Under the pieces are notes generated by a model. It ran no database searches. It saw nothing but the letters and a program-made list of their open reading frames with translations, and was not told the origin of the DNA. Both the position numbers and the translations under genes were made by a program. From Marinomonas hwangdonensis (GTDB lineage Bacteria > Pseudomonadota > Gammaproteobacteria > Pseudomonadales > Marinomonadaceae): a DNA stretch of 64,000 bases. The stretch lies in contig NZ_RIZG01000004.1 of NCBI RefSeq assembly GCF_003721245.1, forward strand, positions 186,001-250,000, written 5' to 3'. Below, one piece after another: positions 1 to 64,000 of this stretch. Position 1 is the first letter of the stretch, and the number at the start of each line of letters is the position of its first letter.

Positions 1-1
1 G

Positions 2-424
2 GATAACTTATACGACTGGGTGTTGCAGCCTCCAGTGTTTGTTGGCAGCTTTGGTCAATTAGAAGTGCCACAAGTCTTTGCCATTGATGATCGTTGGTAC
101 TGTTTGTTTTGCACGTCCAGCCAGCATTGGAGTGAGGCCTATACAGCCAGCCAATCCGGTAAACTGGTTACAGGCAACCATTACCTGATCGCAGATCATC
201 CGCGAGGACCTTGGCAAGTTGCTCCTGGGGCTTTTTTTGATGGTGAGAACCCTTGTCACCGTTATGCCGCGAGAATCCTTGAAACCGAAAAAGGTCATTG
301 CATCATAGGTTTTCATGACCAAGACAAACAAGGTTTTGTTGGTGAAATTCTGGATCCAGTAGCAATAGAGGTAGATGCAGCGGGTCTATTAAAGGTCTCA
401 GAAAACAAAAAGGACAACGACTAA
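2..424 (+). CDS. C-terminal part of a beta-propeller glycosidase (GH32/GH43/GH68-like), cut by window edge
   Basis: The frame is open to the left edge, so only the last ~140 residues are visible and the GTG at 20 is an internal Val codon. The pieces 'LEVPQVF', 'WYCLFCTS' and 'GPWQVAP' resemble propeller blades of GH32/GH43/GH68 enzymes, which cleave or transfer fructosyl, arabinosyl or xylosyl units. The catalytic nucleophile region is outside the window, so family and substrate cannot be fixed. The stop overlaps the start of the next gene (TAATG), showing translational coupling to a sugar ABC-transporter ATPase and hence a sugar-uptake/use operon. The operon role is inference. Confidence 0.6.
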
Positions 425-1503
425 TGGCGGACGTCACATTACATAAGCTGGTAAAGCGCTACGATAAAACTGATATTATTAAAGGCGTGGACATCGACAT
501 CAAAGATGGTGAGTTCACGGTATTTGTTGGTCCATCTGGCTGTGGTAAGTCTACCTTGCTACGCATGATAGCGGGGCTTGAAGACATAACAGATGGCACA
601 TTGTCGATAGATGGTAAGGTGGTCAATCACCTGCAGCCCAAAGACCGAAGTATTGCCATGGTTTTTCAATCTTATGCTATTTTTCCGCATATGACAGTGC
701 GTGAAAATATGGCTTTTGGTCTGACAATTGCGGGTGTGACAAAAGAAGAAAAAGATAGACGTGTTAACGAAGCCGCTAGAGTCTTACAAATGGAGCATTT
801 ACTAGAGCGTCGACCTAGTCAGCTTTCGGGAGGACAGCGTCAGCGTGTTGCCATCGGGCGTGCTATCGTGCGTAATCCTAAAGTGTTTTTATTTGACGAG
901 CCATTGTCCAACTTGGATGCATCATTACGAATGGACATGCGAATGGAAATTGCAAAACTCCATAAAAAGTTGGGTGCAACCATGATTTACGTGACCCATG
1001 ATCAAGTGGAAGCTATGACACTGGCAGACAAAATTGTTGTTTTAAAAGAAGGTGAGGTACAACAAATTGGTAGTCCGATGGAATTATTTCATTACCCTGC
1101 AAACCGCTTTGTAGCTGGCTTTTTGGGGTCACCATCGATGAACTTTATTGATGCAGAAGTGCTGGCAATAGATGCTCAAACTATCACTCTTGGTTCATCT
1201 GTCTTGAATTCGGTTGTGCTGCCAAGACCAGAGCAAGATGTATTGGTTGGCCAAACTGTTGAGTTAGGAATTCGTCCACAATACCTGCAACCACAACATG
1301 GTGATAATAAGGGCTGTCTTCATGGCCAAATTTCCTTAACAGAACGCCTAGGCACCGAAACGGTTTTAGACATTAGTCTGTCGGATGGCAAAAAAGTGAT
1401 TGCCTCCATTGGTCAGGATCAGGTATTCGAAATAGGTGAAAGTACTAGTCTGCATTTTGATCCAGAACGAGCGCATGTCTTTGTGAAGAGTGCAGACGCT
1501 TAA
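424..1503 (+). CDS. Sugar ABC transporter ATP-binding protein, MalK/UgpC family
   Basis: This 359-residue protein has the full ABC set: Walker [10 protein letters not shown] (about residue 37), Q-loop '[11 protein letters not shown]', signature [14 protein letters not shown], Walker B '[12 protein letters not shown]' and H-loop '[13 protein letters not shown]'. The last ~120 residues form the TOBE/MalK-type regulatory domain typical of CUT1 sugar importers. It would power import of a sugar or oligosaccharide together with permeases and a binding protein that must lie upstream, outside the window. It is coupled to the glycosidase fragment by a 1-bp overlap. The substrate cannot be read from the ATPase, so no gene symbol is assigned. 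Confidence 0.93.
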
Positions 1504-1538
1504 GTCTTCTCTAAAGAGTCAGAAAATATATCACTTTA

Positions 1539-1598
1539 GGGCACTAGGTGAAGCGCTTTAGTTGCCCAAATGCTCCGGTTATTGTTAATAATCGGAGC
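1539..1598. terminator. Two adjacent hairpins between convergent genes
   Basis: One stem pairs GGGCACTA (1539-1546) with TAGTTGCCC (1559-1567), with one bulge. The second pairs GCTCCGGTTATT (1572-1583) with AATAATCGGAGC (1587-1598) around a 3-nt loop, 12 bp with one G-T wobble. They lie between the ABC ATPase and the opposing gene. Neither has a good U-tract on the plus strand, so termination may be factor-assisted. Confidence 0.5.
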
Positions 1599-1615
1599 TA
1601 AATAAAAAGCCTATT

Positions 1616-2173
1616 TTACTGCCACTCTATCGAGCTGTCTGATGGTAGAAATAGTTTAGTAATCTGACTGGGTATTACGTCTTTAAGATCACTGATTTCT
1701 CTCGCTAAATTGATTTGTCGTGATGCTTCAGCGATTTCAATTAACGAATGATTGATATGTGAGTGGTTTGTATGAGTAGTGCTCCACGCTAAAACGTTTG
1801 CTAAATGCCATATCTGCGTGGCACCAGAATGCACAGGCGTAGGGAAGGTCATAATGTGCTCAATTACCATCTTTTGTACTGCTTGGCGACTCACTTTTAG
1901 AATCGCCGCAATATCAGAGACTCCAACTAGGTCTGGACTAGATTCAGTCAATGTTGCATTTGGTATAGCGGTTAAAACGTTTTCCAATGCTGATGTCATC
2001 GCATCGCGCGCGCTATCAGAGTGACGAGTAAAATTTAACGCTATTCGTCCTGAAACACCTACACCAATAATGGCATCGTCACAGCCGGATTCCATTAGTG
2101 CATCAAGATAAAATTGTGGGTCGGTATCTTTAGTGGGTAAGGCAAAGGTTAAGGTGAAATCGTATTCTGTCAT
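1616..2173 (-). CDS. Small helix-turn-helix DNA-binding protein, function unknown
   Basis: This 185-residue soluble protein has a central segment of about residues 83-125 ('LVGVSDIAAILKVSRQAVQKM') that looks like an AlpA/excisionase or MerR-type winged helix-turn-helix. The N-terminal ~80 residues contain a Gly-rich turn ('DDAIIGVGVSGRIALNF') and the C-terminal ~50 residues are predicted helical. I do not recognise a named family. It stands alone between convergent terminator hairpins and the sox operon on the other strand. It could be an accessory regulator or a solitary antitoxin-like protein; no partner ORF is adjacent. Confidence 0.6.
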   Translation of the reverse strand: MTEYDFTLTFALPTKDTDPQFYLDALMESGCDDAIIGVGVSGRIALNFTRHSDSARDAMTSALENVLTAIPNATLTESSPDLVGVSDIAAILKVSRQAVQKMVIEHIMTFPTPVHSGATQIWHLANVLAWSTTHTNHSHINHSLIEIAEASRQINLAREISDLKDVIPSQITKLFLPSDSSIEWQ

Positions 2174-2521
2174 GGTCTAACTATCTTAATCATTGCTTTG
2201 AAAAATGCAATTATTGACTACTTCCTGATGATTTATCCGTCCAGCCTTTGCTCTATGCAAAGTGAATCGCTTCTTAAATTTCTTTTTTGGCGTATCGTTT
2301 TTTTGCTTTATTTCCATCATTACCGCCCTATCTACAGCCGTAATGTACGCTGTCGCAATTTGTCATGCGCTCGACGCTTCCAAGCATAAGATAGTGGTTT
2401 TTTAACCCTATTATCACGGTTAGTTTATGGCATTTGCAGCGCTTGTTCGTTACACACTGTCACTCTTAATCACACCACAATAATCGACAGGGTCGGTTAT
2501 CTATGTAAGGGAGCTGATCTC
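2174..2521. other. 348-bp divergent intergenic region upstream of soxB
   Basis: This separates the minus-strand HTH gene from soxB and must contain both promoters. A 63-codon ORF here has no coding character. An imperfect inverted repeat (GTCGCA...TGCGcTCGAC, about 2353-2374) is a weak candidate operator. A clear Shine-Dalgarno (AAGGGAG, about 2507-2513) precedes the soxB ATG. No structured RNA was recognised. Confidence 0.4.
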
Positions 2522-3775
2522 ATGCAGCATTATTCCGGCTTTGGGTTGTTAAAGCACAGTTTTAGCCATCACGAGAATTGGCAGCGGGTGTGGCGCAATC
2601 CAACCCCGAAAAAGAAATACGATGTGATCATTGTCGGCGGTGGCGGTCATGGTTTAGCAACGGCGTATTATTTGGCAAAAGAGTTTGGCGTCACCAATGT
2701 CGCGGTGATTGAAAAAGGCTTTTTAGGTGGGGGTAACACAGCGCGCAATACCACGATTGTACGTTCTAATTATTTGTGGGATGAAGCGGCGCATTTGTAT
2801 GAGCACGCCATGAAATTGTGGGAAGGTCTGTCGCAGGATTTGAACTACAACGTAATGTTTTCTCAACGTGGCTGTTTGAACCTTGGTCACACCTTGCAAG
2901 ACATGCGCGACATACAGCGCCGCGTAAACGCCAACCGTTTAAATGGCATTGATGGCGAGGTATTAGACGCTCAGCAAGTGAAAGAAATTGTCCCAGTATT
3001 GGATTGTTCCGACCGTGCACGCTACCCAGTGATGGGCGCGTCTTGGCAGCCTCGCGCGGGTGTTGCTCGTCACGATGCCGTGGCGTGGGGCTTTGCACGT
3101 GGTGCCGATACTCGTGGTGTGGATCTGATTCAACAAACCGAAGTGGAAGACTTAATCATCGAAGATGGCACTGTCGTCGGCGTACGTACTGCACGTTATG
3201 GCGATATACGAGCAGATCGAGTGGGTTGTGTGGTGGCAGGTAACTCTAGCGTCTTAGCTAAGATGGGAGGCTTTGAGCTGCCATTAGAGTCTCATCCGTT
3301 ACAAGCCTTGGTGTCTGAACCGATCAAGCCGATTCTGGATACGGTTGTTATGTCTAACCAAGTACATGGTTACGCATCGCAATCTGACAAAGGCGATTTG
3401 GTTATTGGTGCGGGTATTGATGGCTACAACGGCTATGGCCAGCGTGGTTCTTATTCCACTATCGAGCATACGATTCAGGCAATTGTCGAAATGTTCCCAG
3501 TGTTTAGCCGTGTGCGCATGAACCGTCAGTGGGGCGGTATCGTTGATACCTGTCCAGATGCGTGTCCGATTATCAGTGAAACGCCAGTGAAAAACTTGTA
3601 CTTCAACTGTGGTTGGGGAACAGGCGGTTTTAAAGCGACACCAGGCTCAGGCCATGTATTTGCCGCGTCTTTGGCGAAGGGCGAAATGCATCCATTGGCG
3701 AAACCTTTTTCTATGTTTCGTTTCCATAACGGCGCGCTGGTGGATGAACACGGCGCAGCTGGCGTAGCACATTAA
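2522..3775 (+). CDS. soxB: Sarcosine oxidase beta subunit
   Basis: SoxB (417 aa) is the catalytic flavin subunit of heterotetrameric sarcosine oxidase, which oxidatively demethylates sarcosine to glycine, giving H2O2 and a C1 unit passed to tetrahydrofolate in the alpha subunit. It opens with the family hallmark '[18 protein letters not shown]', then an ADP-binding GGGGHG motif near residue 39 (DAO/FAD-dependent oxidoreductase fold). The conserved Arg-His-Asp with His184 matches the family's site of covalent FMN attachment. The C-terminal '[16 protein letters not shown]' is also characteristic. Length is normal. It is first in soxB-soxD-soxA-soxG. Confidence 0.97.
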
Positions 3776-3807
3776 GCGGGCTAAGACCGAATAAGGAGAG
3801 AAGTACC

Positions 3808-4101
3808 ATGTTTCATATTTATTGCCCGCATTGTTGTGAATACCGCGAGGAAGAAGAGTTTCATGCGTCTGGTCAGGCGCATATTCCGCGCCCATTAGAC
3901 CCAGATGCTTGCACCGATAAAGAGTGGGGCGAATTCATGTATTTTCGTGCCAATCCACGCGGAATACATCATGAGCTTTGGGTTCATGGAGCGGGTTGTC
4001 GTAAGTATTTCAACATCACTCGTAATACTCACACTTACGAAATTCTAGAAGTCTACAAGGTTGGCGAAAAGCCATCTGTTGTGGCCAACGAAGCGAAATA
4101 G
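3808..4101 (+). CDS. soxD: Sarcosine oxidase delta subunit
   Basis: SoxD (97 aa) is the small zinc-binding structural subunit of the sarcosine oxidase complex. The CPHC motif near the N-terminus, a following His, and a Cys in 'HGAGCRKYF' provide the zinc-site ligands of this family. It sits 32 bp after soxB with an AAGGAGAG ribosome binding site and 12 bp before soxA, the usual gene order. Length and composition are typical of the family. Confidence 0.96.
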   Translation: MFHIYCPHCCEYREEEEFHASGQAHIPRPLDPDACTDKEWGEFMYFRANPRGIHHELWVHGAGCRKYFNITRNTHTYEILEVYKVGEKPSVVANEAK

Positions 4102-4113
4102 AGGAGCGATACA

Positions 4114-7100
4114 ATGACACAAGAGTTGAGTAAGCAGTCTAATCGTCTCCAAGATGGTGGACGAATCGATCGCTCCAAACCGCTGACTTTTACCTATAAC
4201 GGCAAACAATATAAAGGCTTCGAAGGCGATACCTTAGCGTCAGCTTTATTGGCGAACGGTGTTGATATTGTTGGTCGCAGTTTTAAATACAGTCGTCCGC
4301 GCGGTATTGTCGCAGCGGGTGCGGAAGAGCCAAACGCCATCATGCAAATTGGCTCGACTGAAGCAACACAAATTCCTAACGTGCGTGCGACTCAGCAGTC
4401 TCTTTACAATGGTTTGGTTGCCAGCACGACAAACGGCTGGCCGAATGTTGATAATGACTTGATGAGCTGGGTAGGCAAAGTCGGTGGGAAAATGATGCCG
4501 CCGGGCTTTTATTACAAAACCTTCATGTACCCAAAATCCATGTGGGAAACCTACGAATCTTATATTCGTAAAGCCGCCGGTCTTGGTCGTGCACCAAAGG
4601 AAAATGATCCAGACATTTACGACAAGATGAACCAACATTGCGATGTGCTGATTGTTGGCGCAGGCCCAGCGGGTCTAATGGCGGCTCTAACCGCAGCTCG
4701 CGCTGGCGCACGAGTCATTATTGCCGACGAGCAAAACGAATTTGGCGGAAGTTTGCTAAGCACTACAGAAGCCCTGAATGGAAAGCCTGCCGCCGAATGG
4801 GTCGCTGAAGTCGTGGAAGAATTATCAGGCTTTGACGATGTTTTGATGCTGCCGAATTCTCAGGTCAACGGCTACCACGATCATAACTTCTTAACCATTC
4901 AACAGCATTGTACCGATCAATTTGCGGATCGCGCGCCTAATGGTCAAATCGCGCAACGCTTGCACCGTGTGCGTGCCAAATGGGTGATCTTGGCAACAGG
5001 TGCTCATGAGCGTCCTTTGGTTTATGGCAATAACGATTTGCCGGGTTGCATGGTTGCCAATGCGGTGTCGACCTATATCAACCGTTATGGTGTCGCGCCG
5101 GGCAAAGATTTAGTCTTGATGACATCGAATGACAATGCCTATCGCACCGCGCTGGATTGGCACGATGCGGGACGCAACGTGGTGGCGATTGTTGATTCTC
5201 GTAAGAATCCACAAGGTACTTTTGTGGAAGCAGCCCGCGAACGCGGTATTAGCATTCTAGTTAGCTCTGGTGTGATTGAAGCCCATGGCAGCAAACGTGT
5301 CACCGATGTTTCCATTGCGCCATTAAATGAAGTTGGCGATGCGATTGTTGGTTCCGTTGTGAAAATGGCGGCGGATACCGTTGCCACATCTGGTGGCTGG
5401 AGTCCGGTTATTCACTTGTCTTGTCATACGGGCGCTCGTCCTGTTTGGAACGATGACATTGTTGGTTTTACACCGGGCGTAACGGTTCAGAAACAACTCA
5501 CCGCTGGCGCGATTAATGGTGCGTTCAGTACAGTACAAGTGTTAGACGAAGGCTTGAGTGCGGCTTGTGATGCCTTGGCTCATTTAGGCTTATCTAAGCC
5601 TGATGTTGTCTTGCCAGAAGCGGATGTGATCGAAGAAGGCAAAGCCATGGCTTTGTTCCATATTCCACACACTAAACCAACATCAAAAGCGCCTAAGCAG
5701 TTTGTCGATTATCAAAACGATGTAACCGCAGCAGGCATAGAGCTGGCATGTCGTGAAGGCTTCGAATCCATTGAGCACGTTAAGCGTTATACCGCGATGG
5801 GCTTTGGTACCGACCAAGGCAAGTTAGGTAACATTAATGGCATGGCGATTGCGGCGAAAATGCTCAAGCAAACCATTCCAGAAACCGGCACGACAATTTT
5901 CCGTCCGAACTACACACCGGTGACATTTGGCGCGATTGCTGGACGTGATTGTGGTGAATTGTTCGATCCAAAACGCTACACAGCGATGCATGCTTGGCAT
6001 GTGGAACGTGGTGCGAAATTTGAAGATGTCGGTCAATGGAAACGCGCTTGGTATTACCCGCAAGGCAATGAAACCATGCAAGAAGCATTGGACCGCGAAT
6101 GTCTAGCGACGCGTAACTCAGTGGGAATTTTAGATGCGTCTACATTGGGTAAGATCGATATCCAAGGCAAAGACGCCCGTGAATTCTTAGGTCGTGTTTA
6201 CTCCAATGCATGGGCGAAACTAGCAGTAGGCAAGTGTCGTTATGGTTTGATGTGTGGTGAAGACGGCATGGTATTTGATGACGGTGTAACGTCTTGCTTA
6301 GCGGAGAATCATTTCTTAATGACGACCACGTCTGGTGGTGCTGCGCGCGTTCTGTCTTGGTTAGAAATTTATCACCAAACTGAATGGCCTGAATTGGAAG
6401 TGTATTTCAATAGTGTGACGGATCATTGGTCAACCATGACAATTTCTGGCCCAAATAGCCGTAAATTGTTAGAAAAACTCACTGATTACGATGTTTCAAA
6501 AGACAATATGGCCTTTATGGATTGGAAGCCTATGACGGTGGCTGGCGTACCAGCCCGCGTGTTCCGTATTTCCTTTACTGGTGAGCTATCTTTTGAGATC
6601 AACGTACAAGCTAACTATGGTTTGCATGTATGGAAAGAGTTGTTTGAAAAAGGTGCTGAATTTGACTTAACGCCATACGGCACGGAAACCATGCACATAT
6701 TGCGGGCTGAGAAAGGCTTCATTATTGCGGGTCAAGATACTGATGGTTCTGTGCATCCGTTTGACTTGGGTATGTCTTGGGCTGTTTCTATGCAAAAACC
6801 ATTTAGCTTTATCGGTAAGCGTGGCATGCAACGTGAAGATTGCGTTCGCGAGAATCGTAAACAGCTTGTTGGTTTGAAAACGCTAGATCCTAAAGCGGTA
6901 TTGCCAGAAGGCGCGCAGGGAGTACTTGATCCGAAAGCACCCATTCCAATGCCAATGGTGGGTCATGTGACGTCTAGTTACTGGAGCGCGAACTTAAATC
7001 GTTCTGTAGCAATGGGGTTTGTTAAAGGTGGCTTAGATAAAATGGGTGAGAAAGTTTATTACCCATTGGCTGATGGCCGTGTGATTGAAGCTGAAATTTG

Positions 7101-7146
7101 CAGCCCAGTATTCTTAGATCCAAAAGGGGAGCGTCAAAATGTCTGA
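4114..7146 (+). CDS. soxA: Sarcosine oxidase alpha subunit
   Basis: SoxA (1010 aa) binds NAD+ and tetrahydrofolate and turns the iminium/formaldehyde product of SoxB into 5,10-methylene-THF. The order is an N-terminal ferredoxin-like domain ('TFTYNGKQYKGFEGDTLASALLANGV', given here in two parts: residues ~25-38 and ~39-50), a Rossmann domain with GAGPAGLMAA near residue 182, and a C-terminal GCV_T-like folate domain from about residue 610. The start carries a GAGG ribosome binding site 12 bp after soxD. Its end overlaps soxG by 8 bp. Length is typical and no frameshift is seen. Confidence 0.97.
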   Translation: MTQELSKQSNRLQDGGRIDRSKPLTFTYNGKQYKGFEGDTLASALLANGVDIVGRSFKYSRPRGIVAAGAEEPNAIMQIGSTEATQIPNVRATQQSLYNGLVASTTNGWPNVDNDLMSWVGKVGGKMMPPGFYYKTFMYPKSMWETYESYIRKAAGLGRAPKENDPDIYDKMNQHCDVLIVGAGPAGLMAALTAARAGARVIIADEQNEFGGSLLSTTEALNGKPAAEWVAEVVEELSGFDDVLMLPNSQVNGYHDHNFLTIQQHCTDQFADRAPNGQIAQRLHRVRAKWVILATGAHERPLVYGNNDLPGCMVANAVSTYINRYGVAPGKDLVLMTSNDNAYRTALDWHDAGRNVVAIVDSRKNPQGTFVEAARERGISILVSSGVIEAHGSKRVTDVSIAPLNEVGDAIVGSVVKMAADTVATSGGWSPVIHLSCHTGARPVWNDDIVGFTPGVTVQKQLTAGAINGAFSTVQVLDEGLSAACDALAHLGLSKPDVVLPEADVIEEGKAMALFHIPHTKPTSKAPKQFVDYQNDVTAAGIELACREGFESIEHVKRYTAMGFGTDQGKLGNINGMAIAAKMLKQTIPETGTTIFRPNYTPVTFGAIAGRDCGELFDPKRYTAMHAWHVERGAKFEDVGQWKRAWYYPQGNETMQEALDRECLATRNSVGILDASTLGKIDIQGKDAREFLGRVYSNAWAKLAVGKCRYGLMCGEDGMVFDDGVTSCLAENHFLMTTTSGGAARVLSWLEIYHQTEWPELEVYFNSVTDHWSTMTISGPNSRKLLEKLTDYDVSKDNMAFMDWKPMTVAGVPARVFRISFTGELSFEINVQANYGLHVWKELFEKGAEFDLTPYGTETMHILRAEKGFIIAGQDTDGSVHPFDLGMSWAVSMQKPFSFIGKRGMQREDCVRENRKQLVGLKTLDPKAVLPEGAQGVLDPKAPIPMPMVGHVTSSYWSANLNRSVAMGFVKGGLDKMGEKVYYPLADGRVIEAEICSPVFLDPKGERQNV

Positions 7147-7792
7147 TGTCACAGTAGAAGCAATGGAAGGGAAGGTGGTAACCAATCAACTTCCAACTGG
7201 CGCTATTGTCGGTGAAAGCCCTCTGCATCACTCTGATCTTGCTAGTATTGCTGAGAAAGGGCCGCAGCAAGGTGGTGTACATTTTCATGAGCGCAAATTG
7301 AAAGGTCTGTTAACACTACGTTGCACCCCTTCGGTAGAGCAATTATCACTTATTGAGTCTTTACTTGGTGTAGCTTTGCCAATGCAGCCATTAACATCCG
7401 TAACGGCGGATGCGATTTCAGTGCGCTGGATGTCTCCTGATGAGTGGCTGATTATTGTTGATGGTGAACAAGCCTTTGAATTGGAAACCCGCTTCCAAGA
7501 AAAGTTCTCCGGCCATTATGCATTAGTCAATATCAGTGGCGGGACAACGATTTTTGAGGTGTCTGGGAGTCATGTGGTTGATATGCTGAAAAAGTCTACG
7601 CCGGTGGATTTGCACGCAAGCGAGTTCCCAGTCGGTAAAGTCGTGTCTACGGTATTTGCTAAAAGTGGTGCGACCATTTGTCGTCTAGCAGATGAAAAAT
7701 TTGAATTGGTGGTACGTCGTAGCTTCGCAGATTATCTCTGGTTATGGATTCAAGACGCCAGTCGAGAATACGGTTTGGTCGTAAAGGCCTAA
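7139..7792 (+). CDS. soxG: Sarcosine oxidase gamma subunit
   Basis: SoxG (217 aa) is the fourth subunit of the heterotetramer. It is related to the GcvT fold and bridges alpha and beta. 'SVRWMSPDEWLII' and the C-terminal 'RRSFADYLWLWIQDASREYGL' are typical of the family. Its ATG lies inside the end of soxA, so the two are translationally coupled, giving stoichiometric subunits. It closes the sox operon and a terminator-like hairpin follows. Confidence 0.95.
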   Translation: MSDVTVEAMEGKVVTNQLPTGAIVGESPLHHSDLASIAEKGPQQGGVHFHERKLKGLLTLRCTPSVEQLSLIESLLGVALPMQPLTSVTADAISVRWMSPDEWLIIVDGEQAFELETRFQEKFSGHYALVNISGGTTIFEVSGSHVVDMLKKSTPVDLHASEFPVGKVVSTVFAKSGATICRLADEKFELVVRRSFADYLWLWIQDASREYGLVVKA

Positions 7793-7833
7793 TTACTTCT
7801 CACGTACTCACGTGTGTTATTTCACAGTTTTGA

Positions 7834-7864
7834 TTGGCCACTTTTTGGGTGGTCGGCCTTTTTC
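7834..7864 (+). terminator. Candidate terminator after soxG
   Basis: GGCCAC (7836-7841) pairs with GTGGTC (7849-7854) around a 7-nt loop, including one wobble pair, and a T-tract follows at 7859-7863. The position, 40 bp past the soxG stop and before purU, fits partial or full termination. Confidence 0.5.
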
Positions 7865-7901
7865 GTGACGTAAAAAGCTTAAGACAATAAGAGACTATTT
7901 T

Positions 7902-8768
7902 ATGAAATCAAAAACCGCGCCTTGGATTTTTACCGCTAGCTGCCCAAGCATCATCGGAACGGTCGACGTAGTGACTCGATACATGGCGCAAGCCGGCAAC
8001 TATGTTGATGAAATTCACTCTTTTGATGACCGAGAGTCTGGTCGTTTTTTTATCCGCATAGAATTCTTACCACAAGATACCGATTTCAATGCCGACGTTT
8101 TTAAAACAGAATTTGCCGAACGTGCTGCAGAGTTTGATATGGATTGGTCCTTAACTGCACCAAATCACAAGCCAAAAGTGGCGATCATGGTGTCGAAATA
8201 CGATCATTGTTTGAATGACTTGCTGTATCGCTTTCGGACGGGGCAATTGAACATCGATGTCACGGTCATTATCTCCAATCACCCTGATTTAGAAGACCTA
8301 GCGAAATGGCACGGCATTCCTTATTACCATTTGCCTATCACTGCCGATACCAAGCTAGAACAAGAAGCTCAGGTGCGAGAACTGATTGAGCAATACGATA
8401 CCGAATTAGTCGTACTAGCACGTTACATGCAAGTGCTTTCTCCAAGCATGTGTGAATATCTTGATGGTCGCGCAATCAATATCCATCACTCTTTACTGCC
8501 AGGATTTAAAGGCGCTCGACCTTATCACCAAGCATGGGAGAAAGGTGTAAAAATGGTCGGCGCGACAGCCCATTATGTTAACAACGATCTAGACGAAGGC
8601 CCGATTATTTCCCAAGGTATCCAAGTGGTGAACCATGCTCATTACGCAGAAGATCTAATCGCCAAGGGCCAAGACATCGAACGTGTCACCTTGTTCAACG
8701 CCGTAAAATGCCACGTGGAAAAACGTGTGTTTTTAAATGGCAAACGTACAGTAGTATTTGGGGGATAA
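7902..8768 (+). CDS. purU: Formyltetrahydrofolate deformylase
   Basis: PurU (288 aa) hydrolyses 10-formyl-THF to formate and THF. An ACT regulatory domain covers about residues 8-90 ('TASCPSIIGTVDVVTRYM'), followed by a formyltransferase-fold domain with 'NIHHSLLPGFKGARPYHQA' and 'HYVNNDLDEGPII', which include the conserved Asn-His-Asp catalytic set. It follows sox by 109 bp on the same strand. Sarcosine oxidase loads THF with C1 units and PurU unloads them, so the pairing makes metabolic sense. Neighbouring of sox and purU is common in marine and pseudomonad genomes. Confidence 0.96.
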   Translation: MKSKTAPWIFTASCPSIIGTVDVVTRYMAQAGNYVDEIHSFDDRESGRFFIRIEFLPQDTDFNADVFKTEFAERAAEFDMDWSLTAPNHKPKVAIMVSKYDHCLNDLLYRFRTGQLNIDVTVIISNHPDLEDLAKWHGIPYYHLPITADTKLEQEAQVRELIEQYDTELVVLARYMQVLSPSMCEYLDGRAINIHHSLLPGFKGARPYHQAWEKGVKMVGATAHYVNNDLDEGPIISQGIQVVNHAHYAEDLIAKGQDIERVTLFNAVKCHVEKRVFLNGKRTVVFGG

Positions 8769-8796
8769 TAAAGACACTTAACAGTGGATGTCTCAA

Positions 8797-8834
8797 AGTG
8801 GGATGTTGTTCGGGGGAGCAACGTCCCATTTTCT
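8797..8834 (+). terminator. Rho-independent terminator after purU
   Basis: TGGGATGTTG (8799-8808) pairs with CAACGTCCCA (8819-8828), a 10-bp stem with one G-T wobble and a 10-nt loop, followed by a T-rich tail. It lies 30 bp past the purU stop. Confidence 0.8.
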
Positions 8835-8929
8835 TATGTTTTTCTAAACTCCTGTCTATCTTTGTGGTCTGTTCACAACATTTATGCGTATAAAACAGAA
8901 TTCTACGCCATTTATATTTAGAGACCGTA

Positions 8930-9811
8930 ATGTTTGCTCTTCAAAAAATAGCCATAGCGCTAAGTTCATTAGTACTGGTTGCTTGCACCAAGGTGGGTCT
9001 CAGTCTCGCTAATTTACCTAATACCTTCAGTGATACCGAAACGACAAATGATATTGCTTATGGTGCTGAGCCTTGGCAAAAGCTAGATGTTTATGTTCCG
9101 CCTCATTCTCCTGGTCAATCACTTCCTATTGTTGTTTTCTTTTATGGCGGTAGCTGGAAAGATGGCTCTAAAGACATGTATCCCTTTGTCGGTGAAGCTT
9201 TCGCTAAAAAAGGTTATATCACTGTGATTGCCGATTACAGCAAATACCCACAGGTAAAATTTCCGACCTTTGTTGAAGATGGCGCCAAGGCAGTTGCTTG
9301 GACGTATCGCCATATTGCCGAATACCAAGGCGACCCTGAGCGCTTGTTTATAGCAGGACATTCTGCTGGTGCCCATATTGGTGCAATGGTCACGGCGGAC
9401 AAACATTACTTGCAAGCCGAAGGCTTAACGCCATCCATTATAAACGCCTTTGCTGGCTTGTCTGGCCCGTATGATTTTGTGCCTAATGAAGAAGATTATA
9501 TGGATATGTTTGGCCCCCCGGAAAACTACCCAAATATGCAGGTAACGACCTTTATTGATGGTAAAGAGCCGCCAATGCTATTGCTCTGGGGCGCTGACGA
9601 TACCATTGTTGGTAAAAGTAACATGGACAAGCTGATTGCAAAAATTAATGTTGAGCAAGGTGCTGTTGAGAGCAAAGTTTACGAAGGGGTTGGTCATGCC
9701 GATATGGTGTCTAGCCTTGTTTGGTTTTTGAAAAGCAAAGCCCCTATATTGGGTGATGTTAACGAATTTTTTCAGCACAATGGGGCAAATAAGATCAAGG
9801 TACAAGACTAA
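8930..9811 (+). CDS. Lipoprotein alpha/beta hydrolase (esterase/BD-FAE type)
   Basis: This 293-residue protein has a lipoprotein signal ending in LVAC (Cys near residue 19), so it is predicted to be anchored in the envelope. The esterase fold shows an oxyanion-hole region 'FYGGSWKDGS' (HGG variant with Tyr), the nucleophile elbow GHSAGAH, an Asp in 'LLLWGADDTIV' and the catalytic His in 'GVGHADM'. It probably hydrolyses a small ester. The substrate is unknown. It is flanked by terminators and gaps, so it is probably monocistronic. Confidence 0.88.
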   Translation: MFALQKIAIALSSLVLVACTKVGLSLANLPNTFSDTETTNDIAYGAEPWQKLDVYVPPHSPGQSLPIVVFFYGGSWKDGSKDMYPFVGEAFAKKGYITVIADYSKYPQVKFPTFVEDGAKAVAWTYRHIAEYQGDPERLFIAGHSAGAHIGAMVTADKHYLQAEGLTPSIINAFAGLSGPYDFVPNEEDYMDMFGPPENYPNMQVTTFIDGKEPPMLLLWGADDTIVGKSNMDKLIAKINVEQGAVESKVYEGVGHADMVSSLVWFLKSKAPILGDVNEFFQHNGANKIKVQD

Positions 9812-9978
9812 AGTCTACTGGCAATTTGCTTGCTAAAGGAAGTGCTTACGTATTTTAATAGTTATTCTCCGTTTACACAAAAACACACAAAATTACGATA
9901 ATCAAGATTGTTTTTTTGGAAAAATATTATTTGGATGTAAATAACTCATAGCATGTATCCAGTTTAGAAGGGCTTAAT

Positions 9979-10407
9979 GTGAATTTAGTTCGACTTATTT
10001 ATGCAAGCACCATTAGCGATCAATTTGTGGTTGATGATATTGGCCGTATTCTCAAAGCGGCTCGAGTCAATAACAAAGCCATCAATGTGACCGGTTTGCT
10101 GTCTTTTAATCGAGAGTTCTTTCTTCAATGTTTAGAGGGAACGCGTCAAGATGTGAATAACATTTATCATAAAATTGCGACGGATCCTCGTCACAAAAAA
10201 CCTGAAATAATTGATTACCAGGAGATCTCCCACAGGGAGTTTGATAGTTGGAATATGGGCTATTTACAAAATACTGAGAGCCTTGCTGAATTGATCTATC
10301 AGCACACAAAGAGTATCAGCTTTGACCCATATAAGATGAACGGTGAGAGTGCTAAGTCGCTATTGCTGGATATAAGAGATGAGATCAAACAGGCCGAATC
10401 GCAATGA
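9979..10407 (+). CDS. Stand-alone BLUF-domain blue-light photoreceptor
   Basis: This 142-residue protein is almost entirely a BLUF domain, which binds FAD non-covalently and senses blue light. The residues of the light-driven hydrogen-bond switch are all present with the family's spacing: Tyr8, Asn32, Gln50, Trp91 and Met93 (equivalent to AppA Y21, N45, Q63, W104, M106). A short C-terminal helical tail follows, as in other short BLUF proteins that act by protein-protein contact. The start must be GTG because the adjacent ATG at 9977 runs straight into TGA. The output partner is unknown; the neighbour downstream is D-lactate dehydrogenase, 150 bp away. Confidence 0.92.
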   Translation: MNLVRLIYASTISDQFVVDDIGRILKAARVNNKAINVTGLLSFNREFFLQCLEGTRQDVNNIYHKIATDPRHKKPEIIDYQEISHREFDSWNMGYLQNTESLAELIYQHTKSISFDPYKMNGESAKSLLLDIRDEIKQAESQ

Positions 10408-10557
10408 TGCTCTAACAAGGGCATCCTTCAATGTGGATTCTGGCATAAGCAATTCTTATGGTGATGATTCCCAAATGTGTGGTTGTGGTATTTTTTACTG
10501 TTTGTTCAGTTTAGTATACCCGCCTCTTTCTATTGATACGTTGCGAAGTACCTTAAT

Positions 10558-12294
10558 ATGACGGAAACCAGTTTCAGCTTAGATTTGGCCGCTGAATTAA
10601 AGGCCATCGTAGGAAATCAATACACCTTAACCGATGAAGACAAGACGAAACCTTATAGTCAGGGCATTCGTCTTGGTGGTGGTAAGGCCTATGCGGTTGT
10701 GCGTCCAGGTAGTTTGATTGAAATCTGGAAATGTCTGCAAGCCTGCGTAAAAGCCGACGTTATTGTTATTATGCAAGCGGCTAACACCGGTTTGACTGGT
10801 GGCTCAACACCAAATGGTGAAGGTTATGATCGTCCTATTGTGATTATAAGTACCATGCGAATCGACGATATTCAGTTGCTTGACCAAGGCAAACAAATCG
10901 TCGGTTTTGCGGGAAGTACCTTGTTTGGCCTAGAAGACACGCTGAAACCCTACGGGCGTGAACCGCATTCTGTTATTGGTTCTTCTTGTATTGGTGCGTC
11001 TATCGTTGGCGGTGTGTGTAATAACTCTGGCGGCGCGTTAGTTCAACGTGGCCCGGCTTATACAGAAATGTCGTTGTTTGCTCAAGTTACCCAAGATGGC
11101 GAACTGCAATTGGTAAACAACTTAGGCATTGAGTTGGGTAACGACCCAGAAGAAATTCTGACCAACTTGCAAAACAAAACCTACCAAGAAAAAGACATTC
11201 AATTTCCAGACAAACGTGGTTCTGACAACGAATACCATGAGAGAATTCGAGATGTTGACGCGGACACGCCGTCGCGTTTCAACAACGATCCAAGACGTTT
11301 ATACGAAGCATCCGGTTGTGCGGGTAAACTTGCCGTATTTGCTGTGCGAATTGATACCTTTCCTATCCCAGAAAAACATCAAGTTTTTTACATTGGCACC
11401 AATGATCCAGCCGTCATGGAACAGATGCGCCGTGATATGTTGTCGACCTTTACCAATTTGCCTGTGTCTGGTGAATATATGCATAACAGCAGCTACGATA
11501 TTAGTAAAAAATACGGAAAGGATAGCTATTTGGTGATCGACAAGCTGGGCACAAAATACATTCCTAAAATGTTTGCTCTTAAGAGAACCGTAGACAGATG
11601 GGCGGGTAAATTGACCTTTATGCCAAACAAGTTCTCCGACATCATGATGCAGTACATGAGTCAGCTTTTTCCGAATCATCTACCAAAACGCATGGAAGAT
11701 TTTCGCGAAAAATATGAACACCATTGGATAGTAGAAACCAGCAATGATGGAGTCGCAGAAGCCCAAGGCTATTTAGAGAACTTCTTTAAAAATAATGAAG
11801 GCAGCTATTTTGCTTGTACCAAACGTGAAGCTGATCAGGCCATCTTGCATCGCTTTGTGACCGGTGGTGCATTAACACGTTATCACTTAATGAATGGCAA
11901 AGATCTCGGTTCCATCATGACTATCGATGTGGCATTTCCGCGTAATGAACGCGATTGGTTTGAAGAACTGCCACAAGACATCGAAGAAAAAGTCGCCGTA
12001 AAAATGTATTACGGGCATTTCTTTTGTCATGTTATGCACCAAAACTACATCATGAAAAAAGGTGTTGATGGTAAAGCCGTGAAGAATCAGATTCTATCCA
12101 GCTATGATGCCCGTGGCGCAGAATACCCCGCTGAGCACAATGTAGGCCATGAGTATGCAGCTAAACCCGCGTTGCGCGAGTTTTACCAAAAGACGGATCC
12201 AACCAATAGCTTTAATTCAGGGATTGGCGGCACCAGTAAACTGAAAAACTGGCAAGCACTAAGCGACGAACACAAAGGGTGTGGCTGCAAGTAA
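10558..12294 (+). CDS. dld: Quinone-dependent D-lactate dehydrogenase
   Basis: Dld (578 aa; the E. coli enzyme is similar at 571) is a peripheral membrane flavoprotein that oxidises D-lactate to pyruvate and reduces quinone. The PCMH FAD-binding segment includes 'QAANTGLTGGSTPNG' and 'VIGSSCIGASIVGGVCNNSGG'-type motifs (residues ~80-165), and the C-terminal lactate-dehydrogenase membrane-binding domain is full length. The start ATG has a weak ribosome binding site. A D-lactate permease is not seen nearby. Confidence 0.95.
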   Translation: MTETSFSLDLAAELKAIVGNQYTLTDEDKTKPYSQGIRLGGGKAYAVVRPGSLIEIWKCLQACVKADVIVIMQAANTGLTGGSTPNGEGYDRPIVIISTMRIDDIQLLDQGKQIVGFAGSTLFGLEDTLKPYGREPHSVIGSSCIGASIVGGVCNNSGGALVQRGPAYTEMSLFAQVTQDGELQLVNNLGIELGNDPEEILTNLQNKTYQEKDIQFPDKRGSDNEYHERIRDVDADTPSRFNNDPRRLYEASGCAGKLAVFAVRIDTFPIPEKHQVFYIGTNDPAVMEQMRRDMLSTFTNLPVSGEYMHNSSYDISKKYGKDSYLVIDKLGTKYIPKMFALKRTVDRWAGKLTFMPNKFSDIMMQYMSQLFPNHLPKRMEDFREKYEHHWIVETSNDGVAEAQGYLENFFKNNEGSYFACTKREADQAILHRFVTGGALTRYHLMNGKDLGSIMTIDVAFPRNERDWFEELPQDIEEKVAVKMYYGHFFCHVMHQNYIMKKGVDGKAVKNQILSSYDARGAEYPAEHNVGHEYAAKPALREFYQKTDPTNSFNSGIGGTSKLKNWQALSDEHKGCGCK

Positions 12295-12317
12295 TTTTGT
12301 TTACATAAAGGAAGATC

Positions 12318-14177
12318 ATGTTACGTTTTTTTGAAAAATGGGTATCAGCTTATCCTGAAATAGAAGCTGCACAAGCACCGAATACCTTGGTGGCTTTTTG
12401 TCGTTATTTTTCGAGAGGGTTAGAAATCCCCTTGATTTTGATGTCGGTGTTGACCGCTACATTGGCTATCTTAGAAGTCGTTTTGTTTAGCTTTATGGGA
12501 CAGCTCGTCGACTGGTTAGTGAATAGAGAGCCCAAGGCATTTTTTGCGGAAGAAAGTACCCATTTGATTTTAATGTCGTTGATGATATTGGTGTTTATGC
12601 CACTGGTTACTTACCTGCATTCCGTTATTGTCCATCAGACTTTATTGGGTAATTACCCGATGCGGATTCGTTGGTTGTCGCACCATTATATTTTACGACA
12701 AAGTATGGCGTTTTTTCAGGATGAGTTTGCTGGAAGAATCTCAACGAAAGTGATGCAAACTTCGTTAGCTGTGCGTGAAACTGTGATGAAACTTTTAGAT
12801 GTTCTGGTATATATCGGCGTCTACTTTATTTCGATGGTTGTTTTAATTGCGAATGCAGACTATCGACTGATGATCCCTATGCTGGTCTGGTTGGTATTTT
12901 ATGTTTTGTTACAGTTGTATTTTATTCCAAAACTAAAGCATATTTCGGCGGAGCAGGCGGATGCACGCTCCACTATGACAGGGCGGGTGGTTGACAGCTA
13001 CAGCAATATATCCACTGTTAAGCTGTTTTCACACCATCAGCGAGAAGCAGATTACGCCAAAGAAGGAATGGATGGTTTTTTGCAGACGGTATATAAACAG
13101 ATGAGATTGGTTACCAAGCTCAATGTTGGGGTCCAGCTGTGCAATTATCTATTAACTTTTTCCGTGGCAGCTTTGTCAATTTGGCTTTGGACAGATAGCA
13201 TTATTAGTGTTGGTGCTATCGCGATTGCCGTTAGTTTAGCGCTTCGAATTAATGGTATGTCTCAGTGGATAATGTGGGAAATCAGTACCTTATTTGAAAA
13301 TATTGGTATGGTGAACGACGGTATGAAAACTCTCTCACAGCCGATAGACATTCAAGATAAACAAGATGCTCAAGTGTTGACGGTTTCGCAAGGGGCCATT
13401 CAATACCAAGCAGTGAATTTTCATTACGGCAAACAAGATGAAAAAGTGATTGAAAACCTTTCTCTGTCGATTAAACCGGGTGAAAAAATAGGCTTAGTAG
13501 GGCGTTCTGGTGCCGGCAAGTCTACCATAGTCAATTTACTCATGCGTTTCCACGATATTGAATCAGGGCATATCCTGGTTGACGGGCAAGACATTAGCAA
13601 AGTGAAGCAAGATTCTTTACGTGCCCAAATTGGTATGGTGACACAGGATACGTCCTTGCTTCACAGAACGGTACGCGAGAATTTACTTTATGGGCGTCCT
13701 AATGCCACAGAAGAAGAGATGGTAGCGGCGGCTAAAAAAGCCGAAGCACACGATTTTATTCAAACTTTATCCGATCCCTTTGGAAATACTGGCTACGACG
13801 CTATGGTTGGGGAGCGGGGCATTAAACTATCAGGCGGGCAACGTCAGCGTATTGCTATAGCTCGTGTTTTGTTGAAAGACGCGCCCTTATTGGTGTTAGA
13901 CGAGGCCACATCAGCCTTGGATTCTGAAGTTGAAGCCGCTATTCAAGACAGTTTATACAAATTGATGCAAGGCAAAACCGTGATCGCAATCGCCCACAGG
14001 CTGTCTACTATTGCGGCAATGGATCGCTTGATCGTACTGGATAAAGGGCACATTGTAGAGCAAGGTCGACACGATGAGCTAATTCAGAACGGAGGGATTT
14101 ATGCTTCTCTTTGGGCGCATCAAACAGGTGGTTTCTTAGCCGAAGACATTGAACTTGATGACGACACTAAAGCGTGA
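12318..14177 (+). CDS. ABC exporter half-transporter, fused permease and ATPase (MsbA-like)
   Basis: This 619-residue protein has a type-IV ABC exporter membrane domain with six predicted helices (about residues 35-340), then an ATPase domain with Walker A GRSGAGKST, Q-loop 'MVTQDTSLLHRTVRENLLYG', signature [13 protein letters not shown] and Walker B 'LLVLDEATSALD'. It should work as a homodimer exporting a lipid, peptide or drug; the substrate cannot be told from sequence. It starts 23 bp after dld with an AAGGAAG ribosome binding site, so the two may be co-transcribed. Confidence 0.93.
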   Translation: MLRFFEKWVSAYPEIEAAQAPNTLVAFCRYFSRGLEIPLILMSVLTATLAILEVVLFSFMGQLVDWLVNREPKAFFAEESTHLILMSLMILVFMPLVTYLHSVIVHQTLLGNYPMRIRWLSHHYILRQSMAFFQDEFAGRISTKVMQTSLAVRETVMKLLDVLVYIGVYFISMVVLIANADYRLMIPMLVWLVFYVLLQLYFIPKLKHISAEQADARSTMTGRVVDSYSNISTVKLFSHHQREADYAKEGMDGFLQTVYKQMRLVTKLNVGVQLCNYLLTFSVAALSIWLWTDSIISVGAIAIAVSLALRINGMSQWIMWEISTLFENIGMVNDGMKTLSQPIDIQDKQDAQVLTVSQGAIQYQAVNFHYGKQDEKVIENLSLSIKPGEKIGLVGRSGAGKSTIVNLLMRFHDIESGHILVDGQDISKVKQDSLRAQIGMVTQDTSLLHRTVRENLLYGRPNATEEEMVAAAKKAEAHDFIQTLSDPFGNTGYDAMVGERGIKLSGGQRQRIAIARVLLKDAPLLVLDEATSALDSEVEAAIQDSLYKLMQGKTVIAIAHRLSTIAAMDRLIVLDKGHIVEQGRHDELIQNGGIYASLWAHQTGGFLAEDIELDDDTKA

Positions 14178-14254
14178 TGCTTGATGAGTCAAAATGGATG
14201 GCATATCAACACTGTGGATTTTGCCGCTCGTGAAACACTAAAAGGAAAATAGTG

Positions 14255-14584
14255 ATGACGTATTTCATTTTGTTTCTGGCAATACTGGCAGAAGTGGTGG
14301 CGACTACAGCATTAAAAGCGTCTGACTCTTTTACTAAACTCGTACCTACGGTGATTTTGGTGGTGGGTTATGGGGTGTCTTTCTACTTATTGACGATAGT
14401 TATGCGTTCAATGCCAACCGGTGTGACTTATGCTATCTGGTCTGGTTTAGGTGTTGTATTGATTTCATTGTTTGGTTATTTTTTTGCGCATGAAAAGCTT
14501 GATTTGGCAGCCTGCATAGGAATGTCTTTGATTGTAATAGGGGTCGTCGTGATTAATGTTTTCTCCAAAACGGTAGGGCATTAA
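14255..14584 (+). CDS. Small multidrug resistance (SMR/EmrE) family efflux protein
   Basis: About 109 residues form four transmembrane helices. The essential proton/cation-binding Glu lies in helix 1 ('AILAEVVATTALK'), and 'GVTYAIWSGLG' is the classical SMR motif of helix 3. It functions as a dual-topology dimer exchanging protons for cationic compounds such as quaternary amines or guanidinium. I prefer the ATG at 14255 over the GTG at 14252 because it lies 8 bp from the AAAGGA ribosome binding site. It follows the ABC exporter by ~75 bp and ends at a strong terminator. Confidence 0.92.
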   Translation: MTYFILFLAILAEVVATTALKASDSFTKLVPTVILVVGYGVSFYLLTIVMRSMPTGVTYAIWSGLGVVLISLFGYFFAHEKLDLAACIGMSLIVIGVVVINVFSKTVGH

Positions 14585-14587
14585 ACA

Positions 14588-14626
14588 AAAAATGCCCACT
14601 AAACGTATCGCCTAGTGGGCATTTTT
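14588..14626. terminator. Strong bidirectional terminator between SMR gene and tctA
   Basis: AAAATGCCCACTA (14589-14601) pairs perfectly with TAGTGGGCATTTT (14613-14625), loop 11 nt, with A-tract on the left and T-tract on the right. It serves both converging genes. Confidence 0.93.
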
Positions 14627-14647
14627 CAATCAGTGGTAAAGGTAAGA

Positions 14648-16168
14648 TTATGCGACCTTTTTCTTACCAAATACTTTACTGATCAACGGCATTACTAAGA
14701 CTAAGATCGCAATAACCATAATGGTCAGAGTCAATGGACGTTCCCAAAGGAACGCCAAACTACCATCAGAAAGCACCAAAGAGCGGCTCAGGTTCTGTTC
14801 CATGATATCTCCCAGAATGTAGCCCAATAACATGGGTGCCATAGGGAAATCCAACATTTTAAGAAATAGTGCGATTACCGTAATAAACACCATCATCTGA
14901 ATATCAAACGTGTTGAAGCTGACCAGATACACACCCGTGATAGAGAAGAACAAGATCAACGGAATTAAAATCTGACGAGGAATCGCCAACAAGCGCGAGA
15001 TATAGGGAATTAAAGGCAAGTTCAGAATCAAGAGTACTAGGTTGCCAAAGTACATAGAGATAATAACAGACCAAAACACATCAGGGTTATCAACAAACAA
15101 ACGCGGACCAGGTTGAACACCAGCAGCGATTAGTGCACCCAGCATGATGGCCGTTGTGCCTGATCCAGGTATACCTAGAGTAAGTAAAGGGACGAACGAA
15201 CCAGTAGATGCCGCGTTATTGGCTGTTTCTGGCGCGGCTAAACCACGAAGAGCACCTTTACCAAATTTCAATTTTTCTTTGGCGGAAGCAAAGTTACGCT
15301 CCATACCGTAGGCCAAGAAAGAAGCGATAGTGGCACCAGCACCCGGCAACACACCTATGATAAAACCAAACACAGAAGAACGTGCCACCGTTGGGGCTAC
15401 TTCCTTCACTTCTTCTTTTGTTAGCTTCATGCTACCAAGTGCGGCCATATTGATTTCAGGATCTTTTTCTAGATGCTGACCTTTCATAACCGACATAATC
15501 ACTTCAGTTAATGCAAACGTTGCCATAGCTAGCAATAGAAAGCTGACACCATCAATTAAATCGATGTTACCAAATGTGAAACGAGGGACCCCTGTCATGA
15601 CATCCGCACCGACAGTCGCAATCATTAGACCAAAAACAGTCATCATCATGGCTTTTATGACTTGTCCCTTTCCGGAAAACGCCGCCACAGCGGTAAGACC
15701 AAGGACCATTAAAGCGAAGTAGTCGCCAGATTGAAAGCTCAACGCCACTGAGGCCAGAGCAGGTGCAGCAAACAACAGTATGATTGCTCCTACGGTCCCA
15801 CCAACAAATGAACAGTAGGCCGCCAACGCTAATGCTTTTCCTGCTTGTCCTTTTTGTGCAATCGGGTAGCCATCGAATGAAGTAACAACAGTACTTGAAC
15901 AGCCTGGTGCATTGATAAGGATGGATGAAGTAGAGCCACCAAAAACCGCGCCATAATAGACACCAGCCATCAAAATAATACCAGATGAAGGATCTAGGCC
16001 GTAAGTGATAGGGATCATCAAGGCCACTGCTGAAATGGGGCCAAGACCAGGTAACATTCCAATGAAGGTACCAGCGAAACAGCCCACCACAACCATCATA
16101 ATGTTAAAGGGCATTACGGCGGTGCCAAGCCCAACAAATATTCCGTCTAACATGTCCTTAAACTCCAA
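14648..16168 (-). CDS. tctA: Tripartite tricarboxylate transporter large permease
   Basis: TctA (506 aa) is the large permease of the TTT family, with about 11-12 predicted membrane helices and the family motif 'GTFIGMLPGLGPISAVALMIP' split around residues 32-52 and its repeat 'GFIIGVLPGAGATIASFLAYG' around residues 270-290. With TctB and the periplasmic TctC it imports carboxylates (citrate-like or other organic acids), driven by ion gradients. It overlaps tctB by 11 bp. The adjacent CitA/CitB-type two-component system probably controls it. Confidence 0.95.
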   Translation of the reverse strand: MEFKDMLDGIFVGLGTAVMPFNIMMVVVGCFAGTFIGMLPGLGPISAVALMIPITYGLDPSSGIILMAGVYYGAVFGGSTSSILINAPGCSSTVVTSFDGYPIAQKGQAGKALALAAYCSFVGGTVGAIILLFAAPALASVALSFQSGDYFALMVLGLTAVAAFSGKGQVIKAMMMTVFGLMIATVGADVMTGVPRFTFGNIDLIDGVSFLLLAMATFALTEVIMSVMKGQHLEKDPEINMAALGSMKLTKEEVKEVAPTVARSSVFGFIIGVLPGAGATIASFLAYGMERNFASAKEKLKFGKGALRGLAAPETANNAASTGSFVPLLTLGIPGSGTTAIMLGALIAAGVQPGPRLFVDNPDVFWSVIISMYFGNLVLLILNLPLIPYISRLLAIPRQILIPLILFFSITGVYLVSFNTFDIQMMVFITVIALFLKMLDFPMAPMLLGYILGDIMEQNLSRSLVLSDGSLAFLWERPLTLTIMVIAILVLVMPLISKVFGKKKVA

Positions 16169-16640
16169 ACAGCATGGTTATTAAGCGCCCTGGGGCAAGG
16201 TAAATATCGAGTAATTGAGATAGCGCGAACCAAATGAAAAGGCCAAAAGGCAGTGAAGCAAGAATCAATATTTTCCAGCGACGCTCACCTAATACCCAGT
16301 AACCGCCAATTAAAAATATCACTGTAGAAATTAAGAAGCCGAACCACTCTAATGCCAAACCGAATAGAACGACCAAGGCCAATAATTTTACAACAATAGA
16401 AAAGTCATAACCCTTCAGAGAAAGACGTTCACCCCCATTTCGGCTAGCATTTAAGATTAAAGCGATTGATAAGATACACCCCAGTAATGCCAATACTTTT
16501 GGTAATGTTTGTGCGTTAAAGGGTTCGTATTCATCACCGGGGATCATGGAAATATCACCCGCATAATAGCCATAAGCAGCAGATAAGCATAAAAACGCCA
16601 ACCCACCAATATGATCTTTAGTAATAACCATAGGGTTCAC
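16158..16640 (-). CDS. tctB: Tripartite tricarboxylate transporter small permease
   Basis: TctB (160 aa) is the poorly conserved small membrane subunit of the TTT transporter, with four predicted helices (about residues 12-30, 45-62, 83-115 and 120-150). Identity rests on size, topology and position between tctC and tctA, with an 11-bp overlap into tctA. Co-translation with TctA is expected. Confidence 0.9.
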   Translation of the reverse strand: MNPMVITKDHIGGLAFLCLSAAYGYYAGDISMIPGDEYEPFNAQTLPKVLALLGCILSIALILNASRNGGERLSLKGYDFSIVVKLLALVVLFGLALEWFGFLISTVIFLIGGYWVLGERRWKILILASLPFGLFIWFALSQLLDIYLAPGRLITMLFGV

Positions 16641-16689
16641 CTTTGACGACTAAAAGCCGTCTATTTCGCAATTAAATAGGGAGAATGAC

Positions 16690-16727
16690 AGAGCTTCAAA
16701 AGACATAATTTCATCAATTGAAGCTCT
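16690..16727 (-). other. Inverted repeat in the tctC-tctB gap
   Basis: AGAGCTTCAA (16690-16699) and TTGAAGCTCT (16718-16727) form a perfect 10-bp stem with an 18-nt loop. It lacks a U-tract on the minus strand. Such a hairpin after a binding-protein gene can protect the tctC message or lower readthrough into tctBA, giving more TctC than permease (inference). Confidence 0.6.
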
Positions 16728-16778
16728 ATAGCTTAGGTTTTAGATGCAAAACCCATTAGAACTAATTTCTTTTGACTA

Positions 16779-17762
16779 TTATTTCAAGAAGCCAAGTTCA
16801 CGCATTAGGTCACCAATGACCGCTTCTTGATTTTCAAGGAAAGCAACAAAATCGGCACGAGGTTTGTAGATTTCTGACCAGCCGTTACGGTCACGGACAA
16901 CTTGCCACTCTGTTGTGTCATACATTTTGCTAAGCAGATCCGCGTATTCGTTGGCTGCTTCATCAGAAAGACCAGGCGCACCAAAGAATCCGCGCCAGTT
17001 AACAAAGCTAGCGTCATAGCCTAATTCTTTAAGAGTAGGGACGTCTGGAGCCGTGCTAGATCTTTCGTCGCCCGTAATGGCTAGAATACGAACTTCCCCT
17101 GCATTGGCTAGTACAACGGCTTCACTGAAACCCGTAGAAAGTAGTTGTGCTTCACCAGACAAGATACCCGCCATTGCGGTGCCACCTGCATCATATGCAA
17201 CGTATTTGAGTCGACGAGCGTCACCACCAGCGGCTTTGAACGCCATAGCTGCAACCAAATGATCCATGCTGCCACGAGCAGAACCGCCTGCAATAGAAAC
17301 AGAACGAGGATTAGCGTTAAAATCGCTGACTACTTGATTGAAAGTTTGATACTTGGAACTTGTAGGCACGACGAATGCACCATAATCGCCAATAACTGCA
17401 GCAATAGGTGTTAGATCACGAAATGACTGGGGGAAAACTTTAGATAAGGAACTGATAACGATAGGTGTAGAGTTCACCATCAAGGTACCATGACTTTGAT
17501 CGGCTTTCTCAATTAAGTTTGCAATGGCTTTACCGCCACCGCCGCCAGATAGGTTTTCGAAAGAAGCTGTGTCAATCAAGCCAGATTTAGTTAGCGCTTC
17601 ACCAACACCACGAGCCGTACCATCCCAGCCACCACCAGCACCGCCTGGGATGAGGAAATGGATGTCGTCAACGGCAGCATTAGCCGATCCCATGCTAAGC
17701 GTCGACGCAAGAGCCGCTGCCAACAAAGTAACTTTATTTCGAGCAATAAATTTAGATAACAT
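16779..17762 (-). CDS. tctC: Tripartite tricarboxylate transporter substrate-binding protein
   Basis: TctC/Bug-family protein (327 aa) with a Sec signal peptide ending near 'GSANAA' (residue ~30). The mature part opens with 'IHFLIPGGAGGGWDGTARGVG', the Bug-family ligand loop, here split around residues 34-54. It captures a carboxylate in the periplasm and delivers it to TctAB. It is first in the operon and divergent from the sensor kinase gene. Confidence 0.95.
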   Translation of the reverse strand: MLSKFIARNKVTLLAAALASTLSMGSANAAVDDIHFLIPGGAGGGWDGTARGVGEALTKSGLIDTASFENLSGGGGGKAIANLIEKADQSHGTLMVNSTPIVISSLSKVFPQSFRDLTPIAAVIGDYGAFVVPTSSKYQTFNQVVSDFNANPRSVSIAGGSARGSMDHLVAAMAFKAAGGDARRLKYVAYDAGGTAMAGILSGEAQLLSTGFSEAVVLANAGEVRILAITGDERSSTAPDVPTLKELGYDASFVNWRGFFGAPGLSDEAANEYADLLSKMYDTTEWQVVRDRNGWSEIYKPRADFVAFLENQEAVIGDLMRELGFLK

Positions 17763-17942
17763 ATTATGACCTCATTTTGTTTTTATAATGTCTTACGCAG
17801 CTAAATATATTCGGCTATTGCATGATTAAAAATAATTTGTCATTAAAGGCTATATAATACTTTAACGCCATTTTGTTCATTTTGTTCACAGGCGATTTGA
17901 CCGAATCTTCGTTAGTATAGACATTAAAAGAGAAAATGAGAG
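17763..17942. promoter_or_regulatory. Divergent promoter region between tctC and its two-component genes
   Basis: This 180-bp AT-rich gap must hold both promoters. A tandem direct repeat TTTTGTTCA occurs at 17871-17879 and 17880-17888. A TATAAT box lies at 17853-17858 on the plus strand. The direct repeats are good candidates for the response-regulator binding sites, since CitB/DcuR-family regulators commonly bind AT-rich repeats in such gaps (inference). Confidence 0.5.
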
Positions 17943-19589
17943 ATGAATAATCCTTTGCGTAACTTTAAACTCAAAACTCGCATGACCCTCATTTTAGGTT
18001 TAATGGCGCTGATGCAAACGAGTATCTTGGGGGTGTTTGCCCTAAATTATTTGTATCATTCACTTGAAGAGCAGGTGGCAGAGCGTGCGCTTAACGTCGC
18101 AAAAACCATTGCTGTAATGCCTGAAATTATTAGCGCCATCGAATTACATGACAGTCAGTATCTTCAGCCTCTTAGCTTGCAGTTAGCGAAAACGACGAAC
18201 GCCCGCTTTGTTGTAATCGGTGATAGCAAGAGTATCCGTCTGTCCCACCCAACCCCTGCTCGCATAGGTCAGCCTATGTATGACGATGAAGGCGATTTCA
18301 ATGAGCCAGCGCTACTAGAAGGCTTGGCATATGTGCAAAAAGCAACGGGAAGTTTGGGGTCATCCATTCGCGGCAAAGCGCCTGTTTTTGATCACTCTGG
18401 TGAAGTGATTGGTGTGATTTCGGTTGGTTTTATGCTGGATGCCGTGGACACTATAACAGCGCGTTACCGAACCACGTTATTGATTGCCATTTTAGGCGCT
18501 TTTTTAATCAGCGTCTTAATTGCATTCTGGTTTGCTAACCACTTTAAAAAAGCTATTTTTGGCTTAGAGCCGGAGCAGATTGGGCTGTTGTTTGAAGAGC
18601 GCAACGCTACGTTGGAGTCCATTCGTGAAGGTATTATTGCGATAAACGCGGATGGGGTCATTACCACGTTTAACCGCGCAGCATTACACACATTAAATCT
18701 TCAGGATAAAACCTTGTTATTGGGTAAGCCCATTCACAGTATTTTGCCTGATAGCCAAATGTTGAAAGTGCTGGCTTCTGGTGAGCCGCAATTTGATGAA
18801 GAGTTTTGGTTAAATGGTTCTTGTTTTATTACTAATCGCCTACCTGTGCGTCAAGACGACAACATTATAGGCGTGGTATCCAGTTTTCGCCCTAAAGATG
18901 AGCTTGATATGGTTAGTCGTCAGCTTACCAAGATTCGACAATACGCCGACAGTCTACGCAGTCAAACTCATGAATATTCTAACAAACTGCATACGATTGC
19001 AGGCTTAATACAAATCGGTGCTACAAAAGAGGCGCTCGCTCTTATTGGCCAAGAAACAGAAAACCACCAAACGCTGATTCATTTGCTTGTCGCTGCTGTT
19101 CCAGACCCGATTCTTGCGGGTTGTTTGTTAGGGAAATACAATCGAGCCAGCGAATTGGGCTTGGTATTATCCATTGACCCAGACAGTCACATGACCGATA
19201 TTCCTTTACATATAGCCCGTGAACAATTAGTCAGCATTATTGGTAATTTGTTAGACAATGCCTTTGAAGCAACGCTTTCTCACACGGGAGCAGGTGGCGC
19301 GGTGAGTTTAACCATGACAGATTTAGGTAACGACTTGATCTTTGAGATTGAAGATCAAGGCGCCGGCATCTCGCCAGAAGATCAAGAGCGTATTTTTAAA
19401 AAGGGCGTGACGAGTAAGGACGAATTGGGACATGGTATTGGTTTGCACCTCGTTAACACGTTTTTGATGCGCATGGGGGCAACGGTTACCATTGAGCCCG
19501 GAGAAAACGTAGGCAGCCGATTTACAGTCTACATACCGAAAAATACACCCAGCATTGACCGCATAATAATAGAAAAGGTAAGTGAATGA
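17943..19589 (+). CDS. CitA/DcuS-family sensor histidine kinase
   Basis: This 548-residue kinase has helix 1 at about residues 15-35, a periplasmic PASp/CACHE carboxylate-sensor domain (~36-175), helix 2 (~178-198), a cytoplasmic PAS domain (~215-320), a phospho-acceptor region with 'SQTHEYSNKLHTIAGL' and an HATPase domain with 'GNLLDNAFEAT' and 'DQGAGISPED'. The layout is that of CitA/DcuS sensors for extracytoplasmic C4 or C6 carboxylates. It is divergent from tctCBA and overlaps its response regulator by 4 bp, so it likely senses the substrate of that transporter. Confidence 0.93.
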   Translation: MNNPLRNFKLKTRMTLILGLMALMQTSILGVFALNYLYHSLEEQVAERALNVAKTIAVMPEIISAIELHDSQYLQPLSLQLAKTTNARFVVIGDSKSIRLSHPTPARIGQPMYDDEGDFNEPALLEGLAYVQKATGSLGSSIRGKAPVFDHSGEVIGVISVGFMLDAVDTITARYRTTLLIAILGAFLISVLIAFWFANHFKKAIFGLEPEQIGLLFEERNATLESIREGIIAINADGVITTFNRAALHTLNLQDKTLLLGKPIHSILPDSQMLKVLASGEPQFDEEFWLNGSCFITNRLPVRQDDNIIGVVSSFRPKDELDMVSRQLTKIRQYADSLRSQTHEYSNKLHTIAGLIQIGATKEALALIGQETENHQTLIHLLVAAVPDPILAGCLLGKYNRASELGLVLSIDPDSHMTDIPLHIAREQLVSIIGNLLDNAFEATLSHTGAGGAVSLTMTDLGNDLIFEIEDQGAGISPEDQERIFKKGVTSKDELGHGIGLHLVNTFLMRMGATVTIEPGENVGSRFTVYIPKNTPSIDRIIIEKVSE

Positions 19590-20278
19590 GTTCTAAAATA
19601 CGGGTAGTGATTGTCGAAGATGATTTACAAATAGCCGAAATCCAAAAGCGATTTTTAGAGCGGATTGAAGGCTTTGAATTGGTTGGATTGGCTCATGGCC
19701 TTGAAGAAGCTCGTGATCTAGTCGATATATTAAAACCTGAATTATTGCTACTTGATGTGCATTTTCCTAAAGGGAATGGCTTAGAATTGTTACGAGACCT
19801 CAGAGCGAACGATTCTCCTACCGACGTAATACTGATTACCGCTGCGAGAGAAACCGACACATTGCGTGCTGCGCTACATGGCGGCATATTCGATTACATT
19901 CTTAAGCCATTAGTGTTTGAGCGTTTAAAGGATGCTCTAACAAACTACGCCGCACATCTTGAAAAGCTTCATGCGATGAGCACTTTGGCACAGGTTGATG
20001 TGGATAAGCTTTTACCTCGTAACTCGTATTCTTCTTCTGTTCATACAACTCCGCAATTGCCCAAAGGGATTGACGGATTAACCTTAGGAAAAGTCCTTGA
20101 TGCCATCAATGAAACAAATGCCCCATTAAACGCTGAAGATGTTGGTAAACAAATCAACGCCAGTCGAACTACCGCAAGACGATATTTAGAACACCTTGTG
20201 AGCCGAGGCGAGTTGGTGGCCGAGGTCAGTTATGGCAGTGTGGGGCGTCCTGAACGACGTTATCAAAAAAAACACTAA
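19586..20278 (+). CDS. CitB/DcuR-family response regulator
   Basis: This 230-residue regulator has a receiver domain with acidic pair 'VEDD', phospho-Asp in 'LLLLDVHFP', Thr in 'LITAARE' and Lys in 'ILKPL'. A C-terminal helix-turn-helix ('LNAEDVGKQINASRTTARRYLEHL', residues ~180-203, quoted in part) matches the CitB/DcuR family. ATG lies inside the end of the kinase gene (4-bp overlap). It is expected to activate tctCBA when the kinase detects a carboxylate. Confidence 0.93.
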   Translation: MSSKIRVVIVEDDLQIAEIQKRFLERIEGFELVGLAHGLEEARDLVDILKPELLLLDVHFPKGNGLELLRDLRANDSPTDVILITAARETDTLRAALHGGIFDYILKPLVFERLKDALTNYAAHLEKLHAMSTLAQVDVDKLLPRNSYSSSVHTTPQLPKGIDGLTLGKVLDAINETNAPLNAEDVGKQINASRTTARRYLEHLVSRGELVAEVSYGSVGRPERRYQKKH

Positions 20279-20282
20279 CGCC

Positions 20283-22043
20283 TTAAGTGTCTTTTTTGAT
20301 GGTTCCTCTTTTGTTAGCCAGCCAGACAAATTGATAAGGCATGAGCGTCACCTTGCCTAAGTGATCATGATAAACGTGCTCTGAAACCAGATCTGTCCAA
20401 TCATCGGTTGCAATGAGGTTGAGTTCAGACAAGTTAAAACTTTGAGGCTGATCCGTCATGTTATACACGGCAAACAGGCTTTGTCTTCGGTCCAAACTTT
20501 GGCGCCAGAAGGCGAATAGATTTTCCCCCATATGCAATACATATTGAGTGGCATTGGGGTGAAAAGCGGATTGCGCACGACGAATCTGTATTAATTTGGT
20601 CACACTCTGAAAGACTTTTTGATGATGCGTTGGCGTATTTAAAACGTGTTCTAAATCTTCCATATCCCAAATATGTCGATTAATGGAGCGGAATTGACCG
20701 GTATTATCGACACGCTCCACGTCGTTTTCGGTGCCAAACAAGCTATGAATATAAAAGGCAGGTACGCCTTCTAGCGCCATCATCACACCGGCGGCACACA
20801 GAAAACGCGCAAACTGCCATTGATCTGGACCTTGTTGTGCTGAACCTGACAACGCATTCCATAGGCTGATATTAATTTCATAGGGCTTGGCCTCTCCTTG
20901 GGGTGTGGTGCGAGAGCTAATTTTGCCACCAAAACGCTTCATGGTGTTGATCAGTGTTTCTAGCTCCCATTCAGTCAGTAAACCTTCTGTGGGGCGCAGG
21001 CCGATGCCGTCGTGAGAAGCAATAAAGTTGAGGTAAGTGGTACCTTGTTGGGCTGGGGTCATGCTCATTAGCCATTGTTTTAAATGGCGGCAATTGCCTG
21101 TCACCAAGCTATTGATTAACAACGGAGGTAAAGAAAAATTGTAGATCAAATGGGCTTCATTGGCGTTGCCGAAGTAAGTTAAGTTTTCCTGATTCGGTAT
21201 GTTGGTTTCAGTGATGATCACGGCTTCTGGTGCATAGTGTTCAATCAGTAAGCGTAGCAGACGAATCATTTCATGAGTCTGCGGTAAGTTGATGCAGCTG
21301 GTACCGGGGATCTTCCATAAGAAAGCCACAGCGTCTAAACGAAACCAACGGATGCCTTTTTCAAGGTACAAATGAATAATGCGCAAAAACTCCAACAGCA
21401 CGTCCGGGTTTTCGAAATTCAAATCTATTTGATCATGACTAAAGGTACACCAAACATGCTTGGTGCCATTTTTGGTTTGCACTTCTCGCAGCAGTGGCGA
21501 GGTTCTGGGTCGAACAACGGCACTTAAGTCTGTATTCGGGTCGGCCTCATAAAAAAAGCGTGAGCCGGGATCGACACCCGCTTTGTAATTTTCAAACCAC
21601 AAACTTCGGCTGGAGCAATGGTTAATCACCAGATCCCCCATGACCTTGAAGTCTTTTGATAAGTTGACAATGTTAGCCCAGCGTCCACAGGATGGGTTCA
21701 CGGTGGTGTAATCCATCACACTAAAACCATCGTCTGAGCTGTAGGGGAAAAAGGGCAATAAATGCACCGCAGAAATACAATCCGATAAGGTGCTTTTTAC
21801 AAACTGGTGCAGTGTTTCCAGCGGTGCTTCCTCTTTTCTTCGTAAAGTATCTGCATAAGTAATCAGCATGATGTCGGACTGATCCCACAGGTTTCTATGG
21901 GGGCGAGGGGATTCCGTCGCGGGATCGAGCTGAAAGGTGGTTAGGCATTTCTGAGCGAGCTCTTTGTGATCTAAGTTCGGGTAAATGACGTGTAAATGAG
22001 CAATGATTCGCTGCTCTAAGGGCGATAAAGGCGCATTTTCCAT
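20283..22043 (-). CDS. GH13_18 phosphorylase, probably glucosylglycerate phosphorylase
   Basis: This 586-residue alpha-amylase-family enzyme has the sucrose phosphorylase-type (GH13_18) conserved regions 'GDLVINHCSSRS', nucleophile region 'GIRWFRLDAVAFLW', general-acid region 'IITETNIPN' and 'NFIASHDGIGLRP'. GH13_18 includes sucrose, glucosylglycerol and glucosylglycerate phosphorylases. Because the upstream operon genes make glucosylglycerate, phosphorolysis of that solute to glucose-1-phosphate and glycerate is the likeliest role; sucrose is the alternative. It is last in a three-gene minus-strand operon, 40 bp after the synthase. Confidence 0.85.
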   Translation of the reverse strand: MENAPLSPLEQRIIAHLHVIYPNLDHKELAQKCLTTFQLDPATESPRPHRNLWDQSDIMLITYADTLRRKEEAPLETLHQFVKSTLSDCISAVHLLPFFPYSSDDGFSVMDYTTVNPSCGRWANIVNLSKDFKVMGDLVINHCSSRSLWFENYKAGVDPGSRFFYEADPNTDLSAVVRPRTSPLLREVQTKNGTKHVWCTFSHDQIDLNFENPDVLLEFLRIIHLYLEKGIRWFRLDAVAFLWKIPGTSCINLPQTHEMIRLLRLLIEHYAPEAVIITETNIPNQENLTYFGNANEAHLIYNFSLPPLLINSLVTGNCRHLKQWLMSMTPAQQGTTYLNFIASHDGIGLRPTEGLLTEWELETLINTMKRFGGKISSRTTPQGEAKPYEINISLWNALSGSAQQGPDQWQFARFLCAAGVMMALEGVPAFYIHSLFGTENDVERVDNTGQFRSINRHIWDMEDLEHVLNTPTHHQKVFQSVTKLIQIRRAQSAFHPNATQYVLHMGENLFAFWRQSLDRRQSLFAVYNMTDQPQSFNLSELNLIATDDWTDLVSEHVYHDHLGKVTLMPYQFVWLANKRGTIKKDT

Positions 22044-22083
22044 GGTTACCTACCTATATTTAATGCTAAAGGGATTTAGGAGC

Positions 22084-23313
22084 CTATTTTTTCGGTCCGT
22101 ATTGGGCCATATCCAATTCAACCGCTTGGGCGAGTTGGCTCATCACACCCGGAAACGCACTAACGACACGGTTCCAGCTTGGAATAAAGGGCGTTTCCAT
22201 TGGATTGTCTAAATATTGGTTGCCCGCTTTCATAATGTTACTGGCAAACAATTCAACCGCTTGTTCTTCGGTATGAACATCTAACTTCAGACCATTTATT
22301 TCCGCGTCGTTTTTGTAGGTTTCAATGAAATCCAGTGCAACGCGATAATAGGTGGCTTTAATAGTTCGGAAGGTTTCTTGATTGAAAATAGTGCCATTGG
22401 TGGCGAGCTTTCTAAAAATCGCTTTGGTAATGTCGATGGACATTTTGGACAAACCGCCATCGTCATTGTCGGCCGATAGGTCTTGGTGTTTATGATCGTA
22501 AATGTCGGCAATATCGACCTGACACAAACGGTTGGTCGAGTAATTTCGGTACATTTCACTGAGCACGCCGATTTCCAATCCCCAATCACTCGGAATGCGA
22601 AGGTCTGTCATCACATCACGACGGAACGAAAACTCCCCTGCTAATGGATAACGGTAGCTGTCTAGGTAATCCAGATAATCTAAATGACCGAAGACTTTTT
22701 TAAGAGAGCACAACAGAGGTGTAACCAATAAGCGACTGACGCGGCCGTTCATCTTGCCATTGGCGGCACGAGCATAAAAACCCTTGCAGAATTCGTAGTT
22801 AAAATTCGGGTTTGCAACCGGATAAATAAGGCGTGCCAGCAGTTCTCTATCATAAGTGACGATATCGCAGTCATGCATAGCGATAGATTCCGCTTTGCCT
22901 GCCGCTAGGTTGTAACCCATACAAAACCAAACATTGCGGCCTTTGCCCGGATCCGAAGGGGAAAGGTGTTCGCCCTTTAAGACGTTATCGATTTCTCGTA
23001 AACGTGGGCCATCGTTCCATAGCACCTTAACGTTTTGAGGTAACACACTGAAAAACTCAAGCGCATGTCGGTATTGTTCTTCCGTGGCTCGGTCTAATCC
23101 GATCACGATTTCAGACAAATAAGGCACTTGCTGTAAATGTTTGAGAATATTCGGCATGGCCTCTGTTTCCAGCTCGGAATACAGACAAGGTAGGATAAGA
23201 GACATGGGCCGCGTTTTTGCGAACTCACACAGTTCTTTTTCCATTTCTTCTAACGGGCGGTGTGCCAGATTGTGAAGTGTGGTGATGATACCGTTTTGAT
23301 GAAAATCGCCCAT
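22084..23313 (-). CDS. gpgS: Glucosyl-3-phosphoglycerate synthase-like glycosyltransferase
   Basis: This 409-residue family-2/GT81-type glycosyltransferase has an N-terminal Rossmann-like nucleotide-sugar domain and a DxD-type metal motif in 'AMHDCDIVTYDREL' (about residue 150). Long conserved stretches such as 'YPLAGEFSFRRDV' and 'GLEIGVLSEMYRN' match bacterial GpgS-like proteins, which join NDP-glucose to 3-phosphoglycerate. The product is dephosphorylated to glucosylglycerate, a compatible solute under salt stress or nitrogen limitation. It lies between the phosphatase and the phosphorylase genes. Confidence 0.85.
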   Translation of the reverse strand: MGDFHQNGIITTLHNLAHRPLEEMEKELCEFAKTRPMSLILPCLYSELETEAMPNILKHLQQVPYLSEIVIGLDRATEEQYRHALEFFSVLPQNVKVLWNDGPRLREIDNVLKGEHLSPSDPGKGRNVWFCMGYNLAAGKAESIAMHDCDIVTYDRELLARLIYPVANPNFNYEFCKGFYARAANGKMNGRVSRLLVTPLLCSLKKVFGHLDYLDYLDSYRYPLAGEFSFRRDVMTDLRIPSDWGLEIGVLSEMYRNYSTNRLCQVDIADIYDHKHQDLSADNDDGGLSKMSIDITKAIFRKLATNGTIFNQETFRTIKATYYRVALDFIETYKNDAEINGLKLDVHTEEQAVELFASNIMKAGNQYLDNPMETPFIPSWNRVVSAFPGVMSQLAQAVELDMAQYGPKK

Positions 23314-23366
23314 GTTATTTCTCCTAGTTTCAAAATGACTATTGGTATTATTTTTTGTGTCTGGAT

Positions 23367-24188
23367 CTACAAAATACCTTGCTTGGTTAATGCTAAATTA
23401 ATGGCTTGCGCCCATCCTTCAGGACCATAGGCATCGCTCAACCACGCATCGCTGCGGTTGGGGATTTCTGGTGGAGCATGAACTGGCGAGCGAATCACCA
23501 CAGGTATATCGGCCTTACTTAACATGCCGACATCGTTCTCGCCATCGCCTAGCGCCATGGTCGTGATTTCTTCATCGCTTTGCTCGGCATATACCGCTTT
23601 TAGCCAGAGCATGGCGTTGGCTTTGTCGCAGTTTTTTCCCATTAAATGCGCAAAACGGCCACCTTTTTGCACTTGAACATCAAACTTGGCAAGATCGTCG
23701 CGGAAAATGCGTAACGCAAGATTGGAATCTGTCCACACCATCGGCTCAGTAAACTCACGCTGCATGGCGAGTTTGGCGTTGGTTTCGTTTAATCCGGTCA
23801 GAGCAACCAGCTCTTGCCACGTCATGTCACTAAAACGTTTAAAGGTGTATTTATCTTGTTTTTCGTTCGTCAACGCGATGAGCTCGGCGCGTTTTGGCCC
23901 AAATGACTTGCACCAGTACTCGCCACAATCTTCTAACGTCTCGTTCACCGTGAGCATTAAATGCTTCGGGATATATACGGCAGATCCGTTTTCTACGATA
24001 AACGGGTCTTGGTGATTAAGTGCCTTTCTCAGCGCCACAAGCTCCATAAACGTCTTGCTGGTATTGATCACACAGGGAATAGAAAACGTCTTTAAAGACT
24101 GCATAGCCGCCATTGCAGGCTGAAAACTGTAGGTGTGATGATCGAGTAAGGTGCCATCCAAATCGGTAAAAATTAAAAGCGTTGTCAT
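23367..24188 (-). CDS. HAD-IIB phosphatase, mannosyl/glucosyl-3-phosphoglycerate phosphatase family
   Basis: This 273-residue HAD phosphatase has nucleophile motif 'FTDLDGTLLDHHTY', motif II 'VINTSKT', and C-terminal 'MALGDGENDVGMLSKAD'. It belongs to the MpgP/YedP family. In this operon it most likely removes phosphate from glucosyl-3-phosphoglycerate to give glucosylglycerate. It is the first gene of the minus-strand operon, 53 bp before the synthase. Confidence 0.88.
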   Translation of the reverse strand: MTTLLIFTDLDGTLLDHHTYSFQPAMAAMQSLKTFSIPCVINTSKTFMELVALRKALNHQDPFIVENGSAVYIPKHLMLTVNETLEDCGEYWCKSFGPKRAELIALTNEKQDKYTFKRFSDMTWQELVALTGLNETNAKLAMQREFTEPMVWTDSNLALRIFRDDLAKFDVQVQKGGRFAHLMGKNCDKANAMLWLKAVYAEQSDEEITTMALGDGENDVGMLSKADIPVVIRSPVHAPPEIPNRSDAWLSDAYGPEGWAQAINLALTKQGIL

Positions 24189-24327
24189 ATCAATTCCTTC
24201 TTGGGTCCATCAAAATACCACTGGTGGACATTAGTTATATTCTTGCAAATCTGGTGCCAGTGCGTAACAGTGGCGTTTTCTTTGACAAGGTACAGACCTC
24301 AGGTTAACTGGGCTGTTAAACAAATAG

Positions 24328-25221
24328 ATGACAAGTTTGCTACGGTTATGTGTCTTGGTGATTCTGGCTTTGTTGGCCTTCGCAGCCAACTCGGTATTGT
24401 GTCGTCTTGCCCTCAACGGCGGTCTGATCGATCCAGCACAATTCACCTCATGGCGATTGCTCAGCGGCGCCGTTACCTTGGTGTTGATCTGTGTGTTTCA
24501 ATGTCTCAAAAAGCAGCGTAATGACTTGAAGATAGTATGGTTAGAAGGGAGTTGGTTGTCGGCGCTTGCGTTGTTTATTTACGCGTTAGGGTTTTCCTAT
24601 GCTTACGTCACTTTATCGACCGGAATGGGCGCTTTGATCCTCTTTGGTGCCGTACAATTAACTCTGATTGTATTCGCCGTGTGGGCAGGGCAAAAGCTGG
24701 TTTGGCTGGAATGGTTAGGGCTGGCGATCGCCTTTGCAGGCTTTGTTTATTTAGTGCTTCCAACTCTGTCGTCGCCTTCTTTATTGGGCTTTGTCTTAAT
24801 GACGCTAGCTGGCGTGGCGTGGGGCTTGTACACATGGCGAGGCAAAATTTCAGCTAAGCCTTTATTCGCAACAACATCTAACTTCGTCAGAACCATTCCT
24901 ATGCTACTGGTCGCGCTGATTGTCATTTCTTTTAATGGCGAACAATCACAGATCGCCCAGCCTCAAGGCATTCTCTTAGCCGTCACCTCGGGTGCTATTA
25001 TGTCTGGTCTTGGTTACGCCATCTGGTACGCCGTCTTGCCTTATCTTAGTGCGTCCATGGCTGCCGTATTACAGTTACTCGTTCCTATTATTGCTACAGT
25101 AGGCGGCGTGTTTTTTGCTAATGAATCCATCAATTTACACCTCGTAATTGCAACGTTAAGCGTCCTAGGTGGCGTATTGCTCGTTATTATTGCAAGAAAA
25201 CGAATACCTAAAAGTGCCTAG
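24328..25221 (+). CDS. DMT-superfamily (EamA) permease
   Basis: This 297-residue protein has ten predicted membrane helices in two EamA repeats, with an ADxVLCR-like start ('FAANSVLCRLALNGGLIDP') and 'GYAIWYAVLPYLSASMAAVLQL' (quoted region residues ~230-251). It is likely a metabolite or amino-acid exporter of unknown substrate. It diverges from the glucosylglycerate operon with a 139-bp gap. Confidence 0.87.
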   Translation: MTSLLRLCVLVILALLAFAANSVLCRLALNGGLIDPAQFTSWRLLSGAVTLVLICVFQCLKKQRNDLKIVWLEGSWLSALALFIYALGFSYAYVTLSTGMGALILFGAVQLTLIVFAVWAGQKLVWLEWLGLAIAFAGFVYLVLPTLSSPSLLGFVLMTLAGVAWGLYTWRGKISAKPLFATTSNFVRTIPMLLVALIVISFNGEQSQIAQPQGILLAVTSGAIMSGLGYAIWYAVLPYLSASMAAVLQLLVPIIATVGGVFFANESINLHLVIATLSVLGGVLLVIIARKRIPKSA

Positions 25222-25572
25222 TTTTGGTGCGTTTTTATCTCAATGCGCCATAATCGACAGGTTGGTCGATTAAAAATCGATCGTTGTTTGCCTGATAACG
25301 GCGTTATCTTCTCCCTTTAAAACTACCATCATCACCCGCAAGCATGTTAAGCGGAGCATAATCTGCCGTTTGACGGTGTTGGTGTGGGTAATACACAGTG
25401 CTGATAATATGGACTTTCAGTGGACGGTTATAATATTAGACTATGACCAATGTGGCTGTGCTTTTCTTGTCCGACCTAGCATGGCTGAAGTGGCTGTCCA
25501 GGCGGGTATCTTCGGGCTATTATCTTAGTAATGTATTTAGTGATTTTGAGCCTTTGATAAAGGAATTATTTT
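25222..25572. other. 351-bp intergenic region
   Basis: This contains an inverted repeat ATCGAC (25253-25258) / GTCGAT (25265-25270) shortly after the permease gene and a 62-codon ORF (25443-25631) without coding character that overlaps the next gene. A ribosome binding site AAGGA precedes the lipoprotein start at 25573. I see no RNA gene. Confidence 0.35.
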
Positions 25573-26667
25573 ATGAACCAGCATTTTCGCTACGGCATTG
25601 CCGTGTCTGTGTTAACGGCTTCGCTTATTAGTGGTTGCAGTGGCGTGAATACACAAATTAGCGAGGAAATAATACATTCCGCAAGCAATTTTCCTATTAG
25701 TGCTAACCAAAGTTATTTTGGTGTTTTACCTTGTGATGATTGTCCAAGTATTGAGGGGGCTAGAGTTGAAACACAGCTAGATCTAATGGCAAATGGTATG
25801 TATTTGCTGACAGAGACAGATCAAGCTCGATCTGAAGAAAGATCAAACGCTATGGGTTTATGGCGTGTTGAAGGTGACCGCTTAGTATTACTTCAGGGGG
25901 AAGTTGAATATAAGGTGTATTTTGCCAGCGAAGCTGGTGGTTGGCGACAAACAGGCAAGCACATCCTAGACCCTATCGGCTGGCAACCCGTGTCTATCAA
26001 TAAACAGATAGACGGGATGCTCATTTACATGGCCGATGCGCCTTCTATCGTTGAATGCAGTACTGGAACGCGTCTTCCCGTGGTGATGACTCCTGAATGG
26101 ATTGAAGTTGAGCGTGCTTATCTTGATTCCCGTTATCTCGCAGGTGGCTACCTTTATATTGAAGCGGATGTGGCAATCGAATGGGAAGAGCCAGAAGAGG
26201 GTCCTGCTCGGCATCATCTTCGCTTTGGCAATCTTCAGCGAGTGGTGCCAGGCAAAACGTGTGGTAGCCCAACGGCTTTATTAGCTAACCACGAGTGGGA
26301 TCTCGTTGAGCTTGACGGATTTTTCTCTTCAGATCTAGACGAAATGCAAGCTCGTCCTTACGTACGATTTAATGGTCAACAATTGTCAGGCCGTACTGGT
26401 TGTAACGTCATGGCTGGAACGATTCACATTGAAGAAAATACCCTAAGTTTTGGTCCGATCGTTAGCACCCGCATGTTCTGTCAGGACGCCGAAAAAGTAG
26501 AATCACGTTTTCTTCAGCTTATTGAAGAGGCCAAATACAGTAGCTTGGAAGGTCAACAATGGACATGGTATGACAAAAGCATGAAACGACTAATGTCATT
26601 TGAGCGCAAAGAAGCTATTGAGACACCCACACGGTTATCAAATTATAAAGATACCCACACTAACTAA
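25573..26667 (+). CDS. Lipoprotein with NlpE-like and META/HslJ domains
   Basis: This 364-residue protein has a lipoprotein signal with lipobox ISGC (Cys at ~22). Residues ~45-115 resemble the N-terminal domain of NlpE ('YFGVLPCDDCPSIEG', with the CxxC). The C-terminal ~110 residues match the META/HslJ domain ('WDLVELDGF', 'GRTGCNVMAG', 'STRMFC'). NlpE senses envelope and copper stress through Cpx; HslJ is linked to heat and novobiocin resistance. An envelope stress role is inferred. It ends at a strong shared terminator. Confidence 0.87.
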   Translation: MNQHFRYGIAVSVLTASLISGCSGVNTQISEEIIHSASNFPISANQSYFGVLPCDDCPSIEGARVETQLDLMANGMYLLTETDQARSEERSNAMGLWRVEGDRLVLLQGEVEYKVYFASEAGGWRQTGKHILDPIGWQPVSINKQIDGMLIYMADAPSIVECSTGTRLPVVMTPEWIEVERAYLDSRYLAGGYLYIEADVAIEWEEPEEGPARHHLRFGNLQRVVPGKTCGSPTALLANHEWDLVELDGFFSSDLDEMQARPYVRFNGQQLSGRTGCNVMAGTIHIEENTLSFGPIVSTRMFCQDAEKVESRFLQLIEEAKYSSLEGQQWTWYDKSMKRLMSFERKEAIETPTRLSNYKDTHTN

Positions 26668-26727
26668 GTCGCATTTAATTTGAGTGTTCCATTTAAAAAA
26701 GACTATGAGTGCCTTGCAAAAACGTAC

Positions 26728-26757
26728 AAAAAACGGCGATCTGAAGTCGCCGTTTTT
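26728..26757. terminator. Bidirectional terminator
   Basis: AAAACGGCGA (about 26730-26739) pairs with TCGCCGTTTT (26747-26756), 7-nt loop, A-tract before and T-tract after. It separates the META lipoprotein gene from the opposing DUF3010 gene. Confidence 0.92.
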
Positions 26758-26777
26758 ATATTACGAAATCTGACGAT

Positions 26778-27215
26778 TTACGCTTCAGGAATGTGTTCTG
26801 AAAGCGCGGCATAAGCCACGGTGAAGGCGCCTTCTTGGAATGCACGCAAGCCTGTTGCTTTGAAAGGGATAGGCATTGGGTTGTGTTGCAAGATGTCCTT
26901 CACTTTGGCGCCGCTGAATAAATCCACTTGAACAGTGTCAATCAGTTGGATCGCCGCTTCAATTTTAAAGCCCACCGAGCCGCCAGCGAATTTGCCTTTT
27001 GTTGGGCGTTCACGAATAACGGCTCTTTTCACTTTGTAATCTTCAAACAATTTTTTCAGCATGAACTGAAATTTACGCATGCTTTCGCTGTCGTTTGGGT
27101 TGTTAAGAGTGTGTCGAGTTTGGCGACAATCGGCGATTTGAAACAATCCGTCTTGTTTAGACAGAAGGCAAAGAATCACTTCGCTGCCTTTGATTTCGAT
27201 ACCACAAGTAATCAT
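26778..27215 (-). CDS. DUF3010 family protein
   Basis: This 145-residue soluble protein begins 'MITCGIEIKGSEVILCLLS' and contains 'RERPTKGKFAGGSVGFKIEA', as in the DUF3010 family found across marine gammaproteobacteria. The N-terminal strand pattern hints at an RNase H-like/actin-like fold, but no function is known. It stands alone, converging on the META lipoprotein gene. Confidence 0.85.
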   Translation of the reverse strand: MITCGIEIKGSEVILCLLSKQDGLFQIADCRQTRHTLNNPNDSESMRKFQFMLKKLFEDYKVKRAVIRERPTKGKFAGGSVGFKIEAAIQLIDTVQVDLFSGAKVKDILQHNPMPIPFKATGLRAFQEGAFTVAYAALSEHIPEA

Positions 27216-27547
27216 AACGAGATCCTGAATAGGGAATTTCGCGCATTATCGCATACTTTATTCTCTTCTCGCAGAGTAAAAAATACTGCTTGTTGAAAAG
27301 GAAACACGTCGGATGTAAGGCGAAAGTGAAAGCTTGTGGTTTATTACACTCTTTTCATTTTGCCATCTCTTATTATCACAATGAATAATGTACTATTTCA
27401 AAATATTATTTTGTAAAAATCATTTTCTCGACATTTTCTACTGTAAAAACATGAAAACAGGCTTTTTACTCTTGAAGTGTTTTTTTCAACTTTAACCGTT
27501 TTTTACTTTTAAACGGTTTATAATTTTAACTAATAGGGCTGCATAAA
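27216..27547. promoter_or_regulatory. AT-rich 332-bp region with a palindrome overlapping the promoter of the aminotransferase gene
   Basis: AACCGTTT (27494-27501) and AAACGGTT (27511-27518) form a perfect 8-bp inverted repeat with 9-nt centre. It abuts TATAAT at 27519-27524, so a bound protein would cover the -35 to -10 interval of the gene at 27548. The rest is AT-rich with no coding ORF. Confidence 0.55.
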
Positions 27548-28786
27548 ATGACTGCTTCATCGCCAATGGGCATTCCTCGTCCCCAGGTGAAATCTTTAGA
27601 CGAAATTCTTCCTCATGAACCCTTGTTAATGATGGGCGCAGGCCCGGTTCCTATTCCTGAGCGTGTCGCCAAGGCCAACTCTGTGGTGATTAACCACCTT
27701 GGTAGTGTGATGGCACAGGTTATTGGGCAAGTAAAAACCATGGCGCGTTATGTGTTTCAAACAGAGTCTAAATGGGTGCTTGGCGTAGCAGGACCAGCGT
27801 CAGCGGCGATGGAAATGGCGGTCGCCAATTTGTTGCAACCAGGCGAGCGTATTTTATGTATTAACAATGGCTTTTTTAGTCACCGTATGGCGGAAATGGC
27901 GACGCGCATTGGCGCCGATGTTCATGAGTTGCACGTTGGTGTTCATGAAGCGGCGGATCCAGAGCGCGTTCGCAAAGCCATCGAAGAAACACGCCCAAAA
28001 GTGTTAACGCTGGTGCAAGGTGAAACATCAAATACGGTGTTTAATCATTCACTGGAAGAGATAGCAAAAATGGCTAAATCTTATGGTTGTTTGGTGGTTG
28101 TGGATGCGGTTTGTACGCTCAGCACTATGCCGCTGAAAATGGATGCGTGGCAGGTAGACGTGGTTATCACGGGTGGGCAAAAAGGTTTGTCATCTATTCC
28201 GGGTGTATCGCTGTTGGTGTTTTCTAATGAAGCATGGGCGGCAGTGAAAAATCGCACTAAGCCAACAGTGCAGTGGTGTTTTGATGCCCAGCTGGCAGAG
28301 AATTTTTGGCACAACGATGGCTACCATTATACGGCACCCGTGTCTGGCATCATGGCGTTACATGAAGCACTGAAATTGGTGTGTGATGAGACGTTAGAGA
28401 ATCGTTTTGCTCGACATTTGCGTTGTTCTAAAGCCCTACAAGCGGGTATCGAAGGAATGGGATTAGAATTATTTATTCCGCCAGCGTCGCGTTTGAACTC
28501 AGTGGTGGGTATTAACATTCCTGAAGGTTTAACCGCAGGGCAGATCTGCCGACATATTTCGGAAATGTACCGTGTTGAGATTGCTGGATCATTTGGTCAG
28601 CCAATTGTTCGCATTGGCCAAATGGGCGAGCAATGCCGCGAACATAACTTGTTCCGTACTCTGCATGCATTTGGTAGCACTATGCGCGATTTGGGCGTAA
28701 AAGTGGATCAGCCTAACGGCATGGCGGAAATGGAAGCCTACTTGCAGAAAATTCCGCGTAACAAGTATCAGGTTAAAGTGGCCTAA
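27548..28786 (+). CDS. PLP-dependent aminotransferase, alanine-glyoxylate/serine-glyoxylate family
   Basis: This 412-residue class-V aminotransferase starts its core with 'LLMMGAGPVPIPERV'. It has the cofactor Asp-type strand 'GCLVVVDAVCTLSTMPL' and the PLP lysine in 'VITGGQKGLSSIPGVS'. The family transfers amino groups from alanine, serine or aminophosphonates, often to glyoxylate or pyruvate. No pathway partner is adjacent, so substrate is left open. It is followed by a clear terminator. Confidence 0.88.
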   Translation: MTASSPMGIPRPQVKSLDEILPHEPLLMMGAGPVPIPERVAKANSVVINHLGSVMAQVIGQVKTMARYVFQTESKWVLGVAGPASAAMEMAVANLLQPGERILCINNGFFSHRMAEMATRIGADVHELHVGVHEAADPERVRKAIEETRPKVLTLVQGETSNTVFNHSLEEIAKMAKSYGCLVVVDAVCTLSTMPLKMDAWQVDVVITGGQKGLSSIPGVSLLVFSNEAWAAVKNRTKPTVQWCFDAQLAENFWHNDGYHYTAPVSGIMALHEALKLVCDETLENRFARHLRCSKALQAGIEGMGLELFIPPASRLNSVVGINIPEGLTAGQICRHISEMYRVEIAGSFGQPIVRIGQMGEQCREHNLFRTLHAFGSTMRDLGVKVDQPNGMAEMEAYLQKIPRNKYQVKVA

Positions 28787-28807
28787 TCAAGAAATGGTAA
28801 TAACTTC

Positions 28808-28835
28808 AGGCGCTTTATAATAAAAAGCGCCTTTT
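28808..28835. terminator. Rho-independent terminator
   Basis: AGGCGCTTT (28808-28816) pairs with AAAGCGCCT (28824-28832), 7-nt loop, T-tract after. It lies between the converging aminotransferase and DMT genes. Confidence 0.9.
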
Positions 28836-28837
28836 AT

Positions 28838-29773
28838 TCAGATGCCTTTGGCTTCCTTTTCAGGGACCAAGGGCATTTTTTTGTTTGACATTAAGCTGGC
28901 AAATAATGCTCCTGCGGTAATAAATAGACAGGCGATGATTTGCCCTGGGGTTAATACGGCATCGGTAAAAAGCCCAAGCCACGCAGTGGATAGGGCAGGA
29001 GCGGTATAAGACAAGACGCCAAGCAAGGATAAGTTGCCTTTTTTTACCCCAGTATCCCAGCAGAAAAAAGCGATACCAACGGGTCCGAAGCCTAGCCCTA
29101 AAATGGCGACCCAAGTGCTTGCTGGAAAGTGTAGCGACAATGTCGCGCTTTCTGCTTCGATCATGAAATGTGAAGCGCCCGCTAATAGTGTGGTGACTAG
29201 GCAATACCAAAGTACCGCGCTAGAAGGAACCGTTTGATAGCGTCGATTCGCAACGGAATAGCTCGACCAGATAAACGCACAGGCGAAGGCGGCCGCGTAC
29301 CCAGTCCAGTGGTAAACCGCGTTACTGTCTATGGTTAAAACTTGGCCTTTCGATTGCAGCATAATGCCAGTGCCGATAAAAGCGATGACAGCACCCACTA
29401 AATGCGTCCATGATAGAGTGTTTCCCTGAGTCATGCCTGCCATCAAGACGATGAGTAGCGGCCAAAGATAAGCAATGAGCCCTGCCTCTACCGGTGGTGC
29501 ATTCTGAAAGGCATAAAAGTAAAAAAAGTGATAAAAATAAAACCCAAGGCCCCCCATCAAAATGGCGCTTTTTGGTGTTTGTTTCCAGGAGCTTTTTAGC
29601 TCACCCTTAAATAGATACACCACAAAGAAGAGTAAGGTGGCGACACCAAATGTCAGTGTTAGTAATAACAGCGGCGGCACCGAACTTGCTTGCGTGGTGA
29701 AGAGTGCAAGGCTACTCCAAAGCAGAATAGCCATGCTGCCAATGAGGGTGGCTTGCGGATTGTATGTAGTCAT
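28838..29773 (-). CDS. DMT-superfamily (EamA) permease, YddG-like
   Basis: This 311-residue protein has ten predicted helices in two EamA repeats. 'ATLIGSMAILLWSSLALFTT' at the start and 'NAPPVEAGLIAYLWPLLIVL' (residues ~91-110) resemble the YddG aromatic amino-acid exporter group. Substrate remains unproven. The gene converges on the aminotransferase. Confidence 0.86.
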   Translation of the reverse strand: MTTYNPQATLIGSMAILLWSSLALFTTQASSVPPLLLLTLTFGVATLLFFVVYLFKGELKSSWKQTPKSAILMGGLGFYFYHFFYFYAFQNAPPVEAGLIAYLWPLLIVLMAGMTQGNTLSWTHLVGAVIAFIGTGIMLQSKGQVLTIDSNAVYHWTGYAAAFACAFIWSSYSVANRRYQTVPSSAVLWYCLVTTLLAGASHFMIEAESATLSLHFPASTWVAILGLGFGPVGIAFFCWDTGVKKGNLSLLGVLSYTAPALSTAWLGLFTDAVLTPGQIIACLFITAGALFASLMSNKKMPLVPEKEAKGI

Positions 29774-29956
29774 CTTGTTATATGTTAAAACCTAATCTAA
29801 TGTTTTTAACTAAGAAGTCATCTAGGGTTGAAGGACTGTCTTACTATGTGGTCTGAGTTGTTATGACGATTTTACTAGCCACGACGGATTGTATAATGAA
29901 TGAATGAGTATTTTGTTAAATAATAGAAAAAAACAACCAATCTTTAAGGAAGTGCA

Positions 29957-30583
29957 ATGCGCTATATTCTGATTCTTTTTTGTGTTTTTTCCATGTCGCA
30001 AGTAACAGCGAACATCACTTTGACGATTGTGGATCAGGAAAACAATCCTGTTTCTGATGTGGTTGTTATCGCCTCTAATATAAAAATGGTAACCCCAAAT
30101 ACTGAGCAAGTGATGGACCAAATAGACTCATCCTTTGTACCTCGTGTATTAGTGGTACAAAAAGGTCAATCTGTTAGCTTTCCTAATAGTGATGATTTTC
30201 GGCATCATGTTTACAGCTTTTCAGAAGCAAACGCATTTGAGATTCAGCTTTATAAGGGTACAGATGTGCCGCCAGTCTTGTTTGATAAGCCTGGTTTAGT
30301 GGCATTGGGGTGTAATATACACGACGACATGATTGGTTATATTTATGTTGCAGACAATGTTCTCGCGCTTAAAACGGATCGAAACGGTCAGGTCCAATTG
30401 CCAGCACAATCTGGAGATAGTGTCACGCTGTGGAGTGAGAGACTGGTGTCTGGGGTTCAAGCGCAAAAAACGGTTCAGCTTAGCGGCGATGTTGAACAAA
30501 CGCTGGCGTTAGATTTACTGCCGCCTATTGGTAATCAACATAGCACGCATAGTGGTTTTGGCCGAAATAAATGGAGCAACTAA
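29957..30583 (+). CDS. Periplasmic cupredoxin-like protein (methylamine-utilisation type)
   Basis: This 208-residue protein has a Sec signal (cleaved near 'QVTA', residue ~19). Residues ~60-130 have a plastocyanin-like site: His in 'FRHHVYSFS', and Cys, His and Met in 'GCNIHDDMIGYIYV', the ligands of a type-1 copper site. Family members are often labelled methylamine utilization protein, but no methylamine genes are here. It heads an operon with a DUF3034 protein and an envelope globin, suggesting periplasmic redox or gas/radical handling (inference). Confidence 0.85.
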   Translation: MRYILILFCVFSMSQVTANITLTIVDQENNPVSDVVVIASNIKMVTPNTEQVMDQIDSSFVPRVLVVQKGQSVSFPNSDDFRHHVYSFSEANAFEIQLYKGTDVPPVLFDKPGLVALGCNIHDDMIGYIYVADNVLALKTDRNGQVQLPAQSGDSVTLWSERLVSGVQAQKTVQLSGDVEQTLALDLLPPIGNQHSTHSGFGRNKWSN

Positions 30584-30664
30584 TTTTTTTCGAAACGTAA
30601 CGGCCTTTAAAGTAACCGACTTTACAGTACGTGCATTAAATTCAGTCATTTGATAAGGGGTTTT

Positions 30665-31537
30665 ATGATTAGAACATGCTTCAAAATAGCCAGTGTAAGC
30701 TACCTTGCTGTTTGCGCTCTGCCCAGTGTCGCGAGCGATGGTAAGTTGTTAGCAACGGCTGGTTTGTCTCAGATTGAAGGCAGTGGCGGTGGTGGCTTGG
30801 TGCCCTGGGCAACATTATCAGGATACGACAGCCGAGATGAAACGTCGGTGACCGCCTTTATGACCGATGTAAACATTACCGATTACCGGTTGAGCTCGAT
30901 GGGTGCGGCGGCCAGTTTTTACGACAGGGTTGAGTTAAGCTACGCTCAACAAACCTTTGTTTTGCCAGCAAGTCTCATCACTCAGCTCAGTTTGGGTTCG
31001 GAAGAAATTAAGCAAGACATATTGGGTGTTAAAGTGCGTTTATACGGTGATGCCGTGTATTCCCCATACCCTCAACTGAGTGTTGGGCTGCAATATAAGC
31101 AACTCGATGATGATTTTGTGGCCGACTATCTTGGGGCGAAAAGCGATAGCGGTACCGATTTTTATGTGGCGGCCACCAAGGTCCACTTAGCCGCAGTAGG
31201 CGGTTATAACCTAGTGTGGAACCTAGCCGCCAGAGCCACAAAAGCGAACCAGTTGGGCTTACTGGGTCATGGTGGAGCAGGCAATAACCATTATAAAGTC
31301 ATGTTAGAAGGGAGCCTTGGCGTCCTACTGTCTCCTAATTGGGTGATGGGGCTCGAATATCGACAAAAATCTAACAATTTAACAGCGGTGCAAGAAGACG
31401 ACTGGACCGATGTCTTTGTCAGCTACATACCAAATAAAAACATCAATATTACGGCGGCATATGCCAACTTAGGCACAGTCGCGACCAAGAAAGATCAAAA
31501 AGGCATCTACTTATCCATGACGGGGTATTTATGGTAA
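30665..31537 (+). CDS. DUF3034 family predicted outer-membrane or periplasmic protein
   Basis: This ~290-residue protein has a signal peptide cleaved near 'SVAS'. The mature chain has many alternating short beta strands ('VELSYAQQTFVLP', 'LSVGLQYKQL', 'VMGLEYRQKSN') and ends in 'LSMTGYLW', an aromatic C-terminus like outer-membrane barrels. I choose ATG 30665, which follows AAGGGG by 4 nt, over a TTG 15 bp upstream. It lies between the cupredoxin and globin genes and overlaps the globin start by 7 bp. Function is unknown. Confidence 0.8.
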   Translation: MIRTCFKIASVSYLAVCALPSVASDGKLLATAGLSQIEGSGGGGLVPWATLSGYDSRDETSVTAFMTDVNITDYRLSSMGAAASFYDRVELSYAQQTFVLPASLITQLSLGSEEIKQDILGVKVRLYGDAVYSPYPQLSVGLQYKQLDDDFVADYLGAKSDSGTDFYVAATKVHLAAVGGYNLVWNLAARATKANQLGLLGHGGAGNNHYKVMLEGSLGVLLSPNWVMGLEYRQKSNNLTAVQEDDWTDVFVSYIPNKNINITAAYANLGTVATKKDQKGIYLSMTGYLW

Positions 31538-31962
31538 ATCACGTTAAAATCACTGCGTTGGTGTTGAGTGTATTTTTAAGCGCCTGCGCCGCACCGACCA
31601 AAGCGCCAGTGAGTTTGTATGAAGAAATTGGTGGACAAGCAACGATCGAAGCCATCACAGATAATTTTATTAACGAAGTCAGTTTCAATGAAACCATTTT
31701 TCAATACTTCGAAAAAACCAACATTACTCGATTTAGAGAAAAGTTCATTGAGCACCTATGTGTAGATACAGGCGGGCCTTGCACTTACACAGGCGATACC
31801 ATGCTAAAAGTGCATCAAGGGCAGAACATCACCGAAGCGGATTTTAATACCACCGTTGACTTACTGGTTAGTGCGATGGAAAAAGCAGGGCTGAGTTACC
31901 TGCAACAAAATCGAGTGTTGCGGATTTTAGCGCCTATGCGAGGAGAAATGTTATACAAGTAA
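31531..31962 (+). CDS. Lipoprotein group-1 truncated hemoglobin
   Basis: This 143-residue protein has a lipoprotein signal with 'FLSACAAP' (Cys ~19), then a truncated-globin domain: 'SLYEEIGGQATIEAITDNF' and the probable proximal His in 'MLKVHQGQNITEADF'. It is therefore a heme protein exported to the envelope, unlike most trHbs, which are cytoplasmic. An insertion with two Cys ('LCVDTGGPCTY') might form a disulfide. It overlaps the DUF3034 gene by 7 bp and closes the three-gene operon. Confidence 0.85.
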   Translation: MVNHVKITALVLSVFLSACAAPTKAPVSLYEEIGGQATIEAITDNFINEVSFNETIFQYFEKTNITRFREKFIEHLCVDTGGPCTYTGDTMLKVHQGQNITEADFNTTVDLLVSAMEKAGLSYLQQNRVLRILAPMRGEMLYK

Positions 31963-32182
31963 CGGCTTTTATTTTGAGAGTTTTGTGTTTTTTTTGATCA
32001 TAATCTATTGCGCAAGAAATACATACTGGTAATATCAGGTTATGTGCTTCTATACTTGAAGCGTATAAAGGATAACAACCCAGATTGATTTCAAGTACGT
32101 TAATGTTAGGTAGGTAATTAATGTTAAGTGCATGAATTTCAACAACACAGATTCCAATAAAAATAACAATGGAGCTTTTTGT
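31963..32182. other. Promoter region upstream of the FadL-type gene
   Basis: This 220-bp AT-rich gap contains a poly-T stretch (about 31986-31995) but no clear hairpin. The ribosome binding site GGAG (32171-32174) fits ATG 32183 and argues against an in-frame upstream start at 32132. Confidence 0.4.
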
Positions 32183-33499
32183 ATGAAGAACACGTCCCAA
32201 AATCTATTTAGAGCCACAATAATAGCCGCATCAGTTGCTGCGGCTTCTTCAACGTTTGCAGCGGGCTTTGCTTTGAACGACCACAGTGCTGCTGCCTCAG
32301 GTAATGCCCTCGGTGGTGCCGCTGCCTCAAAAACCGATATTTCTTTCAGCTTCTGGAACCCTGCGTTGTTTACTAATGCAAAAAGCACCACAGTAAACGT
32401 GTCTGGTGCGCTTGTTATGCCGAGTATGGATGTGACTGTGACAGGTGCAAATAGTGCTGATGTTAACGGTGCAGCAGCAGGTGGGACCGCACCTTTAGGA
32501 ACCAAGGCTGGAGAAGATCCTGTAGATAGTACGTTAGTCCCTGCTTTTTATTTTGCTAAGCCGCTGTCTGATAAAACTGTTGCCGGTGTTTCTCTTAACG
32601 TGCCGTTTGGACTATCAGGTGATTATGGTAAAGATTGGGCGGGTCGTTTCCATGCCACTGAGACAGCATTACAGGATATTGCTTTAAGTTTTGCTTTAGC
32701 TCATAGAGTTAATGACTGGGCGTCAGTGGGTGCTAGTGTGCAAATACACAAGGCGGACATTGTATTAGAATCGGCTGTAGGTACCCCAATATCGCAAGCT
32801 GGTGGTGAAGGTATTGGGCGCATAGAAGCGGATGATACCAGTTATGGTTATAGTCTTGGTGTGATGTTAGAGCCTAAGCAGGGAACTCGCTTAGGTTTAG
32901 GTTATCGCAGTCAAGTGGATTTCGATTTTAAAGGTGACGTTAAATACACTGGCGTCTCCTCCGGTTTGGCTGCAAATGCTAATTTAGTCAACACAACGGT
33001 TACTGATTCTATTACCCTACCGTCTGTCATGACCTTGAGTATGGAACAAGAGATTTCTCCTACTCTAACCCTTGGTTTGTCAGCTATCAAAACAGGCTGG
33101 GGCGATTTGGATGGCCTAAATATCGATTTTAATAGCAAGCAATCTAACTCTGTTTTGACATTAGACTTTGAAGATCAGTGGATGTACTCTGCCGGTTTGA
33201 CCTACGCGCATTCTGAGAAGTTAACTTTGCGCACGGGTGTGGCAATAGATAATTCGCCAGTATCTGATAAATATCGTTCTGCTCGTACACCAGATGGTGA
33301 CCGTAAGTGGATATCCTTCGGTGGAACGTATGACTTTAGTGAAATGACGTCAGCTTCATTCGCGTTAACCCATGTTATGATCGAAGATGTATCAGTAAAT
33401 CGTACAAGTTTGACCGAAGATAGAGCTCGTGGAACTTTACAAGCTGATTACAAATCGTCTGCTAACGTGCTGTCTGTTGCTATGAATATGGCGTTTTAA
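32183..33499 (+). CDS. OmpP1/FadL family outer-membrane transporter
   Basis: About 438 residues. The signal peptide ends at 'STFA', and the mature N-terminus 'AGFALNDHSAAASGNALGG' matches the FadL N-terminal hatch. The rest alternates beta strands and ends with Phe ('VLSVAMNMAF'), the barrel-assembly signal. FadL proteins take up long-chain fatty acids or other hydrophobic compounds. The start at 32183 gives a normal signal peptide and has a ribosome binding site. A strong terminator follows. Confidence 0.93.
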   Translation: MKNTSQNLFRATIIAASVAAASSTFAAGFALNDHSAAASGNALGGAAASKTDISFSFWNPALFTNAKSTTVNVSGALVMPSMDVTVTGANSADVNGAAAGGTAPLGTKAGEDPVDSTLVPAFYFAKPLSDKTVAGVSLNVPFGLSGDYGKDWAGRFHATETALQDIALSFALAHRVNDWASVGASVQIHKADIVLESAVGTPISQAGGEGIGRIEADDTSYGYSLGVMLEPKQGTRLGLGYRSQVDFDFKGDVKYTGVSSGLAANANLVNTTVTDSITLPSVMTLSMEQEISPTLTLGLSAIKTGWGDLDGLNIDFNSKQSNSVLTLDFEDQWMYSAGLTYAHSEKLTLRTGVAIDNSPVSDKYRSARTPDGDRKWISFGGTYDFSEMTSASFALTHVMIEDVSVNRTSLTEDRARGTLQADYKSSANVLSVAMNMAF

Positions 33500-33545
33500 T
33501 AACGTTTAAAAAACCAGGTTAACGTCTTACTTAAAAGGCACAATA

Positions 33546-33578
33546 AAAACCAGCGTTTACTCAACGCTGGTTTTTTTT
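33546..33578 (+). terminator. Strong terminator after the FadL-type gene
   Basis: AAAACCAGCGTT (33546-33557) pairs perfectly with AACGCTGGTTTT (33563-33574), loop TACTC, followed by a run of T. Confidence 0.95.
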
Positions 33579-33682
33579 ATGTCTGGTGAATGAAGGAAAG
33601 GCAACTAGATAACAATCACCTACAGCACGCATATACTTAATCAAGAAATACAATATTGAGGCTTAGTATTAGTACACCCGTA

Positions 33683-35986
33683 TTAGTACACCATTCGTAG
33701 TGTTTTGGCTTTGGCGTTGCTATGCGATGTCCAGTCTGTCATAGGGGAAGGTTTGCCGTAGTAGTAACCTTGTAAGGTATTGCAGCCCATGGCAATGAGT
33801 AGGGTAGCTTGTTCTTTGGTTTCTATGCCTTCTGCGATGACTTTCATGTCGAGTGATTTGGCCAGTTGTATAGTGGATTTTACAATGTCGACATGGCGTT
33901 GGTCGTGGGGCAGTGGGAAAACAAAGCGGCGGTCAATTTTGAGGATGTTTGCAGGGATGTCGACCAGTTGGCCTAATGAGGCTTGTCCCGTGCCGAAGTC
34001 GTCAATGGCAATCGAGTAGCCATATTGAGATAAGCTACGCAGCCGCTTATGGACGAGCGGATGCGTCATCACTGGGCTGGTTTCTGTTATTTCCAGCTCT
34101 AGCCTGTCTTTTAGCCAAGGCTTGTCCGTTACCAAGGCCATTAAAAAGGCAAAGAAACCGTCGTTCATCAGTTCTTGGCCCGCTAGGTTAAAAGCGATAG
34201 GGGTGTGAATATGTTCTTTTTGCCAATCTGTCAGGGTCTCAACGAGGGCACGCACTAGGTTTTCCGCCAGCAATGGCAATAAGCCAAGGTTTTCGGCAAT
34301 GCTAATAAACTGTGGCGGTGGAATGTACTGGCCATTATGTTGCCAGCGGGCAAGAGCTTCAAAGGAGCAAATATCGCCACTCGCGTTAACTTGCGGCTGT
34401 AGCCAAATAGTGATGTGTTTGTTTTTGATCGCTGAGCTTAGGCTAAGACCTAGTGTATGTTCCTCTATGAGTTTATTTTCTAAATTGTTGTTATAAAAGG
34501 AAAAACGTTCTACTGAGTTTGAGTATTCTAGTGCCATCTCGCAACGTTCTAATAGCGCTTCGGCGTTCTTGCCGTCCGTATGATAGTAGGCAATGCCGAC
34601 CTGATACTCCATATTTAGTTTGTTACCTTCCACAGTAATTTGTTTTGGAAGAATGGATTTAATCAGTTCTGAAAGGTTTTTTTGAATTAAATAGGTTTGG
34701 CTTAACGGGATAAAACAGGAAAACTTCACCCCTCGTAAGCGTCCCACCACGGCTTGATCAGACAGTTTATGAGTTAAGGTTTTGGCAAAACTTAATATGA
34801 CCTTATTGGCGTTGTCTTTTCCGTATTGTTTGTTGAGTAACTTAAATTGACTAATTCGAATAATGAACATGGCCCCTGTTACATGTTTGTCATGTTCGGC
34901 AAGGCGTTGGTTTACTTGTTGACAAAAATGACGATGGTTTGGCAGACGGGTCAGAACATCAAAATGGGCAAGGCGGCTGTTGGTTTCTTGTGTGCTTTCG
35001 AGTTCTTGTTGTATCGCCTTTAGTTCTGTGGTGTTTTCTAGATGAATAACAAGGTGTCCGTGTTCGGTCAGCGAGGCTCTACGAATATTAATATGGGTTT
35101 GGCTGTCGCTTTTCAGTGTGCATTCCGCCATGTCAGATTGCCAAGCAAAGCGACTATTTTCTCCAGCAGGGGTCAGCCAATCTGTTATGTTTGAGTGTGC
35201 TAGACTCTTTTTAATGCCCCCAGTTAATAAATGACGGCAAAGCTGATTAGCTTTTAACACCTTGCCGCGCTGATCACATAAAAGAGACGGTGTTCCCGTG
35301 TTTTCAAAGAACTCTTCATACATAGCATAATGGCTGTTAAGTTTTTGATTAAGGTCTTTCATTTTAATCGCATGGCTCTCTAGTGTCTGAATGATACGAG
35401 ACACCGCCAAAGGCAACCCTATGTTCAACGTGACAAAGGTCAACATTTGGAAATAAAACGATGGGGCGATACTGGCGCCAGCCAAAGCGTCTGCGCTGGT
35501 CAATAGATTTGCACTGTCTAAGAATTCAGCACTGCCCATCCAGCTATTATTAGTGATTAAGTAAAAGGGGTAGAGGTTAGCCACCATGGCGACAATCGAC
35601 GCCTTAAAAGTAAACAATAAACGGGTAATCAGGGGCAGTGAGTAGAGTGAGATTAAGGCGTATTTTTCAGCGTGAAATTCGTTACTTAAAGTCAATAGCA
35701 GGATACTGGCAGTGACCAGTGTAAAAAGAAATAGGATCGCCGTGGCTTTTTCATAGCGTCTACTGAGATACAATAAGCCAATTAACGCAGCTAGATAAAC
35801 GCTGTTGATAGCCAAAAAAGAGTAATCGCCTGCAGTGAACAGAAAGTGAACTTCTGACACTAAAAAAATACACAGAGTCAGTGCCAGTAGAATCCTTAGA
35901 GCGCTTTGCTGAAAGGCAACACTACTCACGTCGCTGGATGATTGGACGTCGCCAAAAAAATATTTTTTAAGAAAATCAATGCTCAT
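33683..35986 (-). CDS. Membrane GGDEF-EAL protein, degenerate GGDEF and intact EAL (predicted c-di-GMP phosphodiesterase)
   Basis: This 767-residue protein has six to seven predicted N-terminal helices (~25-215), a PAS-like segment (~225-335), a GGDEF-fold domain (~345-500) and an EAL domain (~510-760). The GGDEF site reads RGVKF, so cyclase activity is not expected. The EAL site is intact: 'FEALARW', 'EITETS', 'IDDFGTG', 'LKIDRRF', 'AEGIET'. It should hydrolyse c-di-GMP, perhaps with the dead GGDEF domain acting as GTP sensor. It is monocistronic. Confidence 0.92.
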   Translation of the reverse strand: MSIDFLKKYFFGDVQSSSDVSSVAFQQSALRILLALTLCIFLVSEVHFLFTAGDYSFLAINSVYLAALIGLLYLSRRYEKATAILFLFTLVTASILLLTLSNEFHAEKYALISLYSLPLITRLLFTFKASIVAMVANLYPFYLITNNSWMGSAEFLDSANLLTSADALAGASIAPSFYFQMLTFVTLNIGLPLAVSRIIQTLESHAIKMKDLNQKLNSHYAMYEEFFENTGTPSLLCDQRGKVLKANQLCRHLLTGGIKKSLAHSNITDWLTPAGENSRFAWQSDMAECTLKSDSQTHINIRRASLTEHGHLVIHLENTTELKAIQQELESTQETNSRLAHFDVLTRLPNHRHFCQQVNQRLAEHDKHVTGAMFIIRISQFKLLNKQYGKDNANKVILSFAKTLTHKLSDQAVVGRLRGVKFSCFIPLSQTYLIQKNLSELIKSILPKQITVEGNKLNMEYQVGIAYYHTDGKNAEALLERCEMALEYSNSVERFSFYNNNLENKLIEEHTLGLSLSSAIKNKHITIWLQPQVNASGDICSFEALARWQHNGQYIPPPQFISIAENLGLLPLLAENLVRALVETLTDWQKEHIHTPIAFNLAGQELMNDGFFAFLMALVTDKPWLKDRLELEITETSPVMTHPLVHKRLRSLSQYGYSIAIDDFGTGQASLGQLVDIPANILKIDRRFVFPLPHDQRHVDIVKSTIQLAKSLDMKVIAEGIETKEQATLLIAMGCNTLQGYYYGKPSPMTDWTSHSNAKAKTLRMVY

Positions 35987-36105
35987 TGGTTAACGTCATA
36001 AAGATAATAATAAGAAATACAAGTTTACATGTTTTTACATTTCGTTAGGACATTACCGAAAAAATGTGACCTTGACCATGTTCTATTGGTTGTTTAGCGA
36101 AAAAT

Positions 36106-37224
36106 TTACGCATTTATTTTAAGAAGATGGTTGTCCCATTGGTAATTTGTATGTTTGTTGATCAAGTTGTGCGTGTTTTGAACAGGGTTGGCTTTTATTT
36201 GTGATCCTGTCCCCGTGGTCATTAAAAACTCATAAGGTTGGCTGGTTGCCGACAGTCCGCAGACATCACTAGCATTTGTTATACCAATAAAGTTATTGGA
36301 TGGCAGGTGCCAATAAGCCACTAAACCACCACGCGGGGAGCTCACTGCCAGAATCTCGCCCGATGTATCAAAACACACACTGCCGCAATATTGTTTAAAG
36401 CGGAGACGAATGGGTTCTGGCATCGGTAGATACGTCAATGTCGGTGCGTTAAGCTGAGAAAGACCAACGAGCGGTACCTTGTCTCGCACGTCACCTTGAT
36501 ACTGAAAGCCCAGCGCAACAACACCGTGCGGATTGACATCCAGGTGTCGAATACTGAGTTGATGATGTTCGTTATGAGAAACGCAATGCAGAACGCGACC
36601 ACTTTCTAAGGACAAATAGCTCACGTTAGGGGCCATGGTATCAAGATTGAGTATACGGCGATCGTTGTCTGGATGTGTTTTTAAACCACCGTTCGCCACA
36701 ATCAACTGATTCCCGTTAAAGCGCACGGATTCATGAGGACCAATACCATTACTGCTAAACGACCTGATGATGTCACCGGTCGGCCAGTCTCGTATTACGA
36801 TTTTCCCTTGCCCTGTTGGATAATGATTTTCTTGACTGATGAGCTGGGTACCATTGGCATTAAACAAGGCGTGACCATAAAAATGATGATGCTGACTTGG
36901 CGTTACGCGAAGAAGGTGTTGGCGACTTGTCAAATCAAAAAAATCCATAAAAAACCCCGGTCTTCGAGCCACAATGCCCACAATGCTTTGCTGCGGATGC
37001 ACTACGGGGGCATGGGCTCTATCCGGCAGTCTTGTGGACCAAACGAGCTGGCCTGATTCATCAAATAAGCCAAAGCCGTGGTGATTGGATCCTGTGGTGA
37101 ACGCCGAGGCATAATGATGTTGATCCGCTTGCGATTGATGGTCTTGGTATGAGTAAAGGGAAGCCCAGCTGGGGGCGGCGATGGCGGCCCCTGTAAGCTT
37201 TAAAAAGTCGCGCCTTGACCACAT
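36106..37224 (-). CDS. DUF1513 family protein, Tat-exported
   Basis: This 372-residue protein begins 'MWSRRDFLKLTGAAIAAPSW', a twin-arginine signal with SRRDFLK. The mature part looks like a beta-propeller (repeated strand patterns such as 'HHFYGHALFNANGTQLISQE'), as in DUF1513 proteins. It is last in a minus-strand group with imelysins and a di-heme oxidoreductase, the same partners as P. aeruginosa PA4370-PA4373. A role in envelope iron handling is inferred from these partners. Confidence 0.88.
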   Translation of the reverse strand: MWSRRDFLKLTGAAIAAPSWASLYSYQDHQSQADQHHYASAFTTGSNHHGFGLFDESGQLVWSTRLPDRAHAPVVHPQQSIVGIVARRPGFFMDFFDLTSRQHLLRVTPSQHHHFYGHALFNANGTQLISQENHYPTGQGKIVIRDWPTGDIIRSFSSNGIGPHESVRFNGNQLIVANGGLKTHPDNDRRILNLDTMAPNVSYLSLESGRVLHCVSHNEHHQLSIRHLDVNPHGVVALGFQYQGDVRDKVPLVGLSQLNAPTLTYLPMPEPIRLRFKQYCGSVCFDTSGEILAVSSPRGGLVAYWHLPSNNFIGITNASDVCGLSATSQPYEFLMTTGTGSQIKANPVQNTHNLINKHTNYQWDNHLLKINA

Positions 37225-37226
37225 TG

Positions 37227-38321
37227 CTAATCTCCATCTCGGCTGTTGAAACCAATTTGAAAGCCCAGCGCGGTGACCAGCTGAGACAAATAGGCTTGGC
37301 TACGACTTAATGAAGTGACTAATGGCTGTACTTGATCGCGTCGACTTGTCTGCTGATCTACATGAGCTTGGTCTGGGTGCAGCAGAGTTTCTGGCAGACT
37401 TAGCGCCATTTTAAGACTGAGGGTGAGCTGTTTTTCTAATTGTATCGCCAGCTCAGGTTGTAACTGCTGAGCAACATCGAACAATGAAGGTGGCCCTGCA
37501 TGATAGATGGCGCGGTAAGACTGCAGATTCGTTTGTATGGCCTTTAGGGATAAATGGCTCCGGTAAAACTCAGCTAGTTTCAGATTTTCGTTGCCATGGT
37601 AGCCGAGTGGTGTTTCAAGCTTGGCGTCTTTTGTCATACCTATATGCTCTATCCATTGCAATAAAAATGCTTTCAGTGCCAGCTTTTTGGTATCCAAATC
37701 CGCTTCATCAGCAGCAAACACCCAATCCTCAGCGTGTCCTGTTTGCCACTGACGATTAACATCCATAGCGCTTAAAGCATGATGTTCGGTGACGTTTGTC
37801 AGTAAATGGCAATCTTGGATAGAGGTCAAAGGAGAGAAGTCAGGGTGATACAGCAAACTCTCAATCGCAGTTAAACCACGCACCGCGATGCTGGCTTTTT
37901 GCCAAAAGTCTTCAGAATCTAACGTGGCGGGATCAGCCTGCGACATACTTCTTAACTGTCTCTGGGTGATGCCCTTCTTATCGGGCCAATACTCAAATGC
38001 GTAGTAACGCATAAAATAGGTGACTGGGCCAAAATTCAGCCACTGTACTTTTTGCCAGTCTAAGACATTATTTTTGAACACTTCCCGAGTGTTCAGCAAC
38101 GCAGATTCTGAGGGACGGGCACAAAGAGCCGCACTGCTTTCTTGAAGCAAAGCGGCGGATCTAGCGTAAGACTGGTAGCCGTTAGCAATCACTTGGTCTG
38201 ATATGCCATTCAAAGGCCCATCCCATTGGCTAGCATTGGCCATAACAGGAGCGGTGACGCTGAGCATGATGACGAAGGATCGAGAAACAAATATTTTAAG
38301 AAAAGAACGGGGTAATGCCAT
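37227..38321 (-). CDS. Imelysin-family protein (M75 peptidase-like)
   Basis: This 364-residue protein has a signal peptide ending near 'VMANAS' and a helical imelysin domain. Imelysins are periplasmic or outer-membrane proteins induced by iron limitation; most are not proven peptidases. The family GxHxxE motif is not obvious here, so this looks like the divergent second imelysin (PA4372-type). Its stop lies 2 bp from the DUF1513 start, and its start touches the oxidoreductase stop, so all are coupled. Confidence 0.87.
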   Translation of the reverse strand: MALPRSFLKIFVSRSFVIMLSVTAPVMANASQWDGPLNGISDQVIANGYQSYARSAALLQESSAALCARPSESALLNTREVFKNNVLDWQKVQWLNFGPVTYFMRYYAFEYWPDKKGITQRQLRSMSQADPATLDSEDFWQKASIAVRGLTAIESLLYHPDFSPLTSIQDCHLLTNVTEHHALSAMDVNRQWQTGHAEDWVFAADEADLDTKKLALKAFLLQWIEHIGMTKDAKLETPLGYHGNENLKLAEFYRSHLSLKAIQTNLQSYRAIYHAGPPSLFDVAQQLQPELAIQLEKQLTLSLKMALSLPETLLHPDQAHVDQQTSRRDQVQPLVTSLSRSQAYLSQLVTALGFQIGFNSRDGD

Positions 38322-39730
38322 TAGAGTGACTCCAAAAAAAACATGAGGGTTCTGCGTTGTTCCGCGGATAAATTTTTATAATTTTGTTTGCTGCTGAGTG
38401 CTTCACCGCCATGCCATAAAATTGCTTCTTCGAGAGTTTTTGCCCTGCCATCGTGTAGAAACCCTTCACGACCAGAGATTTTTCTCGATAAACCCATTCC
38501 CCACAAAGGGGCTGTTCGCCACTCCGTTGGTTTAGCCGAGAAGCTCGGGAAGCCGCTGGCGAGTCCAGGTCCCATGTCATGCAATAGCAAGTCGGTAAAA
38601 GGGTAAAAGGTACGATTGTTTAATGCCGCAAATGTTGAGGTATTGCCTGTTTGCATTTTTGGTGTGTGGCAGCTGGCACAACCTAATTCCTCAAAAACCT
38701 GTTTTCCAGACAAAAAGTCATTGTGGCTAAGATTGCGCATAGCCGGAGGTGAGGATAAGGCAACAAAAGCATCCAGCAGGGCCATTTGTTTTTTGTCGAC
38801 TTCGAGGTTATCTAAATGCGCGCTACTACCGTTTGGGCTTTGTATGCAATCTATTTGAACGTCAGTACAGTCACCGGTAGAAGAATCCTGTAGTGGTGTG
38901 GACAAGCCTAAATCTGTATTAAAAGCGAGCTGGTTTTGCTCGCTTAATGTGGCGACAGAGGCCTTATATCCAAAGCGACCCAAGCGTCGAGTTTGGCCGG
39001 GGGGGGCGGGTAGCCAACTCGGGCGTCCTCGAATGCCATCCTTGTTGCTGTCATCTGGGTCGGCATTCGCAAGAATGAACGACTCTGGCACCTGATCCAA
39101 TAGCCCCATGCCGATTAGAGCGGGCGCCACTAGCATGGTAAACCCTGTGTGGTCTTCAAACTGACCGTAGTTGAGTTTCGTCCAATGAAGCAGGGGTTTT
39201 CTCAATGTGATCTGAGTGCCATCGGCCAGCGTTTCGATGTGCGTTTGATAAGATACCGTGAAGTCTCCTTCGGGAAGAATCCCTGGCGTGCTGTTGCTCT
39301 GAAATTGATGGCCGTAGGTTTTGTCCCCAATGTGAGGGTATATCGCGTGTGGTTCGTTTTTCGTTAACCTACTAGAAACCTTATCCGGTAATGGATAGGT
39401 CTTGCCCAACCTAACCATAAAAGAAGGCACCGACGCGCCACTGATCGCAGCTTCCGGGGCGTGGCCTCGTCCATTATTAAGATGACAGCTGTGACAAGAT
39501 CGGGCGTTATAAAGCGGCCCTAGTCCATCGCTGGCCGTCGTCGAAGAGGGTGAGGCTACCCAGAATTTTTCAAACACACTTTTGCCAATGCGAAAATGCA
39601 GCTTATCTTCAACGGCAATTTCTGCCAATGGGCGTGTGTAGTCCGCCGCAAAGGTGAGGTTCGAGAAACAAAAAAAGCTGACGTAAACGCCAGCGGCTAA
39701 AAGCACATGATTATTACTTTTTTCGGTCAT
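38321..39730 (-). CDS. Di-heme oxidoreductase (DUF1111/thiol oxidoreductase family)
   Basis: This 469-residue secreted protein has two c-type heme motifs: CHSCH near residue 80 ('ARSCHSCHLNNGRGH') and CASCH near residue 355 ('ELGCASCHTPKMQTG'). It has an N-terminal signal/anchor. The family resembles MauG/CCP-like di-heme enzymes and co-occurs with imelysins. It shares 1 bp with the downstream imelysin gene. Substrate is unknown; a link to iron reduction or oxidation at the envelope is inference. Confidence 0.9.
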   Translation of the reverse strand: MTEKSNNHVLLAAGVYVSFFCFSNLTFAADYTRPLAEIAVEDKLHFRIGKSVFEKFWVASPSSTTASDGLGPLYNARSCHSCHLNNGRGHAPEAAISGASVPSFMVRLGKTYPLPDKVSSRLTKNEPHAIYPHIGDKTYGHQFQSNSTPGILPEGDFTVSYQTHIETLADGTQITLRKPLLHWTKLNYGQFEDHTGFTMLVAPALIGMGLLDQVPESFILANADPDDSNKDGIRGRPSWLPAPPGQTRRLGRFGYKASVATLSEQNQLAFNTDLGLSTPLQDSSTGDCTDVQIDCIQSPNGSSAHLDNLEVDKKQMALLDAFVALSSPPAMRNLSHNDFLSGKQVFEELGCASCHTPKMQTGNTSTFAALNNRTFYPFTDLLLHDMGPGLASGFPSFSAKPTEWRTAPLWGMGLSRKISGREGFLHDGRAKTLEEAILWHGGEALSSKQNYKNLSAEQRRTLMFFLESL

Positions 39731-39852
39731 TCGTAGATAAGTACCATTAACTGACTCAATGACGTCATTTTTCTAATAGTTAAGGTGCTGTGCATCTTTG
39801 CTAAAGCTCTTTTTTGTTAACACTCTTATTTAAAACTCTATTTACACTTTTT

Positions 39853-41145
39853 TTAAAAGACAGCGCTTGGGTTATCCAAGCTGTCAGAGCCTTCCAGTGC
39901 AATGCCTTGTATGTTCAATAAGCGAATAATCTCTTCCGTTGAGCGAGTTTCGTTCACTAAGGAATCAACAAAAGTCTGCACCAGTTGGTTACCTTGAGTG
40001 TTGTTCAAGGCAATTAATACATCAAAGGTTTGTCCTTGTTTCGCTGCATCAACCATCGCTTGTGCTGCGGCTTCTGTGGTGTTCAATTTATCTTTCATTA
40101 CGCTGTCGAGTTCTGAGTTTTGTGTTGCCACTAGGTCAGATAAAGAGGCGCCTTTTACCCAACTGCCATCGACACGTTGATATTCACCCAGATAGACGTT
40201 TTTGATGCCTTTTGCATTGTAATAGTGGGACCAGTGAGTATTGTCAGAAAAACAGTCATGCTCTTCTTCAGGGTCATGAAGCATTAACCCTAGCTTGGTT
40301 CTTTCTCCGCCAAGCTCGCCATACGCCAAGCTGCCCATGCCCGTCAACATGGTGGCCAGTCCAGCGTCGGTAGATTGATCCAGCAGTGCCATACGGGCAG
40401 CGCCGCCTTCTTGCCAGTAACTGGCCATGTCTTCGAGATCAGAAATCAGTAAATCCGTGACGGCTTCTAAGTAGGCGCGACGGCGATCACAGTTACCGTT
40501 CGTGCAATTAGCCAAATCGTAGTCTGTCGCTGGGCGTTCACCCGCGCCAGGATTCGTGCCGTATAGGTCTTGTCCCCACAGTAAGAATTCAATGGCGTGG
40601 TAGCCACTTGCCACATTAGCCTCAATACCGTCGGCTTCTTGAAGTTTGTTTGCGATTAATTCCGGAGTGATGTGTGTAGTATCGACGCGCTCACCGCCAA
40701 TCATCAGGCTTTTTGAAGCAATGATATTAGCCGTATAAAGTGCGTTAATATCAGATTGCGTTCCGTAACTGTCTGTTGCGACATAATCGATCAGACCTTC
40801 ATCGAGAGGCCACGCATTCACCTTCCCTTCCCAGTCATCAACAACGGCATTGCCAAAACGATATACTTCGGATTGTTGATACGGTACACGTGCGGCAATC
40901 CAAGCTTGTCTTGCAGCTTGCAAGTTGTTTTCAGTCGGTTCTGAGAGGAAGGCATCAATTGCATGACGAAGTGTTTTTGCTGTCGTCAACGAATCGCCAT
41001 ACACGGCTTCTGCAATATCTGCATAATGTGTGACAACGGCATCGGCTGAGGCTTGTTTTTCGATGTGTTGAACGGATGATGACGAGCATGCAGTGAGCAG
41101 TGCACCCGCGACACAAATAGCCACAGGGCTGAATATACCTTTCAT
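39853..41145 (-). CDS. Imelysin lipoprotein (IrpA/ICMP-like)
   Basis: About 430 residues. Starting at ATG 41145 gives a lipoprotein signal with lipobox LTAC; an upstream in-frame ATG at 41187 would bury it. It carries the imelysin GxHxxE motif in 'SGYHAIEFLLWGQD'. The family includes iron-regulated IrpA and P. aeruginosa IcmP (PA4370). A Fur-like site sits just upstream, so iron-starvation induction is likely. It leads the cluster, with a 122-bp gap before the di-heme oxidoreductase gene. Confidence 0.92.
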   Translation of the reverse strand: MKGIFSPVAICVAGALLTACSSSSVQHIEKQASADAVVTHYADIAEAVYGDSLTTAKTLRHAIDAFLSEPTENNLQAARQAWIAARVPYQQSEVYRFGNAVVDDWEGKVNAWPLDEGLIDYVATDSYGTQSDINALYTANIIASKSLMIGGERVDTTHITPELIANKLQEADGIEANVASGYHAIEFLLWGQDLYGTNPGAGERPATDYDLANCTNGNCDRRRAYLEAVTDLLISDLEDMASYWQEGGAARMALLDQSTDAGLATMLTGMGSLAYGELGGERTKLGLMLHDPEEEHDCFSDNTHWSHYYNAKGIKNVYLGEYQRVDGSWVKGASLSDLVATQNSELDSVMKDKLNTTEAAAQAMVDAAKQGQTFDVLIALNNTQGNQLVQTFVDSLVNETRSTEEIIRLLNIQGIALEGSDSLDNPSAVF

Positions 41146-41189
41146 TAAATACACTCCAATTGTTGATGTATGCTTATCGTATTGCAAAC

Positions 41190-41203
41190 AAAAATGATTA
41201 TCA
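41190..41203 (-). promoter_or_regulatory. Fur-box-like site upstream of the imelysin cluster
   Basis: On the minus strand the sequence reads TGATAATCATTTTT, matching the GATAAT-CATT-type core of the Fur consensus in two of three hexamers. It lies ~45 bp upstream of the chosen imelysin start, in promoter range. Members of this family are iron-regulated, which supports it. Confidence 0.6.
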
Positions 41204-41388
41204 ACTGTATTTTTGAATGGTTGTTTATACTCTGCTATTAATAAAATAAATTGATAAAAATGTTGTTTAAACGGCTTTTACGAGTTTTATGATGTGATCA
41301 AAACGATAGAAGTGCTGAAGCGCAAAGGGAAATAAAGATTAGACAGCGAGGGTACTACTGTTGAGCAGCCCCTCAAAAAGAGAAGCAA

Positions 41389-41967
41389 TTAGCACTGGTA
41401 TCGAAAGCTATTGCTTGCTGTGTTGTGAAGCGGGTATTCACACGCTTTGCTGCGCAAATGATTCTGACCTTCCCAAGACACACTCATACTGACAGGTGCG
41501 GTATTGTGATAACTAGGAATAAACCGATAAGCGGCAACGATTTCAATACTGCTGTTGGCGCCAAGCTGTACTGATTGACCAATGAGACGCTGTCGTGTCT
41601 CAACATTATAGAGTGTGTAATCTGTGGTGTACTCTTGACCGCCGTTCTCGTGGGAAAAGTTGAGCCATATTTTACGGTACGTTTGTGGTTTAGAGGTGGG
41701 ATTTTCAAGACGTAGCTTAGTATAAATCATTTGCGGTTGCGTTAGGCTAGTTTGCGCCTGCTGGCTGACTTTTAGATACGACGAGGGTGTCGTTTGCCAA
41801 GGCATAGCACTTCCAAAAGACGCATCTACAATAACAACGCTTTCCTTTGCTAAATAGGACTGCAAAAACTGAGCGAGATCTTTTAGTGGGGCGTACATAG
41901 CCAGTGCCAATACGCCCAGTAGTGAGATTTTACGAATGCCGCGATTTATACCAAAAAACGTTAGCAT
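41389..41967 (-). CDS. Unrecognised membrane-anchored protein with SOS-type promoter
   Basis: This 192-residue protein has one N-terminal transmembrane helix or uncleaved signal anchor (about residues 13-30, 'ISLLGVLALAMYAPLKD'). The rest is probably extracytoplasmic, beta-rich, with two Cys near the C-terminus that could form a disulfide. I recognise no family. It has a good ribosome binding site (AAGGAAG, 7 nt before ATG). Its promoter overlaps two perfect LexA-type boxes, so DNA-damage induction is likely. It is monocistronic. Confidence 0.75.
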   Translation of the reverse strand: MLTFFGINRGIRKISLLGVLALAMYAPLKDLAQFLQSYLAKESVVIVDASFGSAMPWQTTPSSYLKVSQQAQTSLTQPQMIYTKLRLENPTSKPQTYRKIWLNFSHENGGQEYTTDYTLYNVETRQRLIGQSVQLGANSSIEIVAAYRFIPSYHNTAPVSMSVSWEGQNHLRSKACEYPLHNTASNSFRYQC

Positions 41968-41989
41968 GACTACTTCCTTAAACTATCTT

Positions 41990-42009
41990 TACTGTTTATT
42001 TATACAGTA
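41990..42009 (-). promoter_or_regulatory. LexA (SOS) box 1
   Basis: The site is TACTG-type with exact CTGT-N8-ACAG (CTGT TTATTTAT ACAG) and flanking TA on both sides, the gammaproteobacterial LexA consensus. On the minus strand it covers a TATAAA -10 (41999-42004) with a TTACTG -35 (42023-42028) 18 bp away, 23 bp upstream of the gene at 41967. Confidence 0.85.
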
Positions 42010-42027
42010 CTGTATATCCAAACAGTA
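42008..42027 (-). promoter_or_regulatory. LexA (SOS) box 2, overlapping box 1
   Basis: A second exact CTGT-N8-ACAG (CTGT ATATCCAA ACAG) overlaps box 1 by two bases and reaches the predicted -35. The junction of the two boxes is a perfect 16-bp palindrome (42001-42016). Tandem boxes typically mean tight LexA repression. Confidence 0.83.
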
Positions 42028-42272
42028 ATTATGTATAGAATATTTTTAAATAAAGTTTGCATTTCTCATAAAATTTTTGCCATTTTGCGAAAAAGGCGCT
42101 TTTAAAAAAATTATCAGAAAAGGTTTGATTTTATTTAGTGAGTTGTTTTTTAAAGGATTATTCATGATTCCCACAGCCTTCTTAACGGATTCTGTGGACA
42201 AAAAAATATGGCCGTTGTTTTCATACTCTCAGGCACTATAATGCTGCCACAAATCAAGTTATGGGGTAGGTT

Positions 42273-43451
42273 GTGGATAAAGTGGATGTAATTGTATTGG
42301 GTGCTGGCGCGTCGGGTTTAATGTGTGCAGCAACGGCGGCTTACCGAGGGAGAAAAGTGGTGGTGTTAGACCACGCTAACAAAGCCGGTAAGAAAATACT
42401 CATGTCAGGAGGAGGGCGCTGTAATTTTACTAACATGGACGCTGCTCCAAAACACTTCTTATCAGACAACCCGCATTTTTGTATTTCAGCGTTACATCGG
42501 TATTCTGCTCAGGACTTTGTGGATCTTGTCGACCGTCATGGTTTAGAGTATGTCGAAAAAGCCCCAGGGCAACTTTTTTGTGAACACTCTGCCAAAGACC
42601 TGCTTGATATTTTACTGACAGAGGTAGAATGGTCTGGCGCAGAACTCAAGCTCAATACCAAAATTCATCAGGTTGAGTGTCAGGAAGGCAAGACTCTCGT
42701 CAAAACCAGCCAAGGTGACTTCCTGTGTGACTCTTTAGTGGTTGCCACAGGCGGCTTGTCGATCCCGACTATGGGAGCCACAGGCTTTGGGTATGAGATT
42801 GCCCAACAAATAGGTCATGATATTTTGCCAACGCGGGCGAGCTTGGTGCCTATTACTGTACAACCAGACCGTAAAGCGCAGCTGGCAGAGTTATCCGGTA
42901 TTGCGTGCGATATAGCCGCGACCGCCAAAGGCGTGACTTTTCAAGAGCCCATGTTGTTCACCCATAGAGGCGTGAGTGGCCCATCGATTCTACAGATCAC
43001 CAACTTTTGGCAGCCTGGTGAATCGCTCAGCATTAACATTGCGCCGATGTTATCATTGGATGACTTGATGTCGATTCGTCAACATAGCCCGAAAAAAAGC
43101 TACGAAGGCTTCTTATCCACATTATTGCCAAAGCGCCTAGTCGAGCTGATTAAAACTGAATTCCCTTGGCTTACTGAGCGCAGCGCGCAAACCTCTAACG
43201 AACAAATTGAAACCCTGTTTGGTTATCTTTCGAACTTTGACATCGCCCCCAACGGTACCGAAGGCTATCGAACAGCAGAAGTCACACTAGGCGGCGTAAA
43301 CACAAAAGAAGTGTCATCCAAAACCTTCGAATCGCAAAAACAGCCGGGTGTATACTTTATCGGGGAAGTCCTAGACGTCACCGGCTGGCTTGGGGGATAT
43401 AACTTCCAATGGGCATGGGCCAGCGGCTTCTGTGCAGGGCAGTATGTGTGA
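42273..43451 (+). CDS. HI0933/YhiN-family flavoprotein
   Basis: This 392-residue FAD/NAD(P)-binding oxidoreductase has a dinucleotide motif 'VLGAGASGLMCAATAA', then 'GKKILMSGGGRCNFTN', the hallmark of the family, and C-terminal 'GEVLDVTGWLGGYNFQWAW'. The physiological substrate is not established. The start is GTG at 42273, preceded by GGGG; another GTG lies three codons on. It is transcribed away from the SOS-type gene. Confidence 0.92.
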   Translation: MDKVDVIVLGAGASGLMCAATAAYRGRKVVVLDHANKAGKKILMSGGGRCNFTNMDAAPKHFLSDNPHFCISALHRYSAQDFVDLVDRHGLEYVEKAPGQLFCEHSAKDLLDILLTEVEWSGAELKLNTKIHQVECQEGKTLVKTSQGDFLCDSLVVATGGLSIPTMGATGFGYEIAQQIGHDILPTRASLVPITVQPDRKAQLAELSGIACDIAATAKGVTFQEPMLFTHRGVSGPSILQITNFWQPGESLSINIAPMLSLDDLMSIRQHSPKKSYEGFLSTLLPKRLVELIKTEFPWLTERSAQTSNEQIETLFGYLSNFDIAPNGTEGYRTAEVTLGGVNTKEVSSKTFESQKQPGVYFIGEVLDVTGWLGGYNFQWAWASGFCAGQYV

Positions 43452-43520
43452 TGGATTTTGGCGTTTCTAATTTAGTCTAACGCATCCTGAAAGGTGACAT
43501 CTGTAGATAAAAAACGCATT

Positions 43521-44747
43521 TTAACTTATGGATGTCATGATCTCGTCTGTCCAGACCATGGCGTCTAAAAATGCTCTGTTTAAATGGGCTCTATCATCCG
43601 TTTTTAAAATTTCCAGACCGCCCCAGTTTTGTTCTTCACAGTTTAGCGTATGTGTAAGATAAGCTCCCAATTCTCCCGATTGAGTCATAATGGCGTCTAG
43701 CAATTCTTTATCTAAAGCGATTTCATTAAGTACAACGGATTTTTCTAAATTAAAAATGGCGTCTATGCCGGACAATAACCCCACCATAAATGCTGAGTCT
43801 CCTCGTTTGGACTGTTTGGCTTGTGCTTGAAGTTGGCAGCAACGCCCGCGTGTTAAAAGTACTTTCAAAAGTGTTTGTGGTGGTTTAGTAGAGGAGGTCA
43901 GTGTCATCAATAGAGCCCACTTTCTGAGCTGATTTAAGCCAATAAACATTACGGCTTCTTGTATTGATGTAACGGTTTTTTTTATGCCACAGACAGGACT
44001 GTTAAGAATGCGTAGTAATTGATAAGAAAGCTTGGGTTCTTTGGTGACTAGACGAGTGACTTCGTCAATGCTAACGTCCTGGTTTTGCAATGCGTTGAGT
44101 AGTAATGTTGCGCTGCTCGCTGCTGAGTTAATTTTTTTTCCTTTTATGATTTCTGGCCGCTGCAAAAAATACCCTTGAAATAAGTCGAATCCAAGTTTTT
44201 TGCAGAGTTCAAACATGGTTAGATCTTCCACTTTTTCAGCGAGTAAAATAAGACCTTTTGACTTCAATTCGTTGATCTTTTCCGCATAATTATCGGGTGG
44301 TGTGAGAAGAACGTCAATTTTGACGATGGACACGTAAGGTAACAGGGCGTGATATCCTGTATCAAACTGGTAGTCATCCAACGCAAATCGATAGCCAGCT
44401 AGCTGCCATTTTTGAACCGCTTCAATAAATTCTGGTGTTATTTCCTGATCTTCAAGAATTTCGATGTAAACGGTATCAGGATTAATAGGAATAAAAGCAT
44501 CTGACAACATGAGCTTGGTTGTCATGTTGATGAAAAAAGGCTTTCTTAATTGTGTTTCTAATTTGGTAATGCCAATGCACAGATTAACCAGAACTTGACT
44601 CGTGGCAGCATCATTGTCTATTACATTTGCATTGAAGGCATCCTTTCCACGGAATAATAGCTCATACCCAAATATGTCTTTCTTGCTATTGAGTATTGGT
44701 TGTTGAGCCATCATTAAATCATCTAATACCGTTGGAAATTCAATCAT
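43521..44747 (-). CDS. EAL/HDOD (YuxH-type) signalling protein, copy 1
   Basis: This 408-residue protein has an EAL-fold N-terminal half ('QPILNSKKDIFGYELLFRG', 'FALDDYQFDTGY') with non-canonical catalytic residues, and a C-terminal HDOD domain ('LVTKEPKLSYQLLRILNSP', 'RKWALLMTL'). The layout is that of YuxH/CdgJ-like proteins, which usually bind rather than cleave c-di-GMP and affect motility or biofilm. It lies next to a divergent paralogue on the same strand, with a 44-bp gap. Confidence 0.9.
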   Translation of the reverse strand: MIEFPTVLDDLMMAQQPILNSKKDIFGYELLFRGKDAFNANVIDNDAATSQVLVNLCIGITKLETQLRKPFFINMTTKLMLSDAFIPINPDTVYIEILEDQEITPEFIEAVQKWQLAGYRFALDDYQFDTGYHALLPYVSIVKIDVLLTPPDNYAEKINELKSKGLILLAEKVEDLTMFELCKKLGFDLFQGYFLQRPEIIKGKKINSAASSATLLLNALQNQDVSIDEVTRLVTKEPKLSYQLLRILNSPVCGIKKTVTSIQEAVMFIGLNQLRKWALLMTLTSSTKPPQTLLKVLLTRGRCCQLQAQAKQSKRGDSAFMVGLLSGIDAIFNLEKSVVLNEIALDKELLDAIMTQSGELGAYLTHTLNCEEQNWGGLEILKTDDRAHLNRAFLDAMVWTDEIMTSIS

Positions 44748-44791
44748 TTTTATTTTATGTCCGAGTTGTATTTTTTAAATGTATTTTCTTA

Positions 44792-46057
44792 TTATATATT
44801 TTTAAAAAGATAATCCGTACTTAACAAAGAATTTAAGTATATAATGTGTAAGTCACTGATCGAGATGTTGATAATATCTGAAATATTGTCTTCATCCTGA
44901 AATCTGTCTTCACTTAGTTGAATGGCTGTTTTAAGTAAAATTCCTAGAATACCTTCATGGGCAATAATCGCTCGATTACATTCTTCGCTTAAACCAAGGG
45001 ATGGCAATATTTTATCTATTGGGAAATCAAAGATGGCATCTAATACTGATAGTAACCCAACGAGATATGCTTGAAATGACTTATTTGGATCGTATGTTTT
45101 GATCACAGCCTCACAAAATTTTGCTCTTATGAGTGCCAGTTTGCAAAGTTCTTCAGGTTTGTTGTTTGCTGATTCGGTTAAAATAAAAAGAGTAATGACT
45201 TTCTTTACTTCGTACTGTCCCAGGTAAATTAATGCATGATCAATACTGCTTATGCTGATTTTTTTTCTTCCAGCGCTATTGGCTAGCCGAAGAAAACGAC
45301 TTGTCATCGCTGGATCTTTTTTTACAACTTTTGCAATTTTAGCAAAGTCAAAATCCTCATCCAAATTGATTCTTAGTAAATCACTGATGGAGTTACTTGA
45401 TAGTTTAAACTCTTTTATTTTTATGCTTTTTGGGGTGGAAAAATAAGGTCCTTGAAATAAATCTACGTTAAGATCTGATAATGAATCGTAATCTGAATAA
45501 GTATTTATGTTTTGGATTATTATTTCGCAGTTGGGATTTAACTGATTTATAAAGTTAATGCCATTCAATAATATTTTTTTATCGTTATTAAACTCCAACT
45601 TAATGTATTTTATTTTACTAATAATGTCCTTGTTTTTTTTAATCTCTGCTTTATCTGAAAAAAATAAAAAATTATTTTCATTTAAGCTTTTTATATGTTC
45701 GTTTGATTCAGGGTTTTTAATTATTTCTGAATTTAATCCGAGAGCAACTTTTTCAGGGGGCAAAATACTAGGTATTTCAGATTCTAAAAATCGTTTTGGG
45801 ATGTTAAGGAGTGCGCGTTTTTTATTGGAAAACTCAAGCATGCCGAATAAAAGAATGGAATCAGTAAAAATACCATTTTTATGTACTTCTAATTTTTCAT
45901 GATTTTTTGGATCTTTATAAGTGATTTCATAAGCTACGACATTGCCCTTTGAGTTTAATATAGGCTGCCGATAAATAAAGCCGTTTAGAAAAATAGAATT
46001 ATTTTCTTGATTATCAAAGAAAAGATTTAGGAACGCACTGTCCATAAAAATCACCAT
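44792..46057 (-). CDS. EAL/HDOD signalling protein, diverged copy 2
   Basis: This 421-residue paralogue has the same order as its neighbour: a degenerate EAL half ('YRQPILNSKGNVVAYEITYKD' region, residues ~29-49) and HDOD ('KVVKKDPAMTSRFLRLANSA', 'YLGQYEVKKVITLF'). It is markedly richer in Asn, Lys and Ile and its DNA is much more AT-rich than copy 1. EAL acidic motifs are largely lost, so enzymatic activity is unlikely. ATG 46045, preceded by GGTGA, is an alternative start. Upstream of the neighbour, it probably heads a two-gene operon. Confidence 0.87.
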   Translation of the reverse strand: MVIFMDSAFLNLFFDNQENNSIFLNGFIYRQPILNSKGNVVAYEITYKDPKNHEKLEVHKNGIFTDSILLFGMLEFSNKKRALLNIPKRFLESEIPSILPPEKVALGLNSEIIKNPESNEHIKSLNENNFLFFSDKAEIKKNKDIISKIKYIKLEFNNDKKILLNGINFINQLNPNCEIIIQNINTYSDYDSLSDLNVDLFQGPYFSTPKSIKIKEFKLSSNSISDLLRINLDEDFDFAKIAKVVKKDPAMTSRFLRLANSAGRKKISISSIDHALIYLGQYEVKKVITLFILTESANNKPEELCKLALIRAKFCEAVIKTYDPNKSFQAYLVGLLSVLDAIFDFPIDKILPSLGLSEECNRAIIAHEGILGILLKTAIQLSEDRFQDEDNISDIINISISDLHIIYLNSLLSTDYLFKNI

Positions 46058-46741
46058 ACGATTTTAAATTTTTATAATTCGTGGAAAAGCTTTGAGACAC
46101 TGATTTTTATCTTGTTATTCTCTACACAACTTAAAAACACAAGCATCTTACAGTAAAATGACAACGATAATCATACTATTAACAAAAAATAACAAAATAT
46201 TACACTTATAGTTATTGCTATATTTTTTAAGCAATAATTGATGTCCCTGTAAGAGATACTTTTTCTCCAAAAAGTTCGGCTAATGAGAATGAAAAACATC
46301 CGGTTTTTGTCTATACAAGTACATTTGTACCATCAAAAAGCAGTTTTGGTTTCCTGCTAGGTGTCATTGTGCAGTGGCGCCATGAAAGTTGAGTGCAAAA
46401 TGCACAGTGGGTTTTTAGAGAGGACGAGGATGAGTTTTATTTATTGAAAAATTCATTAAATAATTGAATTATAAGGTTTATATTTATAAATATATTAAAA
46501 TCTATCGGTTTTATGTATGTTTCTTCACACTCTAAAAAACAACAGAAATGATAGGGCGAAACGTCGATTCCAAGGTTAAGTGGCCCTGTCTGAAAATAAA
46601 AAATTTATTGAAATCAATACTTAACCAAAAAAATAGACGAATTTCTTTATGTCGGCCGCTCCTTATGTGATTTTTTTCTAAAAATTTACATTTTTATAAT
46701 AATCTTGACAAAATAATACATAAAAGTGATATTGCTCCGAT

Positions 46742-46783
46742 TGACAGTATTTTTCTTATTTAGTAGCTAAAAAAATACTGTCA
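46742..46783 (+). repeat. Perfect 13-bp inverted repeat upstream of chemoreceptor gene
   Basis: TGACAGTATTTTT (46742-46754) and AAAAATACTGTCA (46771-46783) are exact reverse complements separated by 16 bp. It is followed directly by a second perfect hairpin, TATAAGC-GGT-GCTTATA (46784-46800). Confidence 0.75.
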
Positions 46784-46834
46784 TATAAGCGGTGCTTATA
46801 AAATGTGTGATCAAGCAAGGAGGGTTAGAGCACT

Positions 46835-46861
46835 ATGTTTCGTTTGCCACCTCCTAAGTAA
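46835..46861 (+). CDS. Putative 8-codon leader peptide MFRLPPPK
   Basis: ATG at 46835 follows a strong Shine-Dalgarno (AAGGAGG, 46817-46823, 11-nt spacing) and reads eight codons to TAA, including CCA-CCT-CCT (three prolines). The CCTCC in the ORF is complementary to the GGAGG of its own ribosome binding site. It ends 38 bp before the chemoreceptor start. A leader with ribosome stalling at Pro-Pro-Pro is possible, but such a short ORF may be chance. Confidence 0.3.
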   Translation: MFRLPPPK

Positions 46862-46899
46862 TTTCATGCTTATCATAGCATCGCTATTCGGAGTATCTC

Positions 46900-48519
46900 G
46901 TGTTTAGAAAAATCAGTATTAAAACTCGCCTTATGTTCTCCTTTTTAATCATCACATGTTTGATGGTTGGTATTGGTGGCGTTGCCATACTCACAATGAA
47001 AGAAATACGCAGTAATTTAACTGCTATAGAAAGCAATTATTTGCCTTCCGTGAGGCATTTGGGAGTGATGAGTACTAATCTAACACTGATAAGGCTTTAT
47101 ACTCTGAGGTTGCTTGTTGAAACAGACAATAAAGCAATGCAGTCCATTTCAAAAACAATAGATGAAACCAAAAAAAGTTCCAAAGAGTCGGATACTTACT
47201 ACCAAACTCTCATAACGGAAGATCGAGAAAAAGCATTGTATGCGTCATACAAAAAAGCTGAGGAAATATATTATCGCTTGCAAGTAAAAGTGGTGGAGTT
47301 TTCTTTGCGTAACAATAACGTTGACGCTAAAAAACTTATGGAAGAGATGAACCAAGCTGCTAATCAGGTAAATGATCTTCAGCAAGAACTCATTAAGCTT
47401 AATCGAGAATATGCTGATAAGGCTTCGTTGATTGCAGGATCACAATACACTCAAAGTTTTATTTCCATAGTCACTATTATTCTAGTCAGTGCAAGCTTTG
47501 CCTTAATCATTGCTTTTGTCATCTCCAAAAGTATCAATTTTCCGCTGCGTCGAGCAGTTAAAACTGCACAGACTATTGCTCAAGGTGACCTCACAGAGCA
47601 TATTGTGACAGAGGGCGACGATGAGATAACAGAGCTATCGAGTGCTCTTATAGACATGCAAGAAAGTCTCAAAAATGCCATTATCCATATTGGTGATTCT
47701 TCAAGCCAGTTAGCATCGGCTGCAGAAGAGTTGAGCAGCGTAACCGAAGGCTCTACCAAAGATTTAACGCTGCAAAATAGTGAAATTCAATTAGCCGCTG
47801 CGACTATTTCGGAAATGAGTTCAGCCATCAATGAAGTGGCTAGAAGAGCCCAGAAAGCCTCAGAAGATTCTGCCTATTCAGCAAGTTTAGCGGAGCAGGG
47901 CAAGAAAAAAGTGGATCAAACAACGACGGTAATTATTGAAATGAATGAGGGTATGATAGTAAGTACTCGCGTGATCAATCAATTAGCTGAGCAAGTAGCA
48001 TCAATTAGTCAAATATTGGATGTCATTCGTGCTGTCGCAGAGCAGACAAATTTACTGGCTTTGAATGCAGCTATTGAGGCTGCTCGAGCCGGTGAATCTG
48101 GACGAGGTTTTGCCGTCGTGGCGGATGAGGTCAGAAATCTTGCACATCGTACTCAAGAATCCACAGGGGAAATTGAGACCATGGTTCGACAAGTACAGCT
48201 TTCTGCCAATGAAGCCGTGTCTTCGATGGAAACGACGAGCCAAAAAACAACCCAAGCCCAGTTAGTCGCAGATGAAGCAACAAAAGCATTTGAACAAATA
48301 ACCGCCCGGATTGTATCAATAAGTGACAGCAATCTTATGATTGCCAGTGCGGCAGAACAACAGTCTAATGTGGCTAAAGATATAGACGGCAACATCACCA
48401 AAATAAGCGATTTGGCAGCACAAACAGTGGTTGGTGCTAACCAAACGACGGCAAGCACGGCGGAGTTAACCCGATTAGCTATAGAACTGAATGAGTTAGT
48501 TGTAAAATTTAAAGTATAA
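46900..48519 (+). CDS. Methyl-accepting chemotaxis protein, 4HB sensor type
   Basis: This 539-residue chemoreceptor has helix 1 (~11-31), a four-helix-bundle periplasmic sensor (~32-187), helix 2 (~188-209), HAMP (~210-262) and a cytoplasmic signalling domain with the conserved tip '[20 protein letters not shown]' (quoted 20 residues, ~385-405). It should couple an unknown ligand to CheA/CheW. The GTG start has GGAG at spacing ~5. No pentapeptide CheR tether is seen at the C-terminus. Confidence 0.94.
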
Positions 48520-48615
48520 GTCGTTTCCCCTAAATTCTTACCGTGACATCTAGTGTGTATAGTATGTATACAGGCTGTAAGTCGATAGAACAAAAACAAT
48601 GGCAATCCAGCGTTT

Positions 48616-48648
48616 AAGACCCCAGTATCCTTAGATGCTGGGCGTCTT
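48616..48648. other. Long hairpin without U-tract after the chemoreceptor
   Basis: AAGACCCCAGTATC (48616-48629) pairs almost fully with GATGCTGGGCGTCTT (48634-48648), with a wobble and a bulge, loop of 4. It may be a weak terminator or a boundary element at the edge of the decayed island that follows. Confidence 0.45.
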
Positions 48649-48755
48649 GAGCGGTATGATCTTGGTCAATGGCTTGTTTCCTAATGATGTGCTGAGCGAA
48701 AAACTGTAGTAGTCTTTACAGTCGGTCAGTTGTTGTTTTCATTAGGGATGAGTTT

Positions 48756-49520
48756 GTGGTTGATAACGTGTTAGTGTCATGGATTGGCGAAGCCGATCTG
48801 CAATCAGCGGCGGCAAATTTGCCTTCAAGTGGGCCTATATCAGCCACTTTGTCTTCTGTAAAGTTTGATAAGATCATTTTGCTGTGTTCCTATTCTGCGG
48901 TGAGAAGTTCACCTTACATAGATTGGCTCAGATACCAAACACAGATTGACGTTGAATATCATCAAGTAGCACTGATATCCCCAGTGCATTTTGAATCCAT
49001 TTATCTTGCAGCAGATAAGCAACTGGCGTCTATTGATTCCCCTAACACTCAGTTGTCTATTTTACTGAGTCCAGGCACACCTGCTATGCAAGCTGTCTGG
49101 ATTTTGCTTGGTAAAACCAAATATGCCGCGACTTTTTATCAATCCAGCAAAGAGCAGGGCGTTCAAGAAGCAAATATCTCGTTCGAGATATCAGCGGAAT
49201 ACACGCCGCTAGCCACCACACTCACTAATGAGCAGTTAACACAATTAGCCAATGGTGACAGTGCGCACACAGCTGCCTTTGAACACATCATCACACAAAA
49301 CCCCATCATGGAGCGTCTCAAGCGCCAGGCACACATTTTGGCGGAGCGTGACGTGCCCGTGCTTATCCAAGGGGAAACCGGAACCGGTAAAGAGCTCTTT
49401 GTCCGCGCCATCCATAATGCGAGTTCGCGTTCAGATCAGCCCTTTGTGGCGAGTGAGTTTTCGACAGGGGCGCAGCACGCGGGTCGGATTGATACTCGAG
49501 CTAACGGCGACGATTCGTGA
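48756..49520 (+). pseudogene. Truncated sigma-54-dependent activator with RtcR/CARF-like sensor domain
   Basis: About 254 codons are left. The N-terminal ~170 residues resemble the CARF-type sensor of RtcR-like activators: 'ILLSPGTPAMQAVWILLGKT' followed by 'YQSSKEQGVQEA'. Next comes the start of the sigma-54 AAA+ domain with Walker A 'IQGETGTGKELFVRAIHNAS'. The family pattern ends around residue 232; GAFTGA, Walker B and the DNA-binding domain are missing, and ~20 unrelated residues follow to the stop. The DNA continues into a DUF5655 gene end in another frame, so a deletion fused two genes. GTG start has AGGGA 8 nt upstream. Confidence 0.85.
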
Positions 49521-49806
49521 GTTTATCCTTGGCTTAGATAAGTCCATTGAGGAAGTGCCGAAGAAGTATTATGTCGCTTACAAGATCTCGCAAAATATCG
49601 TCTGCATTGAAGTCAAAGGGCGTAATATCAAGTTATTTTTGAAGTTGAAACCCTCTGATATACCAGCGGATACAGGCCATTATCGTGATGTCACATCAAT
49701 AGGGCATTACGGTACGGGCGATGTGGAATTTACTCTTGCCTCAGAAGCGGACTTTGAGCCAGTAAAAGCCTTTATACAAATGGCCTATAACAAGGTTGGT
49801 GAGTAG
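49482..49806 (+). pseudogene. C-terminal remnant of a DUF5655 protein
   Basis: From about 49482 the frame ending at 49806 encodes a complete-looking DUF5655 domain ('TATIREFILGLDKSIEEVPK', 'YYVAYKISQNIVCIEV', 'DVTSIGHYGTGDVEFTL', ending 'AYNKVGE'). Everything upstream in this frame is antisense-like noise inside the sigma-54 gene. Full DUF5655 proteins usually have an additional nuclease-like or other domain before it. This is a 5'-deleted gene joined to the truncated activator. Confidence 0.8.
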
Positions 49807-49912
49807 AGATCGGTTCTGAGCAATACCCCACAAATCTAGTCTCGATAATTTATACAGCATGCTTCAAATTTTCGCAGAAGCTTTTTGTTTGTTGGTAGAT
49901 GACATAGTGTTT

Positions 49913-50007
49913 TGGCGCAATTGTAAGTTAGGGTTGGCGCAATTGTGGCGCAATTGTGGCGCAATTTCTGGAATCGCGCCAACTTGAACGAGTTGCTTGG
50001 CGCAATT
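49913..50007 (+). repeat. Five TGGCGCAATT direct repeats, mostly 11-bp phased
   Basis: Exact copies begin at 49913, 49935, 49946, 49957 and 49998. Start-to-start distances are 22, 11, 11 and 41 bp. An 11-bp step is not a codon multiple, so this is not a peptide repeat; it matches about one helical turn, as in iterons or cooperative protein sites. An inverted GCGCCAA lies at ~49976. Confidence 0.7.
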
Positions 50008-50093
50008 TTAGCGTTTTTTTACTTAATAAATGTTTAACTGATGTCTAGTGAGGTCGTGTCACCATCTTTATGAAGACTAAGTTAACGAAAAAT

Positions 50094-50168
50094 CATTATC
50101 GTGATGCCACGTCAACTGGGTATTGGGGTACGGGCGATGTGGAATTTGCTCTTGCCTCAGAAGCGGAC
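50094..50168 (+). pseudogene. Second DUF5655 fragment, duplicate of 49678-49752
   Basis: These 75 bp align without gaps to 49678-49752 with 8 mismatches (about 89% identity). They encode 'HYRDATSTGYWGTGDVEFAL' and continue with 'ASEAD', then diverge. This is a scrap of a second, related DUF5655 gene or an old partial duplication. Confidence 0.85.
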
Positions 50169-50343
50169 GTAGGTTGCTCACAGCCTCAGGCCATAGGCTT
50201 CTCGCTTTTTTCATGGCACCATCAAAGTGCGGTTTGATCGCTCGCCATGGGATATCTCATGTTAGCAGCCCAATATTCAAAGTGTTTATATGAGACAGCG
50301 TACCAAGCTTTTGCTTTGGCGAGGTACGGGAAGTCCATACTGT

Positions 50344-51111
50344 TTAAAGCCCCATATCAAATTTCTTTGTCTGTAAATCCGCTTTGAGTATCGGGTCTGT
50401 CATGCTTTTAATCTCAAGTTGCACGTATTGCCAATATTCTGGGTTATCAATTGTTCGAGCTTTAATTTGGCTTGGAATGAAACGGCTCATTTCGTTGTTG
50501 AAGTCGGCTTTTACCTCTTCTTCGTTGAGTAATTTTTCGACCTGAGGCGTAAGCGACTCTATGAAGTGAGATTTTGTTTTTTCTCTTGCCGCAAGTTTTT
50601 TGTTGATCAGCTCTATGGATACGTCAATACCTCTTTGTTTGATCCAAAGAATATCCCAAACATCACGAGGTTTAATACGTCTGGAACGGTATGCTAGAGC
50701 AATGAATTTATCTGCCAAGGTTTCTTCTAATGACTGTACAGGGATCAAAAGTCCTTCTGTTGGAACGACGACATCGTAATGATTGACCAGTGGTCTTTTT
50801 TCAATGTCGAAAGAAGGGATAGCACAAATGTCGATATGCATTTTTTGACGTGGTAGATCAGGGCGGTTGGCTTCTTTTTCGATACTGATTTTCCAAGAAG
50901 ATGTGTCGCCTTGTTTGACTTGGTTCGGCTTATTGACCCAGACTTCTGTTTCATATTTTTTTTGTATGTACTTTTGAATCTCGACTTCCAGACCATCAAA
51001 ATCATCAGGTTTAAAGTCATGCCCTCCATTAAAGTCTAAATCCTCAGACAATCGAGAGCTGTTGTGACATAAACGAAGTGATGTGCCGCCAATAAAAGTC
51101 AGTGACTGCAT
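50344..51111 (-). CDS. AbiEii/AbiGii-family nucleotidyltransferase toxin (N-terminus split off by an amber codon)
   Basis: The open frame of 255 codons encodes the nucleotidyltransferase of a type IV AbiE toxin-antitoxin system. The catalytic region is 'FIGGTSLRLCHNSSRLSEDLDF'-like (GG-S then D-x-D, residues ~6-27). Toxins of this family modify nucleic acid targets or block growth. In-frame upstream DNA encodes another 38 residues ending in TAG at 51118-51120, two codons before this ATG. The intact gene was probably 50344-51234 (296 aa). Either it is inactive, or it restarts at 51111 or reads through the amber codon. The antitoxin gene lies directly upstream. Confidence 0.85.
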   Translation of the reverse strand: MQSLTFIGGTSLRLCHNSSRLSEDLDFNGGHDFKPDDFDGLEVEIQKYIQKKYETEVWVNKPNQVKQGDTSSWKISIEKEANRPDLPRQKMHIDICAIPSFDIEKRPLVNHYDVVVPTEGLLIPVQSLEETLADKFIALAYRSRRIKPRDVWDILWIKQRGIDVSIELINKKLAAREKTKSHFIESLTPQVEKLLNEEEVKADFNNEMSRFIPSQIKARTIDNPEYWQYVQLEIKSMTDPILKADLQTKKFDMGL

Positions 51112-51117
51112 AACTCC

Positions 51118-51234
51118 CTATTTTACCATGACCGCCATAATATCATGGTGCAATATTTCTTTTTCTATAACAGGAGTTATCCCTGCGAACTCAGGATTGG
51201 TGTTAACAATTTGTTTGATGACTTCTTTGAGCAT
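51118..51234 (-). pseudogene. Severed N-terminal 38 codons of the AbiEii toxin gene
   Basis: ATG 51234 starts one base after the antitoxin stop. The peptide ends '...LHHDIMAVMVK' at TAG, followed in the same frame by Gly-Val and the Met that begins the downstream ORF. The helical segment and position are those of the usual AbiEii N-terminus. A single CAG-to-TAG change would explain the stop. Confidence 0.75.
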
Positions 51235-51235
51235 G

Positions 51236-51760
51236 TTATGCCTCCAGCATGTGCAGATTTCGATTACAGTTTTTTAAATCAATAAGAGCTTGGGGTGTTT
51301 TGGCTCGATACATTTTGATATCTGAATCGAAATAAATATTAGGAGCGATTGTCTCGATGGTTTTTTTTGTATGCGTAAACTCAATGACCCCATAAGGTGT
51401 AGAAAAAATGCCACTTCTGCCTTTTGTCATCACAGTGAGTCTGTCCATAACAATTTGTGAAATATCACCTGTATAGCTAAGTTGGCTCTCTAGGCTGATG
51501 TAGTTAAAAACGTCTCCTCTGAGCTTATTTACAATCTTGTAAATTGCTGTTGAACCATCAGGCGGCGTTATTGTGCTTTCAAAAATACCGGTTGCGACTC
51601 TTCGTAACACACCTTTTTTTACGCAATCTGTGAGGAACTTTGTAAAAGCTGGGGTATGCTTTTCGCTGAGCATAAATGCTATCTCTGCCGCCGTATGAAC
51701 CCCCCCACCAGCTTTAGTAGCGTGAGACAGTGCGGACAGTAATTTTTCTTTTTTACTCAT
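51236..51760 (-). CDS. AbiEi-type antitoxin (DUF6088-like)
   Basis: This 174-residue protein has an N-terminal winged-helix-like part ('FLTDCVKKGVLRRVATGIFE') and a C-terminal domain as in AbiEi/DUF6088 antitoxins. AbiEi proteins repress their own operon by binding inverted repeats in the promoter and neutralise the toxin. Here it is the first gene, one base before the toxin frame. Regularly spaced GTAGAC sites upstream are the likely operators. Confidence 0.85.
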   Translation of the reverse strand: MSKKEKLLSALSHATKAGGGVHTAAEIAFMLSEKHTPAFTKFLTDCVKKGVLRRVATGIFESTITPPDGSTAIYKIVNKLRGDVFNYISLESQLSYTGDISQIVMDRLTVMTKGRSGIFSTPYGVIEFTHTKKTIETIAPNIYFDSDIKMYRAKTPQALIDLKNCNRNLHMLEA

Positions 51761-51764
51761 GATG

Positions 51765-51869
51765 GTCTACGAATTATTACTCTATTGGTATTAAATTGTA
51801 GACTTTGTAGATTAATTAGACAACATTCAAGTCTACAAAATATTACTTTTAAGGTGTTTCTTTGTAGAC
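51765..51869 (-). promoter_or_regulatory. Operator array upstream of abiE: four GTAGAC sites 33 bp apart
   Basis: Hexamers begin at 51765 (GTCTAC), 51798 (GTAGAC), 51831 (GTCTAC) and 51864 (GTAGAC), alternating in orientation, each step exactly 33 bp. Extended sites share TTTGTAGACYT. The middle pair forms a perfect 10-bp inverted repeat TTGTAGACTT (51796-51805) / AAGTCTACAA (51829-51838). AbiEi binding to inverted repeats is known for the family; the assignment here is inferred. Confidence 0.7.
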
Positions 51870-52067
51870 CTAATATACTGAAATAAGCTCTTAATGGTAT
51901 GAGGCTGTATTTTGCTTCGAAATGATATGATGAGCTTTTCTATTAAGCATTGGCTTTTGTGTATGCTTTCATCGCTCTTTTTATATTGAACCTCTTGGTT
52001 TGTTGGTGCGTACTTTTCACTGGGGGCGCGATGCTATTAAGGCAGTCATTATAAAGGGGACGGGTTG
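51870..52067. other. Intergenic region before the histidine phosphatase gene
   Basis: This ~200-bp stretch right of the abiE operators shows no ORF or hairpin of note. The boundary of the decayed island is probably here. The next gene is preceded by AAAGGGGACGGG. Confidence 0.35.
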
Positions 52068-52625
52068 ATGCGGTGGTTTGTGTGTTTGTTGTTGTGTGTT
52101 GGGCCTTTGGTGAGTTGGGCGGCGACAGAAGCGGAGGCTTGGCAGTCGTGGCGTGAGGGTAATGCTATTTTGATTATGCGTCATGCTTTGGCGCCTGGTG
52201 GTGGGGATCCTAACGGTTTTGTGTTGGATGATTGCAGTACACAGCGCAATCTTAATGACGTTGGTCGTCGGCAGTCTGTTGCTTGGGGTCAGTACATAAA
52301 AAGTCAGTACGAGGGCTCGGTTTCTGTTTATAGCAGTCAGTGGTGTCGTTGTTTAGAAACCGCGCGCTTAATGGCGCTTGATGAGGTGATGCCTCTGCCA
52401 ATGTTGAATTCATTTTTTGCCGGTCAAGGCGATAGAGTCGGCCAAACAGCTGAGGTGCTGGAGCGGTTTTCATCCCCATCTGTGGATCAGCCAACCGTGT
52501 TGGTAACTCATCAGGTGAATTTCACCGCGCTTACGCAGGTATTTCCTAGCTCAGGAGAAGCGGCTATTTTGTCATTGCCTCTGACGATGCCTGCCAAAAT
52601 CTTAGCGCGCATCGAACCACGATAA
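52068..52625 (+). CDS. Periplasmic histidine phosphatase family protein
   Basis: This 185-residue protein has a signal peptide ending 'VSWA'. The phosphohistidine motif RHA is in 'AILIMRHALAPGGGDP', a second conserved Arg lies in 'SSQWCRCLETARLM', and the late His in 'VLVTHQVNF'. Such exported phosphatases dephosphorylate small molecules or lipid-linked phosphates. I choose ATG 52068 over TTG 52065. It is monocistronic; a long hairpin overlaps its stop. Confidence 0.88.
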   Translation: MRWFVCLLLCVGPLVSWAATEAEAWQSWREGNAILIMRHALAPGGGDPNGFVLDDCSTQRNLNDVGRRQSVAWGQYIKSQYEGSVSVYSSQWCRCLETARLMALDEVMPLPMLNSFFAGQGDRVGQTAEVLERFSSPSVDQPTVLVTHQVNFTALTQVFPSSGEAAILSLPLTMPAKILARIEPR

Positions 52626-52644
52626 CAGCCGTGTTATCGTGGTT
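52615..52644. terminator. Perfect 13-bp hairpin overlapping the phosphatase stop codon
   Basis: AACCACGATAACA (52615-52627) pairs with TGTTATCGTGGTT (52632-52644), loop GCCG. The TAA stop (52623-52625) lies inside the stem. A T-run follows about 10 bp later. It separates converging genes. Confidence 0.8.
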
Positions 52645-52666
52645 ACTTGGCTACTTTTTTTAATAA

Positions 52667-53527
52667 CTATTTAACAACCTTGTACACGGCTGCGATGTCG
52701 CTGTCGGCTAAGCCCGCTTTTATGGCTTGTTTGAACGCTTCGTTGGCGATGGCGGCCGTGGGGAGTGGTTGTTCTAGTTGATCCCCTAAGGCGATGGCTA
52801 GGCGTAAGTCTTTTTGCATGTGTTTAAGGGGAAAGCTGGTGGTGTAGTCTTCATTGAGAAGCATGGCGCCTTTGCCTTTAAACATGGGATTGGCCATGGC
52901 GCCCGCGTCGACTATGTCTAAAATTTGTTGCCCGTCTAAGCCTGCTTTTTGTCCTAAGGCCATACCTTCGCTAAAGATGCTTAGCATGCCGCCCATCATC
53001 ATGTTGACCACCAGCTTCATGTTTGCGCCTTGACCGACGTCGCCAAGATAGGGTGACATTTTCCCCATGACCTCAAAGGCTGGTAGTGCGTCTTGGTAAA
53101 GGGAGGCATCGCCCGCGGCTAAGATGATGAGGGTGCCGTCTTCTGCGGGTTTTTTTGTACCGGAAACGGGGGCTTCTAAAAAGCGTCCGCCTGCTTGAGA
53201 GATGAGATCTGAGATGGTTTGCGAGGTGTGGTCATCCACGGTAGACATATCGACATAACCTCGGCCAGCACCAATTCCAGCGGCTACGCCGTCTGGGCCT
53301 TGGCAAAGTGCCAGAGCCGCTTCTGGGTCAGACACCATGGCAAAGGTAATATCGCAATGCGCTGCAACGTCTTTTGGTGTTGTACCTTGGTGAGCACCTA
53401 ATGCGACCAGTTCTTCGCATTTTGCGGTGTTTCTGTTCCAAACCGTTACGTCAAAACCCGCTTTTAGAAGATTTGCGGCCATGGCTTTGCCCATGATGCC
53501 TAGTCCTAAAAATCCAACACTTATCAT
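52667..53527 (-). CDS. 3-hydroxyisobutyrate dehydrogenase-family reductase
   Basis: This 286-residue NAD(P)-dependent beta-hydroxyacid dehydrogenase has Rossmann motif 'GLGIMGKAMAANLLKAG', the substrate-binding 'EAPVSGTKKPAEDGTL' and the catalytic Lys in 'NMKLVVNMMMG'. It is close in type to tartronate semialdehyde/succinic semialdehyde (GLYR) reductases; substrate not assigned. It has its own gap from the next minus-strand gene. Confidence 0.9.
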   Translation of the reverse strand: MISVGFLGLGIMGKAMAANLLKAGFDVTVWNRNTAKCEELVALGAHQGTTPKDVAAHCDITFAMVSDPEAALALCQGPDGVAAGIGAGRGYVDMSTVDDHTSQTISDLISQAGGRFLEAPVSGTKKPAEDGTLIILAAGDASLYQDALPAFEVMGKMSPYLGDVGQGANMKLVVNMMMGGMLSIFSEGMALGQKAGLDGQQILDIVDAGAMANPMFKGKGAMLLNEDYTTSFPLKHMQKDLRLAIALGDQLEQPLPTAAIANEAFKQAIKAGLADSDIAAVYKVVK

Positions 53528-53609
53528 AATTCGCTCTCTTGTCTAATGGTTTTATCTGATGTTGTTTTCGTATGATCGCTAATCTTACGTTGTCGTTAGT
53601 ATTATGTGA

Positions 53610-54659
53610 TCAGTTTGCGTTTAGGTTTTTCCATTGTTTTTTAATAAACAGGTCTTTTTGCTTCATGTTGACCATGAGTTTTAAAGTGGTGACCGCGAAG
53701 GGGAGCTGAACAAACCCTTGGTGACGACCAACCGGTACAAGGGATACCATAGGGTTGAGTTTGTAGTCTTTGGGGGTTTTATAGTTGGCCATAGCTATGA
53801 TGTTTTTAGCCAACGCAGAGGCTTGTTTGTCGGCTAAGTAGCCTAATTTTCCTTCTGGGGTATTAGCGCAATCACCCAAGGCAAATAAATGCTGAGTGCC
53901 TTCGACACGAAATTGAGCGTCTACTTTTATTCGGCCATTTTGGTCTAATTGATCGTTAAAATGCACTTTCATCATACTGGTGTTGGGCGTGCCCCCCACA
54001 CAGTGATAAACCAGATCCGCGTTTTGGTAGCGGTCATCATTTGGGCTAAGTCTGGTGTTGTATTGTATTTTAACCCCAAGGGCGCTCAGTTGCTTGTCCG
54101 CCAGTTGGCTGGCTTTGGGTTTGAGTTCTGGCAGTACGCGATCTGAGCCGTGGACTAATGTGACGGTTTTTTCTGGGAAGTGATCGGCTATCTCGCCCGC
54201 TAGTTCGACTCCAACAATCCCGCCTCCTACGATGAGGATGGTTTTGGCGTCATTGAGTTGCTGACGGGCGTGGGTTAATTCGGTTTCTCGCTGGGCTAAC
54301 TGCATGGCGTTTTGTGATTTGGCGATGGGAAAAGTCGAATAGGATGAGCCGCTTGCTATCACCGCCATATCGAACTCAAGTTTACTGCCATCGGCTAATA
54401 GGGCGGCATTGTGTGTCAAGGTGGTGACGTCGCCTTGATGAAAGGTGCCTTTAATAAAGGTTTCATAAGGTAGGCGTGAACGTTTACCTAGGTCTGGCTG
54501 ACCCAGCGAGCGAAGCGTTGCATAGGTGACTTCAAAGTAGGCTTTTTTATCCACTAAATTAACATGGTTGAACCCCGCTTTTGCTAGGTCTTGTGTGACA
54601 CGAGCACCGGCGAATCCGCCGCCTATTATGAGTATCTTGGCCTCTTTGTTGAACATCAA
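53610..54659 (-). CDS. NADH dehydrogenase-like/AIF-type FAD-dependent oxidoreductase
   Basis: This 349-residue pyridine nucleotide-disulfide-family flavoprotein has an N-terminal FAD motif 'ILIIGGGFAGARVTQDL', a central NAD(P)H motif 'ILIVGGGIVGVELAGEIAD' and 'LFALGDCANTPEGKLGYLAD' near the end. It lacks a redox CxxC. It resembles FSP1/AIF-like and type-2 NADH dehydrogenase proteins that reduce quinones. It lacks the long C-terminal membrane helices of classical Ndh. Confidence 0.88.
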   Translation of the reverse strand: MMFNKEAKILIIGGGFAGARVTQDLAKAGFNHVNLVDKKAYFEVTYATLRSLGQPDLGKRSRLPYETFIKGTFHQGDVTTLTHNAALLADGSKLEFDMAVIASGSSYSTFPIAKSQNAMQLAQRETELTHARQQLNDAKTILIVGGGIVGVELAGEIADHFPEKTVTLVHGSDRVLPELKPKASQLADKQLSALGVKIQYNTRLSPNDDRYQNADLVYHCVGGTPNTSMMKVHFNDQLDQNGRIKVDAQFRVEGTQHLFALGDCANTPEGKLGYLADKQASALAKNIIAMANYKTPKDYKLNPMVSLVPVGRHQGFVQLPFAVTTLKLMVNMKQKDLFIKKQWKNLNAN

Positions 54660-54756
54660 ATCTCTCTTTTTATGGTTACAGGGTAATACATTGTAATGTG
54701 TCTAGTATGTAGTTGTTGGTGCACTGTCTCCGGTGCATGATTTTAAGAGTGTGTCG

Positions 54757-56664
54757 TTAGCGCACTGAGTCGGTTGTCGGTTTGTTGGCTTCTTTCATGG
54801 TGTACATACGTTGGTCTGCTAGTGATATCAACTCTTGGTCGTTGCGTACTTCGTCCCGCATGGCGAGACCATAGCTGGCGCCTACTCTGGCAAACCCCGT
54901 CTGCTGAGTCCTGGTCAAGGCGTCCTTCATCCATTCATTTACGATTGTGTGGGGTATGGTGTGATGAAATAAGATCGCGAACTCATCACCCCCTATTCTA
55001 AACAGCTCAGCATCTGCTCGGCTAAGGACTTTCTGCATTTGATTTGCATAGCTTTTTATCAATTCGTCGCCCTTTTGATGGCCATAGTTGTCGTTGTAAA
55101 ACTTTAAACCATCAATATCGGCAATGATCAATGCTGTGTAATTGGGCTTTTTCAAAGCGTGTAAGAATGCATGGCGGTTACCCAATTTTGTGAGCTGATC
55201 TTCTATCGCCATCTGGTGAAGCTGAATGCTTTTTCGACGCAGTTGAAAGAGCATCACTGAAATGATGGTTACAATGATGACGAGAGTCGTAGCGGCCCAG
55301 GTCAACACTCGCGTGTGTAAATGAGCTCGATTTTCATTGGCTTTCGCTAAGGCGAGTTGTGCTTCAGATAGAGCCTGCTGCTGTGAAAGACGTTGGTTTT
55401 CTTGTTGAAATGCTAGGTTAGCAATTTCTGTTTGATTAATGCGTTGGCTCTCTTCGACAAAAGCGGAATGATAGCGTGCATAGTATCCCAATGCGCTTTG
55501 GTACTGGCCAAGTTTTGTGAGCACCTCAACGTAGTCTAGATACGCCTGAGGTGGGTTGCCTTCACGAATATGAGAGGGCGATTCTATGGCTTCTTTCAGA
55601 AGACGCTTTGCTTTGTCTAACTGATTAAAGTAGGCGTAGAGAAAACCGAGATGACGTGTAGCATCTTTCAAATAATCTTCATTTCCCACCTCTGTTGCTA
55701 AAGCATGAGTGGATTTTGCTAGCTCGAGCGCCAAATCAAATTCTTGTAAATGACGCAGTACTTCAATATGAATCAGGGAAAAATACAAAAAATAATCACG
55801 CCTTGGGTCAACGGGGTTAGCAAGGTAAGTCTCAATAGCATCCAGTGCTTCCACAGGGCGTTGCTGTCGTTCTAAAGCAGACGCCAGAATAGCATACAGA
55901 TAGCTGATGGCATCGACTCTGCCTTCTGGCACCATGTTTAAAGCAAGGCGAATAAACTGCTCGGCGCGTTGATAGTCTTTTGCCTGTAGAAAGGCTTCGC
56001 CCAAAATTACTTGTATAACAAATATAGAAGGGTGGTTGTCATCAACGGCTTTAAACCAAGCCTCGGCTTGATAAAAATAGGGCAATGCTTCGGCAACACG
56101 TTGCTGCCTTACAAGCAATTGTCCATAAATATGATAGAGATTGGCTTGAACTGTTCTGCTGTCATCCGTGGTTGGGGTCCATTTTTTTATGGTATCCAGC
56201 TCCACATCTAGTATGCTCTTGAGGGTGGAAAATTCAGTAAAAAACATCAAGTCATAGCTTATTTTCATCATCCAACGGTAGCGAGGGGCGAGTTTCATAA
56301 AAGAAGCGTCCTCACTCACCAAAAACGCGGCCAAAGCTTTTGTGGCAGCCGTTTGATTTGTTTTTCGAAGTATTAGGCTAACATTCGCACTGACCTCGAT
56401 GTAGTCGTTTTCGGCGATCGAGTTTGAGTCAACAATGATTCTGGAGAGTATTTCAATCACAAGCTTTTGATTGCCAACGTCCGCTGCGGCACTCATTTTT
56501 TGCATTGCTATAGCAATACGGTTTGACGCTAATGGGCTTAATAGTTCTGTGTTATCCCATGGCGTATCGGCTTGCAATGTAGGGACGCGTAGTAACACAA
56601 AAACAACAAAGAGCAGTGCCAAAAAGTAGTGGAGACGTTTTTCCTTGAATTCTAGTGAAAGCAT
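54757..56664 (-). CDS. TPR-containing membrane diguanylate cyclase
   Basis: This 635-residue protein has an N-terminal signal/helix (~12-30), a long helical TPR-type region (~60-405), a coiled coil (~410-445), a transmembrane helix (~450-475) and a GGDEF domain with an intact site 'LFRIGGDEFAIL'. It should make c-di-GMP in the cytoplasm while the TPR part senses a partner in the periplasm. No I-site (RxxD) is clear. It is divergent from the large GGDEF-EAL gene at 56888. Confidence 0.92.
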   Translation of the reverse strand: MLSLEFKEKRLHYFLALLFVVFVLLRVPTLQADTPWDNTELLSPLASNRIAIAMQKMSAAADVGNQKLVIEILSRIIVDSNSIAENDYIEVSANVSLILRKTNQTAATKALAAFLVSEDASFMKLAPRYRWMMKISYDLMFFTEFSTLKSILDVELDTIKKWTPTTDDSRTVQANLYHIYGQLLVRQQRVAEALPYFYQAEAWFKAVDDNHPSIFVIQVILGEAFLQAKDYQRAEQFIRLALNMVPEGRVDAISYLYAILASALERQQRPVEALDAIETYLANPVDPRRDYFLYFSLIHIEVLRHLQEFDLALELAKSTHALATEVGNEDYLKDATRHLGFLYAYFNQLDKAKRLLKEAIESPSHIREGNPPQAYLDYVEVLTKLGQYQSALGYYARYHSAFVEESQRINQTEIANLAFQQENQRLSQQQALSEAQLALAKANENRAHLHTRVLTWAATTLVIIVTIISVMLFQLRRKSIQLHQMAIEDQLTKLGNRHAFLHALKKPNYTALIIADIDGLKFYNDNYGHQKGDELIKSYANQMQKVLSRADAELFRIGGDEFAILFHHTIPHTIVNEWMKDALTRTQQTGFARVGASYGLAMRDEVRNDQELISLADQRMYTMKEANKPTTDSVR

Positions 56665-56887
56665 TAGAAACGACCAAGATTAGAGGTCTCTAAATCTAAT
56701 GCATTATTTGACCGACTGTCAAAAACAAAACGCCCAACACCTGAGAAATCGCGTACAAACACTAAATAACCATTAAAATTGAAAATAATAAGTATCTGTC
56801 TACCATTGTAATGATAAAGGACTCGTTCATCTTTACAAACTGATACAATAATTTTGGTAATCAATTACATGGCTGGTATAAAAATAA

Positions 56888-59800
56888 ATGGAAAAACCAC
56901 TTCACCCTCATAATGAATCACTGCGTTTGGCGGAACTGTATCAGTCATCTCTTTTAGAAGGCAAAGAGAATGCCTGTTTTGATCGTTTGACCCGTCTTGC
57001 TAAAAATGTATTTGATGTTTCATTATCGTTTCTTTCTTGGGTGGATGAGTCATCTCTTATGTTTGCCTCTAAACAGGGCGCTCTTAGCTTGTTGGCGGAT
57101 CGAGAGGTGTCTTTCTGTGGTCATGCGATTTTATCCTCTGGTCTATTTGAAGTGAAAAATGCGTTAGAAGATGTGCGTTTTGCTGATAATCCCATGGTGG
57201 TTGGCTCACCTTTTATCCGCTTTTATGCCGCCATGCCGCTTTATTCCACTAAGGGTGTTGCCTTAGGTGCTTTGTGTATTATGGATATCAAACCGCGCTC
57301 TTTGTCGCCCTCAGAGCAGCAGACTCTAAAAGAGATAGCCGAGCTTGCGCAGCTTGAAATTCAGCGTTTAGAATGCCCGTCAACCTACCAAGATTCTGAA
57401 TCTCTGCAGCGCTTGTCTGAAGTGATCGTTCGTGCCCAATCCCATTTTATTAATCAAAAAAGTCGTAGAGAAGCCTTTAACTTATTGCTTGAGGACATTC
57501 TTAAAGTTACCAACAGTGAGTACGGTTTTATTGGTGATGTGGTGTATTCCGAAGAAGGGGTTCCTTATCTAAAAGCCTACGCCATAACCGATATCGCTTG
57601 GAATGACGCAACTCGGCAAATCTACGCGCAGGGGACCATAGATGGCGTTGAGTTCCGAAACCTAGATTCTTTATTTGGCGCGGCATTGCGCACTAAACAG
57701 CCGGTGATATCGAACCATCCAAGCCAAGATGCTAGAAGTGGAGGGTTGCCAAAAGGGCACCCTGACTTAAACAGCTTTTTAGGTGTTCCCATCAATAGCG
57801 GTGACAAAATGGTTGCCATGGTCGGCATGGCTAATCGAGTAGGAGGGTACGACGAGGATTTTGTGGCTTTTCTCAACCCTTTAATGCTAGCTATTGGCCA
57901 AATTGTTGATGCGTCTAATCGTCAAGCAGCGCAAGAGAAGGTCAAGGCGGAGTTGGCCAATTTGTCTGCGGTTGCCAGTCAAACCACCAATGCTGTGGTT
58001 ATTACAGACGCTAGGGGTAAGACGGTTTGGGTGAATGCAGGCTTTACGCGTTTGACCGAATACACGCTAGAAGATATCCGCGGAAAATCCCCTGGCGAGC
58101 TGCTTCAAGGTCCAGAAACAGATCTATTGACCGTAAAAAAAATGCACGCCGCTTTTGTTAAAAAGCAAGGGTTTGAAGTTGAAGTCATTAATTATTCCCG
58201 ATCTGGTCGCGCTTACTGGGTACGTGTGTCTTGTACTCCCCTGTTGAGTGAGTCGGGAGAGTTGGAGGGCTTTATTGCTATTCAAAGTGATATAGACGCA
58301 CAGAAGCGCAATGAAATCATGCTTCAAGAGTCGGCGCGTTTGCAGTCAACGATTTTAAACACCATGGTAGAAGGGCTTATTACTACGGATCAAGATGGTG
58401 TTATTCAGATGTGTAACCCTGCGGTGCTCGATATCTTTGGTTATTCTCAGGAAACGCTAGTAGGCCAAAATGTTAAGTTTTTGATGCCCGAACACTATGC
58501 GAAGACGCACGATAAACACATGCATAATTACAAGGTCGCCAAAGCCAAGCACGACATCATGGGCAAAGCACGGGCTTTGACTGGCAAGCGAGCTAACGGA
58601 GATATTTTCCCACTAGAAATTGCTGTAAAAGAAACCTTATACAATGACAAATTGCTCTACGTTGCGTCCATTCGTGATATCACCGCGTTAACGGAGCAGC
58701 AAGAAAAAATAGAAAAACTGGCGTATTTTGATCCTCTTACTCAGCTTGCTAATAGACGCCTATTGACCGCGAGAATTGAAAGCCTTTGCTCTGACAGGGA
58801 GCAAAAAGACGACTGTAATGCCTTGTTGTTTGTTGATTTAGACGATTTTAAAAACGTCAACGATGCATTAGGGCATACCGTTGGGGATCGCTTGTTGGTG
58901 GAAATCAGTCAGCGTCTGATGTCGAGTGTTTTAACATGCCATGACACCGTTGCCCGACTGGGGGGCGATGAGTTTTGTGTGTTGTTGTCATCGTTAGGGC
59001 AATCCCAAGAACAAGCTCAAGAAAAGGCGCTGCTTGTTGCTGAGCGTATTATTAAAGAGATTGAAAAACCGTTAACTATAGAGAATGAAAGGCTTAAAAC
59101 GTCAGCCAGTATTGGTGTGAGTTTTTTTTGTGGTGAACAGGTGGATTTAAGTGCATTGATGAAGCAAGCCGATATCGCCATGTATGAAGCCAAGAAAAAA
59201 GGCAAAAATCAAGTGTGCGTTTTTAGTTCTGATATGGAAGCGCGTCTGCTTGAACGGTTAACACTAAAATCGGAATTAAGAGCCGCCATTAATGACTGTC
59301 AACTGGCCGTACATTATCAGCCTGTTGTTAATCAAGATGCACGCATTGTTAAATTGGAAGCCTTGGTGCGATGGCTTCATCCAACAAAAGGTTGGATTCG
59401 TCCAGATATCTTTATCCCGATTGCAGAAGCTTATCAACTCATTGTGCCTTTGGAGGATTTTGTGCTTCACAGAGTATTACAAGACCTCGTGAGTTGGCGA
59501 ACGGTATCACCTGATTTGGATTGGAAAGTGGCGGTGAATATTAGTCAGTTTCAGTTATCTTATGAGCACTTTTATGATCAGGCGGTTGCGGCGTTTACGG
59601 AATACCAACTTGATCCCAGCCAAGTGATTTTTGAAGTGACAGAAAGCGCGATAGCGCAAAATATAGATAAGAGTATTGCCAAAATGTCCGCATTAAAGGC
59701 CCTAGGCATTACTTTTTCGTTGGATGATTTTGGCACGGGTTATTCGTCATTAGCGTATTTGAAACAACTGCCTATCAGCGAGCTTAAAATAGACCAAAGT

Positions 59801-60040
59801 TTTGTAAAAGGTTTGCCTGATGATCTTGATGACGTTGCGATAGTGCATTCAATACTGTCGTTGGCAAAAGCAATGAACCTTAGGGTGGTTGCTGAGGGAG
59901 TAGAAACGAACCAGCAATGGGCGTTTTTGAAGTCTGGCCATTGCGATAACTTTCAGGGGTATTTGTTTGCCAAGCCAATGCCAGCAAGCGATATTGAGAA
60001 AATCATAAAAGGCTCAAGCTTGCTGGGAGGTAATAGTTAA
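56888..60040 (+). CDS. GAF-GAF-PAS-PAS-GGDEF-EAL signalling protein
   Basis: This 1050-residue cytoplasmic protein has GAF 1 (~20-160), GAF 2 (~175-345), PAS 1 with PAC (~355-475), PAS 2 (~485-605), GGDEF (~615-780) and EAL (~790-1040). Both catalytic sites look intact: 'ARLGGDEFCV' and 'LEALVRW', 'EVTESA', 'LDDFGTGYSS', 'LKIDQSF', 'AEGVET'. It could make or break c-di-GMP depending on sensor input. No transmembrane segment is seen. It starts opposite the TPR-GGDEF gene, so the two signalling genes share a divergent promoter region of ~220 bp. Confidence 0.95.
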   Translation: MEKPLHPHNESLRLAELYQSSLLEGKENACFDRLTRLAKNVFDVSLSFLSWVDESSLMFASKQGALSLLADREVSFCGHAILSSGLFEVKNALEDVRFADNPMVVGSPFIRFYAAMPLYSTKGVALGALCIMDIKPRSLSPSEQQTLKEIAELAQLEIQRLECPSTYQDSESLQRLSEVIVRAQSHFINQKSRREAFNLLLEDILKVTNSEYGFIGDVVYSEEGVPYLKAYAITDIAWNDATRQIYAQGTIDGVEFRNLDSLFGAALRTKQPVISNHPSQDARSGGLPKGHPDLNSFLGVPINSGDKMVAMVGMANRVGGYDEDFVAFLNPLMLAIGQIVDASNRQAAQEKVKAELANLSAVASQTTNAVVITDARGKTVWVNAGFTRLTEYTLEDIRGKSPGELLQGPETDLLTVKKMHAAFVKKQGFEVEVINYSRSGRAYWVRVSCTPLLSESGELEGFIAIQSDIDAQKRNEIMLQESARLQSTILNTMVEGLITTDQDGVIQMCNPAVLDIFGYSQETLVGQNVKFLMPEHYAKTHDKHMHNYKVAKAKHDIMGKARALTGKRANGDIFPLEIAVKETLYNDKLLYVASIRDITALTEQQEKIEKLAYFDPLTQLANRRLLTARIESLCSDREQKDDCNALLFVDLDDFKNVNDALGHTVGDRLLVEISQRLMSSVLTCHDTVARLGGDEFCVLLSSLGQSQEQAQEKALLVAERIIKEIEKPLTIENERLKTSASIGVSFFCGEQVDLSALMKQADIAMYEAKKKGKNQVCVFSSDMEARLLERLTLKSELRAAINDCQLAVHYQPVVNQDARIVKLEALVRWLHPTKGWIRPDIFIPIAEAYQLIVPLEDFVLHRVLQDLVSWRTVSPDLDWKVAVNISQFQLSYEHFYDQAVAAFTEYQLDPSQVIFEVTESAIAQNIDKSIAKMSALKALGITFSLDDFGTGYSSLAYLKQLPISELKIDQSFVKGLPDDLDDVAIVHSILSLAKAMNLRVVAEGVETNQQWAFLKSGHCDNFQGYLFAKPMPASDIEKIIKGSSLLGGNS

Positions 60041-60094
60041 TTCCAAACAAGAAAGCCACAACTGCGGATCTTGCTGTATTATGAGCGGCTGAGA

Positions 60095-60727
60095 CTATTT
60101 TTTTCTGAATGCTGTGTTATTTAGGCTCTGGTCAACACTGTAAATAGTCCAGCGCTCACTTGCAAATTGTTGTCTTGCGAAAACTTCGGCAACAACTCGA
60201 CGGTTTTGACGTCTGCCTTCAGGGGTTTCATTGGTGGCAATAGGTCTTGTTGGGCCATAGCCAACACTTTTAACGCGGTCAGGTTTAATTCTGAAACTGT
60301 CAACAAGCACAGAAGCAATGGCAGCAGCCCGCTGTTCAGATAGACTGCTATTTAGTTCAGCTGATCCCTGGCTGTCAGTGTGTCCTTCGATAACAACGTT
60401 GCTATCAGGATGGTCAGCTAAGAAGTCAGCAAGATCTTTCAGCTCAGGGTAAAAGCGAGGTTTGATTTCGGCTTTACCTGTATCAAATAATACGTTTAGC
60501 TCAACGGAAAGTAGCTTAGTATTTTTACTAGGACAACCATCGTTATCAACAGCGGCACCTTGAGATGTATTTGGGCAAAGATCACGAGCATCAATAACAC
60601 CGTCTCTATCAGCATCAGCTAGACGTGTCTGCACATTAGAGGCGTACAAACTCTCCGCTACAGCAAAATGGCTGTAAGCAAACAGTAGGGCAGCAATGCT
60701 AATGTGTTTCATGAGGCTTTTCATCAT
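60095..60727 (-). CDS. OmpA-family outer-membrane/peptidoglycan-binding protein
   Basis: This 210-residue protein has a signal peptide ending 'FAVAES', a thrombospondin-type-3-like calcium repeat ('DADRDGVIDARDLCPNT', 'DNDGCP') and an OmpA_C domain with 'VVIEGHTDSQGSAELNSSLS' and 'RRQNRRV', which bind peptidoglycan. No beta barrel precedes it, so it may act in stator/motility or wall anchoring. It stands alone. Confidence 0.92.
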   Translation of the reverse strand: MMKSLMKHISIAALLFAYSHFAVAESLYASNVQTRLADADRDGVIDARDLCPNTSQGAAVDNDGCPSKNTKLLSVELNVLFDTGKAEIKPRFYPELKDLADFLADHPDSNVVIEGHTDSQGSAELNSSLSEQRAAAIASVLVDSFRIKPDRVKSVGYGPTRPIATNETPEGRRQNRRVVAEVFARQQFASERWTIYSVDQSLNNTAFRKK

Positions 60728-60936
60728 GCTGTTAATACACTCTTTTAATCTTAGTAAAGTCAGTTTAGATAAAAAATACCATTCTAGCTAACGGTATTTT
60801 GTATCCTTATTTTATATTTGGACAGTTATGTAAAGAAATGTAACTGTCCGAAAAGCTTTATTAACCTACAGCGAATAACACTGGATAAAAAGTGTGAACC
60901 GTGGCCTTAAAGAAGGCTACCCGCAAAAGTTCACTA

Positions 60937-61359
60937 TTACCAGCTGCCGGTGTTTTCCATGGACACCCAAGGTTCTGCCGCTTCTAGTGATCCCTCTTTC
61001 TGTAAAAGTTCGATGGATATACCATTTGGGTCTTTAATGAAAGCCATGTGCCCATCACGAGGTGGTCGTAGTATGGTAACGCCCAAAGACTGCAGTTTTT
61101 CACACATTTGATAAATGTTATCTACTTCGAAAGCGAGATGGCCAAATTGGTCACCGCCAGTATAGCTTCGATCACTCCAGTTATGAGTAAGTTCAACTTC
61201 TGGGGCGCCTTTTTCTGTGGCGTAATAAATCAATGAAAACTGACCCTTCTCACTGTCCATGCGTCGCGTCTGGATGAGTCCTAGGCCTTCGGTATAAAAA
61301 CGATGGCTTTCCTCTGGTTTGTCGGTTCTGATCATGGCATGTAGATAACGAATGGACAT
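60937..61359 (-). CDS. gloA: Glyoxalase I-like VOC protein
   Basis: This 140-residue protein matches lactoylglutathione lyase. The four metal ligands of GloA are present: His near residue 7 ('YLHAMIRT'), Glu in 'EVELTHNW', His in 'FGHLAFEV' and Glu in 'ISIELLQ'. The enzyme converts the methylglyoxal-glutathione adduct to S-lactoylglutathione. It carries a C-terminal extension of ~15 residues beyond the core. It is monocistronic. Confidence 0.85.
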   Translation of the reverse strand: MSIRYLHAMIRTDKPEESHRFYTEGLGLIQTRRMDSEKGQFSLIYYATEKGAPEVELTHNWSDRSYTGGDQFGHLAFEVDNIYQMCEKLQSLGVTILRPPRDGHMAFIKDPNGISIELLQKEGSLEAAEPWVSMENTGSW

Positions 61360-61509
61360 ATCAATTCCTTCTAAATGAATAACAACAAGTGATGTATTAT
61401 TGCAGTTAGTTTTGAATAAGACAAAGTGAGGTACGCAACTCTCACTTTAGATTCATATTTTACTTACACCCAATATACCCAAAGCCATATGTTTGCTGCA
61501 CCCAGCGCT

Positions 61510-61827
61510 TTATTCTTCCCATACCCAGCGTAAAGGTTCGCCAAAATCATCATAGATAATGGTTTTTTTGGGTTTCTTTTTGGCCTGAGTAGGGGCAAAA
61601 GGTTTCGAGGATTTTTTTTGTTGTATGGCGGCCACTACATGATTTAATGGGGTTCTCTCTTGCTTGGGCTCGTTAAAGCCGATGTGGCTCGTGTTATACT
61701 TGCCATCAACGAGACCAGATTCTCCCATGTTGACTTGCTGGATGGTTCCATTTGCCTTGATAAATTGGTCGACCTGAGACTCCAGTTCTTTTCGTGTGTC
61801 TTTTTTTGTTGTCTTGGGTTTTATCAT
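61510..61827 (-). CDS. Small basic protein, function unknown
   Basis: This 105-residue protein is Lys-rich, with N-terminal 'VDQFIKANGTIQQVNMGESG' and C-terminal 'IIYDDFGEPLRWVWEE'. The first motif resembles the short 'FLxxGGxIxxV' pattern of small nucleic acid- or RNAP-associated proteins such as SutA, but this is weak. It is divergent from the yejK-type gene, ~105 bp apart. Confidence 0.6.
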   Translation of the reverse strand: MIKPKTTKKDTRKELESQVDQFIKANGTIQQVNMGESGLVDGKYNTSHIGFNEPKQERTPLNHVVAAIQQKKSSKPFAPTQAKKKPKKTIIYDDFGEPLRWVWEE

Positions 61828-61933
61828 AGTGTCTGGGGAGGATTGTATCCTGCCATGCTAGTTGGTTAATGGTAATAGGGTAATGGGTTAAAAACTGATC
61901 ATAATCTTCCATATTAAACGTAAGAGGTAGCTG

Positions 61934-62962
61934 GTGTCTATTAGCAACTTAATTGTACATGAGATCCAAAAAAACGAAGGAGAACGCAAAGCTGTGCTCA
62001 TTGCACGACCTTCAGAGAACCCCATCGATGATCAGGCCGAGGTTTTGTCTGCTCAGGTCACGAGTTTATTCAACCGTTCTGGTATGAGCACAGGGCGCTT
62101 TGCAAATCCACAAGGCAGTGACGAAGGGGCGCAGTTGCCTTCGTTGTTGATGACTTATTTCAAAGAAAATGCGTTTACGGATTTTTCGGGTTTTACTAAA
62201 GTGTGTGCCGCTGATTTTTTGAAATACCTAGAGCCCGTCGAAGAAGCGGGTGGTGGCTTGTTGTGGTTTAATCATTTTGAGCTGCACGGTACGCATTTTT
62301 TATACATTGTTATGTTGAAGCGTAAGCAGGGGATTGGTTTAGGGTCAGATCTTAGTTTATCTCAGGTGGAGCAAATCGAGATGGAAAAGCTTCACATGTC
62401 GCTGCGCATCAATTTATCTGCTTGGCAATCTGGTGATGAAGGGCGCTACATCTCATTTCGTTTGGGTCGCGCCCCCAAATTTGAAAGTGATTATTTTACG
62501 CAATTTATTGGCTGTGATGAGCCTAAAGTCACGGCGAAAGAGACACGTAAACTGGTCGATTTAACCTCGGCGTTTTGTCAAGCGGAGGGCTTTCCAGCGA
62601 AGCAGGCAAACGAGTTTAAGAAACTTGTTTCAGAGCAATGTCAGGCCAAAGCGCAAGACAACGAGCCTTTAGCAATGAAAGACATCGCTGCCCAGGTAGA
62701 ATCACGCTTCTCAGTCGAACAAGCGAATAAGTTTTTAGAAATAGCCGATTCAGACAGCTTTAAAATGGAAAAGGAAATGTTTGTCGAAAAGGCGGCATTG
62801 AAAAAGCTCACCAGAATATCCGGCAGCACCAGAGCGCTGACGTTGAGTTTTGACAGTGATTTGCTGGGAGAGTCGGTGGTATTTGACGCAGACTCGGGCA
62901 CTCTTACGATTAAGGATCTGCCGAAGACGTTGCTAAAACAACTGCAGTCTATGTCTAATTAG
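61934..62962 (+). CDS. yejK: Nucleoid-associated protein, NdpA/YejK family
   Basis: This 342-residue cytoplasmic protein starts 'MSISNLIVHEIQKNEG' and has 'LKYLEPVEEAGGGLLWFNHF'-like and 'RLGRAPKFESDYFTQFIGC' segments typical of NdpA (37-kDa nucleoid-associated protein). It is expected to bind DNA in the nucleoid. GTG at 61934 is used, with AGGTAG upstream. Length matches the family. Confidence 0.93.
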   Translation: MSISNLIVHEIQKNEGERKAVLIARPSENPIDDQAEVLSAQVTSLFNRSGMSTGRFANPQGSDEGAQLPSLLMTYFKENAFTDFSGFTKVCAADFLKYLEPVEEAGGGLLWFNHFELHGTHFLYIVMLKRKQGIGLGSDLSLSQVEQIEMEKLHMSLRINLSAWQSGDEGRYISFRLGRAPKFESDYFTQFIGCDEPKVTAKETRKLVDLTSAFCQAEGFPAKQANEFKKLVSEQCQAKAQDNEPLAMKDIAAQVESRFSVEQANKFLEIADSDSFKMEKEMFVEKAALKKLTRISGSTRALTLSFDSDLLGESVVFDADSGTLTIKDLPKTLLKQLQSMSN

Positions 62963-63040
62963 GCCCTTTGCTTTGAAAGGATCTAATTAGACGCTTGCTG
63001 TTAAGACCGCATTGCACCAAGAAGGTTTGCTAAAAGAGGA

Positions 63041-63685
63041 TTACAGTCCCAGCAAGCCTTCCAATTCTTTCATGGTTTTGAAGCACTCTGTTGCCCCCGC
63101 CGCCAGTTGCATATCGGCATCGAGTGTCTCGCTAAACGCCAACACGCGCATTCCAGCCGCTCTGCCTGCTGTAATGCCAGCAACAGAATCTTCAATTACT
63201 AGGCAGTCTTTTGGGTCGATGGCCAGCGCAGCCGCCGCTTTTAGATAAAGGTCGGGTGCCGGTTTGCCATGCTCAACGTCTTCAACACAAAAGCGGGTTG
63301 AAAATCGATCGGCCAGCTGGATCTTATGCAGTTTATAATCCATTTCTTCACGACGAGCGTTTGTGGCCATTGCAATAGGTACGGTGATTTTACCCAGCAG
63401 TGATTGAACGCCATCAATTGGCTGCAGATTTTGCTCCATGGCGTCATGAAAGCGCTGCCGATAATCTGCATCAAAGTTTGTGGGGAGTGGTTTGCCAAGC
63501 AGTTTCTCAGCATTTGTAAGATTTTGTTTATTGGTAAACCCAGTGAATTGTGAGTGTAAGGTGTCATCATCCAGCTCTAGGCCGCATTCACTTAGCATGG
63601 TTTTGAGAATCTTATTAGAAACACTTTCTGTGTCTACAATCACACCGTCACAGTCAAAAATAATGGCTTTGTATACTTGCGTCAT
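63041..63685 (-). CDS. HAD-superfamily hydrolase, beta-phosphoglucomutase-like
   Basis: This 214-residue HAD-IA protein has nucleophile motif 'IIFDCDGVIVDTES', a helical cap, motif II 'IAMATNARREEM' and the acidic 'CLVIEDSVAGITAGRAAGM'. It is a sugar-phosphate phosphatase or mutase-like enzyme; the general substrate class is known from the family, the actual one is not. It converges with the yejK-type gene. Confidence 0.9.
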   Translation of the reverse strand: MTQVYKAIIFDCDGVIVDTESVSNKILKTMLSECGLELDDDTLHSQFTGFTNKQNLTNAEKLLGKPLPTNFDADYRQRFHDAMEQNLQPIDGVQSLLGKITVPIAMATNARREEMDYKLHKIQLADRFSTRFCVEDVEHGKPAPDLYLKAAAALAIDPKDCLVIEDSVAGITAGRAAGMRVLAFSETLDADMQLAAGATECFKTMKELEGLLGL

Positions 63686-63958
63686 AGGTCAAATACTTGG
63701 TTGAGAATGAACCAAGATCATAACTAACTTGAGGTAGGTTAAGGAAGGGAGGGAGGTGTTATTATTTTTCTCCCCTTAAAAAAAATCAAAGAATGTAAGA
63801 TATACTATTATTTAATTTTTATGAGCTAGGTGATCTGTTTTTTCTAGATGAATAAAGTATTAATCTCATCTAGCGTAACTGCATTGATTATTATATTGCT
63901 GTTATTAACGTTTCGCTTCTTTGCTTAATTCGTTACTTGGCTTAAGCGTTGTGGGCGA
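63686..63958. other. Intergenic region with a possible tiny membrane peptide
   Basis: This AT-rich stretch holds one 26-codon plus-strand ORF (63848-63928) encoding a hydrophobic helix ('TALIIILLLLTFRFFA'). It lacks a good ribosome binding site at normal distance, so it is only a candidate. Confidence 0.3.
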
Positions 63959-64000
63959 TTACTGGCTTTTTTCAATGCTTTGAATGAGCTCTGAAAGAAA
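63959..64000 (-). CDS. C-terminal 13 residues of a gene running off the window
   Basis: On the minus strand the frame open to the right edge ends '...FLSELIQSIEKSQ' at TAA (63959-63961). The helical end and stop position suggest the tail of a real gene, but product cannot be named. Confidence 0.35.
   Translation of the reverse strand, partial: FLSELIQSIEKSQ

Follow-up and report, generated by a model that had tools for sequence, protein, structure and literature searches.

Orphan gene and tandem LexA boxes at the locus

A gene for a protein of 192 amino acids, termed here the orphan gene and considered a candidate SOS effector, was found on the minus strand of the window (the whole 64-kb stretch of Marinomonas hwangdonensis DNA that was analyzed) as an open reading frame (ORF) at 41389-41967, in agreement with the protein length given by the initial annotation. 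The two exact LexA boxes of the form CTGT-N8-ACAG that had been proposed upstream of this gene were also confirmed, both on the minus strand. The proximal box spans 41990-42009 (16-mer core 41992-42007) and reads CTGTATAAATAAACAG towards the gene, and the distal box spans 42008-42027 (core 42010-42025) and reads CTGTTTGGATATACAG; the same cores on the forward strand are CTGTTTATTTATACAG and CTGTATATCCAAACAG, respectively. The two 20-mers overlap by 2 bp, the flanking TA that they share, and their centers are 18 bp apart. The spacing between boxes and start had been put at 23 bp and was corrected to 24 bp when measured from the inner 16-mer core to the ATG and to 22 bp when measured from the flanking TA. 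A ribosome-binding site, AAGGAAG, precedes the ATG at 41973-41979 of the minus strand.

The operator had further been described as covering a promoter of the form TTACTG-18-TATAAA. Both hexamers are present on the minus strand, and they differed in how well they held up. The possible -10 hexamer TATAAA (41999-42004) lies inside the proximal box and is identical in 26 of 47 orthologues, whereas TTACTG (42023-42028) is a poor -35 that is kept in only 9 of the 47; this hexamer pair was not among the promoters listed by a promoter scan. In many orthologues, a TATACA/TGTACA element was seen by eye to recur some 8 bp upstream of the distal box, possibly serving in the promoter or as a third half-site for LexA.

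In DNA of this length, a single box is no rarity. CTGT-N8-ACAG was matched three times in the 64-kb window versus 0.84 expected, and three or more matches were reached in 7 of 100 shuffles, so that the case for LexA control rests on the pair and on its conservation. A single copy of the joined pair, CTGTN8ACAGTACTGTN8ACAG, is present in the genome of the window, and 35 of the 48 genomes of the genus have one copy each, compared to no occurrence of the reversed control pattern in the same 48 genomes. When coordinates were compared by reading, the exact joined pair was found directly upstream of the orphan gene in all 35 genomes.

The boxes could in principle serve a different gene, that of an HI0933-like oxidoreductase (42273-43451), which is divergent from the orphan gene and adjoins it in all nine loci examined. 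Distances argue against this assignment. In the window, the oxidoreductase start lies 247-265 bp from the box ends, and in a second genus genome (G029) this distance is 203-221 bp, while the start of the orphan gene is only 24-42 bp and 14-32 bp away, respectively. Across the 47 orthologues, the exact boxes end 8-92 bp before the start codon of the orphan gene as chosen by script. (For one genome, G028, the script-chosen start lies within the second box and is thus probably too far upstream; the true start may be located more downstream.) Control of the oxidoreductase instead of the orphan gene is therefore considered very improbable.

Conservation of the operator across orthologues

Orthologues of the orphan gene were detected in 35 of 35 same-genus genomes (that of the window included) and in 17 of 18 genomes of a second set, five of which had already been counted, giving 47 of 48 genomes; the single miss is a genome that is 77% complete. 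The genus set as used here includes Maribrevibacterium, as the upstream DNA of one member (G014) was, by reading, identical to that of the Maribrevibacterium locus. By contrast to the genus, none of 21 genomes from other genera of the same order yielded an orthologue.

Conservation of the boxes upstream of orthologues, one of the points on which the initial annotation had let its proposal stand or fall, was scored over the 16 fixed bases of the two boxes in the 18-bp register. By this approach, 36 of the 47 loci were found to carry an exact pair (score of 16), with a score of 15 in ten loci and of 12 in one; among the first 30 loci, two exact boxes 18 bp apart were present in 25 and one box in five. 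The maximum score in 235 mononucleotide shuffles (five per locus) was 13, and 12 or 13 was reached in 27 of them. The score-12 locus is that of Maribrevibacterium, which has one exact box plus a half-site, and its 12 of 16 is by this measure not above chance; the single exact box beside the start is the sole sign of putative LexA control in this organism. The central TACAGTACTGT of the operator is near-invariant across orthologues, and operator columns had a mean information of 1.53 bits over the 47 loci, compared to 0.57 and 0.62 in the flanks. Thus, the flanks diverge while the operator stays conserved. Orphan proteins that are only 47-53% identical to that of the window still sit behind exact pairs (for example that of G013, at 47% identity). 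Since the genomes are related and not independent, these counts are not to be read as a probability. An operator that keeps its register while over half of the protein sequence changes indicates that the gene likely matters to SOS physiology.

LexA regulon of Marinomonas

Three genus genomes were scanned for places with at most three mismatches from CTGTATATATATACAG. The genome of the window (G000) had 16 such places versus 2 for the reversed pattern, and G029 had 15 versus 2; G009 had 26 versus 15, a control count that marks many of its 26 places as chance. All places were inspected in G000 and G029 (16 of 16 and 15 of 15), as were 19 of 26 in G009. In G000, the adjoining loci included lexA, recA, yebG, an integrase gene and the gene of an S24 peptidase taken as UmuD, all by Pfam, as well as uvrA, ruvC, dinG and topoisomerase III, which were named by eye. 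Common to all three genomes, with an ORF start within 300 bp of the box, were lexA/dinG, recA, uvrA, umuD, yebG and the orphan gene. Some of these shared loci have divergent partners, namely a DinG-like helicase gene at lexA, a transporter-like ORF at uvrA and a membrane-like ORF at yebG. The seven uninspected places of G009 would add nothing to the shared set unless partnered in the other two genomes, the clearest such case being ruvC (found in G000 and G029). The orphan gene is the only locus of the three-genome set without a textbook SOS gene. Taken together, the exact pair in 36 of 47 orthologues and the recognizable SOS genes that share the box in the same genome strongly support the proposal that two LexA boxes control a new SOS gene, and the orphan gene almost certainly belongs to the LexA (SOS) regulon as judged from sequence.

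Several other LexA-box loci were noted during this inspection. An exact LexA box was found at the start, or immediately before it, for each of two integron-type integrase genes of G000 (L037, G000:C21:138228, and L038, G000:C23:46750); the former was assigned to the phage-integrase family by Pfam and the latter is a copy by similarity, and their boxes point to putative SOS-controlled integrons. An ORF of 392 amino acids or more (L033, G000:C23:154623) has an exact strong box roughly 320 bp upstream; this ORF appeared HNH-like by eye, had no match in Pfam or NCBIfam and is possibly another orphan SOS gene. The yebG gene has its box in common with the divergent membrane-like ORF of 284-326 amino acids in the three genus genomes (L032, L154 and L153), the G000 copy of which had no NCBIfam match. 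At lexA, two boxes 19 bp apart were observed in G009 and G029 (L163 and L167) and one exact box in G000, in a region common to the divergent DinG-like helicase gene. In G009/G029, genes that were transposase-like by eye (TPYYHC.SRCVRRAFLCG) had LexA boxes at the start or close to it (L147, L156 and L158).

Distribution, selection and gene neighborhood

The initial annotation had recognized no family for the orphan protein, and the database searches bear this out. The window protein had no match in Pfam (at E≤1), NCBIfam or PADLOC. Searching 5.8 billion proteins with a family profile (E≤10) retrieved 75 family proteins, of which every organism-named one was from Marinomonas or Maribrevibacterium, with no weaker tail of other families at a sensitivity limited to shared 5-residue words. 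Family-profile loci in named collections were distributed likewise, with 35 of 36 from Marinomonas, including one uncultured, and the remaining one from Maribrevibacterium harenarium. The names of homologues together with genome records place the window, which belongs to contig C20 of the 3.46-Mb genome G000, in Marinomonas, the genus suggested by the initial annotation. When 60 family members were compared to Pfam at E≤1, 12 families were weakly matched, including DUF5067 in 8 of the 60 with a best E of 0.0093. A profile search of the PDB with the orphan family returned nothing meaningful (best E of 0.94). The orphan protein represents a new family. In titles and abstract openings of the literature on Marinomonas with LexA/SOS or cutinase, the orphan gene was not named, and the terms LexA and cutinase are absent from the main text of PMC11962581.

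Several relatives (e.g., P0004, P0006, P0009 and P0014) carry the name cutinase in source databases, by which the orphan protein would be a serine esterase. GxSxG was found in none of the 75 family proteins, the window protein had no Pfam match, cutinase was not among the 12 weak families of the 60 members, and the predicted fold is a beta sandwich and not an alpha/beta hydrolase. With neither motif nor fold to back the name, the label is unsupported and misleading, and the chance that the orphan protein is a cutinase is negligible.

The orphan gene is under strong purifying selection, with a median dN/dS of 0.058 (NG86) over the 95 pairs with dS below 3 from 108 pairs of at least 70% identity that yielded a value (46 of the 47 coding sequences included). 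Its surroundings are likewise maintained, as the order of HI0933-like oxidoreductase gene, orphan gene and then M75 peptidase, di-haem oxidoreductase and following genes was observed in 9 of the 9 loci examined (of 47). In the window, the genes for the M75 imelysin peptidase and the di-haem oxidoreductase form, with others, a conserved cluster at 36106-41145 that adjoins the orphan gene, and a Fur-box-like AATGATTATCA was noted by eye near 41190 beside it.

A mobile or phage origin of the gene was set aside, based on the synteny at the nine loci and on PHROGs matches that were inconsistent (nine families, each weakly matched by one of the 60 members). The same evidence bears on whether the orphan gene encodes a late toxic SOS product of the lysis or death type that two LexA dimers would repress as at colicin genes. 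Colicin E8 offers a precedent of two overlapping LexA targets with similar operator architecture, as described in excerpts of PMC4482635. A toxic product is hard to reconcile with a gene that is present in 47 of 48 genus genomes, holds its chromosomal place and is strongly constrained, and PHROGs gave only weak matches (best E of 0.025) and PADLOC none. We regard this explanation as improbable.

Predicted structure and topology

AlphaFold2 modeling on 60 sequences (mean pLDDT of 75.8, pTM of 0.66) predicted a long N-terminal helix of codons 7-39 (41851-41949, minus strand), with its hydrophobic part at about residues 14-27, followed by strands within codons 43-179 (41431-41841, minus strand) that form a beta sandwich. 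The same helix and beta sandwich were predicted in a second model, of a family member 48% identical (pLDDT of 74.3, pTM of 0.60). The N-terminus, positive and then hydrophobic (hydropathy peaking at a modest 1.53 in residues 14-32), is compatible with an uncleaved signal anchor. From the model, the helix is probably such an anchor; given the modest peak, a cleaved or non-inserted N-terminus is possible. Of the earlier description as a membrane protein with one N-terminal helix, the helix is thus reproduced by the model, and the membrane location is plausible as a prediction.

Residues Y25, A26, P27 and D30 are invariant and mark the end of the hydrophobic stretch, and most other invariant residues are in the beta domain. 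Alignments further revealed invariant cysteines C176 and C192, which delimit a C-terminal segment (codons 176-192; 41392-41442, minus strand), and 63 of the 75 family proteins have exactly two cysteines. A C176-C192 disulfide is probable from this pattern, and its presence would in turn place the domain in the periplasm.

Fold comparison returned generic beta sandwiches. The best PDB rows of Foldseek were ApaG proteins at low TM-score, and a viral fold library gave only unnamed or uncharacterized proteins, also at low TM-score. Z peaks by VIA-align were 8.2 for TRAP-delta (3.0 Å over 107 residues) and 8.3 for PCuAC (3.1 Å over 111 residues), where a Z of about 8 is, per the tool, about the level typical without a clear match. 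The ApaG/PCuAC/FixG-type beta sandwiches have an approximate fold in common with the orphan protein and differ from it in that Foldseek TM-scores were about 0.30-0.42 (by query length), identity was about 7-14% and no family was shared by sequence. For ApaG, there was no Pfam match to the window protein, and the family was absent from the 12 matched at E≤1 by the 60 members. ApaG, TRAP-delta and PCuAC, which made up the top rows of these comparisons, were not accepted as relatives, and families outside the rows listed may still resemble the orphan protein. As the matches are generic, nothing in them points to the divisome or to peptidoglycan, and the function of the orphan protein does not follow from its modeled fold. 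Alternatively, the orphan protein might be a LexA-controlled periplasmic protein of envelope maintenance (e.g., chaperone-like or a ligand-binding beta sandwich) that shields the envelope under DNA-damaging stress and has no direct role in division. This explanation is a realistic possibility with a chance clearly below even.

SulA in the genus and order

SulA is responsible for an SOS-induced division block, the would-be functional slot of the orphan protein, which itself differs from SulA in having no PF03846 match. A PF03846 search detected SulA in none of the 48 genus genomes (the control matched E. coli only, of 14). Across the order, 45 of 115 genomes were matched, 42 of them above the cut-off, with some matches in open frames long enough for ImuA. 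Six SulA-like loci of the order were fetched, and lexA was beside the SulA-like gene in four. The flank of lexA in G000, G009 and G029 had no SulA-like gene and instead an oppositely oriented ORF of 86-92 amino acids after lexA. A profile built from the four lexA-linked SulA proteins had matches in 4 of the 48 genomes of the genus, each within an open frame of 241-262 amino acids, and the one match of the four that was checked (in G009) was ImuA by NCBIfam. Thus, SulA in the genus looks absent. This lack makes the analogy to a division inhibitor somewhat more attractive; however, 70 of the 115 order genomes, four or more of which belong to this genus, have no SulA match, so that absence alone calls for no substitute.

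Proposed mechanism

A membrane-anchored, periplasm-facing effector of division or of the envelope is our best functional guess for the orphan protein. Two LexA dimers would bind side by side on the tandem operator in the fixed 18-bp register and cover the promoter region, keeping the gene off. Upon DNA damage, RecA filaments would trigger self-cleavage of LexA, both sites would be emptied and the orphan gene would be expressed, with the double operator presumably making induction tight and late. The product is predicted to be anchored in the inner membrane through its N-terminal helix, leaving the beta-sandwich domain, which the C176-C192 disulfide would close, in the periplasm. There the domain would most likely restrain septal wall synthesis or division, or otherwise guard the envelope, until the DNA is repaired. 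In doing so, the orphan protein might take the place that SulA has in some relatives, by a membrane or periplasmic route like that of YneA or SosA.

As a whole, this explanation, from core SOS gene to membrane-anchored periplasmic effector of division or the envelope, is tentative and falls a little short of an even chance. That the orphan protein is specifically a division inhibitor, a role suggested by analogy, is possible but rather doubtful. It is unlikely, if not strongly so, that Marinomonas swapped the SulA/FtsZ checkpoint of its relatives for a periplasmic beta-sandwich block of septation under a tandem LexA operator. The locus makes testable the question of how Gram-negative bacteria that lack SulA hold division or guard the envelope during DNA repair.

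Comparison with known SOS systems

Known membrane-anchored SOS division inhibitors are much smaller than the orphan protein. SidA of Caulobacter crescentus is a membrane-located division inhibitor under SOS control, and SidA and DidA are both far smaller than the orphan protein and are not known to have a beta sandwich. The likeness to SidA and DidA would lie in inhibition of division after DNA damage, and for the orphan protein a role in division is by analogy only. DidA, also of C. crescentus, is described in excerpts of PMC4211646 as an SOS-independent division inhibitor made after DNA damage.

YneA of Bacillus subtilis is, according to sections of PMC13396833, an SOS-inducible division inhibitor with a single membrane segment, which binds FtsW, and an extracytoplasmic domain. 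The orphan protein is predicted to resemble YneA in SOS control and in a membrane segment with an extracytoplasmic part. By contrast, YneA has a LysM domain, while the orphan protein is gammaproteobacterial, has a larger beta sandwich and no LysM match (Pfam, E≤1). The orphan family also differs from YneA in that its conserved residues fall within the YAP..D segment and the beta domain and not along the hydrophobic helix, which counts against the proposed mechanism. SosA of Staphylococcus aureus is a small SOS-induced membrane protein with an extracytoplasmic part that stops division, as outlined in parts of PMC6851548. The orphan protein differs in its C-terminal part, which is predicted to form a folded domain and has two invariant cysteines. 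In operator design, the closest parallel is to the colicin promoters, which have a similar tandem LexA architecture; for colicin E8, excerpts of PMC4482635 describe two overlapping LexA targets that block one promoter of a toxic gene. The colicin promoters drive toxin genes of plasmids, whereas the orphan gene is a chromosomal gene of the genus core.
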